Source of the DNA: a virus
Length of the DNA stretch: 36,983 nt
Strand: one strand, 5' to 3'
IMG/VR virus record: IMGVR_UViG_3300006802_000041
Span: 1 to 36,983 of that record
Below are positions 1 through 36,983 of the stretch, in pieces. Below the pieces are notes generated by a model, which did not search any database, was not told the origin of the DNA, and was given only the letters and a program-made list of their open reading frames with translations. A program made the position numbers and the translations under genes. Numbering within the stretch: position 1 is the stretch's first letter; the number at the start of each line of letters is the position of its first letter.

Positions 1-123
1 ACCACCATAACAAATAAGCTAACAACCAAACCAACAAGCAAAAACTGCGCGCTTGATGGCAAACCGTCTAGATAATCGATTAATTTATTCATGCTCGCCT
101 CGCGCCTTAGCTAGTAGTTGATC
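1..123. repeat. Terminal direct repeat, left copy (identical to 36861-36983)
   Basis: The first 123 bases are identical to the last 123. The repeat cuts through coding sequence: the start of a 33-residue gene and the 3' end of the gene at 85-402. Nothing in it resembles a cos site. The simplest reading is that the contig closes into a circle and the overlap is an assembly artefact; a true short terminal repeat is possible but less likely with a terminase pair that looks headful-type. Confidence 0.95.
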
Positions 124-402
124 TCGCTTCATGTCGCCTTCAACATCAAGCTGTAGGGATTCAAGCATTGCATACATCTCAGGCGCTGCTGCTATTATGT
201 GGGCGTTGGCGATATGCTCAACTGACTCACTCTTACGCTCAGGCTTCATAGCAATATTTGGGAATGATGCGTAATAAATGTTATCACCATCGCTATGCAA
301 GCCCTGCTCAAACTCGTCTCGTGAATCCTTAGCGTATACAGCGCAGCATCCTACACGAATATCCGCAACCCACGGCCCCTTGGTAAACTTAGCTTCACTC
401 AT
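85..402 (-). CDS. Conserved phage hypothetical protein (AAAPEMY family)
   Basis: A 105-residue protein. The N-terminal FTKGPW and the central NAHIIAAAPEMYAMLESL are hallmarks of a widespread small phage protein family usually found among early accessory genes; its function is unknown. The ATG at 402 is preferred over an upstream TTG because GGAGG lies just before it. It is the first gene after the accessory promoter at 427-463. Its stop overlaps the start of the 33-residue membrane protein across the contig join, so leftward transcription continues into 36952-35447. Confidence 0.75.
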   Translation of the reverse strand: MSEAKFTKGPWVADIRVGCCAVYAKDSRDEFEQGLHSDGDNIYYASFPNIAMKPERKSESVEHIANAHIIAAAPEMYAMLESLQLDVEGDMKRDQLLAKARGEHE

Positions 403-426
403 CACAACCTCCAATTAATTTACCCA

Positions 427-463
427 AACATATCACAACAAATTCACCTAAGTGGTCTGACCA
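427..463 (-). promoter_or_regulatory. Accessory promoter module copy 1 (TGGTCAGACCA, 20 bp, TATGTT)
   Basis: On the minus strand TGGTCAGACCA (463-453) is followed after exactly 20 bp by an extended -10, TGA-TATGTT (432-427). This is the most symmetric copy: AGTGGTC-N-GACCACT at 451-465. It overlaps the TAG stop of the DUF1367 gene upstream and directs transcription of 85-402. No normal -35 box is present; the palindrome centre falls near -38. Confidence 0.75.
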
Positions 464-916
464 CTAAAAGAACGATTGCAACTTGTGACACGTATCATCA
501 TCAGCACCTTGAAATACCGTAGCAATAGCAGCGTTGATTATTGCGCTACCAAACTGCTCGAACTCTTCCTGGCTCATGTTGTCGTAAGAAATACTTCTAG
601 CCTGAATCATTGTCGCGCCATTCAAATCAACAACGTAATCGTAATAACCTGCCTGAATAGCTAGGCGCTTCCTGAAATAGTCAAACTGAGCAGCCTCACA
701 CTGAAATTCAACCTCAGTGTTATTGGCGCACCAGTATTCAAAGCAGAAATTCATGAATGAGAATATCTTTTTATGATAGCCTCGATTTCGCTTCTCACCA
801 CCCTTGATATCAATCTCGCAGATTAACCCGGTCTTGATGCGGCTCATTCTTTCGGCTTCAATATCTGACGCTGGCGTCAACACACCACCAGCGCATTTTA
901 AAAAGTTAACTTTCAT
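464..916 (-). CDS. DUF1367-family phage protein
   Basis: A 150-residue protein matching the DUF1367 family of lambdoid phages. It has an N-terminal GGVLTPAS, then GYHKKIFSFMNFCFEYW (the family has YLFHKRFFALLNLGFEYW), and a C-terminal AGYYDYVVDLNGA...ARSISYDNMSQEEFEQF. Family members sit in the replication/recombination region and their role is unsettled. The start overlaps the preceding gene by 4 nt (ATGA), so translation is probably coupled. The stop codon lies in accessory promoter copy 1. Confidence 0.85.
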   Translation of the reverse strand: MKVNFLKCAGGVLTPASDIEAERMSRIKTGLICEIDIKGGEKRNRGYHKKIFSFMNFCFEYWCANNTEVEFQCEAAQFDYFRKRLAIQAGYYDYVVDLNGATMIQARSISYDNMSQEEFEQFGSAIINAAIATVFQGADDDTCHKLQSFF

Positions 917-1149
917 CGCAGGACCACGTTAAATGCTTTGTGAGCCATTAACGCCAATGCTATAGGCGCATCATCTTCTTTCGGCACTCGCTTTGGTGCA
1001 AACTCTCCGCGACAAAACACACACTTGCCGGTAGTGACCTTCTTTGTCGTGTGACCGCATCCGCAACGCTTACCTTCGTAAGTTTCTTTACCTGCTTCGC
1101 GAGCTATCATTCTTAGCGACTTGCCGCGCTTGTTACCATGTCCAATCAT
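913..1149 (-). CDS. Small zinc-ribbon-like phage protein
   Basis: A 78-residue basic protein. A CGCGH cluster near residue 29 and CVFC near residue 43 could form a Cys/His zinc knuckle; the N-terminus is rich in Lys, Arg and Gly. GAGG lies 5 nt before the ATG. It overlaps both neighbours by 4 nt in a tightly coupled leftward operon. Nucleic-acid binding is an inference from the zinc-ligand pattern only. Confidence 0.65.
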   Translation of the reverse strand: MIGHGNKRGKSLRMIAREAGKETYEGKRCGCGHTTKKVTTGKCVFCRGEFAPKRVPKEDDAPIALALMAHKAFNVVLR

Positions 1150-1442
1150 AAAAACCTCAACCCTTCTGATTCTTCTTTTTTGCGCATATAGCGCGCTTTT
1201 TGATAATTACTGTAATACTCTCTATTTTGCTTGCGCCACTTGGCAGCTCTTTCCCTAGCTTTCTTCTTTCCATCACTGCCAAGCTTCACGTAAGCCTTAA
1301 TAGCTCTATCCCTGTGACACCTAACGCAGGTTGTCGATGACGAGTATCGCTCAGTTCCACCGCATGCCCTGCATGGCTTGTCGTGCTTAAACGTATCGAG
1401 ATTAGCTAGCTGTGCAGCAATAGCCGCATCCTTTATCATCAT
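1146..1442 (-). CDS. Zinc-finger protein with basic tail, HNH-like N-terminus
   Basis: A 98-residue protein with a CxxC (CRAC, about residue 23) and a second CxxC (CVRC, about residue 39), followed by an Arg/Lys-rich helical region (RERAAKWRKQNREYY). The paired CxxC arrangement is seen in phage HNH-type recombination proteins, but no His-Asn-His core follows, so nuclease activity cannot be claimed. AAGG lies upstream of the first of two tandem ATG codons. Overlaps of 4 nt on both sides show operon organisation. Confidence 0.65.
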   Translation of the reverse strand: MMIKDAAIAAQLANLDTFKHDKPCRACGGTERYSSSTTCVRCHRDRAIKAYVKLGSDGKKKARERAAKWRKQNREYYSNYQKARYMRKKEESEGLRFL

Positions 1443-1609
1443 AGAAACGCCTTTTCATCATAAGACCACCCATTCGCCCTATCGACCTTTCCTGCGTTGA
1501 AAAAGTAGTACTTCATTCGCTGAGTCGCAGAGTTTGGATTAAACGGATTTGGATTAACTCCGCTAGCGTAACCTTGCCGGTAATAAAATTGCTTTGATTC
1601 GTTACTCAT
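1439..1609 (-). CDS. Small protein, 56 aa, possibly Rmf/CrpP-like
   Basis: Reads MSNESKQFYYRQGYASG... and ends ANGWSYDEKAFL. A strong AGGAG precedes the ATG; the start overlaps the upstream stop by one base (TGATG) and the stop overlaps the next start (ATGA), so it fills the operon gap perfectly. The pattern QGYASGxNPxPF followed by an aromatic stretch and a Gly recalls small phage proteins of the ribosome modulation factor/CrpP type, but the resemblance is weak and the function is unassigned. Confidence 0.75.
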   Translation of the reverse strand: MSNESKQFYYRQGYASGVNPNPFNPNSATQRMKYYFFNAGKVDRANGWSYDEKAFL

Positions 1610-1983
1610 CACTTTCTCCTATAATTTTTATCAACATCGTCTAAAAGGCCATCTAAGAACGATTTACCCTTAACTGGCGTACTTGTATCAATCTTAGATT
1701 TAAATTCAACCTCGCTTGATTTAGGCCGCTTAGATTCGATTTCTACACGTTCGGCAACATCATCTTTCACACATGAGGCGTTTTTGTATTTCAACGCCTC
1801 CTCATTTAACCAAGTGTTAGCGATTTTCCTGGCCTCTCCGCCATCAACAGGCTTAAAGCTCATGTACTTCTCGCTAACATCTTCCTTAAGGCGCTCTGGT
1901 ATAACTCTCATGCGCTGCAAGATAGACTTTAAATCGCTTTCCTTGCCGCGCTGAAAGTATTGATTTGGGTATCCGTGAAACAT
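1609..1983 (-). CDS. Hypothetical protein, 124 aa
   Basis: A charged, soluble protein without a family I recognise. The N-terminal half contains an amphipathic region (LKSILQRMRVIPERLKEDVSEK) and the C-terminal half is Lys/Asp/Ser-rich and probably disordered. The start overlaps the YopX gene stop by one base (TAATG) and the stop overlaps the next gene by one base, showing strict translational coupling. Confidence 0.65.
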   Translation of the reverse strand: MFHGYPNQYFQRGKESDLKSILQRMRVIPERLKEDVSEKYMSFKPVDGGEARKIANTWLNEEALKYKNASCVKDDVAERVEIESKRPKSSEVEFKSKIDTSTPVKGKSFLDGLLDDVDKNYRRK

Positions 1984-2333
1984 TAGGCTTTCTCGTTAAT
2001 GTTGCCGATGACTTCAGGGTTTATTGCATTGCTAAGTAGGCAGATAAAATCACCGTCATCAACAAGGCAGAATGCAGCTTGCTCATTAATGTATTTCACG
2101 TCACCAACTTCAAGATCAGTCCCGACAGTATCACCATCAAATATCTTTACGCCGTTGCTGTCTTTAATGCCTGTGTATTGGCCAACAGTTCCGCCATTTA
2201 CAGGATAGCCATTAAAATCATCTTCTGGATCAATCTTGCAGTGAATCTCGTGATGCCCTTCGTAGTAGCTAACATACGAACCGTAAACCCATTCACCACT
2301 AGTATTCAACCCTCTAAACTCAATCTTTCTCAT
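1983..2333 (-). CDS. YopX-family phage protein
   Basis: A 116-residue protein with the full YopX signature: N-terminal MRKIEFRGLN, then GEWVYGSYV, the central TVGQYTGIKDSNGVKIFDGD, and a C-terminal PEVIGNI. YopX proteins are common in phage early regions; their function is unknown. The ATG at 2333 is chosen because AAGGAGATTGAA lies directly before it; the same leader precedes the lipoprotein gene at 6090. It is driven by accessory promoter copy 2. Confidence 0.9.
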   Translation of the reverse strand: MRKIEFRGLNTSGEWVYGSYVSYYEGHHEIHCKIDPEDDFNGYPVNGGTVGQYTGIKDSNGVKIFDGDTVGTDLEVGDVKYINEQAAFCLVDDGDFICLLSNAINPEVIGNINEKA

Positions 2334-2359
2334 TTCAATCTCCTTAATCAACTAAGCCA

Positions 2360-2396
2360 ACTTTACTACAAATCTTTACCTGTAGTGGTCTGACCA
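2360..2396 (-). promoter_or_regulatory. Accessory promoter module copy 2 (TGGTCAGACCA, 20 bp, TAAAGT)
   Basis: Minus-strand TGGTCAGACCA (2396-2386), 20 bp, then TAAAGT (2365-2360), upstream of the YopX gene. A 6-bp inverted repeat ACTACA/TGTAGT lies between palindrome and -10. The palindrome is inside the 3' end of a 21-codon ORF (2376-2441). Confidence 0.7.
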
Positions 2397-2441
2397 GATG
2401 GAGCCTTTTGGTAATGCGCTACCTGTGTTTAGTTGCGCCAT
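2376..2441 (-). CDS. Possible 21-aa ORF carrying the accessory operator
   Basis: Starts MAQLNTGSALPKG and ends SDHYR. A GAAG-type site lies 5 nt before the ATG. The accessory palindrome is read in frame here as WSDH. It may be a remnant of a longer gene cut short by arrival of the promoter, or a chance ORF. No family recognised. Confidence 0.3.
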   Translation of the reverse strand: MAQLNTGSALPKGSIWSDHYR

Positions 2442-2455
2442 TATGTCTTCAGGTA

Positions 2456-2722
2456 TTATTCAACCATCTTGCACCACTTCTTAACCAATCTCTTGCTAAC
2501 TCCTGCTGATTTATAATCTCCTTCATATTCAAAAACCTTACTCATATATTTTGGTATGTCATGGCCCTTGCCATCGTAGTAGAACCCGTCAGTAACGGCA
2601 TCTAGAATATCTTCCCACCCAGCTGGGCAGCTATACTCTTTTGGAGGGTGATCAACAAGCTCTTTGAACTCCATATCAATATAACCTTGGTGCGATGACT
2701 GTGTATCGTAATTTATGTACAT
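2456..2722 (-). CDS. Hypothetical protein, 88 aa
   Basis: A small soluble protein (MYINYDTQSSHQG...) rich in Tyr, Lys and Asp; no family recognised. Its ATG directly follows the TGA of the replication P-like gene (TGAATG), so it is probably translated from the same message. It is the last gene before accessory promoter copy 2. Confidence 0.6.
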   Translation of the reverse strand: MYINYDTQSSHQGYIDMEFKELVDHPPKEYSCPAGWEDILDAVTDGFYYDGKGHDIPKYMSKVFEYEGDYKSAGVSKRLVKKWCKMVE

Positions 2723-3340
2723 TCACTTACCCCTTAGCGCTTCTATGCGCTTCTCTAATTCTGTTTTTGGCTTATTACTTCGCATTCTTTCTTCAACCAT
2801 GTGGTCAGTGTCTTTGGTCTGCCTGTTCTGCGTAATAGCCTTTTGATTTGGATCTGGCATTTCTCCGCGCTGTTTGCGTTCGTGCCACATTGTGTAAACC
2901 TTCTTAAACTTTGCTCTAGCCTTGTCTTCTGACAGCTGCGTCCTGCAAGCAAATCCACAATCACTACGGGTCTTTGCCTCAACATCATCAAGCGGTTCTT
3001 CACGCCTGATAAAACGGTCAAATGCTGCATCTGTATCAATGCCGCTTGCAAGGTCCAAAAACTTAGCTAAGTTAGGAGGCCATGCAACACGCTTATCAAT
3101 AATCTGTTTGATTCCATTCTTGACAGTCGATTGATCCAACTTGTTCAGCGCTAGGTTCCACATAAGTGATGGGGACTCTCCGTTCTCCCTCACCCATTGC
3201 TCCCCGTAAATCTCCGCCGCTCTCGCCCACACCCAATCCGCTGCCTGTGTGTCCGTATTTTGCGTCGTTTCTTGCGTTGATGCGTTCTGCTGCTGACTGG
3301 CGACAAGGTTGCGCAGCCCGTCCATTGTTGGTTTCTTCAT
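2723..3340 (-). CDS. Lambda P-like replication protein (helicase loader)
   Basis: A 205-residue protein. The region WVWARAAEIYGEQWVRENG...SLMWNLAL...WPPNLAKFLDLA (about residues 36-98) matches the replication protein P family, which loads the host DnaB helicase at the phage origin. The C-terminal third is basic and charged. It lies directly downstream of the O-like gene, as in lambdoid replication modules. The first ~82 codons overlap the O-like gene in another frame, including much of the recognisable P core. Confidence 0.75.
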   Translation of the reverse strand: MKKPTMDGLRNLVASQQQNASTQETTQNTDTQAADWVWARAAEIYGEQWVRENGESPSLMWNLALNKLDQSTVKNGIKQIIDKRVAWPPNLAKFLDLASGIDTDAAFDRFIRREEPLDDVEAKTRSDCGFACRTQLSEDKARAKFKKVYTMWHERKQRGEMPDPNQKAITQNRQTKDTDHMVEERMRSNKPKTELEKRIEALRGK

Positions 3341-4010
3341 GTTCGTCCGTCCATCTCTGGTTATTCAAGTAAGTTGAAGGGTGAAGCTTGTCAATGCCAA
3401 ACTGCTGCTTTGCAATGCGTGTCTGCACGTCTCTTGCCAATAGCTGACCAAACTCTAATGGGTCGGCTTTCATCTGCTTAGCAAGTGATTTGAACTTCTT
3501 GTATGCCTGAGCTTTAGATTTCTTAACTAGACCTGCTGAGTAGAATATTTCAAAACCTTGCTCTAATGATTCTTCTTGCAAAGCGCTTTTATCTTTACTC
3601 TTATCTTCTCTAGTCTTATCTAATCTAATCTTGCATGATTCCGTCATGATTCCGTCATGATTCTTTATTGAATCGATGATTTTTCTCATCTCAGGATTAC
3701 TGGTCATAGACTGGTCTAGGCGTCTTGCAAGCTTGAAGCACGTGATCACACCGTTTGAGCTCTCGAATAATCCAGTCTTTACAAAATAACGCATCATTTC
3801 TTCAACTTTCTGCGCTGTTGAGCCAACGTTTCTAGCGATTATTCTTGCGTCATGCTCTAGCTCAAAAGTGATATTGTCCTTATCTACCTTTCCAGCTATG
3901 AGCTCAATGCAGTACCAGTAAAGCCCGTAGCCTTCCAGCCCATAATCAAGCAATACGTTTTGTAACTTCGCGTCATTGTTCGCGTCTGTATCGTGTTTAA
4001 TCCACTTCAA
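3096..4010 (-). CDS. O-like replication initiator with DUF4373-type N-terminus
   Basis: A 304-residue protein. Residues 1-90 (KHDTDANNDAKLQNVLLDYGLEGYGLYWYCIELI) match the Lin1244/Lin1753 (DUF4373) winged-helix domain of phage replication initiators. The middle holds LHPSTYLNNQRWTDE, common in O-like proteins, and the C-terminal part is Gly/Arg-rich (AAERINARNDAKYGHTGSG). Translation starts at TTG, with AGAGAGG eight nt upstream; no ATG precedes the domain. It overlaps the P-like gene by 245 nt. Iteron-like repeats inside it probably mark the origin it recognises. Confidence 0.8.
   Translation of the reverse strand: MKWIKHDTDANNDAKLQNVLLDYGLEGYGLYWYCIELIAGKVDKDNITFELEHDARIIARNVGSTAQKVEEMMRYFVKTGLFESSNGVITCFKLARRLDQSMTSNPEMRKIIDSIKNHDGIMTESCKIRLDKTREDKSKDKSALQEESLEQGFEIFYSAGLVKKSKAQAYKKFKSLAKQMKADPLEFGQLLARDVQTRIAKQQFGIDKLHPSTYLNNQRWTDEHEETNNGRAAQPCRQSAAERINARNDAKYGHTGSGLGVGESGGDLRGAMGEGERRVPITYVEPSAEQVGSIDCQEWNQTDY
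3581..3663. repeat. Iteron-like repeats and A/T-rich tract inside the O-like gene (candidate origin)
   Basis: Two perfect tandem 11-bp repeats CATGATTCCGT at 3634-3644 and 3645-3655 plus a partial third copy to 3663. They abut an A/T-rich tract (3581-3633) with repeated TCTTATC/TCTAATC units. In lambda the origin lies within gene O as iterons beside an A/T-rich tract, so this is the best origin candidate. The repeats are shorter than lambda iterons. Confidence 0.45.
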
Positions 4011-4493
4011 TTAAATAACCTCTCTACAGTCTTCAATATTTACGCCCTTTGCAGAGTTGCAAAATGAGCACAGTGTTTGTAAATTTGAGTAGTCGTTATC
4101 TCCACCTCTAGATAGTGGCGTTATATGATCAACAGTAAGGTTTTCTATTGAACCGCATTTCAAGCACTTGTTGTGGTCTCGATTTAAAACATCTGCCTTC
4201 ATAGACTTTGTTACATGTCTTTTCTTTGTGTCTTCACTGCAAACTCCGCCATGAGCAATCTCGTAAGCCTTCCAAGCCTTTGAGCAGCATTTGAAGCACA
4301 TAGTTTTATATGTAAACAACTCATCTTCAGTCATCTTTGATCCGCAAAACTCACAAGAGCCATGCTTTGCATTCATGACCATTATTAATCCATCTACAAT
4401 ATTTGATGCGGTTCTGTTTTTTATAGTTGATTCACGCTCAAGGATCTTTACTGATGATGGTGAAATCGTGAATGTCTTTGGAACTTTTCTCAT
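4011..4493 (-). CDS. HNH endonuclease
   Basis: A 160-residue protein with an N-terminal zinc region (CEFCG, then CFKCC) and a C-terminal HNH domain: CLKCG, then NLTVDHITPLSRGGDNDYSNLQTLC, then CSFCNSAKG, with the DH, N and CxxCN landmarks. It may be a free-standing homing nuclease or a phage processing nuclease; context cannot decide. The ATG at 4493 follows CGAGG by 7 nt. It has its own promoter at 4511-4552 and its stop abuts the O-like TTG start. Confidence 0.85.
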   Translation of the reverse strand: MRKVPKTFTISPSSVKILERESTIKNRTASNIVDGLIMVMNAKHGSCEFCGSKMTEDELFTYKTMCFKCCSKAWKAYEIAHGGVCSEDTKKRHVTKSMKADVLNRDHNKCLKCGSIENLTVDHITPLSRGGDNDYSNLQTLCSFCNSAKGVNIEDCREVI

Positions 4494-4510
4494 AATCAAG
4501 CCTCGTTTAA

Positions 4511-4552
4511 GTATATGACACCATCATATACTATCATATCTTTACTGGTCAA
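4511..4552 (-). promoter_or_regulatory. Leftward sigma70-type promoter with palindromic operator
   Basis: Minus strand: TTGACC (-35, 4552-4547) and TATGAT (-10, 4528-4523) with an 18-bp spacer, upstream of the HNH and replication genes. A perfect 8-bp inverted repeat GTATATGA-N5-TCATATAC (4511-4531) covers the -10, a likely operator. The protein that binds it is unknown; the Rha-ANT and winged-helix proteins encoded next door are candidates. Confidence 0.6.
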
Positions 4553-4616
4553 TATTAATCTTAGGCGCTGTTTTTATTGGCTGCTCACAAGCACAAAAAG
4601 TCCACTTAGCAGACAT
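4542..4616 (-). CDS. Possible 24-aa ORF coupled to the Rha-ANT gene
   Basis: Starts MSAKWTFCACEQ and ends KINIDQ. Its ATG overlaps the stop of the Rha-ANT gene (TAATG), a coupling arrangement used throughout this operon. It contains a CxC. No family recognised and it is short enough to be chance. Confidence 0.3.
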   Translation of the reverse strand: MSAKWTFCACEQPIKTAPKINIDQ

Positions 4617-5260
4617 TAAACCGCGCCCTCACTGATTAACTTCTCGTTTACCCATTGCTCACCAAGCGTCGTAAATAGCGCCTGAGAATGTCCTAGTTCA
4701 GTTTGCTTTAGCTCGCCATATCCATTATCGATAAACGATTGACAGAATACGCGCCCACGCTTAACGCCTTTGTTATAAACTCCGCCAAGCTCATCTAGAA
4801 AGCGGTTTAGCTTAATTGCTGATAGCTTGTGTTTTTGCCCTACTTGGCTAGCTGTTAAAAGTGTTGACCGTTCAACGCATTTATCAACGAATGCAACTTT
4901 AGGCGCTTGCTCGAGTAATAGCTTTTCCTTTTCAACTAAATGCTCTAGAGCTTCAAGGTATGTAGCTGGTAACTTTGGCGCTTGCTGCGATTCCAGTTCT
5001 TGCCAGCGATCCACAATTGCCGCTGTAAACTCTGGGCAGTTTTGAGCAACAAGCACCAAACAATCTCTCTTGCATAACAGGTATTCAGAGTAAACGTTTC
5101 CGTTATGCTCAAATTCTGACTCAGCCAATGGCTGGGTTAAAATGCCAGCATCAGATAATCGCTTAGCACTTCTCTTAATGTCTGAGTGATTTTTATTGAG
5201 CAGCTTTGAAATCTCACGACTGCTCATTGTTAAACTTTGTGATACTATTAATTGATTCAT
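4616..5260 (-). CDS. Rha-family / ANT (KilAC) phage regulator
   Basis: A 214-residue protein. Residues 1-90 resemble the Rha regulatory domain (MSSREISKLLNKNHSDIKRSAKRL, then YSEYLLCKRDCLVLVAQ and IVDRWQELE). After a linker, residues 118-205 (APKVAFVDKCVERSTLLTAS, KLSAIKLNRFLDELGGVY) match the ANT/KilAC antirepressor domain. Such proteins are DNA-binding regulators or antirepressors. GGAGAAATAAA gives a good ribosome site. It follows the winged-helix regulator, so the pair probably forms a regulatory operon. Confidence 0.85.
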   Translation of the reverse strand: MNQLIVSQSLTMSSREISKLLNKNHSDIKRSAKRLSDAGILTQPLAESEFEHNGNVYSEYLLCKRDCLVLVAQNCPEFTAAIVDRWQELESQQAPKLPATYLEALEHLVEKEKLLLEQAPKVAFVDKCVERSTLLTASQVGQKHKLSAIKLNRFLDELGGVYNKGVKRGRVFCQSFIDNGYGELKQTELGHSQALFTTLGEQWVNEKLISEGAV

Positions 5261-5276
5261 TTTATTTCTCCAAATT

Positions 5277-5300
5277 GCCTCGCTGACACGGGGCTTTTTT
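5277..5300 (+). terminator. Terminator-like hairpin facing rightward
   Basis: GCCTCG-CTGACA-CGGGGC followed by TTTTTT on the plus strand, just past the stop of the leftward winged-helix gene. No rightward gene ends here, so it may stop antisense transcription or act only as a hairpin between two leftward genes. Confidence 0.4.
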
Positions 5301-5529
5301 ATACCAAAACTTCGTATCTGATAGCTGCCGACTCATCAAGTCGCTTTATGCTAATCAAGCCGTCTTGAACAAGCTTTTTTGAAACAGTTGATACATGGGT
5401 TGCATCGCAGTTCATAAACTCGGCCAGTCGCTTTCTGTTGGCGTTTGGCTGCTCAAGCATTGCCAGCAAAAAAAGCTTCTTTGTTGGGTTGATTGAAAGA
5501 CTCATTACTTCTAATTGCTTGTTGTTCAT
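5299..5529 (-). CDS. Winged-helix DNA-binding regulator, 76 aa
   Basis: A 76-residue protein with a MarR/ArsR-type winged-helix shape: KKLFLLAMLEQPNANRKRLAEFMNCDATHVSTVSKKLVQDGLISIKR, i.e. helix, turn, recognition helix (THVSTVSKKLV) and a basic wing, with a short C-terminal strand. Probably a phage transcription factor. A consensus promoter with a palindrome over its start site lies directly upstream, suggesting autoregulation. It is one candidate ligand for the seven-copy accessory palindrome. Confidence 0.75.
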   Translation of the reverse strand: MNNKQLEVMSLSINPTKKLFLLAMLEQPNANRKRLAEFMNCDATHVSTVSKKLVQDGLISIKRLDESAAIRYEVLV

Positions 5530-5552
5530 ATTTATAGTTCCGTTTTTGTTAG

Positions 5553-5593
5553 TAACTATTAGTTATTATTAACCATTGTGTTGTTGATGTCAA
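5553..5593 (-). promoter_or_regulatory. Promoter and operator of the winged-helix regulator
   Basis: Minus strand TTGACA (5593-5588), 17-bp spacer, AATAAT (5570-5565). A perfect 6-1-6 palindrome TAACTA-T-TAGTTA (5553-5565) lies between the -10 and the start region, where a repressor would block initiation. Confidence 0.7.
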
Positions 5594-5614
5594 TACGCCT
5601 TTAGGTTTATAGGC

Positions 5615-5637
5615 AATAAAAAACCCTCCGAAGAGGG
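5615..5637 (-). terminator. Rho-independent terminator after the lipoprotein gene
   Basis: On the minus strand CCCTC-TTCG-GAGGG followed by TTTTTTATT, just after the lipoprotein stop codon. It would end or attenuate the 7354-to-5644 message, and the next promoter restarts at 5593. Confidence 0.85.
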
Positions 5638-5643
5638 CTTTGT

Positions 5644-6090
5644 TTAATTGCAAAGTTGATTTATACCATCGAACTTATCTTTATAAGTAACGCTTACCCC
5701 TGTTGTATTCCATTGGTTGCCGTTCATCGTTTCAACCTCAACGACTGCAACAACATCATTTGGCGAGTAACTAAGGCTCTTTGACGAGTGGTAACTTCCG
5801 AACATGAATACGTCAAGATTAAACGCTGGCGAAAAGCTCGACACTTTGTATCGCTTATAACTAACTCCAGCGTGATCGCCAAGGTGAACAGATGAAAAAC
5901 CATCAGGATAAGCAACAGCGTATAAATCAGCTATTGGCGTTCTGTCGTAAATATCTTGGTTAAAATATCTTACTCTCAATTCCACGCAGTATTCGCGCGA
6001 CTCTGGTTCTGGCGTTATTGGCGTCTCGGTTGTTTCTCCGTCACCACCGCATCCAGCCAAAAGCAATGCGGCAAGTAATAATTTTTTCAT
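5644..6090 (-). CDS. Phage-encoded lipoprotein
   Basis: A 148-residue protein with a signal peptide and lipobox: MKKLLLAALLLAGC, lipobox LAGC with the lipidated Cys at residue 14. A Gly/Thr/Pro/Glu linker leads to a probably beta-rich domain with one Cys near its start (about residue 35) and one at the extreme C-terminus, suggesting a disulfide. Phage lipoproteins expressed early often block superinfection (as T5 Llp does), but there is no direct evidence here. A strong AAGGAG lies 6 nt before the ATG. It is followed by a terminator. Confidence 0.8.
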   Translation of the reverse strand: MKKLLLAALLLAGCGGDGETTETPITPEPESREYCVELRVRYFNQDIYDRTPIADLYAVAYPDGFSSVHLGDHAGVSYKRYKVSSFSPAFNLDVFMFGSYHSSKSLSYSPNDVVAVVEVETMNGNQWNTTGVSVTYKDKFDGINQLCN

Positions 6091-6110
6091 TTCAATCTCC
6101 TTAAATAAAC

Positions 6111-6392
6111 CTAGCTTTGTTCAAGCTCGTTAATAAACGCAGCGCAACACATAATGTGAGCAGAGTGCGGTAATCCACTTTCGCTATCTATCTTCTCGCC
6201 TCGCTGCATAGCGAAAGCGTGACGAAGAAGCGCTGCCCTATATCTCTCTATTGGATTATCGACTAGCTGCCAACTGTTAGGTGCATACTTATTAGCGCCA
6301 AATGTCATCACCTTAGCCATTGAGTCGATCGCGTTTGGCGGAAGAAGGTTATACATTGGTTTTTCTTGGTCGTTTTTCTGTCCAGGGTTCAT
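6111..6392 (-). CDS. dATP/dGTP pyrophosphohydrolase-like protein (DUF5664 type)
   Basis: A 93-residue protein: KPMYNLLPPNAIDSMAKVMTFGANKYAPNSWQ, then ERYRAALLRHAFAMQRGEKID, then SGLPHSAHIMCCAAFI. This matches the all-alpha phage family annotated as dATP/dGTP diphosphohydrolase (DUF5664). The predicted role is nucleotide pool adjustment during replication. No PurZ-like gene is present, so 2-aminoadenine DNA is not suggested. It is coupled by ATGA overlap to the 59-residue gene upstream. Confidence 0.75.
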   Translation of the reverse strand: MNPGQKNDQEKPMYNLLPPNAIDSMAKVMTFGANKYAPNSWQLVDNPIERYRAALLRHAFAMQRGEKIDSESGLPHSAHIMCCAAFINELEQS

Positions 6393-6568
6393 TTTGCTAA
6401 TCTCACTCTGATTGTTTTATTGTTAGTTACTGTGTAATTGCATGTTGAGCCTTCCCAGGTGTGCTGCTTAACGTTTGGAAAGTCTCGCTGATGCTTCTCA
6501 GCCCATAGATAAGCCTCGCGCCTCTGCTTGAGATTGAGGCCGTCAGGGATTACGGTTATTGGTTTCAT
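6389..6568 (-). CDS. Small hypothetical protein, 59 aa
   Basis: Starts MKPITVIPDGLNLKQRREAY, includes LWAEKHQRDFPNV, and ends RVRLAK. GGAG lies about 7 nt before the ATG, and its stop overlaps the next start by 4 nt (ATGA). It fills the gap between two clear genes in the same orientation. No family recognised. Confidence 0.7.
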   Translation of the reverse strand: MKPITVIPDGLNLKQRREAYLWAEKHQRDFPNVKQHTWEGSTCNYTVTNNKTIRVRLAK

Positions 6569-6578
6569 CCTTCAGCTC

Positions 6579-6977
6579 CTATTGATAAGAAACAAAATCT
6601 ATGTAGCCAGTTACGCCGTCCGCGCGCTTACTCTCTATAATCTTAAGCTCATCGCGGTAGTGTTTTGCTATCGCTTTTTTCTGTGCCTTTATGCCTTTAG
6701 CTATCTGAAGTTTCTTTTCAGATAAAAGCTCCCATCTTGCTGTGCCAAACATATCAATGAACCAATCAGCAGCACCCAATGGGGATTCATGCCATCTTCT
6801 ATGGCATCCATTGCAAAGGCAGTTGGCATTTAATTTGTCATACCTGACAGACATGTGGCGTCTGCTAAATACATGTGAGCACTCCATACGCCCCTGCTTT
6901 CCGCACATCTCGCAAGTGTTATCGTGTGCCGCTCTTATGCAGTTACTAAAAGCTTCGTCTGCTATATCTCTTTTCAT
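6579..6977 (-). CDS. HNH/NinG-like zinc endonuclease
   Basis: A 132-residue protein: CEMCG (about residue 22), CSHVFSRRHMSVRYDKLNANCLC, then CHRRWHESPLGAADWF. The CxxC, SH/N and CxxCH arrangement is a beta-beta-alpha metal (HNH) nuclease core, and the layout is reminiscent of lambda NinG-type recombination proteins. The C-terminal half is a basic helical region (LQIAKGIKAQKKAIAKHY). It overlaps the preceding gene by 4 nt. Confidence 0.75.
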   Translation of the reverse strand: MKRDIADEAFSNCIRAAHDNTCEMCGKQGRMECSHVFSRRHMSVRYDKLNANCLCNGCHRRWHESPLGAADWFIDMFGTARWELLSEKKLQIAKGIKAQKKAIAKHYRDELKIIESKRADGVTGYIDFVSYQ

Positions 6978-7354
6978 AAACCACCATCCTTAAATCTTGT
7001 TTGTGGGTGAAGCAGGTATTTTGCCTTTTCTTCAGAAACCCTAACCCATCCTCCTGAGATTAATTTCTTGTACTCATCGTTAGCTGCGTCTTTTTCGCAT
7101 CTACCATTGTTGTCATTAATTATCTTGCAGTGAATGGCAGTAGAGGATATCAGTTTTACCTCCTTAACCATGAAAACGCTCTTGCCTTTAAGTGATGTGC
7201 AGTGGCCTACTATCTCTCCAAAGCTGGTATTTAATACGATAGGCATAATAGTTTTCCCGTAATCGCATCTTCTTGGCACATGGTCGTCATCATCACCTCT
7301 GCAATACCCTTTTTTTGATTTTGTATGATATTCCCAGTCTTTTTCAGAAATCAT
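6974..7354 (-). CDS. Hypothetical protein, 126 aa, first gene of the leftward operon
   Basis: A Cys- and Lys-containing soluble protein (MISEKDWEYHTKSKKG...) with no family I can name. AGGA lies 8 nt before the ATG. As the first gene downstream of the leftward early promoter it would be expressed immediately on infection, a position often used for host-takeover proteins. That role is an inference from position only. Confidence 0.65.
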   Translation of the reverse strand: MISEKDWEYHTKSKKGYCRGDDDDHVPRRCDYGKTIMPIVLNTSFGEIVGHCTSLKGKSVFMVKEVKLISSTAIHCKIINDNNGRCEKDAANDEYKKLISGGWVRVSEEKAKYLLHPQTRFKDGGL

Positions 7355-7373
7355 TTTATTTTCCTATTCGTTA

Positions 7374-7418
7374 TTGACACTACGTAATAAATATACGTAT
7401 ACTTAGCTACAAGGTCAA
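7374..7418. promoter_or_regulatory. Divergent early promoters overlapping a TACGTA operator pair
   Basis: Rightward: TTGACA (7374-7379), 18 bp, TATACT (7398-7403). Leftward: TTGACC (7418-7413), 17 bp, TATATT (7395-7390). The two overlap face to face. Between and over them lie two TACGTA palindromes (7381-7386 and 7394-7399), 13 bp centre to centre. Ribbon-helix-helix proteins such as the one encoded immediately to the right bind tandem short sites of this kind. Confidence 0.8.
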
Positions 7419-7436
7419 GCAATAACGGAGTTTTAA

Positions 7437-7664
7437 ATGAGAAAGAAAAACAAAGTCCCTGTGACTATGGTGTTAAACCCAGATACAAAAAAAGCGTCTC
7501 AGAAGTCAGCAAAAAAACTTGGGGTTAGCTTTAGCGTGTTAACTGATGCGGCGTTAGTTCGCGTTACAAATGAGCACGCATTCATAAAAGAGTGTGCCGA
7601 GCTTCAAGGGCTAACGCCAGAAGAGGCTGAGGAAAAGTTTTTAAGGGAGTGGGGGTTATTGTGA
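7437..7664 (+). CDS. Ribbon-helix-helix-like regulator, 75 aa
   Basis: MRKKNKVPVTMVLNPDTKKA begins with a basic stretch and a short strand (VPVTMVLN), followed by helix-turn-helix-like helices (KKASQKSAKKLGVSFSVLTDAALVRV), the usual shape of Arc/MetJ/CopG repressors; a helical tail follows. ACGGAG precedes the ATG. It is the first rightward gene, directly after the divergent promoter whose TACGTA repeats are plausible targets, so it may balance leftward and rightward early transcription. Confidence 0.7.
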   Translation: MRKKNKVPVTMVLNPDTKKASQKSAKKLGVSFSVLTDAALVRVTNEHAFIKECAELQGLTPEEAEEKFLREWGLL

Positions 7665-8206
7665 ATAAATCAGAAACAATAGGCGAGATAGCAAAGGCTT
7701 TACACGCTGCACAAGGCGAGATGTCTGGAGCTAAAAAGGGCGCTGCCAACCCGTTCTTTAAGTCTAAGTATGCTGATATGAATTCAGTTGTTGACGCTGT
7801 TAGGGAGCCATTCTGCAATCATGGGCTTAGTTATTCTCAGTTCCCATTGTTTGAGGATGGAATGGCGGGCGTGATAACAATACTTATGCACACAAGCGGT
7901 GAGTGGCTTGAGTCAAAGTTACTGCTGCCAGTCACAAAGAAAGATCCACAAGCAACAGGAAGCGCCATAACATACGCTAGGCGATACGCTTTGCAGTCTA
8001 TAGCTGGAATCCCTTCAGAGGATGACGATGGTAACGCTGCAAGCGCACCAGCAGCGAAAAGAGATATTGGCAAGCTACAGGCCCACATTGAAAAGTGCGG
8101 GTTCACTGCTCAGCAGGTTTGCGAGTCATACAAAGTTAAATCATTAAACGAGCTAGCCGACTTTAAAGCGGTAGCTAATCAAGTATCAGAATGGGCTAAG
8201 GGGTAG
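7661..8206 (+). CDS. erf: ERF-family single-strand annealing protein
   Basis: A 181-residue protein with a canonical ERF core: IGEIAKALHAAQGEMSGAKK, NPFFKSKYADMNSVVDAVREP, the ITYARRYALQSIAGI block and the following EDDDGN. ERF proteins anneal complementary single strands during phage recombination and genome circularisation. The start is GTG, overlapping the upstream TGA (GTGA), with a G-rich ribosome site. The C-terminal ~50 residues form a small helical domain. SSB follows two bases later, the usual partner. Confidence 0.9.
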   Translation: MNKSETIGEIAKALHAAQGEMSGAKKGAANPFFKSKYADMNSVVDAVREPFCNHGLSYSQFPLFEDGMAGVITILMHTSGEWLESKLLLPVTKKDPQATGSAITYARRYALQSIAGIPSEDDDGNAASAPAAKRDIGKLQAHIEKCGFTAQQVCESYKVKSLNELADFKAVANQVSEWAKG

Positions 8207-8208
8207 TA

Positions 8209-8685
8209 ATGAATATTTTTACATTTACAGGAAATTTAGGCAGAGATGCAGAGGTTAGACATTTGCCGAACGGGGGCGCGGTTTGCTCCTTCAGTGTTGC
8301 GGTTAAGTCTGGATTTGGTGATAAAGCGAAAACAACGTGGGTAAGTTGTGGTTTATTCGGCAAGCGTGCAGAAGGTCAACTTCCTGGCTACTTGGTAAAA
8401 GGCGCTCAAGTATGTATTTCTGGTGAAGCATTTCTTGATGAGTGGGAGAAAGACGGTCAGATAAATAAGATGCTAAAGGTTAATGTTGATAAGCTAGATC
8501 TAATTGGTGGCAATCAACAGCAAGCGCCGCAGCGAACTCAGCAGCAACGACCAGCTCAAGCGCCTCAACGCCCAGCACCTCAGCAGCAAGCACCTCAGCA
8601 GCAACGAGCTGCTAAAGTGCCGCAGCAACAGCAAAACTTCACTCCAGATTTGGATGATGGATGGGATGACGATATCCCATTCTGA
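8209..8685 (+). CDS. ssb: Single-stranded DNA-binding protein
   Basis: A 158-residue SSB. Residues 1-103 form the OB fold (NIFTFTGNLGRDAEVRHLPNG, KTTWVSCGLFGKRAE, GAQVCISGEAF). A Gln/Pro-rich linker built from repeated CAGCAGCAAC-like codons follows, then the acidic tip DLDDGWDDDIPF that recruits partner proteins. It lies directly downstream of ERF in one operon. Confidence 0.95.
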   Translation: MNIFTFTGNLGRDAEVRHLPNGGAVCSFSVAVKSGFGDKAKTTWVSCGLFGKRAEGQLPGYLVKGAQVCISGEAFLDEWEKDGQINKMLKVNVDKLDLIGGNQQQAPQRTQQQRPAQAPQRPAPQQQAPQQQRAAKVPQQQQNFTPDLDDGWDDDIPF

Positions 8686-8755
8686 TTGATGGTTAATTCA
8701 AAATAAAACCCTTGCGCGTCAATTGGCGCGCTTATCTTAAATTTTGGAGATTGAT

Positions 8756-8833
8756 ATGAACAATGAGCTAGTAGTATTAGAAAAAGAAACTGCCCTTAGC
8801 GTGTTAACTGGTCAGACCACATCCATTAACTGA
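8756..8833 (+). pseudogene. Possible truncated remnant of a recombination-region gene (25 codons)
   Basis: Reads MNNELVVLEKETALSVLTG then stops soon after. TGGAG precedes the ATG with good spacing. The N-terminus resembles that of a longer phage protein often encoded beside ERF or RecT-like proteins (MNALVxIEKxxALAVFT type, recalled from memory). The accessory palindrome (8809-8819) falls inside the last codons, as though the promoter arrived by replacing the rest of the gene. Confidence 0.4.
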
Positions 8834-8862
8834 TAGTGCTAACATAGGCTATCAGTTAATGG
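8809..8862 (+). promoter_or_regulatory. Accessory promoter copy 3 with its -10 inside a 14-bp inverted repeat
   Basis: TGGTCAGACCA (8809-8819), 20 bp, TAACAT (8840-8845, preceded by TGC). A perfect 14-bp inverted repeat, CCATTAACTGATAG (8823-8836) and its complement (8849-8862), encloses a 12-base loop that contains the -10. The right arm ends in the GG of the GGAG (8861-8864) ribosome site for 8871-9050. A message read in from ssb can hide that site, while one started here (about 8852) lacks the left arm. Confidence 0.75.
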
Positions 8863-8870
8863 AGATGAAT

Positions 8871-9050
8871 ATGAAACCGCTAAGCAAAGATGAAGTTGCA
8901 GAGATAATGAAAAAGGAAGTTCCTATGTTGCTGCATAAAAGAATACTGGAGCTTGAAAGCGCACTTGAAACGGCTATATATATCGGCAAGATGAATCCAC
9001 ATACACGCAGAGAGCTTGCTGGCATTTTAAAGAAGGGGGTTAGCTTATGA
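8871..9050 (+). CDS. Small hypothetical protein, 59 aa
   Basis: MKPLSKDEVAEIMKKEVP... is a mostly helical charged protein. The ATG at 8871 is preferred over 8859 and 8865 because GGAG at 8861-8864 sits 6 nt before it. It is the first gene of accessory promoter copy 3. Its stop overlaps the ATG of a 9-codon peptide (MKTCGDLND, 9047-9076), which in turn overlaps the next gene start. Confidence 0.65.
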   Translation: MKPLSKDEVAEIMKKEVPMLLHKRILELESALETAIYIGKMNPHTRRELAGILKKGVSL

Positions 9051-9068
9051 AAACTTGTGGTGATCTTA

Positions 9069-9353
9069 ATGATTGAGTTTAATCACTTAAATATGGCAGA
9101 AAGCGCGCCAAAACCTGGTGATCTGCTTGTTATAAAAACAAAGAAGAGCGGTGACAAGCTAATAACATGCCAAGTAAAAGAGGTTTTAAAGTCTGGCGAT
9201 GGTACAGAAATTGTCCTACAGAAAAGCACTAACTCATTTTTTAACTGGAAGGCGTACTGGCGCGGTGAGTCTTGGGTTCACATGGTGTGGAATCTAGGGC
9301 GCGTTCAATTGAGTACAGCGTCAAATAGCATGACTAAATTTATTGATTTATAA
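9069..9353 (+). CDS. Hypothetical protein, 94 aa
   Basis: MIEFNHLNMAESAPKPGDLL... is probably a small beta-barrel-like protein (KPGDLLVIKTKKSGDKLITCQVKEVL). The ATG at 9069 lies within the overlapping 9-codon ORF 9047-9076, which has a stronger ribosome site (AGGGGG) and may serve as a coupling leader. No family recognised. Confidence 0.6.
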   Translation: MIEFNHLNMAESAPKPGDLLVIKTKKSGDKLITCQVKEVLKSGDGTEIVLQKSTNSFFNWKAYWRGESWVHMVWNLGRVQLSTASNSMTKFIDL

Positions 9354-9381
9354 CCCTGCAACAGATTGAAGGAGTTAGTTT

Positions 9382-9483
9382 ATGAATCACATTAAATCAA
9401 ACGCTGATATCTATTGGCTAATAACTGTTTTAACTGTTGGGTGTGGTGTTATCGATGCAATTTTAGGGGGTATTGGTTTATGA
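9382..9483 (+). CDS. Small single-TM protein, 33 aa
   Basis: MNHIKSNADIYWLITVLTVG... is hydrophobic from about residue 12 to the end. AAGGAG lies upstream of the ATG, and its TGA overlaps the next start (ATGA). Tiny membrane proteins in phage accessory operons often modify the host envelope, but no function can be given. Confidence 0.65.
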   Translation: MNHIKSNADIYWLITVLTVGCGVIDAILGGIGL

Positions 9484-9743
9484 ATGGCGAGGTTGTGAAT
9501 TACAAGATAAAGCCAGAGCACGCTAACGGCCCGTTCAGCGAGCTTGTTAGATTCGATGGCACCCACTATAGATGCTTAAACAGCATTAGCGGGAAGTGGA
9601 TGCTAGATTTAAACATTGTTGAGCATTTAGGCTGCTACGATGTGATTGAAGATTTAACAGAGACGCCAGAAGAAAAGGAAATCTTCGACAACTGGCCAGG
9701 CGAGAGACGAATAGATATCATTGCAACAAAAGTGATTAACTGA
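9480..9743 (+). CDS. Hypothetical protein, 87 aa
   Basis: MNGEVVNYKIKPEHANGPFSELVRF... is a soluble protein. The segment TETPEEKE near its C-terminus also occurs in the middle of the cargo protein at 17025-18074 (TETPEEKEAFEAM), hinting at shared linkers between accessory proteins. The start at 9480 overlaps the preceding stop by 4 nt and follows GGGGG. It is the last gene before a terminator. Confidence 0.65.
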   Translation: MNGEVVNYKIKPEHANGPFSELVRFDGTHYRCLNSISGKWMLDLNIVEHLGCYDVIEDLTETPEEKEIFDNWPGERRIDIIATKVIN

Positions 9744-9779
9744 GATAATCAACTTGTTCAATCATCCTTCTCCAATTTT

Positions 9780-9806
9780 TACCTCCTTAACAGGGGGTAT
9801 TTTTTT
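9780..9806 (+). terminator. Rho-independent terminator of the rightward early genes
   Basis: TACCTCC-TTAACA-GGGGGTA followed by TTTTTTT, 37 nt after the stop of 9480-9743. One G-U pair in the stem. Confidence 0.85.
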
Positions 9807-9816
9807 GCCTAAGATT

Positions 9817-9856
9817 GCAAATAGTGTTTGCATAAGCAAATAACGTTTGCTATAGT
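9817..9856 (+). promoter_or_regulatory. Sigma70 promoter covered by two GCAAA-N5-TTTGC operators
   Basis: TTGCAT (9828-9833), 17 bp, TATAGT (9851-9856). Two 15-bp palindromes, GCAAATAGTGTTTGC (9817-9831) and GCAAATAACGTTTGC (9836-9850), overlap the -35 and fill the spacer, 19 bp apart. It drives the C5 methyltransferase and looks strongly repressible. The regulator is not identified. Confidence 0.8.
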
Positions 9857-9892
9857 TGTTACATCGAAACGGAACACACCAAGGATTACAAA

Positions 9893-10699
9893 ATGTTTAC
9901 TTACTTATTTCAAGACTGTACAGCAGATGAGCTAGAGCAAGGCTTCTCTGGTTATGAGTTAGAGGTTTACGCAGACACTCTTGAGCTTGCCAAGATTGAA
10001 GCCGAAAGGATTGCTCGTAAAGGGTCTGAAGTTTCACTAATTGAAAGCAACGAGCCAGCACCAGCCAAGCCAGCAGCAGCACCAGCACCGTTAAGGGTTT
10101 TAAACTTGTATGCTGGTCTAGGCGGAAATCGTAAAGAGTGGGCTAACTGTGAAGTTACAGCTATAGAGTTTGATCCAAAGATTGCAGCTGTTTACCAGAG
10201 ATTGAACCCGAATGACACAGTAATTATCTGCGACGCACATCAGTACCTGCTCGAGCATTACCAAGAATTTGATTTTATATGGTCATCACCTCCATGTCAG
10301 AGCCATTCAAGAATGATAAGAAGCGGCAGAAACAGGAAGCCACGCTACCCAGACATGAAGCTATACGAGCAGATATTATTTCTTGAGCATAACTTTGCTG
10401 GCAAGTGGGTTGTTGAGAATGTCAAGCCATACTACAAAGAGCTTATCGAGTCGCAAAGTATAGGCCGCCATGTTTTTTGGGCTAACTTTGAAATACCCTT
10501 TATGGCAGAGCCTAAGTTTAAAAACTTCATTAACAGGCAAAACCTAAGCGACAAGCAAGATTTGATGGATTGGCTTGGGATTCACTACGATGAGAATATT
10601 TACTACGAAGGTAACCACTGCCCTACGCAGATACTCAGAAACTGTGTCCATCCATCAGTAGGTGCTCACGTGTTTAAGTCAATGCTGGGGTCAAAATGA
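9893..10699 (+). CDS. DNA (cytosine-5) methyltransferase with N-terminal extension
   Basis: A 268-residue protein. Residues 1-65 are an unrelated N-terminal segment and Pro/Ala linker. Then come motif I VLNLYAGLGGN, motif IV SSPPCQSHS with the catalytic Cys, and motif VI WVVENVKPYY. It transfers a methyl group from S-adenosylmethionine to cytosine, presumably to protect phage DNA. The target-recognition region is short, as in small phage enzymes. It has its own doubly-operated promoter, and its stop overlaps the next gene. Confidence 0.85.
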   Translation: MFTYLFQDCTADELEQGFSGYELEVYADTLELAKIEAERIARKGSEVSLIESNEPAPAKPAAAPAPLRVLNLYAGLGGNRKEWANCEVTAIEFDPKIAAVYQRLNPNDTVIICDAHQYLLEHYQEFDFIWSSPPCQSHSRMIRSGRNRKPRYPDMKLYEQILFLEHNFAGKWVVENVKPYYKELIESQSIGRHVFWANFEIPFMAEPKFKNFINRQNLSDKQDLMDWLGIHYDENIYYEGNHCPTQILRNCVHPSVGAHVFKSMLGSK

Positions 10700-10932
10700 A
10701 ATCAATAAAAAACATACGCGAGTTTGCAGAGTCACAAGGCGAGTCTCGCCAGGTAATCGAGAATAGAATTAAAAAGGGTTGGAAGTTCGGGGTCCTTGAT
10801 GGCAAAAAGGTGATGTATAACCCAAAGTTCATTAAACTGGTCATACCACCTAGCAGGGATTTAACTGATACTATTAGATTATCAGGTGAACGCGAAAAGG
10901 CAGATAAAGGCACTGCTCCCTGTAAACACTAA
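10696..10932 (+). CDS. Hypothetical basic protein, 78 aa, possible DNA binder
   Basis: MKSIKNIREFAESQGESRQVIENRIKKGWKFGVLDGKKVMYNP has a helix-turn-helix-like beginning (FAESQGESRQVIENRIKKGW) followed by a short basic hairpin. Its ATG overlaps the methyltransferase stop (ATGA), so the two are cotranslated. It could be a companion or regulator of the methyltransferase; this is an inference from position. Confidence 0.6.
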   Translation: MKSIKNIREFAESQGESRQVIENRIKKGWKFGVLDGKKVMYNPKFIKLVIPPSRDLTDTIRLSGEREKADKGTAPCKH

Positions 10933-10955
10933 TTTCAATAGGTGTTTTTAAATTA

Positions 10956-11003
10956 TTGACGGCTGGAAAGACAGCGTAATTGATAAGTTATCGCAGACGC
11001 GAT
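10956..11003 (+). promoter_or_regulatory. Possible promoter with ATCGC-N4-GCGAT palindrome
   Basis: TTGACG at about 10955-10960 with A/T-rich -10-like sequence downstream, then AAGTTATCGCAG (10985-10996) inside the palindrome ATCGC-AGAC-GCGAT (10990-11003). The same AAGTTATCGCAG and an ATCGC-N3-GCGAT palindrome recur at 13071-13088 before terS, suggesting a shared operator. The 10933-10955 stretch before it contains a weak terminator-like repeat (AAACAC/GTGTTT). Confidence 0.45.
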
Positions 11004-11020
11004 CTAAACAAAGGTGAGCT

Positions 11021-11278
11021 ATGAAAAACTATCATTTAGTTAAGAACCAATCAAAGCTATACCCCTGGATGCCAGTGTTAATGATTATCGCAATACTAGC
11101 TGTATGGCTCTTAGCGCTGTCTAATTCAAAGCCTGTTATCACTGAGCCAGAATTAAAAGATAAGTGCGCTATCTGGCAGTTAGAAGGTCACAGGTTAAAA
11201 ATAAACGTTAAACACGAAAGGCTAATCAGAAAGCAAAGCGCGCTAGCTGGCAAGGCTGATAGTGTTGTTGATTGCTAG
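11021..11278 (+). CDS. Single-TM inner-membrane protein, 85 aa
   Basis: A short basic N-terminus, a TM segment (WMPVLMIIAILAVWLLAL, about residues 16-33), then a charged domain with Cys residues near 47 and at the C-terminus. The layout resembles an i-spanin or a small membrane-anchored protein, but a clear Rz/Rz1 pair exists elsewhere. AAAGGTGAG gives the ribosome site. Confidence 0.65.
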   Translation: MKNYHLVKNQSKLYPWMPVLMIIAILAVWLLALSNSKPVITEPELKDKCAIWQLEGHRLKINVKHERLIRKQSALAGKADSVVDC

Positions 11279-11294
11279 CGCGTAGTGGTACAAT
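11265..11294 (+). promoter_or_regulatory. Promoter before the structured non-coding stretch
   Basis: TTGTTG (11265-11270), 18 bp, TACAAT (11289-11294) preceded by TGG, an extended -10. It would start a transcript that runs through the gene-free region 11295-11631. Confidence 0.55.
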
Positions 11295-11631
11295 AAACAC
11301 AGTGAGAACACACTACCAAAACCGATTCACTCACGTAATGAGTGTATATTTTTAAGGTGTTTGTTTGTTGTGTTGCGTAACGAGAGCCACTGACCTGAAA
11401 AGGTTCGTAACGACAAGGTAAGCCGTGGGTGAACTTGCCATAGCGGACACCTTAACAATGTGATAATTGCAACGCCATACATGGTTGCTCACATTTGCGG
11501 CAAAACCAACCGAAAGCGAGGTGATCCGTTCTTGACTCCAGAACAGATGGGGCAGCAATCAGGCCATAGATTGCAAACTGAGTAACACTGTGAAGCGTAA
11601 CGAGGCATTAACTTTAACTAACGAGGTATTT
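11295..11631 (+). ncRNA. Highly structured non-coding stretch (candidate regulatory RNA)
   Basis: There is no convincing gene in 353 bp. Perfect inverted repeats follow one another: CACTCA/TGAGTG with a T-rich tail (11328-11350); a 9-bp closing stem TTAAGGTGT/ACACCTTAA (11352-11360 with 11447-11455) enclosing a GAAA-tetraloop hairpin (ACCT-GAAA-AGGT) and a GGTAAG/CTTGCC hairpin; AATGTGA/TCACATT (11457-11495) with an inner GCAAC/GTTGC hairpin; GTTCT/AGAAC; and GCAATC/GATTGC (11555-11574). CGTAACGA occurs three times (11376, 11406, 11596). A 34-codon ORF at 11481-11585 lacks a ribosome site. Confidence 0.5.
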
Positions 11632-11721
11632 ATGACAGACCCAGTAACTTTGCCAGATGAACCAATTGCAGAAACACAAGGTGGCTCATCTAAGCCTCCA
11701 AAAGAGCAAGATGAGAAGTAA
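11632..11721 (+). CDS. Very small acidic protein, 29 aa
   Basis: MTDPVTLPDEPIAETQGG... ends KEQDEK. A clear GAGG lies 5 nt before the ATG and it sits 2 nt upstream of the next gene, so it is probably translated. Pro/Glu-rich and likely disordered; no family recognised. Confidence 0.6.
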   Translation: MTDPVTLPDEPIAETQGGSSKPPKEQDEK

Positions 11722-11723
11722 AC

Positions 11724-12218
11724 ATGATTGAGTTTAGCGCTAGCCAAAACGTTAGCCTAAGCATGATATTTATGGCTGCCTACCTGGTGGCCTTTTTATT
11801 TTCAAAAAGCAAAGATATGGTGTGTGTTTTCGGCGCAAATGTTGTCGCTCAATGCTATGTCATGTCACCACTATACAACTACACTCTAGAAGTTAACCCA
11901 TCTCTAGTATTCCTAATCTACGCATCTATCTACTTTACAGCTATTAGATTCATAACCACCTACAAAGTGATAGCAGCTTGTTTTATAATGGCATTATTCG
12001 AGGGGTTAATGTACAAGGCTTATCTAAATGAACTCGGCAACAAAGGGATTGAGGATGGCCTGTACGACAATTACGAATACATTGTTACACTGCTTCATCT
12101 TACTATTCTGTTTTCGATGGTTCGCTGGGATGTCATACGATCCTCTTGTAGGCGTTTTCGTGACAATCTACTCTTCCCTTTCCTGCATCAACGCCTTATT
12201 TTGCCTTTTAGAGGCTAG
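11724..12218 (+). CDS. Polytopic membrane protein, 164 aa
   Basis: Four or five hydrophobic segments: about residues 9-28 (SLSMIFMAAYLVAFLF), 32-50, 58-76 (VFLIYASIYFTAI), 80-98 (VIAACFIMALFEGL) and 118-134. The C-terminus is basic. No family recognised; possible roles include envelope modification or lysis timing. The last ~30 codons overlap a second ORF (12130-12276) in another frame. Confidence 0.65.
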   Translation: MIEFSASQNVSLSMIFMAAYLVAFLFSKSKDMVCVFGANVVAQCYVMSPLYNYTLEVNPSLVFLIYASIYFTAIRFITTYKVIAACFIMALFEGLMYKAYLNELGNKGIEDGLYDNYEYIVTLLHLTILFSMVRWDVIRSSCRRFRDNLLFPFLHQRLILPFRG

Positions 12219-12276
12219 ACAAGCTAAAATGAAAAGAGACTCTATAGTTAACAGGATTAAGAATGGGCGAAGATAG
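12130..12276 (+). CDS. Possible small TM protein overlapping its neighbours, 48 aa
   Basis: MSYDPLVGVFVTIYSSLSCI... has one hydrophobic segment followed by a very basic tail (RQAKMKRDSIVNRIKNGRR), a holin-like layout. It lies in a different frame from 11724-12218 and overlaps the next start by 14 nt. CTGGG directly precedes the ATG, so the ribosome site is poor; it may depend on coupled translation. Confidence 0.5.
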   Translation: MSYDPLVGVFVTIYSSLSCINALFCLLEARQAKMKRDSIVNRIKNGRR

Positions 12277-12589
12277 CGATATCAGGGTTCTGATAGCAGA
12301 GATGCGCTCAGACCAGAAAGCAACAAGTGAATCAAATAGGCAGGTAGCTAAAGAGCTTTCAAGCGTAGCAAAGGAGCTTCATTCGATAGGAAAGGCTTTC
12401 ACCGCTCAAACTGTTATAGTCGGCGACCTAAAGAACACCGCATCCGACCACGAAAAACGCATTAGGGTTGTAGAAGATGCCGTTATAGCTGACAGGCCAT
12501 TCAAAGAGATTAGAGGCTGGATATTAAAAGGAGCTATAACATTTATGATTGCTGGCATACTTGGCGCCGCATTCATCGTAAACAAGTAA
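12263..12589 (+). CDS. XhlA-like coiled-coil protein with C-terminal TM
   Basis: A 108-residue protein: hydrophilic coiled-coil region (residues 10-80, ESNRQVAKELSSVAKELHSIGK, NTASDHEKRIRVVED) and a C-terminal membrane anchor (ILKGAITFMIAGILGAAFIV). This is the layout of haemolysin XhlA-type proteins, which in some phages assist holins. With 11724-12276 it forms a second membrane-protein cluster, far from the main lysis genes. Accessory promoter copy 4 follows directly after its stop. Confidence 0.7.
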   Translation: MGEDSDIRVLIAEMRSDQKATSESNRQVAKELSSVAKELHSIGKAFTAQTVIVGDLKNTASDHEKRIRVVEDAVIADRPFKEIRGWILKGAITFMIAGILGAAFIVNK

Positions 12590-12590
12590 C

Positions 12591-12644
12591 TGGTCAGACC
12601 ACATAGATCCCAATAATAAGATATAGTCTTGTTGTTGGGTTTTT
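12591..12644 (+). promoter_or_regulatory. Accessory promoter copy 4 embedded in a terminator-like hairpin
   Basis: TGGTCAGACCA (12591-12601), 20 bp, TATAGT (12622-12627). A 13-bp RNA stem (CCCAATAATAAGA 12609-12621 with TCTTGTTGTTGGG 12627-12639, two G-U pairs) has the -10 as its loop and is followed by TTTTT. Read-through from 12263-12589 meets a terminator; transcripts begun here lack the left arm. Confidence 0.75.
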
Positions 12645-12662
12645 AGTTTATGAGGGTTGATT

Positions 12663-12857
12663 ATGGATAATATTGAGTTGGTATTCTTATCGTTAATTGT
12701 TGCGATTGCCTTGATTGCTGGAATTGGCTGGCATGTAGACGAATCAAGGGCTTCACTCTGCAATGACCTTGGGTTTGTTTATGTTGACAGGCAATGCATT
12801 GACGCTAAGGTGATAAGCATTGAACCAGGGAAAGCAGCGCCTAAAGGGGGTGAGTGA
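12663..12857 (+). CDS. Small membrane protein, 64 aa
   Basis: An N-terminal TM (LVFLSLIVAIALIAGIGW, about residues 6-24) is followed by a short domain with two Cys (SLCNDLGFVYVDRQCID), possibly disulfide-bonded in the periplasm. GAGGG lies 6 nt before the ATG at 12663. It is the first gene of accessory promoter copy 4. Confidence 0.65.
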   Translation: MDNIELVFLSLIVAIALIAGIGWHVDESRASLCNDLGFVYVDRQCIDAKVISIEPGKAAPKGGE

Positions 12858-12859
12858 TT

Positions 12860-13009
12860 ATGAAAGTATGGATTGTAATGTATCAAGTTGGGTGGGACGG
12901 ACTTGAACAAGTAAGCGGTGTATTCTCAACTGAGGAAAAAGCAGAGGATTACGTGAGCAAGCAAATAAGGCCACGTCAATATGAAATAAATGAGCACGAT
13001 GTAGATTAG
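12860..13009 (+). CDS. Small hypothetical protein, 49 aa
   Basis: MKVWIVMYQVGWDGLEQVSG then VFSTEEKAEDYV, ending EINEHDVD. The pattern W-x-V-x-Y followed by a strand and the helix STEEKAEDYV is typical of many tiny phage proteins of unknown function. GTGAG lies 5 nt before the ATG; a terminator follows. Confidence 0.7.
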   Translation: MKVWIVMYQVGWDGLEQVSGVFSTEEKAEDYVSKQIRPRQYEINEHDVD

Positions 13010-13023
13010 CCGGCTAAAACAAG

Positions 13024-13045
13024 ACCCCTTTCGAGGGGTTTTTTA
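13024..13045 (+). terminator. Rho-independent terminator before the structural region
   Basis: ACCCCT-TTCG-AGGGGT followed by TTTTTATT. It separates the accessory genes from the packaging operon. Confidence 0.9.
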
Positions 13046-13049
13046 TTGC

Positions 13050-13088
13050 CTGCGATTCTAGTGTATAATTAAGTTATCGCAGGGCGAT
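13050..13088 (+). promoter_or_regulatory. Putative late promoter with nested inverted repeats
   Basis: A perfect -10 TATAAT (13064-13069) with no good -35. It lies between the arms of CTGCGAT/ATCGCAG (13050-13056 with 13075-13081) and is followed by ATCGC-AGG-GCGAT (13076-13088), shared with 10985-11003. It would drive the packaging and head genes. Confidence 0.6.
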
Positions 13089-13107
13089 ATAATCAGTCAG
13101 GAGACTT

Positions 13108-13239
13108 ATGCTAACACTGGAAATGAAAATCACAGATTTACAACAATTCAATTATCTACTTGATTTAATCAGTAGGTATCAAGACCAATTGCCACAAGCT
13201 ATGATTGACGAGTTGCAAGAATTCGTTAAGGGTGGTTGA
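13108..13239 (+). CDS. Small helical protein upstream of terS, 43 aa
   Basis: MLTLEMKITDLQQFNYLLDL... ends QEFVKGG. AGGAG precedes the ATG. It consists of two predicted helices and its stop is one base from the terS start, so it is cotranslated with terminase. No family recognised. Confidence 0.7.
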   Translation: MLTLEMKITDLQQFNYLLDLISRYQDQLPQAMIDELQEFVKGG

Positions 13240-13240
13240 T

Positions 13241-13642
13241 ATGGCAGCATTAAGTAACACTAAGCATGAGAAGTTTTGCCAGGTGTGGCATGAGACTGGG
13301 AACAAGTCGGAGGCGTTTAGAAGCTCACATCCCAACTCGCTAAAGTGGAAGGATGAAACTGTTCACAACAAAGCCAGCGCACTAAGTAAGCGGGGTGAGG
13401 TAAAGGCTAGGTTCAAGCAATTGCAAGATGAAGCAATAAAAGGCCATAACATCACCATCGCAAGCCTCATAAAAGAGCTAGACGAGGCCAGAGCTGTTGC
13501 GCTTAGTGCTGAGACACCTCAAAGCTCTGCGGCCATCACAGCGACAATGAGCAAGGCTAAGCTGGTCGGGCTAGATAAGCACGTTATTGAGTTAAGCGCC
13601 AACATAGCAACACGGTCAACGATTGATGATTTCTACTCGTAA
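13241..13642 (+). CDS. terS: Terminase small subunit
   Basis: A 133-residue protein of the Terminase_2 type. The N-terminal helix-turn-helix region (NTKHEKFCQVWHETGNKSEAF...ASALSKRGEVKARF) matches the family consensus K.e.F...yl..gNatqAa..aGy, and a C-terminal helical part follows. It recognises the packaging site and recruits the large subunit. The ATG at 13241 is used rather than the upstream in-frame start, which lies inside the preceding gene. It overlaps terL by 17 nt. Confidence 0.85.
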   Translation: MAALSNTKHEKFCQVWHETGNKSEAFRSSHPNSLKWKDETVHNKASALSKRGEVKARFKQLQDEAIKGHNITIASLIKELDEARAVALSAETPQSSAAITATMSKAKLVGLDKHVIELSANIATRSTIDDFYS

Positions 13643-15011
13643 CCCTACACTCAACCCGAACCTAAAACAGTTCTGGAAAACCAGGCTTCTTGATGATGGT
13701 ACGCCAGTAACTATGCGAGTGCTTCATGGTGGCCGAATGTCCTCAAAGTCACATGATGCAGCAGGCATGGCAATAGCTAGGGCTAATCACCACGAGGAAA
13801 GGTTTCTGTGCACTCGCATGTACCAAAACAGAATTGCTGATTCGGTATACACATTGCTTAAAGATAAGATTTCGTACTTTGGCCTTGATAACAATTTCAA
13901 GGTTTACGCTGACGCCATTGAGCACAAGACGAATGGATCACTCTTTAGGTTTTACGGCATATCAAGAAACATCGAAGAGATTAAATCATTCGAGGGCGCG
14001 ACTGTCTGGTGGAACGAAGAGAGTCACAACCTAACAAAGAAGATGTTCACCACAATCAGACCGACTGTAATGCGTAACCCTGGCGCTGAGATGTGGTTTA
14101 CGCTAAATGGTCAGTTGGTTTCTGATTACTCTTGGCAAAGACTCGTAGAGAGTCCACCAAAAGGCGCTTTAGTTAGGCTGATAAATTATCCTGAAAATCC
14201 ATTTCTAACAGAGTCAGCAATCAGGGATATTGAGGCCGAATTTGAAGAGGACCCAGAGTTAGCGGAGCATATCTATTTAGGTGTCCCGCTTGCTGATGAC
14301 TCAAACAGTATTATCAAGCGAACATGGATTAATGCTTGTATCGATGCGCATCTAAAACTAGACATTGATATGACAGGCGCGTGCACTGTTGGCTATGACG
14401 TTGCGGACTGTGGTGAAGACAGAAACTGTGCCACTCGCTTTGATGGCTCGATAGCGGTTCATTTGGACGCATGGAAAGCGGCAGAGGATGAGCTAGATAA
14501 ATCATCATTAAGGGCGTTTGGCCATGTTATCAATAACGGCCTGCTGTCTTATGACTCTATCGGTGTCGGTGCTGGCGTTGGCGCGGTATTGAAGAAAGCA
14601 GGCAAAAAGAATTATTCAAAGTTCCAAGCTGGTGGCGCTGTGTTTAATCCTGATAAGCTTTATGCTCCAGGCATCACAAACAAGTCAAAGTTTGAAAACC
14701 TAAAGGCCCAAGCTTGGCGAGATGTTGCCGACAGGATGAGGAATACTTACAACGCAATCAACAACGGCAAACAATATAAGCCCGATGAGCTGATAAGCAT
14801 ATCAAGCGACATTAACCACCTTGAGTCGCTAAAAAGCGAGCTATGCGCCCCGCACGCTGACTATTCAAAGCGTGGGCTTGATATTGTCGAGAGCAAAAAG
14901 GATGTGAAGAAGCGGCTAGAGAAATCACACGACTTAGCTGATAGCTTTGTTATGGCTGCGTGTCCTCACCTTGTCAAGCGAAAGGCTGAGCGTTTAAATA
15001 TCGGGTATTGA
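13626..15011 (+). CDS. terL: Terminase large subunit
   Basis: A 461-residue Terminase_3/PBSX-type protein. It has a variant Walker A (LHGGRMSSKSHDAAG, about residue 33), a Walker B-like TVWWNEES (about residue 125), and a C-terminal RNase H-like nuclease with GYDVADCGEDRN and LLSYDSIGVGAG acidic motifs. It translocates DNA into the prohead and cuts it. This terminase class generally packages by headful, which fits a circularly permuted genome. Confidence 0.92.
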   Translation: MISTRNPTLNPNLKQFWKTRLLDDGTPVTMRVLHGGRMSSKSHDAAGMAIARANHHEERFLCTRMYQNRIADSVYTLLKDKISYFGLDNNFKVYADAIEHKTNGSLFRFYGISRNIEEIKSFEGATVWWNEESHNLTKKMFTTIRPTVMRNPGAEMWFTLNGQLVSDYSWQRLVESPPKGALVRLINYPENPFLTESAIRDIEAEFEEDPELAEHIYLGVPLADDSNSIIKRTWINACIDAHLKLDIDMTGACTVGYDVADCGEDRNCATRFDGSIAVHLDAWKAAEDELDKSSLRAFGHVINNGLLSYDSIGVGAGVGAVLKKAGKKNYSKFQAGGAVFNPDKLYAPGITNKSKFENLKAQAWRDVADRMRNTYNAINNGKQYKPDELISISSDINHLESLKSELCAPHADYSKRGLDIVESKKDVKKRLEKSHDLADSFVMAACPHLVKRKAERLNIGY

Positions 15012-15020
15012 TGATACAAT
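15012..15020 (+). promoter_or_regulatory. Extended -10 promoter (TGA-TACAAT)
   Basis: TGATACAAT directly after the terL stop and 27 bp before the next start. The same nine bases occur at 19296-19304 before the scaffold gene. No -35 is apparent. Confidence 0.4.
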
Positions 15021-15046
15021 GAATAAAATTTTAAAGGGTTAACGAA

Positions 15047-15475
15047 ATGACAACAGTTGCTTATAATCACAAAGACAAAGAGTTAGCATTTGATAGCAGG
15101 ATATGCGCAGACAACCATATAATTTCTGACGACTTCGATAAGTCCGTAAAGGTTGGCGGTGATACGTTCATTTTCGCTGGTGCCACGTGCCACTACAAGT
15201 TGTTTGCGGAAAACTTTGATGATGGCAAGGCGTGTGAGTTCGACTACAAGTGTCATGGACTTATGGTTCGAGACGGCAAGTGCTACTCAGTTGCACTGGA
15301 GGATGGCGTGTTTATAATGGACGAGCTTACGTATAATGACACTATAGGCTCTGGCAGTTGCTACGCTATGTCTGCCTTGGATTTCGGTAAAAGCGCCAAA
15401 GAGGCAATTGATTACGCATCAACAAGATGCAGCGCCACAGGCGGAACGGTAAGAGTTATTAAGGTTGGTGCATAA
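15047..15475 (+). CDS. HslV/proteasome-beta-like Ntn-hydrolase family protein
   Basis: A 142-residue protein: TTVAYNHKDKELAFDSRIC at the N-terminus, GDTFIFAGATCHYKLF, a central VRDGKCYSVALEDGVFIM, and the C-terminal TIGSGSCYAMSALDFGKSAKEAIDYA followed by TGGTVRVIKV. This is the phage proteasome/HslV-like fold. Removal of Met1 would expose Thr2 as the candidate nucleophile. The length fits a single-domain Ntn hydrolase. Position between terL and portal suggests a head-assembly or host-directed protease; activity is unproven. Its stop overlaps the portal start (TAATG). Confidence 0.75.
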   Translation: MTTVAYNHKDKELAFDSRICADNHIISDDFDKSVKVGGDTFIFAGATCHYKLFAENFDDGKACEFDYKCHGLMVRDGKCYSVALEDGVFIMDELTYNDTIGSGSCYAMSALDFGKSAKEAIDYASTRCSATGGTVRVIKVGA

Positions 15476-16992
15476 TGTCAAATAAATCAGAATTAAGAAC
15501 GGTTGACGATGAATATAGAGCGCATCTTCAGATGTGGCAAGAAATTGACGCATGTAACAAGGGCGCCAAATATGTTGTTGGCTTGGTAGGGTCGTTGCCT
15601 GCTCCATCTTACACAGTATCAAATGGAAGGCTCAAGTATGACCATCTAGATGACGAGTTAAGATTAAGGGCCCGAAATGTCGAGTATAACCGCAACCTAG
15701 CAAACAAGCAGCGCATTGAGGAATACTGGGCTAGAGGTCGGTTTTTCAATGCTGTCGGCAAAACAACCGAGTCATTCCACGGCATGATTTGGAGTAATCC
15801 AGCAGATAAAGACATTCAACCCAACATGGAAGAGGTCGCTGATAACATCACAGGCAGTGGATGGGATGTTGACGACTTAGCGAAGGATATCACCTACCAG
15901 TTAATCCTAAAAGGCCGATATGGCGCACTGGCTGACATGGCTGGAACCGATAGACAGCTAACAGCAGCCGAACAGTCAATGCCTGAATACCAGCCCAAGG
16001 TGATTACATATAAGCCGTCACAAATACTTAGAGCTTATGAAAAAGACGGTAAGTATATCGATATTAGGTTAAGTGAATGCGTAACAGAGCGAGTTGCAGG
16101 AACTTACGGCTACGAGGAAAAGGAATACACAAGGCGATTAGCAATTGAGGGCGGTGTTTACGTTAACCAACTGTTTGACGATAAAGACGAGCTAATTGAA
16201 GAAACGTTTCCACGCGCTAACGGTAAACCGTTTACTGAAATACCATTTGTATTTTTTGGCTCAGATAAAAACACTGCTGAATACTCGCGCCCGCCAATGT
16301 TCGATTTAGCGCACATCAACATGGGTCATTTCGTACTTGATTGTGATAACAGGGATAACCTGCATTACCACGGGCAGGGTACAACGGTTGTGACTACTGA
16401 CATGGAGTCGTACGAATTTGACGCCATGAACCCTGCTGGCTTAGATACTGGCGCAAAGGGTAAGAACGTCTTAAAGAAAGGCGATGACATTAAGCTCGTC
16501 CAGCTAGATGCTACTGGTGCAATCTCCGCTGAAATGCTAAGAGATGAAGATAGGATGATTAAGGCGGGCGCCCAAATCATTCAGCCTAATGGCTCGGCAA
16601 TGACGCTAGGTCAGAAGAAAATCGAATCTAATTCATCGCTATCGACACTTGCCAGAATCTCGCACAACACAAGCGCGGGTATTGAGCAGCTGTTTGATTA
16701 TCTGTGCCAGTTTAAAGGTGTTGAGAACACCAGCACATACAAGGTTAATTCCAAGTTCATCACTGACGAGATGACTCCAGAGCTGATTAATGCTCAGATA
16801 GCCATGGTCCAGGGTGGTGTGCTGCCTGCTGTTACATTAAACGAGACGGCAAGACGCGCAGGGCTGACCACTTTTGACGATGAGCAAATCGCTGATGAGT
16901 TGTTGAGAGATGGTGAAAGTCTAACTGGTGATATCGAAGAGGTCGCAAGGCTAAGGGCTGAGCTAGAAGCGTTAAGGGCTGGCCAGGAGTAA
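15475..16992 (+). CDS. Portal protein (DUF4055 family)
   Basis: A 505-residue protein with the DUF4055 portal pattern: DEYRAHLQMWQEIDACNKGAKYV near the start, RARFFNAVGKT-like and FHGMIWSNPAD around residues 90-115, GRYGALADM, RPPMFDLAHINMGHF, and the QIIQPNGSAMTLGQ segment. Portals form the dodecameric DNA gate at the capsid vertex. It follows terL and the HslV-like gene, and ends at a bidirectional terminator before the inverted cargo gene. Confidence 0.88.
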   Translation: MSNKSELRTVDDEYRAHLQMWQEIDACNKGAKYVVGLVGSLPAPSYTVSNGRLKYDHLDDELRLRARNVEYNRNLANKQRIEEYWARGRFFNAVGKTTESFHGMIWSNPADKDIQPNMEEVADNITGSGWDVDDLAKDITYQLILKGRYGALADMAGTDRQLTAAEQSMPEYQPKVITYKPSQILRAYEKDGKYIDIRLSECVTERVAGTYGYEEKEYTRRLAIEGGVYVNQLFDDKDELIEETFPRANGKPFTEIPFVFFGSDKNTAEYSRPPMFDLAHINMGHFVLDCDNRDNLHYHGQGTTVVTTDMESYEFDAMNPAGLDTGAKGKNVLKKGDDIKLVQLDATGAISAEMLRDEDRMIKAGAQIIQPNGSAMTLGQKKIESNSSLSTLARISHNTSAGIEQLFDYLCQFKGVENTSTYKVNSKFITDEMTPELINAQIAMVQGGVLPAVTLNETARRAGLTTFDDEQIADELLRDGESLTGDIEEVARLRAELEALRAGQE

Positions 16993-16996
16993 ATAA

Positions 16997-17022
16997 AAAG
17001 CCCCTTAATCGGGGCTTTCTTT
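16997..17022. terminator. Bidirectional terminator between portal and inverted cargo gene
   Basis: AAAGCCCC-TTAATC-GGGGCTTT with T-rich flanks on both strands. It ends rightward portal transcription and leftward transcription of 17025-18074. Confidence 0.9.
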
Positions 17023-17024
17023 TA

Positions 17025-18074
17025 TCACTTATACTCCTCTCCAAAATATTCAGTCTTATCATCGTAAGCCTTAGCTTGTGACGGTGTCAGCTTACGGTAG
17101 TTTGCATCGTACAGCCTTTCGAGGTGGAGAACTATTGCCGAGGCATGTTCGTTAGCATTGTACTCCAAATCAATGGAGAGCCTGCAATCTAGCTGTGCCA
17201 TCTCATCAATAGCTTTTTCGCGCTCTGATTTGATTGGTTGGAATTTAAGCCTATTTAAATTATATAGGTTCGAGTGCTCATTGTTGTCCATGTGCGCCCA
17301 TATCTGCGTCTTATCTTCGTTGTAAGCAATAACCTTTAATGTTCTGTGAAAGCTTTCATCTTCAAATTCAGATCTCCAGCAAAATGCAGTATCAGCACCA
17401 ACTGGCGGCAATTCACCTGCATCTGCCATGGCTTGTGTGAATACCGGCTTGCTTTCAGTCATAGCCTCAAACGCCTCTTTTTCTTCTGGAGTTTCGGTTT
17501 GGGTTGTCGATTGGTTTAGTGATGGGCGCCATTTGACTACTGGGTTAGCCAAGCCTCGAGTTACCCCGTCAAACATTATATTGCCAGAGTGAGCAATCAT
17601 TACTGCACCGTCCTTGTACTTAACTTCAACCTTTCCAACAAACTCAGGCTTCTCGCCTGTGTTTGTGCGCCATACGAATGATTCGGGAACTCCATAATCC
17701 CACATGCAAGATGAATTAAATGATAAAGGAGCGCCAATGTGATAGTTATTACCCTCGTCACCCTCAACAAAAACCAATCCAGCATTTTTAAAATCGCCTA
17801 CTGTTTTCATATTGCTTTCCTTTTCAGGAATCCATTTAGCTTCTGACATTTCGGCAACGCATTGGTTGAATTCTTCCTCCATACACACAAAAGCGACATC
17901 ATATCTTCCGCGCTTTGTTTCGTCGCGTGTATACCTGACGAAAGAGCCAATCTTAACATCAGCACAATATTCATTTGTGATCACCTGCATCAAAAACGGC
18001 CCATCAACCCCGCCATTCCTTGCGTTGTAGAAATCACCTTCTAACTCATTAACCGCATCAACTACTGTTTTCAT
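17025..18074 (-). CDS. Leftward cargo (moron-like) protein, 349 aa, function unknown
   Basis: A soluble protein encoded against the structural operon. MKTVVDAVNELEGDF at the N-terminus is partly echoed near residue 88 (MKTVGDFKNAGLVF), suggesting two related domains; the middle contains TETPEEKEAFEAM and FTQAMADAGELPPVGAD, and the C-terminus is helical. I do not recognise a catalytic motif. AAGGAG precedes the ATG. Accessory promoter copy 5 and a terminator make it a self-contained unit inserted between portal and MuF-like genes. Confidence 0.8.
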   Translation of the reverse strand: MKTVVDAVNELEGDFYNARNGGVDGPFLMQVITNEYCADVKIGSFVRYTRDETKRGRYDVAFVCMEEEFNQCVAEMSEAKWIPEKESNMKTVGDFKNAGLVFVEGDEGNNYHIGAPLSFNSSCMWDYGVPESFVWRTNTGEKPEFVGKVEVKYKDGAVMIAHSGNIMFDGVTRGLANPVVKWRPSLNQSTTQTETPEEKEAFEAMTESKPVFTQAMADAGELPPVGADTAFCWRSEFEDESFHRTLKVIAYNEDKTQIWAHMDNNEHSNLYNLNRLKFQPIKSEREKAIDEMAQLDCRLSIDLEYNANEHASAIVLHLERLYDANYRKLTPSQAKAYDDKTEYFGEEYK

Positions 18075-18100
18075 AAATCACTCCTTTTTAAGTTGAGTAC

Positions 18101-18137
18101 ATTGTATGCTAAAATTAATCAATTAGTGGTCAGACCA
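18101..18137 (-). promoter_or_regulatory. Accessory promoter module copy 5 (TGGTCTGACCA, 20 bp, TACAAT)
   Basis: Minus-strand TGGTCTGACCA (18137-18127), 20 bp, TACAAT (18106-18101), driving 17025-18074. On the plus strand an extended -10, TGC-TAAAAT (18107-18115), overlaps it and could restart the structural operon; the palindrome would then lie just past its start site, so binding could activate leftward and block rightward transcription. Confidence 0.75.
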
Positions 18138-18146
18138 GTGCAAACG

Positions 18147-19298
18147 ATGAGCTCAGAAATATTAACAACAATGACAACACAGCAAACCGCCAATCTTCAG
18201 CGTGTGGCTAAAAAGGTCGGCGCTGATATCGTGCCTTATCTAAAGCGCATTGAGTCTGGCGTCGAAGATATATTGCGGCCTTACTACGACAAGACGATAA
18301 CGGCTAAGCGACAGGAGAAGATCCTAAAGGAAATAGATGAGCTTACTAACTTTGAGTATAGCGAATACCTAAAAGACTACGATGCAAGTATGAAAGCTAT
18401 CGGTGTCGAGGAGGTCGCAGCATCAACCTTGGCGCTAGATGTTGCCATTGAGTCAGATGTTGATATCAACCAGCCTAAAAAGTCAGACGTTAACCATGCT
18501 GTAATTGCCACACCGATACAGCAAGGCGACAAAAGCTGGACAACATACAAAGGTATCCAGTCTGCATTTAAAAGCCAGTACGTTGAGGAAATTAACTCTG
18601 CTGTGCTTGTTTCTATGCAGGGCGCCGACGATGGCAAAGAGGTTGCTGATGCCGCCTACACACAATTGCACTACACCGGGAGAAAGGCTAGTAAGTCTGT
18701 ATTAGACCGCTCGCGCAGGTCTGCCGACTCTATGGCTATCACAACGACTAACCATGTGGCCAATGTTACACGGGTGCAATTCGGAGAGGCTAACAAGCAT
18801 CTTGTTAAAGGCTACGTGTTTATTGCTGTCCTGGATTCTTCAACCTCAACCACATGCAGAAACGGAGATCAAACCACTATGAGCGCTGATAATCCGAAGT
18901 TCTCAGCATGGTCCCCTCCGCGTCATAGAGGATGCAGAAGCGCGCTATCTTACGATGTTGACGACAGGTATAAGCTAGACGAAGATTCAACCAAGCGAGC
19001 GTCATCATTCAGAATTGATGGATCGCAAGACCCGAGGCCAGTGTCGAGCAAAGGTACTTATTACGACAATATATCAAGCATGTATAAAAGCGGTAAGATG
19101 TCTGCGGAAGATATGGATCAAATACTGGGCGCGTCACTTGGCAAGGCGTTCCGTAAAGGGCTGAAAGATGGCACTCTTACGCCTGATTCATTCGCTAAAA
19201 TGACAGTTGATAGCTTGTACCAGCCGCTGACACTTAAACAAATGTCAGAGCGTAATAATGCTCTAGGTGAGATATTACGTAAACAAAACAAAACCTGA
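18147..19298 (+). CDS. MuF-like minor head protein
   Basis: A 383-residue protein. The C-terminal half has the Mu F head-morphogenesis signature: AITTTNHVANVTRVQF, VFIAVLDSSTSTTCRNGDQTTMS and WSPPRHRGCRSAL with conserved Cys/His. Members are minor capsid proteins that help assemble the head and may be ejected. In-frame codons reach back to a TTG at 18093, but that would place the operator inside the gene; the ATG at 18147 is preferred despite a weak ribosome site. Confidence 0.85.
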   Translation: MSSEILTTMTTQQTANLQRVAKKVGADIVPYLKRIESGVEDILRPYYDKTITAKRQEKILKEIDELTNFEYSEYLKDYDASMKAIGVEEVAASTLALDVAIESDVDINQPKKSDVNHAVIATPIQQGDKSWTTYKGIQSAFKSQYVEEINSAVLVSMQGADDGKEVADAAYTQLHYTGRKASKSVLDRSRRSADSMAITTTNHVANVTRVQFGEANKHLVKGYVFIAVLDSSTSTTCRNGDQTTMSADNPKFSAWSPPRHRGCRSALSYDVDDRYKLDEDSTKRASSFRIDGSQDPRPVSSKGTYYDNISSMYKSGKMSAEDMDQILGASLGKAFRKGLKDGTLTPDSFAKMTVDSLYQPLTLKQMSERNNALGEILRKQNKT

Positions 19299-19304
19299 TA
19301 CAAT
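19296..19304 (+). promoter_or_regulatory. Extended -10 promoter (TGA-TACAAT) before the scaffold gene
   Basis: Identical to 15012-15020. A small hairpin GAGGC-AGA-GCCTC lies between it and the scaffold ribosome site. Confidence 0.4.
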
Positions 19305-19352
19305 ATTGCAAACAACCGAGGCAGAGCCTCTTAACAATCCTTGGAGGATTAC

Positions 19353-19994
19353 ATGGACTTATCGACAATTGAAGGCTTAACCCCTGAGCAATCAGAGGCA
19401 ATCCTTGAGATGCACAACAAAGAGACTGAAGGGCTAAAAACTAATCGTGATGCCTTTCGCTCTGAAAAGGAAGCGGCAGCAGCAAAGGCGACTGAAAACG
19501 CGCAGGCGGCAGAGGCGGCTCGGCAGGAGTTAGTTAGCAAGGAGCAAGAATTGCTAAAAGCTCAAGGTGACATGGAAGGCTACCGCAAAAGCGTAGAGGC
19601 TGAATTTGCTAAACGTGAAGCAGTACAGAAAGAGCTAACCGAAAAGGCTCAGAATGCATTATTAGAGCGTGATAAAACATCTGCAATGGCAGAACTCCAA
19701 GGCTTGCTTCATCCCGACCGAGCCTATGCTGGCAAGGTCATGTTGTCAAATGCGCTAAATGTTAGTTATAATGACGAAGGAAAGGCGAATTTCACATTTT
19801 CACACAATGGTGAAGTAGTAGCCGATAGTGTCGAATCTTTCAAAAGCTGGGCGGCTGAAAATTCAGACTATAAACAAGTTTTACGTGGTGTTGATTCTGG
19901 CGGGGCTGGAGTAACACAATCAAGCGGCGGAACATCTGCTGGTGATTCAGTTCAATCAAGACTCAGCCAACGGCTTAAAGCCCAAGGCATTTAA
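19353..19994 (+). CDS. Capsid scaffolding protein
   Basis: A 213-residue protein: a long Ala/Glu/Lys-rich coiled coil (residues 20-120), then a small domain (LLHPDRAYAGKVMLSNALNV) and a Gly/Ser-rich linker ending in a basic helix (SRLSQRLKAQGI), the usual capsid-binding tail of scaffolds. GGAGG lies before the ATG at 19353. It sits immediately upstream of the major capsid gene. Confidence 0.8.
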   Translation: MDLSTIEGLTPEQSEAILEMHNKETEGLKTNRDAFRSEKEAAAAKATENAQAAEAARQELVSKEQELLKAQGDMEGYRKSVEAEFAKREAVQKELTEKAQNALLERDKTSAMAELQGLLHPDRAYAGKVMLSNALNVSYNDEGKANFTFSHNGEVVADSVESFKSWAAENSDYKQVLRGVDSGGAGVTQSSGGTSAGDSVQSRLSQRLKAQGI

Positions 19995-20013
19995 TTAAAC
20001 AGGAAGGTAAATC

Positions 20014-20994
20014 ATGGCTTTAAGTAATATGAATGTGTATGACGCAGAAATCTATACAACTACTATCGAGCTTCTAGGTCAAAAACTAGACGCTTTTAAC
20101 GCTGCCTCAGGCGGAACAATTGTTCTTGACGCAAATGCCTGGCGCGGTAACTACACAAAAGAATCCTTCTTTCAGCAATTAGCAGGGGCTCAGCGCCGAG
20201 TTGATCGCAATGTTGCTAATGCTGCTCAAGCTGGCACCAATCTAGCCATGGGTGAGTTTGGTGGAGTTAAAGTTGCAGGTGGATTTGGTCCAGTTATTTT
20301 TGAGCCTTCTCAAATGACTTGGTTAATGCAAGATCCTGGCACTGCAATCATGGTTATCGCTGAAGGCTTCGCAGATGCGTTATTGGCTGACCAGCTTAAC
20401 ACTGCCGTTGGCGCTGCTGTTGCCGCTGTAGAGAATCAGGCTGCATTGGTTAATGATGTTTCGGCGCTTACTGCTGGTGCTGGCGCGCTAACGTCTAAGG
20501 TGCTTAACGGTTCTCACTTTAAGTTTGGTGATGCTGCTAGTATGTTGCGTGCTGATATTATGCATTCAAAAGGCAACGAGGTTTTAATCAACAACGCACT
20601 TGATAACGGTGAGCGTCTATTTGACTCGTCTAATGTTACTGTTGTGTCAATCCTCGGTAAGTTGATGGTTGTATCTGACATCCCTGCTCTACTTGTTGCC
20701 GGTACTCCTAACAAGGTTAAGGTGTTGTCTGTTACTGTTGGTGGTATCGTTGTTGATAACGCGACTGACATTATCACCAACATGGAAACCAGTAACGGCC
20801 AGAAGCGCATAGAAACCTCTTGGCAGGCTGACTATACATTCGGCCTACGCCTTAAGGGTTACAAGTGGGACGAGGCTAACGGTGGATCGTCTCCTGCTGA
20901 TGCTGACTTGTTCACAGGCTCGAATTGGACGCTTGCGATGGCAGACGCTAAGCACACGCTAGGCACTCTAGCTATCGCTGACGCTGACCAGTAA
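20014..20994 (+). CDS. Major capsid protein
   Basis: A 326-residue protein. Its position after the scaffold, strong ribosome site (CAGGAAGG), size and composition (Ala/Gly/Asn-rich, Cys-poor) fit a coat protein. The C-terminal KGYKWDEANGGSSPADADLFTGSNW resembles the end of a known marine and enterobacterial phage capsid family. The HK97 fold is assumed from the family, not seen directly. Confidence 0.85.
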   Translation: MALSNMNVYDAEIYTTTIELLGQKLDAFNAASGGTIVLDANAWRGNYTKESFFQQLAGAQRRVDRNVANAAQAGTNLAMGEFGGVKVAGGFGPVIFEPSQMTWLMQDPGTAIMVIAEGFADALLADQLNTAVGAAVAAVENQAALVNDVSALTAGAGALTSKVLNGSHFKFGDAASMLRADIMHSKGNEVLINNALDNGERLFDSSNVTVVSILGKLMVVSDIPALLVAGTPNKVKVLSVTVGGIVVDNATDIITNMETSNGQKRIETSWQADYTFGLRLKGYKWDEANGGSSPADADLFTGSNWTLAMADAKHTLGTLAIADADQ

Positions 20995-21004
20995 GGGGTA
21001 AGGG

Positions 21005-21148
21005 ATGAAAGAGATTATTTATCTGGTTCATCCCGTCTCTGCTGAAGAAAAGGCAAAGCATAAAGGCAAGAAGATTGTTGATGCCAGATTCAAGCCTGAT
21101 GAAGTAGAGCCGGAAAAGCCCAAGAGAAAGCGAAAAGCTAAAGAGTAA
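21005..21148 (+). CDS. Small basic protein after the capsid gene, 47 aa
   Basis: MKEIIYLVHPVSAEEKAKHK... ends PKRKRKAKE. An AAGGGG-type ribosome site precedes the ATG 10 bp after the capsid stop. A strand and helix precede a very basic tail that could touch packaged DNA. A terminator follows. Confidence 0.75.
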   Translation: MKEIIYLVHPVSAEEKAKHKGKKIVDARFKPDEVEPEKPKRKRKAKE

Positions 21149-21152
21149 ACAG

Positions 21153-21179
21153 AAGCCTCCTTGATTGGGGGCTTTTTTA
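21153..21179 (+). terminator. Terminator after the capsid operon
   Basis: AAGCCTCC-TTGATT-GGGGGCTT followed by TTTTAT, one G-U pair. Confidence 0.85.
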
Positions 21180-21194
21180 TACACCAATATCAGT

Positions 21195-21290
21195 TATAAT
21201 GGAATTGTGCAGGAATGAGGGCTTGCACAGTTACCGCGCGGTAGCACCTCCCCTCAAAAATCCCTCTCAGCCCTTCGGGGCTTTTAATTC
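21195..21290 (+). ncRNA. Candidate small structured RNA with its own -10 and terminator
   Basis: TATAAT at 21195-21200 is followed by stem TGTGCA/TGCACA (21206-21211 with 21224-21229), whose loop has GAGGG (21217-21221) complementary to CCCTC at 21251-21255 and 21262-21266, allowing a pseudoknot. A TACC-GCGC-GGTA hairpin lies at 21232-21243, and a terminator AGCCC-TTCG-GGGCT-TTT at 21269-21285. It may be a leader/attenuator for the next genes or a separate RNA. Confidence 0.45.
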
Positions 21291-21309
21291 TCCCTCTGAG
21301 TAATAAATC

Positions 21310-21420
21310 ATGCGCACTATGAATGCAATACTTGCCGATATTGTTGTCGCTGCTGGTGGCACTGTAACCAATACAAACAACCGAAACCAACTCTTGAGAG
21401 ATTGGCTTAACTCACTGTAG
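21310..21420 (+). CDS. Small structural-region protein, 36 aa
   Basis: MRTMNAILADIVVAAGG then NNRNQLLRDWLNSL. The first half resembles the N-terminus of the next protein (RNELLEDILAAIVASGGATDN), suggesting both use the same short helix, perhaps to attach to the capsid. Similar very small proteins occur in this position in other siphophages (from memory). Confidence 0.7.
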   Translation: MRTMNAILADIVVAAGGTVTNTNNRNQLLRDWLNSL

Positions 21421-21432
21421 GAGATTGACCAT

Positions 21433-21984
21433 ATGAGCATAAGAAATGAACTGCTTGAGGATATACTGGCGGCAATAGTTGCCTCTGGTGGCGCGACTGA
21501 TAACTGCCGAATTGGGTTTGCTGACTACTCAGATTTATCTACCCAAACGACCCCTATAGTTGTCACTGGTGGAGCTGGGTTTGTGTATTTAACAAATGAC
21601 GGGGCTGGGCCATTCACGAATAAGGCTTACCTGCCGACTGGCGTTACTGATGTATGGGATGCAATAGCCGGGAACTTTGACTTCACCGAGCTTAAGCTTG
21701 GGGATATGGTTGATATAAGGCTTGATCTAGATATCACGACATCATCACCGAATCAGCTTGTTGATGTGGAGCTTGAGCTTGGCAGCGGAGCTGGGCTGTA
21801 CAACATACCATTCGCTAGTGGCGTATTTAAAGATACTGGAGAGAAAAACGTAAACCGATACAACGGAATTTACATTGGTGACGCCAACACACTTAACGGG
21901 GGTGGAAGATTTAAAATATCTTCTGATGATAATGCCACGGTTAAAGTAAACGGGTGGTACTGCAAGATATTAATTAGAGGATAA
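21433..21984 (+). CDS. Probable head decoration / head-fibre protein
   Basis: A 183-residue protein. A short N-terminal helix (RNELLEDILAAIVASGG) precedes a beta-rich domain with GDMVDIRLDLDI, QLVDVELELGSGAG and KVNGWYCKILIRG, the type of jelly-roll head expected of a capsid-surface protein. AGGAG-like bases precede the ATG. It lies in the head block and is followed by a bidirectional terminator. The role is inferred from fold and place. Confidence 0.65.
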   Translation: MSIRNELLEDILAAIVASGGATDNCRIGFADYSDLSTQTTPIVVTGGAGFVYLTNDGAGPFTNKAYLPTGVTDVWDAIAGNFDFTELKLGDMVDIRLDLDITTSSPNQLVDVELELGSGAGLYNIPFASGVFKDTGEKNVNRYNGIYIGDANTLNGGGRFKISSDDNATVKVNGWYCKILIRG

Positions 21985-21985
21985 C

Positions 21986-22013
21986 AAAAAGCCCCTTTGA
22001 TTAGGGGCTTTTT
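21986..22013. terminator. Bidirectional terminator at the edge of the cargo island
   Basis: AAAAAGCCCC-TTTGATTA-GGGGCTTTTT. It separates the rightward decoration gene from the leftward island 22016-24775. Confidence 0.92.
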
Positions 22014-22015
22014 AC

Positions 22016-22198
22016 TTAAAGCTCTCTTATTTCTGATATTATCTTGTTTATCTTTTTATCAAAGTATTCAATATCGTCAACGCTTTCACAGATTCTAACG
22101 GCAGTATCCCCAAAGTGAATGTAAACCCCTCTTTCGTACCTGTCACCATCAGAATCGAAGCTGTCAACGCTGAATGATATATTTTGAAACTTGCCCAT
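22016..22198 (-). CDS. Small hypothetical protein, 60 aa
   Basis: MGKFQNISFSVDSFDSDGDR... includes RGVYIHFGDTAVRICESVDD and a C-terminal helix. GGGGGATAGC precedes the ATG. Last gene of the leftward accessory unit; no family recognised. Confidence 0.65.
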   Translation of the reverse strand: MGKFQNISFSVDSFDSDGDRYERGVYIHFGDTAVRICESVDDIEYFDKKINKIISEIREL

Positions 22199-22211
22199 GC
22201 TATCCCCCTTG

Positions 22212-22376
22212 CTAACACCCCATGAATACTGGCAAACTTGCTACACGCTTAACCGTCACAACCTTTTCGCGCTTATTGCTATCCTCGGCAATAACCCACA
22301 TCGGACGATAACCTAACTTCTCGCGACACTTTGACAAATCGCGCTCAACGCTTTCACGAATGTTTAATTCTTCCAT
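22212..22376 (-). CDS. Small hypothetical protein, 54 aa
   Basis: MEELNIRESVERDLSKCREK... then MWVIAEDSNKREKVVTVKRV, ending FMGC. GGAG lies 7 nt before the ATG and the gene follows the preceding stop by one base. It fills the gap between two leftward genes. No family recognised. Confidence 0.7.
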   Translation of the reverse strand: MEELNIRESVERDLSKCREKLGYRPMWVIAEDSNKREKVVTVKRVASLPVFMGC

Positions 22377-22377
22377 G

Positions 22378-22620
22378 TTATTTCTCCAGTTCTGCTAGCA
22401 GGGCATCTGCAATTTTTACTGATGACTTTACCGCCCAATCAATCTGTGAATAATCAGTCCCATCTATCATCGCGCCGTTTGATAGTAAACCCTGCATAGC
22501 CATAGCCGCAAAGTGTTCACGCTTGGTTAAGCCTTTGTGATTCTTATATCCCGTTGGCGCTCCGCCGATCATCCCTGTTACTTCTTGAAAACAGCTCGCT
22601 GGCCTATCTGCGTTTTTCAT
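22378..22620 (-). CDS. Conserved small phage protein (GLTKREHFAAMAMQG family), 80 aa
   Basis: The core GLTKREHFAAMAMQGLLSN followed by KSSVKIADALLAELEK is a recurrent pattern in phage and prophage accessory genes of unknown function. GGAGAAATAAAG precedes the ATG. It is the first gene after accessory promoter copy 6. Confidence 0.8.
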   Translation of the reverse strand: MKNADRPASCFQEVTGMIGGAPTGYKNHKGLTKREHFAAMAMQGLLSNGAMIDGTDYSQIDWAVKSSVKIADALLAELEK

Positions 22621-22654
22621 CTTTATTTCTCCAATCTCCTTAGTAAGTAAACAG

Positions 22655-22691
22655 ACTATACAACACTATTTTGCCTAATGTGGTCTGACCA
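22655..22691 (-). promoter_or_regulatory. Accessory promoter module copy 6 (TGGTCAGACCA, 20 bp, TATAGT)
   Basis: Minus-strand TGGTCAGACCA (22691-22681), 20 bp, TATAGT (22660-22655), beginning a few bases after the TAG stop of 22696-22950. It drives 22620 to 22016. Confidence 0.78.
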
Positions 22692-22695
22692 GTCG

Positions 22696-22950
22696 CTAAT
22701 TAAACATCAATCCATCTTGCTCTAACTTATCAGCAAGCTTATCTAAACAATCAACAACCCTGGAATCATCATTGCACTTATTGATACTAGTCATAAGATT
22801 AAACATCTTAACGTCCTTGGTTGTATCTCTGAGCTTTCTAGCGCACTTCCTAATCGCTGCTGCCTGACTTAATCCATCAACTCTGGCTAATTGCCATGCC
22901 AGCATTAAAGTGGTCATGTCGCTAGTGATTGAGCTTTCTTCTACTTTCAT
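22696..22950 (-). CDS. Hypothetical helical protein, 84 aa
   Basis: MKVEESSITSDMTTLMLAWQ... is all-helical, with LSQAAAIRKCARKLRD and CLDKLADKLEQDG segments. Its ATG directly follows the methyltransferase stop, and GAGGA provides the ribosome site, so it may serve with that enzyme. No family recognised. Confidence 0.65.
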   Translation of the reverse strand: MKVEESSITSDMTTLMLAWQLARVDGLSQAAAIRKCARKLRDTTKDVKMFNLMTSINKCNDDSRVVDCLDKLADKLEQDGLMFN

Positions 22951-23667
22951 TTAAGCGTCCTCTATTCGTTTCTTTGCTATTTCAAAATAATTGCCATCTA
23001 ACTCAATGCCGATGAAATTGCGGTTAAGGTTTTTAGCCGCTACGCCGGTTGAACCGCTGCCCATTGTAAAATCCAAAACCGTTTCACCTTCGTTGGTGTA
23101 GGTCTTTATTAGGTACTCCATTAAAGCGACTGGTTTTTGTGATTCATGCATGCCCTTTTCATTCTTGAAATTCAGCCTATCATTTGGGTAATTAGTAAAT
23201 TTTTGAATGTATGATTCACGCTTCCCAACCGAACTCAAGTGCCCCATAGACCCATTTTTTGTTTTATTGTTTTTTACTACCCTATCGCACCCAATCAAGC
23301 CTTGTGGGTTATATGTGCATTGCTTTGAGTAAAACACGCAAACATCTTCAATGCGTTTCATGGCTCTTTTCTTTGCTAGCTGAAAATTCCCCGCCTTCTC
23401 TTTTTCCCAGTACCAGCAGTATTTGAAATCCTTCATATTCGAAGCAATCAGCGTAGTAGTGAAAGGCTGACTGGCTGTCATCACAATAGCCCCGCTAGGT
23501 TTAATGATGCGCTTTAATTGTTCCCACATTTGTTCTAATGGAACTATTGAGTCCCATTTACACGCAGTTGTACCATAAGGAGGATCAGCCAGAATCATGT
23601 CAATCGAACCCGACTCAATCTCCTTCATACGTTCAAGGCAATCGCCATTCATTAATCTTGTTTCCAT
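22951..23667 (-). CDS. N6-adenine DNA methyltransferase
   Basis: About 238 residues from METRLMNGDC; the frame is open to an ATG at 23724. Motif IV DPPYGTT precedes motif I DFTMGSGSTG, the order of beta-class amino-methyltransferases, and HESQKPVALMEYLIK is the motif upstream of the SAM site. It would methylate adenine (or N4-cytosine) in phage DNA to avoid restriction. It is part of the inverted cargo island, with no nuclease gene beside it, so it is a lone enzyme. Confidence 0.88.
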   Translation of the reverse strand: METRLMNGDCLERMKEIESGSIDMILADPPYGTTACKWDSIVPLEQMWEQLKRIIKPSGAIVMTASQPFTTTLIASNMKDFKYCWYWEKEKAGNFQLAKKRAMKRIEDVCVFYSKQCTYNPQGLIGCDRVVKNNKTKNGSMGHLSSVGKRESYIQKFTNYPNDRLNFKNEKGMHESQKPVALMEYLIKTYTNEGETVLDFTMGSGSTGVAAKNLNRNFIGIELDGNYFEIAKKRIEDA

Positions 23668-23914
23668 TCTCTTTATCCATTCAGTTAAATTTAAATAATA
23701 ATGTTCATTAGACACGCTTGTCATGGATGACAGAACCTATCTCATTTATCACTTATCCAGATTAATAATATCAGCTACCTTTTCACATCCTTGTTGGTAG
23801 GCCAAACCATATAACCATGACTAAACGCTGTTCGTCCCCGTGTCTAAAGGTCATTAACTGGTGATCAATTAAATTGTAAAGCATATTTGCGGATAGCTTG
23901 CTTAAGCTAAGGAT

Positions 23915-23991
23915 TGGTCTCCCATACAGGATTCGAACCTGTAACCTAGAGGGTAGAAACCTCTTGCGCTATCCAGTTGCGCCAATGGGAG
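23915..23991 (-). tRNA. tRNA-Arg (UCU anticodon), CCA encoded
   Basis: Minus-strand cloverleaf: acceptor CTCCCAT/ATGGGAG, D stem GCGC/GCGC, anticodon stem AGAGG/CCTCT with loop TTTCTAC (anticodon TCT), T stem ACAGG/CCTGT with loop TTCGAAT, discriminator A and encoded CCA (23917-23915). It reads AGA, a codon used often in this phage and rare in many enterobacterial hosts. The gene-free stretch 23668-23914 upstream of the methyltransferase shows nothing else convincing; a 33-codon ORF at 23783-23884 lacks a ribosome site. Confidence 0.95.
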
Positions 23992-24019
23992 TTATCTCTG
24001 TGGAGCTATGAAAGGGTTT

Positions 24020-24121
24020 GTGTCTGGCAGGAATCGAACCTACAAAGCGTTTAGCCGCTACCTAGTTTTACTGCGGACTCGAACCGCACAGGCTTACTAA
24101 CCGTTACCAAATTTCAGACAC
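24020..24121 (-). tRNA. Aberrant tRNA-like gene, possibly type II Ser(CGA)
   Basis: Minus strand, 102 nt. Acceptor GTGTCTG/CAGACAC (10 bp if flanks are counted), good T arm GTAGG-TTCGATT-CCTGC, D arm with GGTAACGGTTAGTA, a stem TGCGG/CCGCA with loop TTCGAGT (anticodon CGA if this is the anticodon arm) and a variable-arm hairpin AGCG-GCTAAA-CGCT. Four extra bases follow the acceptor and the variable region is over-long; no CCA. It could be a decayed or specialised tRNA-like RNA. Confidence 0.5.
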
Positions 24122-24161
24122 AAAAAAGGGCTTATAAGATCTGACCCTAGTAACTCGGGAG

Positions 24162-24249
24162 ATGGTAAAGCATAAGTGAGAGTTTCCTCACGAACACCAA
24201 GACCAGAACCTATAAACCCAAATTACTTTACCATTTCAGCGACTCTCAC
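24162..24249. other. Two interleaved perfect inverted repeats (pseudoknot-like) near the tRNAs
   Basis: Order on the plus strand: ATGGTAAAG (24162-24170), GTGAGAGT (24176-24183), CTTTACCAT (24226-24234), ACTCTCAC (24242-24249). The arms cross, so the RNA could form a pseudoknot or two alternative folds. GTGAGAG to CTCTCAC spans 74 nt, tRNA length, and on the minus strand contains a D-arm-like GCTGAAATGGTAAAGT but no normal T arm. The stretch 24122-24305 has no convincing gene. Confidence 0.4.
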
Positions 24250-24305
24250 ACCGCTATCTAACAACTTAATTATACCGCCACATAAACGACAAAACAACAG
24301 TATAT

Positions 24306-24545
24306 TTAATAATCATAGTTACCCTTGTTACAATTGTAAAACTCTAAAACCGAACAGCATTGAATGCCTTTCGGCAGAACAAACCTATAAGATAGGTAGT
24401 CAAAATATAAAGACGTTAACTGGCTTTCGCTTAGATGATTAATCTCTCCACCCTCAATCTCATACAGTATAGGGATCATGGCGGCTATACCAAAACCGCC
24501 AAATAAAAACCAATAAAACATAGTCTTGCAATAGATATCGCACAT
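24306..24545 (-). CDS. Small TM protein of the cargo island, 79 aa
   Basis: From MCDIYCKT. A hydrophobic span FYWFLFGGFGIAAMIPILY (about residues 9-28) is followed by a soluble, Cys-containing tail. The start overlaps the stop of 24545-24775 (TAATG). Function unknown; an envelope role is possible. Confidence 0.6.
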   Translation of the reverse strand: MCDIYCKTMFYWFLFGGFGIAAMIPILYEIEGGEINHLSESQLTSLYFDYLSYRFVLPKGIQCCSVLEFYNCNKGNYDY

Positions 24546-24775
24546 TAAGCGTTTACCGCTAACCAATTAATGAACTCAGCATCAGTAAGGCTTTCAAGTG
24601 TGGATTTCTGAATACTCACCACTTCATTGACATGCGCACCAGTTAACAACACTGCCAAAGAAAACGCCTTTCTAGCTTTTGCAGGCAAAGCGTTTAAGCG
24701 ATTAAAGCCTTTTGAGTAACGAGCTTCTGAAGCGTTAACCTTGGCGACTGTCTTTGTAATTGTTGATTTGTTCAT
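24545..24775 (-). CDS. Small hypothetical protein, 76 aa
   Basis: MNKSTITKTVAKVNASEARY... is helical and basic in its first half (PAKARKAFSLAVLLTG) and acidic in its second. AGAGAG precedes the ATG. First gene of accessory promoter copy 7. No family recognised. Confidence 0.6.
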   Translation of the reverse strand: MNKSTITKTVAKVNASEARYSKGFNRLNALPAKARKAFSLAVLLTGAHVNEVVSIQKSTLESLTDAEFINWLAVNA

Positions 24776-24814
24776 TTTGTTTCTCTCTAAAGCTTGTTTC
24801 GTTTCGATGTAATA

Positions 24815-24851
24815 ACTATAGCAAACAATTTGCGCCTAAGTGGTCTGACCA
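24815..24851 (-). promoter_or_regulatory. Accessory promoter module copy 7 plus GCAAA-N3-TTTGC site
   Basis: Minus-strand TGGTCAGACCA (24851-24841), 20 bp, TGC-TATAGT (24820-24815). The spacer holds a second palindrome, GCAAA-N3-TTTGC (24821-24833), like those at 9817-9850. From that palindrome through the leader the sequence nearly matches the C5 methyltransferase promoter. Confidence 0.78.
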
Positions 24852-24863
24852 GCTAATAAGCGC

Positions 24864-24869
24864 TATAAT
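24864..24869 (+). promoter_or_regulatory. Rightward -10 (TATAAT) restarting the structural operon
   Basis: TATAAT 25 bp before the connector gene start and just outside the leftward accessory palindrome, which would sit at about -35 to -25 for this promoter. No -35 is seen. Confidence 0.5.
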
Positions 24870-24893
24870 GTGAAAAACTAAAGAGGACTTATC

Positions 24894-25439
24894 ATGTTAA
24901 TTGTCGAAACGGGTAGCGGGGTTGCTGATTCAGATAGTTATCTATCGCTTGTGGATGCGAGAGCGCTCGCTGAGAAGTACGGAATAACTTTGCCTGCCGA
25001 TGATACCGAGGCAGAGGTTTTATTGCGTAACGGCTATCTAGGGCTGATTACAATCGAACCTCAACTGCAAGGCTACAGAACGCACGACATTCAAACCAAC
25101 ATCTACCCGCGCACAGGCGTATATAAAAACTGTGTCGCTGTTGGTGCTGACTCAATACCGAATGAAGTTAAGCTGTCACAGCTCTACCAGGCAGATGCGA
25201 TTCAATCGGGCGCATCAACTAACGGAGTTATAAGCGGTCAGAAGCTAAAAAGCTTTAGTGTTGATGGTGTCTATTCAGAAACATACCAAGACGGCTCTAG
25301 CGCATCATTAAACGCAGTTGTTCAGGGTGTTCAAAATCAAATGTATCCACTGACTAAAGTCGGCTATCAGCAATCACCGTGCGGTGGTGGCGGTTACGGT
25401 AATGGCTTGGGTCGAGAGAGCATGGGTTATCTACGATGA
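24894..25439 (+). CDS. Head-tail connector (DnaT-like fold family)
   Basis: A 181-residue protein: MLIVETGSGVADSDSYLSLVDA followed by EVLLRNGYLGLI, a pattern of siphophage connector proteins often annotated as putative DnaT-like ssDNA-binding proteins. The C-terminus is Gly-rich. AGAGGA precedes the ATG; it overlaps the next gene by 4 nt. It resumes the structural order after the inverted cargo island. Confidence 0.75.
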   Translation: MLIVETGSGVADSDSYLSLVDARALAEKYGITLPADDTEAEVLLRNGYLGLITIEPQLQGYRTHDIQTNIYPRTGVYKNCVAVGADSIPNEVKLSQLYQADAIQSGASTNGVISGQKLKSFSVDGVYSETYQDGSSASLNAVVQGVQNQMYPLTKVGYQQSPCGGGGYGNGLGRESMGYLR

Positions 25440-25807
25440 GCGGAATAGACATCTCAAATAAGGTTAAGGCTGGATTACGCAAGGCTAACGCCGCAACAGG
25501 TGAAAACCCTAACCCCATTTACAAAGAGGTTAAGGTTTTGACTGGTGGCGATGGCATCACTCCGCCATCTGAAACTATCACAGACGTTCAATTAGTCGAT
25601 GCGATATTCCAAAGCTACGACCAAAAGAACATAGACGGCACACTCATACAGGCAGGCGACAGGCTATTAGTTTGCAATGGTGACGTTGAGTTATCGACAA
25701 AAGACTTTGTCAAAGAGGCTGGTGTTAGGTACATGGTGGTGACATCTGAAATAATTAGGCCAGCAGGCGTGACTTTAGCCGTTAAAGCATTTGTGAGGCG
25801 TCAATAA
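25436..25807 (+). CDS. Head-tail joining / head closure protein
   Basis: A 123-residue beta-rich protein: DISNKVKAGLRKANAATGE, then DGTLIQAGDRLLVCNGD and VRYMVVTSEIIRPAGVTLA, the neck-protein pattern of siphophages. It overlaps both neighbours by 1-4 nt. The exact neck ring cannot be told from sequence alone. Confidence 0.65.
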   Translation: MSGIDISNKVKAGLRKANAATGENPNPIYKEVKVLTGGDGITPPSETITDVQLVDAIFQSYDQKNIDGTLIQAGDRLLVCNGDVELSTKDFVKEAGVRYMVVTSEIIRPAGVTLAVKAFVRRQ

Positions 25808-26262
25808 TGCCGTTAAAAGGTCGCTCAAATGTTGATAAAGCTATCGACAGTGTCGTTGAAAGCGCTAACGATGATATTAAGGGCGTCTATCTTGCTGGCA
25901 TGAAAAACATGATTGAACAGACCCCAGCGCGAAAAGGCATAGCAAGGAATAACTGGTTTTTATCAGAGGGTAGCCCGAAAGGCACATTTAAAGAATCTCC
26001 TAGCGTTGGCGGTAGCGCGTCAATTAATAGTGTTCTTAGCAATATGCCGCAATCTGTACTAGGTAAAACTCTATACTTTACCAACAACGCGCCCTACATT
26101 AACGTGCTTGAATATGGCGGATACCCAAACCCTGTAAAATATGGCTCTTATTTTGAGGGTAGATTTCAAAAGCTATCGTCAGGCGGCTACTCAAAACAGG
26201 CTCCCGGCGGATGGGTTCGTAAAACGTTAAAGCTTATGAAAAACAAAATAAGGTCATTATGA
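25807..26262 (+). CDS. HK97 gp10-like neck / tail-completion protein
   Basis: A 151-residue protein. RNNWFLSEGSP followed by YFTNNAPYINVLEYGGYP and SKQAPGGWVRKTL is the pattern of the HK97 gp10 family that joins head and tail. Starts at TAATG after the previous gene. Confidence 0.8.
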   Translation: MPLKGRSNVDKAIDSVVESANDDIKGVYLAGMKNMIEQTPARKGIARNNWFLSEGSPKGTFKESPSVGGSASINSVLSNMPQSVLGKTLYFTNNAPYINVLEYGGYPNPVKYGSYFEGRFQKLSSGGYSKQAPGGWVRKTLKLMKNKIRSL

Positions 26263-26681
26263 TGAGTGATTTAAACATTAGGCGAGCGCTTGCATCAACA
26301 CTCGTTAGCGCTGGGATACCGGTTGACAGAATAGCATTTGAAAACACGTCATTTGACCCTACAGGCAAAGATTATTATGTGGCTTTCTATTTCTTCCCTG
26401 CTGAAGATATAGCAATGGGAAAGTTGCAATCTGACAATGTTGATCAATCTGGATTTGTTCAGGTATCGGTATTCGTTAAAATGAACTTAGGCGATTACGG
26501 CACACTTTATTATCAGACAATTGACACGCTAAAAGGCGCGTTTCTATCTGGACTGGAAACAAGCTATAATGGTCAGGTTGTTGAGATTCAAGACTTAACA
26601 AACATCAACCCTACTGAGTCCGAATCATGGTATCAGGGCGGGTTAACAATTAATTATCAGGCTTTTAAAGCGAGGGCTTAA
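26259..26681 (+). CDS. Tail terminator protein (DUF4128 type)
   Basis: A 140-residue protein: LNIRRALASTLVSAGIPVDRIAFEN, FDPTGKDYYVAFYFFPAE, QSGFVQVSVFVKMNLGDYGTLY. This matches the DUF4128/gpU-like tail terminators that cap the tail tube and join it to the neck. Two tandem ATGs follow the ATGA overlap; the first is taken. Confidence 0.8.
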   Translation: MMSDLNIRRALASTLVSAGIPVDRIAFENTSFDPTGKDYYVAFYFFPAEDIAMGKLQSDNVDQSGFVQVSVFVKMNLGDYGTLYYQTIDTLKGAFLSGLETSYNGQVVEIQDLTNINPTESESWYQGGLTINYQAFKARA

Positions 26682-26683
26682 AC

Positions 26684-27097
26684 ATGTCAGACGGCTTAAA
26701 CGGTACTAAAGTACTTATCTCTGACTCTGCCGGTCAATTGGTCGGTCAGGGTGATTTTACAGTTACATACGGCGGCGAGCCAATCAACGTAAGCAATAAA
26801 TCCACTGGCGACTGGGAATGCTTGCTTGATGGAGAGATTGCGACACAGCAAATCGTGCTAGCAGGGACGCTAACATACGGCTCAAACGCGAGCTATGAAA
26901 CACAGAAGGACGCAGCCTTCAAGGGAATCCAGGACACTTACACAGTGACCTTTGCTGCTACTGGCGAATCTCTGACAGGCGTATTCCATCCACATGCGAT
27001 GGCAGACACCATCTCTCGTGGCGTTGGTGTTACAACTGCGATCAGTTACAGCTCGAGCGGTGAAGTGACTCGAACACCAATCACAATAGTCCCGTAG
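26684..27097 (+). CDS. Major tail tube protein
   Basis: A 137-residue protein of the Phage_tail_2 type: LNGTKVLISDSAGQLVGQGDFT, NVSNKSTGDWECLLDGEIAT, and SITGVF-like GESLTGVFHPHAM. It forms the hexameric tube. Placed between terminator and chaperones as expected. Confidence 0.88.
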   Translation: MSDGLNGTKVLISDSAGQLVGQGDFTVTYGGEPINVSNKSTGDWECLLDGEIATQQIVLAGTLTYGSNASYETQKDAAFKGIQDTYTVTFAATGESLTGVFHPHAMADTISRGVGVTTAISYSSSGEVTRTPITIVP

Positions 27098-27104
27098 GTG
27101 AAAC

Positions 27105-27524
27105 ATGAAGATCACACTTTGTTATAAGGAATATGATTGCAAGGTGTCTCTTGGTGCTATGAAGGCCTTTAAGCAAGCCACGGGCAAATGTCTGTGGCTA
27201 ACGCTTTTAGAGGTTTACGATGCATTCATTAAGACGAGAGGCATGTCAGAGCTTGATAGGCAGAAGGCTATCTATAGCGCAATCAGCTTTGATGATGCTG
27301 TTCACCTATTCGATGCTGTGACAGACAAGAGCGTCACTACGGCAGAGATTGACGATGCAATGTATCACTCAGCCTGGCGCACATACGAAGGCACGACGGA
27401 TAAAAACCAGCCTTGGTCTTTGCAACTTGTGAACCTTGCGATTCAGTACGACCAAGAAATGAAAGAGTTACAAACGGCAAAAAAGTCCAAACCAGCTACA
27501 AGTCAGGCAGAAGAAACAAGCTAG
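27105..27524 (+). CDS. Tail assembly chaperone, short form (G-like)
   Basis: A 139-residue protein, MKITLCYKEYDCKVSLGAMKAFKQATGK at the start, ending with a Lys/Ser/Glu-rich tail. In siphophages this gene gives the short chaperone that coats the tape measure. The slippery heptamer at 27479-27485 near its end lets some ribosomes continue in the -1 frame. Confidence 0.85.
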   Translation: MKITLCYKEYDCKVSLGAMKAFKQATGKCLWLTLLEVYDAFIKTRGMSELDRQKAIYSAISFDDAVHLFDAVTDKSVTTAEIDDAMYHSAWRTYEGTTDKNQPWSLQLVNLAIQYDQEMKELQTAKKSKPATSQAEETS

Positions 27525-27730
27525 AAAGTTTTGATTTCCCGTTTTGGGGCTGGTGGCGTCACGTTGTAAAAGATTTAAAAATCAGCCCTTCCGAGGCTTG
27601 GAGCTTGGATTTTGCGGAGATATCAAACTTGATAGACAAGCCAGAGCAAGACGACCAAGACCTATCATTAATGCTTAACTTTGAGCGAGTCAAAAACGGC
27701 GCTCCAAACTCATACATGGGGTGGAAATAA
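27105..27730 (+). CDS. Tail assembly chaperone, -1 frameshift fusion (GT-like)
   Basis: About 208 residues: 127 codons of the zero frame, then 81 codons in the -1 frame. The downstream frame encodes ESFDFPFWGWWRHVVKDL, ISPSEAWSLDFAEISNLID and ends in NSYMGWK, typical of T-domain extensions, and it has no credible start of its own. Its TAA overlaps the tape-measure ATG (TAATG). Confidence 0.85.
27479..27485 (+). other. Programmed -1 frameshift site A-AAA-AAG
   Basis: The zero-frame codons read GCA-AAA-AAG, giving the canonical X-XXY-YYZ heptamer. Slipping back one base joins the short chaperone to the downstream frame. It is 39 bases before the zero-frame stop. Confidence 0.88.
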
Positions 27731-29739
27731 TGGCAACCGAAAAACTAACCATTCAGCTTGATGCAGAGACCCGCAAACTAGACGCATCCCTGAAAGCTAC
27801 CGATAAAAATCTAGACAGTCTCGACAAGTCAACACAAAAAACAGACAAATCGCTCATGTCTATGGGCAAGACGGCAGGAGTAGCTGCTGGTGCGGTAGTC
27901 GAGGTGTCAGTGGCTGCGCTAGCTGCTGCCTCTGCCATAACTGCTGTAGCTGTTGCGTCTGCCAATGGAGATAGAGAGCTAGACAATCTATCTAAAACAG
28001 CCAAAACAACCAAAGAAAATTTCAAAGCCCTATCGTTTGCGTTTAGCACTGTTGGCGTTGACACTAAGGGTGTTGCGGATGCGTTTAACGATGTGTCTGA
28101 GCGAATCGGTGAGTTTGCAGCTACATTTGAGAAGAATGGGAAAGGCTCTGGCGCATTTCAAGATTTTGCTGATGTGATGAAGCTTACAGATCAAGAGGCT
28201 GGCAACCTTGCGCAGACACTTGAGGATATGAGTGCAGAGGACGCGCTTGCTGTTATGGTCAAGCAAATGCAGGAAGCTGACGTTAGCGGAACCAGAATGA
28301 GCTTCGTCCTTAAGTCTCTGTCAAATGATCTTGAGTATGCTAATCAGCTGTTTGCCGATGGCGGAAAGGAGCTTAACAGGCTGAAAGGGGCCTACACCGC
28401 AATGTCTAAAGAGCTTCAGTTATCCGCCGGGCAGTCTGAGCAGTTAGCCGGGCTTGCTGAGTCGTTTGGCCTGCTAAAAACAGGCCTCGGTGATGCAACC
28501 TCTGTAATATCGTCGTCACTAGCTCCAACACTATCTGGTTTTTTCAATAGTGTGATCAAAGTTGTTCCCGACGCCACAAACACAATTGTTGATTTTATAA
28601 ACACATTTAACGAGGCGTCTGACATTCAGTCTGTTAGAGAGATTGACGCGCAGATGGCAAGCCTTGCAGACACCATAGAGAATGGCGTGGCGAAAGGCTA
28701 TGATGAGATGTCTCGAAACATGCAAGAAAATCCACTTGATTTCGTTAGGGTTGGCAAGTACAGGGATGCAGTGGAAAGGCTTAACGAGCTTGAGCAGCAA
28801 AGGGCGGATATACTTGAAGAGCAGACGGCTAGAGAGCTTGAACTTGCAGAGGTTAGAGCTGGTGGGCGCATCGGTGGAGGAAGCGGCGGAACTAGTGACA
28901 GCAAAGACTCTTCCGCAGAAACAAAAGCGCTAGAGGACAGATTCAAAACAGAAGAGGAATTGCTAGCTCAGAAATTTGCCAAAGAATACGCGATGGCAGC
29001 AGACAACGAAGAGCTAAAAGCTAATCTCGTCAAAGAGTATGACGAAAACGTGAACGCAGCAAAGCTTGAGGCTGAAGAAGCTTATATGCAGGCGTCTAGC
29101 GATTTATACTGGGCTAACATAGAAGAGCAGAACCAAGAACGTTTTGATGCCGAGATAGAAGAGCAACAAAGGCTTTTAAGTGAAAAGCTGATTAATGAAG
29201 AAGATTATTTAAAAGAAGTAAACAAGCTTGGCATTAAGTACGGGAAGGTGTCAGAAAAAACAGATAAGACCGTTCAAAAATCAAGAGAGATGACGCTTGA
29301 CCAAGGCTTGAGCTACGCTAGAGGGATTAACGCAGCGCTATTTGAAGATAACAAAGCTGTCAAGGCTGGCATTATTATTGCCGACACTGCGCAAAACGTT
29401 GTGACGTCTGTTGCTAACTCGGGCGGTGTGCCATGGGGCCTTCCTGCTGGTGCGGCGGCTGCTGCTATGGGAATAGCCCAATTAGCAGCACTAAACAGCT
29501 CATCATCAAGCGGTGGCGGCTCGGTTTCACCATCATCTCCCTCTGTTGCTACCTCATCATCAAGCACTGGGTTTTCAAGCAGTGTAGAGGTTAACGAGAC
29601 TGTTGGAAGTGGCGCAAATACTTCTTCAACATCAAACACAGTAACTTTTTCAGGCTCAAGCTCTGACACGGTCGGGCAAGCTATGGCAGAATGGCTTAAC
29701 AACGCGATTGCAAGCGGTGAAATTAAGTTGGGGCAATAA
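27730..29739 (+). CDS. Tail tape measure protein
   Basis: A 669-residue protein. An N-terminal coiled coil (LTIQLDAETRKLDASLKATDKNLDSLDKS), a hydrophobic Ala/Val segment (about residues 55-85), more helices, a Gly/Ser linker, another coiled coil and a C-terminal hydrophobic AVKAGIIIADTAQNVV...GAAAAAMGIAQLAAL. It sets tail length; at about 0.15 nm per residue a tail near 100 nm would be expected. Confidence 0.92.
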   Translation: MATEKLTIQLDAETRKLDASLKATDKNLDSLDKSTQKTDKSLMSMGKTAGVAAGAVVEVSVAALAAASAITAVAVASANGDRELDNLSKTAKTTKENFKALSFAFSTVGVDTKGVADAFNDVSERIGEFAATFEKNGKGSGAFQDFADVMKLTDQEAGNLAQTLEDMSAEDALAVMVKQMQEADVSGTRMSFVLKSLSNDLEYANQLFADGGKELNRLKGAYTAMSKELQLSAGQSEQLAGLAESFGLLKTGLGDATSVISSSLAPTLSGFFNSVIKVVPDATNTIVDFINTFNEASDIQSVREIDAQMASLADTIENGVAKGYDEMSRNMQENPLDFVRVGKYRDAVERLNELEQQRADILEEQTARELELAEVRAGGRIGGGSGGTSDSKDSSAETKALEDRFKTEEELLAQKFAKEYAMAADNEELKANLVKEYDENVNAAKLEAEEAYMQASSDLYWANIEEQNQERFDAEIEEQQRLLSEKLINEEDYLKEVNKLGIKYGKVSEKTDKTVQKSREMTLDQGLSYARGINAALFEDNKAVKAGIIIADTAQNVVTSVANSGGVPWGLPAGAAAAAMGIAQLAALNSSSSSGGGSVSPSSPSVATSSSSTGFSSSVEVNETVGSGANTSSTSNTVTFSGSSSDTVGQAMAEWLNNAIASGEIKLGQ

Positions 29740-30495
29740 ATGTATATATCAACGAGCAGCGAATTAACCATATCGAGTGTAAGTGTGCCTGATGACCCAG
29801 GCGCTAATCCGCTTCAATACCTTCTGAATCGTGACTTTTCAGAGATATACAGAAGCGGAACATCATCAAACTTTTTCAGGATTGAGCTAGATACTGCTGA
29901 AATCGGCTACATCGGCATAGCTGGGCTTGATGTGTTCGGCAAGGTTTCAGATATTGATTTTGAGTATTGGGACGGTGTGGCTTGGGTTGTCGATGGCAAT
30001 TACAAAGTCACATCAGACAGAACAATCATGCACATAAACACGTCCAGCTATATTTATTCAAAATGGAGAATCACGTTCACCAAAATCCTATCAAATGAAA
30101 TCGTGGGCATTGCTTACTTGGCCGCTGGTAAGGCGTGGAATGTTCCTAATGGTGGTGAAGAGGCTGGATATGCTAGACCTTGGTCGACGCCTGCATATAA
30201 GCAGAGAACACAAAACAACTTAGGTATGCCAACAGCGACAGTTATCGAGTCTATCGGTGTCTCTGGCTCGGTCTCTTTCAGCAACATTTCAAACATAGAT
30301 ATAGAAGAAACGTGGGGGCCGCTACAGGGTTTTGCTGTGGTGAATGGCGTGTTTATCGTTGAAGAAGAAACAAGGGGCGACAGGGCGTATTATTGCTATA
30401 ACTGCCTGCCTTCCGCGGTAAAGGCTCACGCACAAACAAGAAGCCTTCAAAACGTATCAATGAAGTTTGATTGTTGGACGGGGAATGTCTTATGA
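29740..30495 (+). CDS. Distal tail protein
   Basis: A 251-residue beta-rich protein directly after the tape measure (TAAATG junction). It has an N-terminal barrel-like part and a C-terminal part with CYNCLPSA and a final SMKFDCWTGNVL. Position and size fit a distal-tail/minor tail protein linking tube and tip; no diagnostic motif was found. It overlaps the next gene by 4 nt. Confidence 0.65.
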   Translation: MYISTSSELTISSVSVPDDPGANPLQYLLNRDFSEIYRSGTSSNFFRIELDTAEIGYIGIAGLDVFGKVSDIDFEYWDGVAWVVDGNYKVTSDRTIMHINTSSYIYSKWRITFTKILSNEIVGIAYLAAGKAWNVPNGGEEAGYARPWSTPAYKQRTQNNLGMPTATVIESIGVSGSVSFSNISNIDIEETWGPLQGFAVVNGVFIVEEETRGDRAYYCYNCLPSAVKAHAQTRSLQNVSMKFDCWTGNVL

Positions 30496-32846
30496 GTGTT
30501 GAGCATTTTGAAGTCTTATCAGTTGAACTACCTTACGTTAGCGGTGTCTGCACTGTTCCACCTGGCGCTACTTGGTCGCAGGGCTATCATACCCCGCTAA
30601 CTTGCGTTGAAAGCTCTGATGCTACATGGACATATTATTTCGGCTCTAAATCTGTACCAATCAGCTTGCCAGAATTTGAAGCAGGTCATCCGATATACAG
30701 ACAGATTAAAAACGTTAGCGAAAACACGCCAACTTTACAATTTAGCGGCATGGCCAGCCGTGGTAATTTAAACGTAACATTGATTGACTGGAAAGGCGAT
30801 CCAGGTCCAGTTACCACCACGGACAGCGGCACATACTTAAGCAAGTGGGATGCTCGCAACATATTAAGCGGAAGAGAAGTTAAACTTTATCGCTACACCA
30901 GAGAGAACGGAGTAAACACGCTCGTTAGCACGTCTGTTTACCTTTCAGACAGCTTTAGAGTGTCGCAGAGCGGCGATTACACACTATCGTGCACATCACG
31001 CCTTGAACGCACTTACAAAGACTATACTCAGTTTCCATTGGCCACAGGCGCAAGGCTAAGGATGGATATAGACAGCTCTACAACCGCGATCCCAGTTCAA
31101 GACGGCGATTACGATTGGTCAACGCTTCCAGTTATTCGCATCGGTGACGACTTAATGACGTCAACGGCTTACGATTCTGGAACTGAGACCTTAACGGTTG
31201 AAAGCCGAGGTTATGGGGTAAAGACTTCAGGAGGGGTGTCAATATCAAGAACGATCCCCGAGAGTCATGAGGCAGGCGATGACATACAAGTTTGCTATGT
31301 TTCAGATGGCGAGCAGATTGCCGATTTCCTAGAAGTGATACTGCTCGCGTCTGGGGTACCTGCAAGCTACATAAATAAGGCTGAGTGGCAAGCTGAGTTC
31401 GATGATTATTGGGCTGGCACAACTTTGACAAATGTCTGGTCAGAACCAGAAGCAGTAAAAAACATCATTGATATTATATGCGCTGATTATATGCTCGATA
31501 TTTGGGAATCATCAATAGAGCCTGCTGGGATAAAGGTTTCCGCTGTGTCGGTATGGAAAAGAGACAGCAAATCTATCGAGGTTGGCCGAGGCATAACTGA
31601 GAAAGGTTTTACATACAGAAATAAGCCAGAGCTAAGGGCGTCACGGTCGTTTATTCGTTATGACAAGCCATTCAAGACAGAAAATGACGATGTAGGTAAC
31701 TATAAAAAAGCCGCTATCAACTCAGATGTAACCTATGAAACAGAAGATTTTTACGGCTCAGTTAAATCGGTAGAGCTTGACCCATCATCACTACTAAACA
31801 CTAATGATGCAGTGCTAAGGGTCCAGCGCAATACATCAAGATTCAGTATAGCGCCTAAGGAATACGGCTGGGATTGCGAAGAAAAGTATCTTGATTATAG
31901 TGTGGGTGACATTGTTTCTTTCACGCATCAAGACTTGCAGGACGCAGAGGGCAATAGTGATGTTGTCACGGCTCAGATTATGCAGGTTAAACCTCAGTAC
32001 AGTTACGGTGGAATCGGTAGGGCTTACAAAGTTAAGGCGGCCACTTACCTTCAAGCAATCGCGGTGGGAGGCGAAAATACCACCTACAGAAAAGACTCGA
32101 CATTATCAGAGATTAACATTCATAACGACTTTGCCGGCAGGCCTTCAGGCGTTGTTGATTGGATTGTTGTTTTGGACAACTGCAAAATCGTATCAGATGA
32201 CACGCTAAACCCATCAATTCGCAATGGTAACTTTGCCGCAGGCTCAACAGTCACCATCATCTGTATTAACGGCACAGACTGGCAATCTCGCTCAGGCTAT
32301 GGCGGTAACGGTGCTGTGTGGCGAAGGGATTACGAGCCTGGGAATCCGCCTTGGTTTTTAGCTCCACGCGCTCAAGGCGGCGGTGACGGTGGTGTGTGTT
32401 TTAATGCTGACGGGATTGATACTGAGATATTTTTGGAGGGTGCTACTGGAAATCCTACTTACCCAACTGCTGACGGCTACATAAGGGCGCCAGGTGGTGG
32501 CGGTGGTGGCTCAGGAGGCGACTTTGAAGGTGACGTTTCAGACGGTGGCGGCTCTGGTGCTGGTAATGTTCCCGCTGTCGGTGGCGCTGCTGGTAAGGTT
32601 GTCATCGCAGGAACCACAACATACGGAAACCCTGGTGGAGACGGTGACACGCTAGGCAATGGCGGCACATCAATCGAAGGCGGCAACGGTGGCGGCTGGG
32701 GTGAAGATGGCCTAAACGGTACAGGCATTGGCCCAGGTCAAGGCGGCTTATCAGGTCAAGGCTTAATTAAGGCTGGCGCAACTGTTACAATACAATACAC
32801 AGACCCTAACAGATTCATTAACGGTTCAGGCGATACGCCAGACTAG
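30492..32846 (+). CDS. Tail tip / hub protein with polyglycine-rich C-terminal domain
   Basis: A 784-residue protein. The first ~520 residues are hub-like (LPYVSGVCTVPPGATWSQGYH, DGEQIADFLEVILLASGVPASYINKAEW). The last ~190 residues are packed with Gly stretches (GGYGGNGAVW, APGGGGGGSGGDF, GNPGGDGDTLGNGG, EGGNGGGWGEDG). Such glycine-rich repeats form stacked polyglycine-II helices in T-even gp38-type adhesins, so this domain may contact the receptor. The ATG at 30492 overlaps the preceding stop. Confidence 0.75.
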   Translation: MSVEHFEVLSVELPYVSGVCTVPPGATWSQGYHTPLTCVESSDATWTYYFGSKSVPISLPEFEAGHPIYRQIKNVSENTPTLQFSGMASRGNLNVTLIDWKGDPGPVTTTDSGTYLSKWDARNILSGREVKLYRYTRENGVNTLVSTSVYLSDSFRVSQSGDYTLSCTSRLERTYKDYTQFPLATGARLRMDIDSSTTAIPVQDGDYDWSTLPVIRIGDDLMTSTAYDSGTETLTVESRGYGVKTSGGVSISRTIPESHEAGDDIQVCYVSDGEQIADFLEVILLASGVPASYINKAEWQAEFDDYWAGTTLTNVWSEPEAVKNIIDIICADYMLDIWESSIEPAGIKVSAVSVWKRDSKSIEVGRGITEKGFTYRNKPELRASRSFIRYDKPFKTENDDVGNYKKAAINSDVTYETEDFYGSVKSVELDPSSLLNTNDAVLRVQRNTSRFSIAPKEYGWDCEEKYLDYSVGDIVSFTHQDLQDAEGNSDVVTAQIMQVKPQYSYGGIGRAYKVKAATYLQAIAVGGENTTYRKDSTLSEINIHNDFAGRPSGVVDWIVVLDNCKIVSDDTLNPSIRNGNFAAGSTVTIICINGTDWQSRSGYGGNGAVWRRDYEPGNPPWFLAPRAQGGGDGGVCFNADGIDTEIFLEGATGNPTYPTADGYIRAPGGGGGGSGGDFEGDVSDGGGSGAGNVPAVGGAAGKVVIAGTTTYGNPGGDGDTLGNGGTSIEGGNGGGWGEDGLNGTGIGPGQGGLSGQGLIKAGATVTIQYTDPNRFINGSGDTPD

Positions 32847-32856
32847 GAGATAATAA

Positions 32857-35286
32857 ATGTCAGTCGCAATTTCAGGTATATTGCTCGACCCATACGGAAA
32901 CCCAGCTCCATTCGCTGAAGTTAAATTTATCACATGGCAAGGTGCAAATGATGTCCTAACAACATCTTTAGCGGTATATAAAACAAGTTCAGACGGTGCC
33001 TACTCGTTCGCTGTCGAGAATGGCACGTTCACTGTTCAAGTCAGATACAACCAAAGTAACGGTAAATTTGAGACGATTAAAAAGAAAGTTATCGTTAACT
33101 CAGAAACAACTGCATCAACATTGGGTGAATTGCTGTTATTCAACGAGCCGCTAACCCCACCTGAAATTGAATATGTTAAACAGTTGGTTGCAGAGGCTGA
33201 AGGTTATCGAGATGAAACGCTAATCTATCGCAATGAAACAGAAGTATTCAGAGATGAGGCTGGCGTTTCTGCTAGTGAAGCGGAGCAAAGCGCAATTGAT
33301 GCCGCTAATAGTGCTGCTGCGATTGTCGGTGTTCCGCTAAATGGTGGCGTGTGGGCTGCTGGTCAAACATTCACAGCGTACAATCAATACATGATTTATA
33401 ACGGTATACCTTACGCGCCGTTAACATCGACAACCTTACCTTATGGCCCAGTCGGCGCAACTCCAGAACCTGCATTTGTTGGCCCTTACCCGCTTAATGA
33501 CCATGAGAGATTATCAAACCTCAACGCTGTTGGTGGGCATGATGCTATTTACCGCAGAAAAACAACGGCAGCTCAGGTTGCGTCTAACGCATTTTCTGAA
33601 GGCTCCCTTCTTGAGATTTCAGACAAGAGATCCAGTAAATTCAACGTAATAACCACTGCAACTCCTGCTGACAACTTGAAGACTTTACCGGCTGGCGATG
33701 GAAAGGTTGCCCAGGCAGTAGGAAATATCATTAACGTAGGCACTGAAACAATAGAAACCGATAACTTTGTTCTGATAGATGGGGAAACAATTACAGGTAA
33801 TGGTCAGTTTGTATCCACTCTAAAAAGTAGTACCGTTAATAGTAATATATTCACAATGTCCGCAGGGCAAGCAGACACAAAGATAAAAGACATTAAGCTA
33901 GAAGGTTTGGGGAGGGTATCTGCTACAAATGAAAATGGTGTTTTTTATCAAGGAAATTCTAACTGTAGACGAAACGGACTAGAAAACGTAGCCATATATG
34001 ATTTTTCAGGAAGCGGTGCGGATTTCTCCGCTGGCTGGTCTAACTACATTAGAAACACAGCAATAACATCGTGTGGAGTTGGGCTTGGATTTACTCAGTC
34101 ACCGCTTCTACCTGGGTGGGCGGGTAGCGGATTTCTAGCCGAAAGCTCCTACATCGCAACATGTGACGTTGGCGTAAGCATGGACGCGATATGGAACTTT
34201 ACTTCAATTAATACTGTAATAGAAGATTGCGATTTACCGATTAATCAGATTGCAGGCGGATCACCTGCTGTATGGATCAACACGTGGCTCGAGTCAAACC
34301 AGCAATCACCGCGATTAGCTCAGTCAAATATATTCATCGGCGGAAGGCTAGAGGGTGGCGAGGCTCCTGCCACACCTTTCTACGGTAACATGTCTCTCCC
34401 AACTGCGCCATTTGACTATCAATGTATTACAGAATTGCTCGATGGCTTGAGGGTATTTAGAGACCCAGATGACGAAGTGTTTGCGGCTGATGGGCAAGGC
34501 GTAAAAGCATTTAAACCTCACTCATCGCTCGGCTGGGATATAAAACCGACAGCAACAACAGCAAAGTTAATACAAGTAGGGTTCGGTTCGAATGCAGTTG
34601 GCGGGGGAATAATATCCGAGTCTAACGGGAACGATGCTGCCGTGTGGAAGGACATCACACAACTCACAGGTGCTAGGCATTTCACGTCTAACGCGGCGGC
34701 AAACATGCCCAAGATGGGCGTAAAAGTACAAGGGCAAGGCTCGAGCTCGTTGACTGGTCTCGGCTTTGTGCGAACTGTGTTCTCGTCTGGAATATGGGAA
34801 ACTGGAGGTGCAGGGGCATCAAACCACGGGGACAGGTGGCAAGTACATGAAGCTGGGCACTTTTCCCCGCTCGACGATGCTGCTTTTGACATTGGGTTTG
34901 ACGCCAGCTCACGAGTAAGGGACTTGCGCATTGTTAACGCTCCCATTGTAGGCTCTGATGTGCGAATTAAAGATAATGTAGCGTCAATACCGCAAGAGCT
35001 TTTAGACTTTGCTTTGTCAGTTGAAATTAAGCAATACAAACTAAAAGGTCGTGAGCGCACACACTATGGTATCGTTATCACGCCTGAGTTTTTGGCGGGT
35101 TTATCTAAAGTTGTTGCGTTAGATAGATGTGCAGCTTTTTGTCATGATGTATTTAAGGATCAAGAAGGCAACCCAGTTACATCGGAGATAAACACAGTGC
35201 AGCTAGGCGACTTGTGGCAAGTTAGATATGATGAGTGGCAAAACATACTACTTGAAGCTATGAGGCGAAATATTTTGGCGATGTAA
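32857..35286 (+). CDS. Tailspike/tail fibre with C-terminal S74-type chaperone
   Basis: An 809-residue protein. Residues 1-80 form a transthyretin/prealbumin-like domain (ISGILLDPYGNPAPFAEVKF); 105-150 a coiled coil with repeated YRNETEVFRDEA units; about 280-500 a right-handed beta-helix-like region (VLIDGETITGNGQF, GLGRVSATNENGVFYQG); and the last ~110 residues an intramolecular chaperone (GSDVRIKDNVASIPQELLDF, HYGIVITPEFL). S74-type chaperones trimerise fibres and cut themselves off at a Ser near the SD motif. Probably binds or degrades surface polysaccharide. Confidence 0.82.
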   Translation: MSVAISGILLDPYGNPAPFAEVKFITWQGANDVLTTSLAVYKTSSDGAYSFAVENGTFTVQVRYNQSNGKFETIKKKVIVNSETTASTLGELLLFNEPLTPPEIEYVKQLVAEAEGYRDETLIYRNETEVFRDEAGVSASEAEQSAIDAANSAAAIVGVPLNGGVWAAGQTFTAYNQYMIYNGIPYAPLTSTTLPYGPVGATPEPAFVGPYPLNDHERLSNLNAVGGHDAIYRRKTTAAQVASNAFSEGSLLEISDKRSSKFNVITTATPADNLKTLPAGDGKVAQAVGNIINVGTETIETDNFVLIDGETITGNGQFVSTLKSSTVNSNIFTMSAGQADTKIKDIKLEGLGRVSATNENGVFYQGNSNCRRNGLENVAIYDFSGSGADFSAGWSNYIRNTAITSCGVGLGFTQSPLLPGWAGSGFLAESSYIATCDVGVSMDAIWNFTSINTVIEDCDLPINQIAGGSPAVWINTWLESNQQSPRLAQSNIFIGGRLEGGEAPATPFYGNMSLPTAPFDYQCITELLDGLRVFRDPDDEVFAADGQGVKAFKPHSSLGWDIKPTATTAKLIQVGFGSNAVGGGIISESNGNDAAVWKDITQLTGARHFTSNAAANMPKMGVKVQGQGSSSLTGLGFVRTVFSSGIWETGGAGASNHGDRWQVHEAGHFSPLDDAAFDIGFDASSRVRDLRIVNAPIVGSDVRIKDNVASIPQELLDFALSVEIKQYKLKGRERTHYGIVITPEFLAGLSKVVALDRCAAFCHDVFKDQEGNPVTSEINTVQLGDLWQVRYDEWQNILLEAMRRNILAM

Positions 35287-35308
35287 GGCGTCAATCACCA
35301 ACACAAAA

Positions 35309-35327
35309 GCGGTTCTCAATGAGCCGC
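35309..35327 (+). terminator. Weak rightward hairpin after the tailspike
   Basis: GCGGTTC-TCAAT-GAGCCGC, one G-U pair, followed by CTTTCCC; a poor T-tract. Confidence 0.4.
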
Positions 35328-35407
35328 CTTTCCCACACCCTGTAACGCCAATCGGTCAATCAAAAAACTCATTAACACCAATCTCACCGACGAATAATTG
35401 ATATTAG

Positions 35408-35439
35408 ACAATAAATCCATCACGCGAGGGATTTATTGT
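35408..35439. terminator. 11-bp inverted repeat between convergent operons
   Basis: ACAATAAATCC-N10-GGATTTATTGT, perfect over 11 bp. It lies between the end of rightward tail genes and the end of the leftward lysis cassette; A/T-rich arms supply T runs on both strands. Confidence 0.65.
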
Positions 35440-35446
35440 TTAACAC

Positions 35447-35680
35447 TCAATCACTAGAGCAGCTATCAACATTGACACCGTTACACGCCAATATCTTACA
35501 GTTAAGCAAAAGGATTTGCTCTACCGTTCCATCCGTCAAAACATCGTCACGACTTGGGTAAATCGGATTCAATCCTTTGCATGATGGAACCTCTATATAC
35601 CTAATCCCTGTAGAACTTTGACAGCCGCTTACGATTATCATCACCGCTAGAGCTGTGAATATTTGCGTTAATTTCATCAT
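35447..35680 (-). CDS. Rz1: o-spanin lipoprotein (Rz1-like)
   Basis: A 77-residue protein: signal MMKLTQIFTALAVMIIVSGC with lipobox VSGC, then a short periplasmic domain rich in Cys (SCKGLNPIYPSRDD, NCKILACNGVNVDSC). It starts inside the Rz gene in another frame and continues beyond it, the overlapping arrangement common for spanin pairs. Together they fuse inner and outer membranes at lysis. Confidence 0.85.
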   Translation of the reverse strand: MMKLTQIFTALAVMIIVSGCQSSTGIRYIEVPSCKGLNPIYPSRDDVLTDGTVEQILLLNCKILACNGVNVDSCSSD

Positions 35681-35873
35681 AGCGATCTTGCATCTCCTGA
35701 ACTTTTTTAACTTTCTCAATTGCTGCTTCAACTTCTTTAACGTTGTCGCGCTCAGTCTCAACATCTTTTTCTAGCGATTCAATCTTCTTACCTCGATAAC
35801 TGAACACAGCTAGAAATAAAGCAACAACAACGCCAGCGGCCGCGATTAAATAACCCTTTAACGTGCTAAACAT
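35601..35873 (-). CDS. Rz: i-spanin (Rz-like)
   Basis: A 90-residue protein: N-terminal TM (TLKGYLIAAAGVVVALFLAVF, residues 3-24) and a long periplasmic coiled coil (IESLEKDVETERDNVKEVEAAIEKVKKVQEMQDRYDE is continuous helix). The ATG at 35873 is chosen over the upstream in-frame one because AAAGGTG precedes it. It overlaps the holin by 8 nt and contains the Rz1 start. Confidence 0.88.
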   Translation of the reverse strand: MFSTLKGYLIAAAGVVVALFLAVFSYRGKKIESLEKDVETERDNVKEVEAAIEKVKKVQEMQDRYDEINANIHSSSGDDNRKRLSKFYRD

Positions 35874-36054
35874 TCTTTTCACCTTTTGCAGCAACAGACT
35901 TATCAGCAAAGTTACCAGCGGCATAAATACCAATCAAGCCAGCGGTCAACATTGCGTATGTCGCCCCGTCCACTTTATCCATAATCAACACGACAGTCGA
36001 AACCAACTGCCAAAAGTTAACTGTCCAGAATTTACGGCTAGTCCACTTATTCAT
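35866..36054 (-). CDS. Holin
   Basis: A 62-residue protein with two hydrophobic segments (FWQLVSTVVLIM and TYAMLTAGLIGIYAAGNFA) and charged ends; the N-terminal MNKWTSRKFW is typical of small phage holins. GCGAGG precedes the ATG, which overlaps the endolysin stop. It would trigger lysis by opening the inner membrane. Confidence 0.75.
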   Translation of the reverse strand: MNKWTSRKFWTVNFWQLVSTVVLIMDKVDGATYAMLTAGLIGIYAAGNFADKSVAAKGEKNV

Positions 36055-36395
36055 TACCACCTCGCCTTATATCGCCTAACGTCAACATGGGTGAATGTAT
36101 CGTACTTCCCTATCCCATACGAATCAGGATACGCGCTATCTATGAATCCGTAAACTTCTGACGGGCTAACACCTTTTACGCTAATATCAGCCGCTATACC
36201 AAGCAAGTGCTTACTAGATGAAGCGCCACCAACAGCATTGTTGTGTTTTGCACACCGACACGCCGAATTGATTATCACAGGAGCGTTAAACCTAACCCTT
36301 ACAACTGAAAGTAGCTCTAGCAACTCGTGGTCAGCAACCTCAAACCCACAACCGCACTTACATGAGAATTCGGCTCTTTTGAAATACTTATTCAT
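36054..36395 (-). CDS. Endolysin, M15 peptidase (D-Ala/L-Ala-D-Glu type)
   Basis: A 113-residue M15 peptidase: YFKRAEFSCKCGCG at the N-terminus, INSACRCAKHNNAVGGASSSKHLLGIAADI with the zinc-site pattern SKHxxGxAxD, and THVDVR with the final His. It cleaves peptidoglycan cross-links. There is no signal peptide, so the holin must let it out. It is flanked by holin and Rmf-like genes. Confidence 0.92.
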   Translation of the reverse strand: MNKYFKRAEFSCKCGCGFEVADHELLELLSVVRVRFNAPVIINSACRCAKHNNAVGGASSSKHLLGIAADISVKGVSPSEVYGFIDSAYPDSYGIGKYDTFTHVDVRRYKARW

Positions 36396-36537
36396 CCTCT
36401 ATGCTCCTATACCCCTCAAGCCAAACTTCTCGCTTCTCGCCACCATAAGGGCAGTCAGACTCTTTAAACTCAGCGAATGCCGCTCGCTGACCCTCTCCGA
36501 ATATGCGATTACGCACGTTTAAACACATAGCTCTCAT
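36388..36537 (-). CDS. Rmf-like small protein, 49 aa
   Basis: MRAMCLNVRNRIFGEGQRAA... then ESDCPYGGEKREVWLEGY. The spacing G-x-x-AA-x-A...CPY...R-x-x-WLxGY matches the ribosome modulation factor family (E. coli Rmf: GYxAG...CPY...R-x-x-WLxGW) and its phage relatives. It may hibernate or redirect host ribosomes, or be a CrpP-like protein. GCGAGGA precedes the ATG. It overlaps the endolysin start by 8 nt. Confidence 0.7.
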   Translation of the reverse strand: MRAMCLNVRNRIFGEGQRAAFAEFKESDCPYGGEKREVWLEGYRSIEDE

Positions 36538-36539
36538 AG

Positions 36540-36854
36540 TTAATCCTCGCGCTCTTTCGTTTCTTCACAGCCGTTGTACGCATCAACAAGCCCGTTAAAT
36601 AGGTCCGCGCTCATCATGATTGTGCCGCAAGTTGCAATATTGCACGACTCTGAACACGCTTTGTGTATAGCATCTCTAAGCCGCTTATTTTCTTCAACAA
36701 GCTTGTTGTGATTGTTTGCCTTAGATGCAATCTCAATGGCTATCGACTTGCTAGCGCACTTAGCAATAACCTCACCATCTAGCAATACAGCAGCCCTATG
36801 GCCATCAACCTTTAACTTGCTTCCCAAGATATTACTCATCTTTAATTCACTCAT
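36540..36854 (-). CDS. Hypothetical protein, 104 aa
   Basis: MSELKMSNILGSKLKVDGHR... has a small beta-rich start (RAAVLLDGEVIAKCASKS), a helix (NNHNKLVEENKRLRDAIHKAC) and a Cys-rich C-terminal part. Its ATG overlaps the stop of the 33-residue gene. Function unknown. Confidence 0.65.
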   Translation of the reverse strand: MSELKMSNILGSKLKVDGHRAAVLLDGEVIAKCASKSIAIEIASKANNHNKLVEENKRLRDAIHKACSESCNIATCGTIMMSADLFNGLVDAYNGCEETKERED

Positions 36855-36952
36855 AACGCCACCACCATAACAAATAAGCTAACAACCAAACCAACAAGCA
36901 AAAACTGCGCGCTTGATGGCAAACCGTCTAGATAATCGATTAATTTATTCAT
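36851..36952 (-). CDS. 33-aa single-TM protein spanning the contig join
   Basis: MNKLIDYLDGLPSSAQFLLV... is hydrophobic from residue 15 to the end. GCGAGG lies before the ATG. Its start overlaps the stop of the gene at 85-402 (second copy, 36945 onward) and its stop overlaps the next start (ATGA), proving that genes run continuously across the ends. The first copy (1-92) is truncated. Possible holin-like or envelope peptide. Confidence 0.7.
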   Translation of the reverse strand: MNKLIDYLDGLPSSAQFLLVGLVVSLFVMVVAL

Positions 36953-36983
36953 GCTCGCCTCGCGCCTTAGCTAGTAGTTGATC
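36861..36983. repeat. Terminal direct repeat, right copy
   Basis: Identical to 1-123. Contains the start of the 33-residue membrane protein and a partial second copy of the 3' end of the gene at 85-402. Confidence 0.95.

Follow-up and report, generated by a model that had tools for sequence, protein, structure and literature searches.

In the T4 genes e, soc, 49, I-TevI/II/III and segB, and in mobE of Aeh1, a hairpin hides the Shine-Dalgarno (SD) site in RNA that comes from an upstream promoter, and the near promoter of such T4 genes yields an RNA without the 5' arm of that hairpin (PMC2988022, PMC3014915). For T4 gene e, the hairpin cuts lysozyme about 100-fold (PMC3014915). The locus analyzed here lies in a viral DNA stretch of 36,983 nt (IMG/VR record IMGVR_UViG_3300006802_000041, used at its full length and called the window). 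The window carries a 123-bp direct terminal repeat (1-123 and 36861-36983), which is consistent with a complete circular assembly.

The locus resembles the T4 hairpin genes in two respects: its hairpin, at 8822-8863, is predicted to sequester an SD site in RNA initiated upstream, and its own promoter, named here for the operator that starts at 8809, is placed so that the predicted transcript lacks the 5' arm. An earlier note on this DNA had attributed the same hairpin logic to T4 e, soc and I-TevI, and the reviews agree (PMC3014915, PMC2988022). Unlike T4 late promoters, the promoter at 8809 consists of a -10 element, TAACAT, with a palindromic operator, TGGTCAGACCA, located 20 nt upstream. 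The window phage is also not of the T4 type, the downstream gene is a 59-aa orphan and the sister promoters use terminator hairpins. Membership of the 8822-8863 element among the hairpin-regulated late genes of T4 is not supported. The reading we favor, and hold to be rather more probable than not, is that 8809-8863 forms an insulating cassette start, in which an operator and a sigma70-like promoter are combined with a hairpin that blocks expression from read-through RNA. The features of the locus are listed below.

8805-8822, plus strand: TAACTGGTCAGACCACAT, 18 bp, identical to 12587-12604; homology to both relatives reaches leftward to position 8805
8809-8819, plus strand: operator core TGGTCAGACCA of the cassette promoter, one of 7 exact copies
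8822-8836, plus strand: left arm of the hairpin, from repeat search and folding
8837-8848, plus strand: 12-nt loop TGCTAACATAGG, the same in all three phages
8840-8845, plus strand: -10 hexamer TAACAT, assigned from the promoter family, with an extended TG at 8837-8838
8849-8863, plus strand: right arm of the hairpin, from repeat search and folding; transcription start expected at about 8851-8854 from the position of the -10
8861-8864, plus strand: SD site GGAG, of which the hairpin pairs GGA
8871-9050, plus strand: 59-aa orphan cassette gene, an open reading frame (ORF) beginning MKPLSKDEVAEIMKK and lacking a family match

The inverted repeat formed by 8822-8836 (TCCATTAACTGATAG) and 8849-8863 (CTATCAGTTAATGGA) is perfect over 15 bp, has a loop of 12 nt and is the strongest short-loop repeat of the whole window. 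Perfect repeats of at least 15 bp with a loop of 3-20 were found in none of 60 dinucleotide shuffles of the window, and those of at least 12 bp with the same loop range occurred at 0.1 per shuffle. The RNA of 8822-8863 folds with a free energy of -25.3 kcal/mol (z -6.8). The arm sequences have no second occurrence within the window, and an Rfam search with the element returned no family match up to an E-value of 1. The earlier note had described a perfect 14-bp repeat (8823-8836/8849-8862) with a 12-nt loop, unlikely to arise by chance, holding the -10 in its loop and ending on the right in the GG of GGAG. The repeat is present and perfect, though one pair longer; the shuffles bear out its improbability by chance, TAACAT does lie within the loop, and the overlap with the SD site extends further than described, to the GGA that makes up three of its four bases. 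The right arm is followed by GATGAATATG rather than by a U tract, so the hairpin, unlike intrinsic terminators, should not terminate transcription. It is also absent from the list of terminators predicted in the window.

The ATG at 8871 is located 6 nt after GGAG, and the ATGs at 8859 and 8865, which are also in frame, have no well-placed SD site. In the long RNA, predicted pairing of the SD site is 0.97-1.0, and the predicted cost of opening it is 8.7-9.3 kcal/mol, compared with 0.7-0.8 kcal/mol in RNA starting at 8851-8854. The corresponding predictions for the two relatives described below are 9.1-9.4 kcal/mol in the long RNA versus 0.4 in the short one (L053) and 4.6 kcal/mol versus 1-1.8 (L052). 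The proposal that the long RNA masks the SD site and that the short one cannot is thereby supported. The layout speaks for it, as do the folds predicted for three related phages and the other family promoters that lie within hairpins of unrelated sequence.

The 59-aa gene has no match in Pfam, PHROG or NCBIfam. Searches of viral contigs (by alignment), genome contigs and annotated phages found no homologues beyond two contigs, which makes three phages the only carriers within these collections. With dN/dS of about 0.18 to L052 and about 0.27 to L053 (simple counts), the gene is under purifying selection.

The cassette promoter belongs to a family defined by TGGTCWGACCA, a spacing of exactly 20 nt and TAnnnT, of which the window has 7 exact copies and the relatives about 20 in all. 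In the window, each of the 7 exact cores is followed by TAnnnT at exactly N20 and in one orientation. When 49 oriented cores from the window and related phages are sorted by spacing, 20 fall at N20 and 0-6 at any other spacing. The promoter at 8809 is, on this sequence evidence, a credible operator-linked promoter of the sigma70-like kind. It is missed by a scan of the window for the sigma70 -35/-10 consensus and found by the family pattern. Scanning with TGGTCAGACCA-N20-TAnnnT alone yields matches that are mostly due to chance, and a stricter operator-promoter pattern applied to bacterial genomes gave only chance-looking matches in unrelated taxa. The operator family is absent from the related isolates Pseudoalteromonas phage PHS3, three Vibrio phages and Klebsiella phage KpV52, which are therefore of no use as controls having the promoter without the hairpin. 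An operator match in Escherichia phage ZCEC08, a single core with no -10 at N20, was taken as chance. A MarR-like protein of the phage (5302-5529) was considered as the regulator; it has no match in 11 operator-bearing records, a weak argument given that these are mostly fragments and that a positive control was lacking. Members of the family elsewhere in the window are as follows.

463, 2396, 18137, 22691 and 24851, minus strand, and 8809 and 12591, plus strand: operator copies
10838-10848, plus strand: degenerate operator TGGTCATACCA, bordering the methyltransferase block on its right; L049 has an intact copy of this operator and lacks the block
12591-12601, plus strand: operator of the second co-directional cassette promoter, from the operator scan
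12609-12644, plus strand: intrinsic terminator CCCAATAATAAGATATAGTCTTGTTGTTGGGTTTTT, from terminator scan and folding; its stem-loop encloses the -10 TATAGT at 12622-12627

The enclosure of a -10 by a hairpin recurs in this family. The terminator at 12609-12644 is common to the window and L049. In L038, the operator at 9911 occupies the same place as 12591 and is followed by another terminator sequence (about 9925-9955), again around the -10. A third terminator sequence with the same layout is present in other phages, at L208 (about 4566-4600) and L210 (about 10688-10722). At least three hairpin sequences besides 8822-8863 thus enclose -10 elements of the family; all are intrinsic terminators and they are mutually unrelated. 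The preceding gene is co-directional in each case, at 12591, at L038 9911 and at L208/L210. L198 (5314-5355) and L200 (7999-8040) have an operator and then a terminator-like hairpin, CTAAGCC..GGCTTA, followed by a T-rich stretch, with TAGGCT as a possible -10, and may represent a fourth form in which the -10 is placed in the right arm of the terminator. No such hairpin surrounds the -10 of the co-directional copies at 463 and 2396 (minus strand). A strict test for a -10 within a hairpin was passed by 2 of the 7 exact window promoters versus 67 of 18,462 window positions and, among control -10-like sites with an SD and a start from the window and four other phages, 3 of 88, a comparison that is approximate because the sites were partly found by pattern search and the controls are not proven promoters. 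A literature search on promoters inside terminators found nothing useful.

Apart from the window, the cassette is carried by two IMG/VR contigs (L052/L038 and L053/L049). At L052 and L053 the operator, -10, loop and SD site are identical to those of the window and the gene is kept, and the ssb-like gene upstream differs. Homology of the window to both relatives begins at 8805, which places its start four bases upstream of the operator core. A block from about 9812 to 10834 that includes a DNA methyltransferase is missing in both, with homology resuming at 10835, beside the degenerate operator, and L038 is homologous to the window as far as 12604, where the operator repeat also ends. Because these breaks fall at operators, the operator is taken as the edge of the cassette. 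The methyltransferase has a -10 context of its own, TTTGCTATAGTTGTTACATCGAAACG, which is like that of copy 24851 minus the operator.

The hairpin of L053 has one mismatch and a predicted energy of -18.6 kcal/mol. In L052, 4 of 15 positions of the left arm and 1 of the right arm are changed, resulting in one compensation of T-A to C-G, three mismatches and -15.8 kcal/mol. When as many changes as in L052 are introduced at random, 11% of the mutants keep an equally stable hairpin. With pairing imperfect in both relatives, selection on it is weakly supported by these sequences. Loss of the repeat in relatives that keep the promoter, which the earlier note had named as evidence against its proposal, was not found, as L052 and L053 keep both promoter and hairpin, the latter with 3 and 1 mismatches, respectively.

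What is read directly from the sequences is the repeat, the promoter family with its fixed spacing, the coincidence of operator and cassette edge, the conservation of the gene and the recurring hairpins around the -10; together these suggest the following course of events. Read-through RNA from the co-directional erf-ssb genes would carry both arms, fold and hide the SD site of the 59-aa gene. Since the -10 is in the loop, transcription from the cassette promoter would begin inside the right arm (about 8851-8854), and the SD site of this RNA would stay open. Where transcription starts, how the RNA folds in vivo and how strongly translation is affected are inferred here. The hairpin would in this way tie the 59-aa gene to its own promoter and insulate it from the transcripts of its neighbors. 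Silencing would take two forms in the family, by termination at 12591 and by hiding of the SD site at 8822-8863.

The same anatomy could serve a temporal switch as in T4, with a masked read-through RNA made early, a cassette promoter that fires late and a product wanted only then. The arrangement equals that of T4 e, soc and I-TevI, and erf and ssb are genes of a kind usually expressed early. Against this, family promoters are found in presumed early and in structural regions and on both strands, and the -10 is sigma70-like rather than that of a T4 late promoter. Most of the other hairpins that enclose a -10 are intrinsic terminators, which argues for insulation from read-through rather than for timing. 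The early/late switch put forward in the earlier note is not supported, as no observation assigns the promoter to a timing class and its operator-linked, sigma70-like type is not that of a T4 late promoter; we regard such a switch as unlikely.

A second alternative concerns the region just upstream of the hairpin, which contains two further features.

8714-8731, plus strand: terminator-like stem, downstream of ssb and ahead of the leader ORF, from the terminator scan
8756-8833, plus strand: 25-codon leader ORF with SD site GGAG at 8746-8749 and stop TGA at 8831-8833, in the left arm

The leader ORF has a good SD site, and because its stop is inside the left arm, a ribosome there would cover that arm and could melt the hairpin. 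The 59-aa gene would then be translated from read-through RNA by translational coupling. A leader ORF that stops in the left arm is, however, found in the window alone. In both relatives about 22 nt separate the end of the upstream ORF from the left arm, a layout in which coupling is not expected. The leader ORF also resembles a gene fragment left by insertion of the cassette: it weakly matches (E 0.23) the post-ssb gene of Vibrio phage V039C, which occupies the same gene position, and it is probably the truncated 5' end of that gene, a remnant cut by the insertion. Coupling as the purpose of the arrangement is judged quite improbable. Under the insulation reading, translation of the leader ORF may partly undo masking in the window phage and the stem at 8714-8731 may reduce read-through there; with the two together, there may be little masked read-through RNA, or it may be opened. 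An exact 15-bp direct repeat, TTAGCGTGTTAACTG, occurs at 7531-7545, in a small gene before erf, and at 8796-8810, in the leader ORF just before the operator.

The hairpin could also be a product of chance, or the decaying remnant of an overlapping terminator or of a recombination event, and now be nearly inert. Its imperfect pairing in the relatives and the missing U tract behind the right arm are in keeping with this. A perfect 15-bp repeat is nevertheless beyond chance and SD-hiding pairing is predicted in all three phages, which leaves this explanation very doubtful. Least probable is a role at the DNA level, with the arms as two repressor half-sites symmetric about the -10: the axis of the hairpin does coincide with the center of TAACAT, at 8842.5, but neither arm is repeated elsewhere in the window, the uneven changes in L052 would spoil a symmetric protein site and the hairpins at this position in other family promoters differ in sequence.

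The favored reading, an insulated cassette start, invites comparison with two further systems. As in moron cassettes, small accessory genes, each with a promoter of its own, are inserted between other genes, and the minus-strand genes driven by copies 18137, 22691 and 24851 lie antisense in the plus-strand structural operon. As for a moron, the cassette has another upstream neighbor in L052 and L053 than in the window, and homology starts at 8805. Unlike morons, the window cassettes share one operator-promoter sequence, and homology to the relatives starts and stops at the operator. Terminator-like sites at 9780-9799 and 12609-12639 are candidates for a terminator of the cassette itself. The structural region also contains three similar terminator-like repeats, AAAGCCCC..GGGGCTTT, at 16983-17021, 21139-21177 and 21975-22013.

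The second comparison is with the FadR-activated genes fabA and fabB of Escherichia coli, in which the core TGATCGGACTT is followed by N21 and then by TAnnnT (probe sequences, PMC4259882). The phage arrangement, TGGTCAGACCA-N20-TAnnnT, is alike with a spacing one base shorter; that the operator might be a FadR-type site is a lead only. A search of the window and 11 related records, several of them fragments, found no GntR-family gene, which fits a regulator supplied by the host. A wider proposal, which we put forward tentatively, is that this marine phage group follows one cassette plan, with an edge marked by a palindromic operator that is probably a FadR-type site of the host, a -10 in the loop of a hairpin that either ends transcription or hides the SD site, and a gene that would obey only the cassette promoter and thus a metabolic regulator of the host.

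The placing of a promoter inside a hairpin is known from T4; in this phage promoter family the arrangement recurs, in two forms. If the favored reading is true, the T4 nesting of a promoter in a silencing hairpin arose elsewhere as well and is used modularly, with the hairpin acting as terminator or as SD mask. This suggests a way for phages to admit foreign genes without leaky expression from their neighbors, and a fixed operator at cassette edges would make such cassettes findable by sequence alone. The possible FadR link could tie the expression of accessory genes to the lipid state of the host.

Follow-up and report, generated by a model that had tools for sequence, protein, structure and literature searches.

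Few classes of large structured RNA are known in phages. One published account (PMC12286853) describes GOLLD as a large, structured RNA of phages that is often encoded close to tRNAs and sometimes has tRNAs in its linker; its 3' part is conserved while its 5' part varies. In the same account, ROOL is a large RNA of phages that contains several pseudoknots, has a linker of variable make-up and is found near tRNA islands. The Vibrio phage ICP1 also produces an abundant, long non-coding RNA of about 800 nt, of unknown class (PMC7567579).

Here we describe a large putative RNA in a 36,983-nt stretch of viral DNA (the window; IMG/VR record IMGVR_UViG_3300006802_000041, positions 1-36,983), within a block at 22016-24775. 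It resembles GOLLD and ROOL in its size, its phage setting and its tRNA linker, and is not a member of either by model match. Like GOLLD (RF02032), the window-type RNA is phage-encoded, contains tRNAs in 5 of 28 scanned loci and shares its large size, conserved 3' part and variable 5' part. It differs in being mostly shorter, in having modules swapped between phages, and in that no 3' terminator was seen. The homo-oligomeric cage is a feature of GOLLD. With ROOL (RF03087), the window RNA shares its size, phage location, variable linker, several pseudoknots and the vicinity of tRNAs. The ICP1 RNA is similar in being a long RNA of a Vibrio phage.

The RNA was not recognised by Rfam, GOLLD and ROOL included. 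RF02032 matched none of 11 records at E≤10 and was absent from a cmscan of the window and 15 loci. RF03087 matched none of 14 records, a weak negative because no control genome gave a match, and it was also absent from cmscan. The ICP1 RNA had no convincing similarity by blastn, where the best hit was an antisense 21-mer (E 0.02), and model R1 had no match in ICP1 (L050).

Gene content and variability of the block

The leftward block reported in the earlier note was recovered, with ORFs of 60, 54, 80, 84, 257, 86 and 76 aa in place. The protein-coding and flanking features are as follows.

~21987-22014, no strand assigned: A-tract/T-tract hairpin, terminator-like in both directions, read from sequence
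22016-22198, minus strand: 60-aa ORF, no family match
22212-22376, minus strand: 54-aa ORF, with homologues in the corresponding gap of L032, L033 and L034
22378-22620, minus strand: 80-aa ORF, PHROG 2201 (unknown function)
22681-22691, minus strand: palindrome TGGTCAGACCA, TATAGT ~25 nt downstream
22696-22950, minus strand: 84-aa ORF, DUF7740 at the Pfam cut-off
22951-23667, minus strand: DNA methyltransferase, 238 aa with corrected start METRL, from Pfam, PHROG and homologues
24306-24566, minus strand: 86-aa ORF, TTG start, later start possible, no family match
24545-24775, minus strand: 76-aa ORF, no family match
24841-24851, minus strand: palindrome TGGTCAGACCA, TATAGT ~25 nt downstream

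The 257-aa ORF, read in the earlier note as an adenine methyltransferase, encodes an N6/N4 DNA methyltransferase (Pfam N6_N4_Mtase, 6e-31, 108.5 bits against a cut-off of 26.7; PHROG 67, 6e-73). Its best PDB relatives are DpnA, CcrM and MboIIA, and it is 63% and 59% identical to the proteins encoded behind the RNA in jenny 12G5 and HS2, respectively. A start at 23724 overlaps the 3' end of the RNA. The HS2 and jenny homologues begin at the residue equivalent to ATG 23667, which is likely the true start. The small proteins had no match or matched only families whose function is unknown, except that the 80-aa protein weakly matched a transcriptional-regulator PHROG (E 0.007).

The palindrome TGGTCWGACCA has seven mismatch-free sites on one strand of the window (453, 2386, 8809, 12591, 18127, 22681 and 24841). 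With up to two mismatches and both strands counted, there were 21 matches against 6.9 expected, a number reached in 0 of 100 shuffles. The two accessory promoters said to serve the block can be seen as palindrome copies with TATAGT, but the methyltransferase would lie behind the putative promoter of the RNA rather than an accessory copy, because the RNA has its own TATAAT and the gene starts at 23667. The rightward TATAAT is readable at 24864-24869 as a putative promoter. The bidirectional terminator placed at 21986-22013 coincides with the hairpin listed above, and terminator-like stems were listed at 21993-22007 and 22004-22025.

We compared the block with five relatives (L032-L036), which were found through the adaptor protein and are 62-84% identical in it. 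Capsid and connector genes were retained as far as the contigs extend, and the gap held leftward ORFs different from those of the window. Homologues of the 54-aa ORF occurred in three of the five, while the methyltransferase and a tRNA in the gap occurred in none. An RNA of the window's family was present in one, L032, in the opposite direction. This synteny comparison bore out the suggestion of an accessory islet with variable ORF content, and a structural block conserved throughout was not what these five relatives displayed. Judged by sequence, the small ORFs around the RNA are variable accessory cargo; a role of the block genes in counter-defence or host modification is a guess.

A putative structured RNA and its phage relatives

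The minus strand from ~24262 to 23691 is best read as one structured RNA of ~560 nt with its own putative sigma70-type promoter. Its parts run from a 5' pseudoknot module with a U tract through a linker slot and a 3' head to the 3' tail.

24269-24297, minus strand: putative RNA promoter TTGTTT-17-TATAAT with a weak -35, TATAAT at 24269-24274
24122-24261, minus strand: 5' pseudoknot module, hairpin loop helix a, helices b and c, U tract
24242-24249 (hairpin loop) with 24176-24183, minus strand: helix a, 5' module
24224-24234 with 24162-24172, minus strand: helix b, 5' module
24209-24219 with CTTATAAGCCC, minus strand: closing helix c, 5' module, followed by the U tract
24122-24127, minus strand: U tract, end of the 5' module
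24014-24121, minus strand: linker, tRNA-like domain with a 7-bp acceptor-like stem, GUGUCUG/CAGACAC
23856-24013, minus strand: 3' head of class 2 type, CUCCACAGAGAU...UAGCUUAAGCAAGCUAUCCGCA, interrupted by a tRNA (cf. NF copy 2 and phage 1.122)
23915-23991, minus strand: tRNA-Arg(UCU), CCA encoded, lying within the 3' head as an insertion (ARAGORN; cmscan 64.8 bits)
23691-23855, minus strand: 3' tail of class 3, covariance model score 153.4 bits (as a training member)
23839-23847 with 23708-23716, minus strand: helix d, 3' tail
23815-23821 with 23720-23726, minus strand: helix e, 3' tail
within 23691-23855, minus strand: motif GACGAACAGC and terminal UCUAAUGA, 3' tail

Transcription would start near 24261, and TATAAT or a near match stands at the equivalent place in the relatives. 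The 3' tail ends just upstream of the likely methyltransferase start. The region 24005-24300 folded moderately better than shuffles (z -2.35), and the isolated stretch 23740-23900 no better (z 0.52).

Relatives occur in Vibrio and Pseudoalteromonas phages, where they are unannotated or overlapped by hypothetical genes. Sequence matches were found in more than 100 Vibrio phage records, some with named cultivated hosts, and an RNA annotation was absent from the Vibrio phage records read. NF, phiV208, 1.131 and Seahorse are cultivated carriers. Among 29 loci the length ranged from 346 to 658 nt. In 22 hand-curated loci, with strands picked by eye, Watson-Crick pairs filled 151 of 151 cells in helix a (17 distinct strand pairs), 116 of 119 in helix d (15 pairs) and 162 of 164 in helix e (10 pairs). 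In an automatic comparison, the two strands of each helix fitted each other better within one RNA than with strands taken from other RNAs of the family (reached in 0 of 20,000 permutations of partners per helix; n=25, 19 and 22 distinct). Conserved secondary structure is thus supported by covariation, as in large structured non-coding RNAs. Helix d was weak or absent in L032, L013 and 1.115.

A covariance model trained on nine class-3 tails only, the class of the window's tail, matched 11 further loci (10 of class 1 and one of class 4) with E of 0.0017-0.27. All matches lay in the expected tail and none elsewhere in 262,835 nt. The model missed the class 2 tails, along with three tails of class 1 and one of class 4. 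In plasmids, the full window stretch matched at the tRNA-Arg only, and the NF and 1.122 RNAs had no match. The class 1 head pattern had a sole match in 84,980 species genomes, in L031 (Psychroflexus), taken as chance because the site reads as coding and is without other RNA parts. Two patterns run against viral_contigs and a class 2 tail pattern search gave no match.

A common linker and 3' part is combined with different 5' modules in NF/phiV208, 1.122/1.275 and BS5/L054. Despite the recombined parts, 5' module, linker and 3' part kept one order and orientation in the loci read. On sequence comparison, we regard the family, its part order, the three long-range covarying helices, the module exchange and the occupation of the linker, by true tRNAs or by a domain that an acceptor-like stem closes, as established.

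The tRNA-Arg and the tRNA-like linker

The tRNA-Arg of the earlier note was found by ARAGORN at 23915-23991. The aberrant tRNA-like gene beside it does contain a tRNA-like domain, but as the linker of the larger RNA and not as a separate gene. The genes of the block were where the note had put them, but its central element, a putative large structured RNA, had been overlooked and read as two genes. We abandoned the idea of a tRNA-like RNA and a tRNA as separate small RNAs once four unrelated phages proved to have similar unannotated gaps of ~610 nt.

The linker shares with tRNA (RF00005) the acceptor-like stem, two T-arm-like hairpins (24071-24089 and 24027-24043) and a slot occupied by real tRNAs in relatives; it differs in having no canonical anticodon arm. 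ARAGORN called only the tRNA-Arg in the window and not 24014-24121, cmscan of the window gave this linker no tRNA match at E≤10, and the NF homologue scored 21 bits with the tRNA model, under the cut-off of 29. With its tmRNA search, ARAGORN found no tmRNA in the window. The linker slot holds real tRNAs in four loci besides the window. When real tRNAs are present, they always include Arg(UCU), as in all five tRNA-bearing loci.

Possible roles of the RNA

We consider it probable that this is a large phage RNA that stands alone and precedes exchangeable cargo, in the window the methyltransferase. All parts would be made as one transcript running leftward from the putative promoter, and the RNA would fold and act on its own, much like GOLLD and ROOL. 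The folded scaffold may hold or display the tRNA or tRNA-like piece. The genes behind it would be exchangeable passengers, reached by read-through or from their own promoters; among the relatives they encode methyltransferases, phosphatases, HNH/Orf172 proteins, a head adaptor and unknowns.

Alternatively, the RNA might be a long structured 5' leader controlling the downstream gene by attenuation at the U tract, antitermination or translation control. We hold this possible, at clearly lower likelihood. In its favour, no terminator was identified at the RNA 3' end, a same-strand ORF follows in each of the 27 loci checked, and AAGGA is often present no more than 20 nt from where the RNA ends. 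The hairpin and U tract behind the pseudoknot resemble an attenuator, and related methyltransferases lie behind the RNA in the window, HS2 and jenny. However, the downstream genes are unrelated between phages and even include a head-tail adaptor (L032), in BS5, L054 and L052 the RNA is separated from the gene by promoter-like sequences, internal tRNAs would be odd for a leader, and the U tract is missing in 2 of 29 loci.

The end of the 5' module resembles an intrinsic terminator, and this module might be a small RNA of its own. A division into two RNAs, in which a small pseudoknotted RNA of ~130 nt has its own terminator and is followed by a tRNA or tRNA-like operon and an unrelated structured 3' RNA, seems improbable. 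The U tract in 27 of 29 loci, the module exchange at this border, and BT-1011, in which a promoter, the 5' module with its U tract and a stub of a tRNA are all that is left, would fit such a division, but the order of the parts is constant in the loci read and is maintained without a U tract in K30 and 1.144. A DNA-level element, such as a recombination hot spot or a replication or packaging site whose inverted repeats mimic RNA helices, would suit the mosaic modules and the position at cargo-exchange sites but is very improbable, given paired strands 60-180 nt apart that are pseudoknotted and keep complementarity while the sequence changes, a promoter-like element before the RNA in the loci read, and two copies each in NF and G007.

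Beyond the stand-alone RNA favoured here, a more specific and rather unlikely proposal is that this is a new phage RNA class, a swappable chassis whose folded 5' and 3' domains pass between phages like cassettes and whose fixed slot takes real tRNAs or a mimic of one. It might shield or present these against host tRNA-targeting defences, or serve as a decoy, beside DNA-modifying cargo. The analysis moves the likely start of a phage methyltransferase and accounts for what had looked like a pseudo-tRNA as the linker domain of a larger RNA. Because module swaps and the presence or absence of tRNAs occur naturally, structure-function relations of this family would be open to direct tests.

The leftward block and its variability

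The leftward ORFs form a block between a capsid-region gene and the head-tail adaptor gene.

21433-21984, capsid-region gene flanking the block
22016-24775, - strand, leftward ORF block
24262-23691, - strand, structured RNA of about 560 nt
24894-25439, head-tail adaptor (PHROG 477) flanking the block

All the ORFs that the earlier note named in this block were found in the ORF listing, and its tRNA-Arg was called by ARAGORN. The palindrome repeats were above chance, with TATAGT downstream of both copies within the block. In profile searches, the small proteins of the block matched unknown-function families or no family; the 80-aa protein showed an additional weak match to a transcriptional-regulator PHROG (E 0.007). 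The supposed aberrant tRNA-like gene forms the linker of the larger structured RNA; the tRNA-Arg is placed in the 3' head of this RNA, not in the linker.

As the note had anticipated, the islet varied among relatives. The gap held other leftward ORFs in five contigs found through the adaptor protein (L032-L035, adaptor 82-84% identical; L036, 62%). The RNA was found in one of these five, several of which are fragments, so that absence there counts weakly. In L032 (1385-1790) its orientation is the reverse of that in the window: it reads rightward, directly into the gene for the head-tail adaptor.

Elsewhere in the window, a palindrome copy (18127-18137) stands 53 nt upstream of an ORF of 349 aa that reads leftward (17025-18074, - strand; PHROG 3483, unknown function) between the portal and capsid genes, and a second inverted structural-region gene may therefore share this kind of promoter. 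The copies at 453, 2386, 8809, 10838 and 12591 are upstream of early-region genes; that at 453 precedes ORF 85-414, just below a NinB-like gene (464-916). The window also encodes a second DNA methyltransferase-like protein (9893-10699, + strand; PHROG 363) and an antirepressor Ant-like protein (4616-5260, - strand; PHROG 63), the latter suggesting a temperate relative or ancestor.

Spread and anatomy of the RNA

When the region was compared with 50,697 phage records by megablast, matches were confined to short stretches, several without an annotated feature.

Megablast matches in the window.
24010-24261, Vibrio phage NF, 89%
24012-24132, phiV208, 93%
23755-23877, V. breoganii phages, 88%

A more sensitive search found three different, partly overlapping pieces, which in phages NF, 1.122, phiV208 and 1.131 lay within unannotated gaps of about 610 nt. 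The gaps of NF, 1.131 and 1.122 matched 37, 105 and 24 records, respectively, and the L032 RNA matched 83; the matches listed were all Vibrio or Pseudoalteromonas phages. Across these four lists the total is at least 105, the largest single count. The NF count includes records matching in the flank or promoter only (V039C) or the 5' module only (BT-1011). All that is left in BT-1011 (locus L023, 1501-1689) is the promoter and 5' module with the U tract and a stub of tRNA-Met, apparently a natural deletion of the linker and 3' part. V039C (locus L024, 1499-1677) shares this promoter neighbourhood but lacks the RNA and appears to be an empty site.

The RNAs, set side by side, had a common order of promoter (TATAAT or a near match), 5' module, linker, 3' head, 3' tail and then an ORF; the names head, tail, class 1-4 and helix a-e are introduced here. 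The 5' module, roughly 95-136 nt long, was followed by a U tract in 27 of 29 loci. At its start is a short hairpin; pairing of the hairpin loop with a remote site gives helix a, which forms a pseudoknot with the closing helix that runs into the U tract. The linker consists of a 7-bp stem varying in sequence, of a short stretch, or of tRNAs.

Linker stems and linker tRNAs.
GUGUCUG/CAGACAC: window, NF, phiV208
GUAUCUG/CAGAUAC: NF copy 2, 1.122, 1.275, L006
GUACCUG/CAGGUAC: L014
GUGUCUA/UAGACAC: BS5
tRNAs Trp+Arg: phage 1.116
tRNAs Met+Arg: vB_VaM_H2
tRNAs Trp+Arg+Gly: Seahorse
tRNAs Ser+Arg: L007

In the tail, the long-range helices d and e are nested around a GAUAAACAGC-like motif, and a terminal UCUAAUGA closes it. 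Class 1 tails (such as locus L009, 3316-3615) contain an invariant AAAAG stretch that may pair with the U tract (11 pairs in L009), which would bring the 5' and 3' parts into contact.

Evidence for the fold

The longest Watson-Crick run was compared automatically between each RNA's own strands and those of other members; for helix a the longest run in some loci was the neighbouring helix b or a different pairing.

Longest run, own strands vs other members; Watson-Crick cells in curated strands of 22 loci.
Helix a: 7.68 vs 5.45 (25 distinct); 151/151
Helix d: 5.74 vs 4.35 (19 distinct); 116/119
Helix e: 7.27 vs 5.46 (22 distinct); 162/164

None of 20,000 partner permutations equalled the observed value for any of the three helices. 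Against same-module shuffles, helix a was equalled in 0 to 32 of 300 for most sequences (Seahorse, 87; 1.275, 85). On its own it is only modestly unusual in each sequence, and its strength lies in recurrence across differing sequences. RNAalifold on 12 class 1 tails gave 33 pairs, 15 of them with at least one double change. Covariance model R1, built from nine class 3 tails, matched its training tails, a further 10 tails of class 1 and one of class 4, and nothing else across 36 sources (262,835 nt); it missed the class 2 tails, NF copy 1, phiV208, 1.265 and L013. Single-sequence folding lends weak support to the fold (z -2.35 for 24005-24300; 0.52 for 23740-23900).

With Rfam 15, tRNAs alone exceeded the cut-offs in the window and relatives; the GOLLD model matched none of 11 records and the ROOL model none of 14, the latter a weak negative as no control genome gave a match. 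Both classes are without known function, so likeness to them confers none on this RNA. No paper naming it was found in a literature search of mostly titles and abstract openings, with few subscription journals.

Exchangeable modules and the genes behind them

NF and phiV208 had the linker and 3' part in common and differed in the 5' module. Phages 1.275 and 1.122 were alike except for the 5' module (97% across query 159-606), and L054 shared the linker and 3' part with BS5 (95%) and had a window-like 5' module. As read from the RNAs set side by side, jenny combines a class 1 head with a class 2 tail; in 1.131 and in the window the tail is of class 3, behind a head of class 1 and of class 2, respectively. 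NF carried two differing copies (L028, 1303-1848; L002, 7682-8291), with a different phosphatase gene behind each, and phage record G007 also had two. Overall, this is very likely a genuine family of structured RNAs whose parts can be exchanged. Whether it acts as one stand-alone RNA, or as a leader or two RNAs, is a closer matter, in which we lean towards the single RNA.

The first ORF 3' of the RNA was surveyed in 27 loci, with the window counted separately.

First ORF 3' of the RNA.
DNA methyltransferase: HS2, jenny, 1.122, 1.275, 1.144 (annotation or sequence); L014 (sequence)
Calcineurin-like phosphatase: NF (twice), phiV208
HNH protein: K30
Orf172-like protein: 1.265
Head-tail adaptor: L032
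Probable head protein: BS5, L054, L009, L052 (sequence and position only)
Small protein, function unassigned: among the other surveyed loci

From its corrected start, the window methyltransferase was 63% identical to that of jenny and 59% to that of HS2. Judged from the methyltransferases and the tRNA slot, a role in counter-defence is possible.
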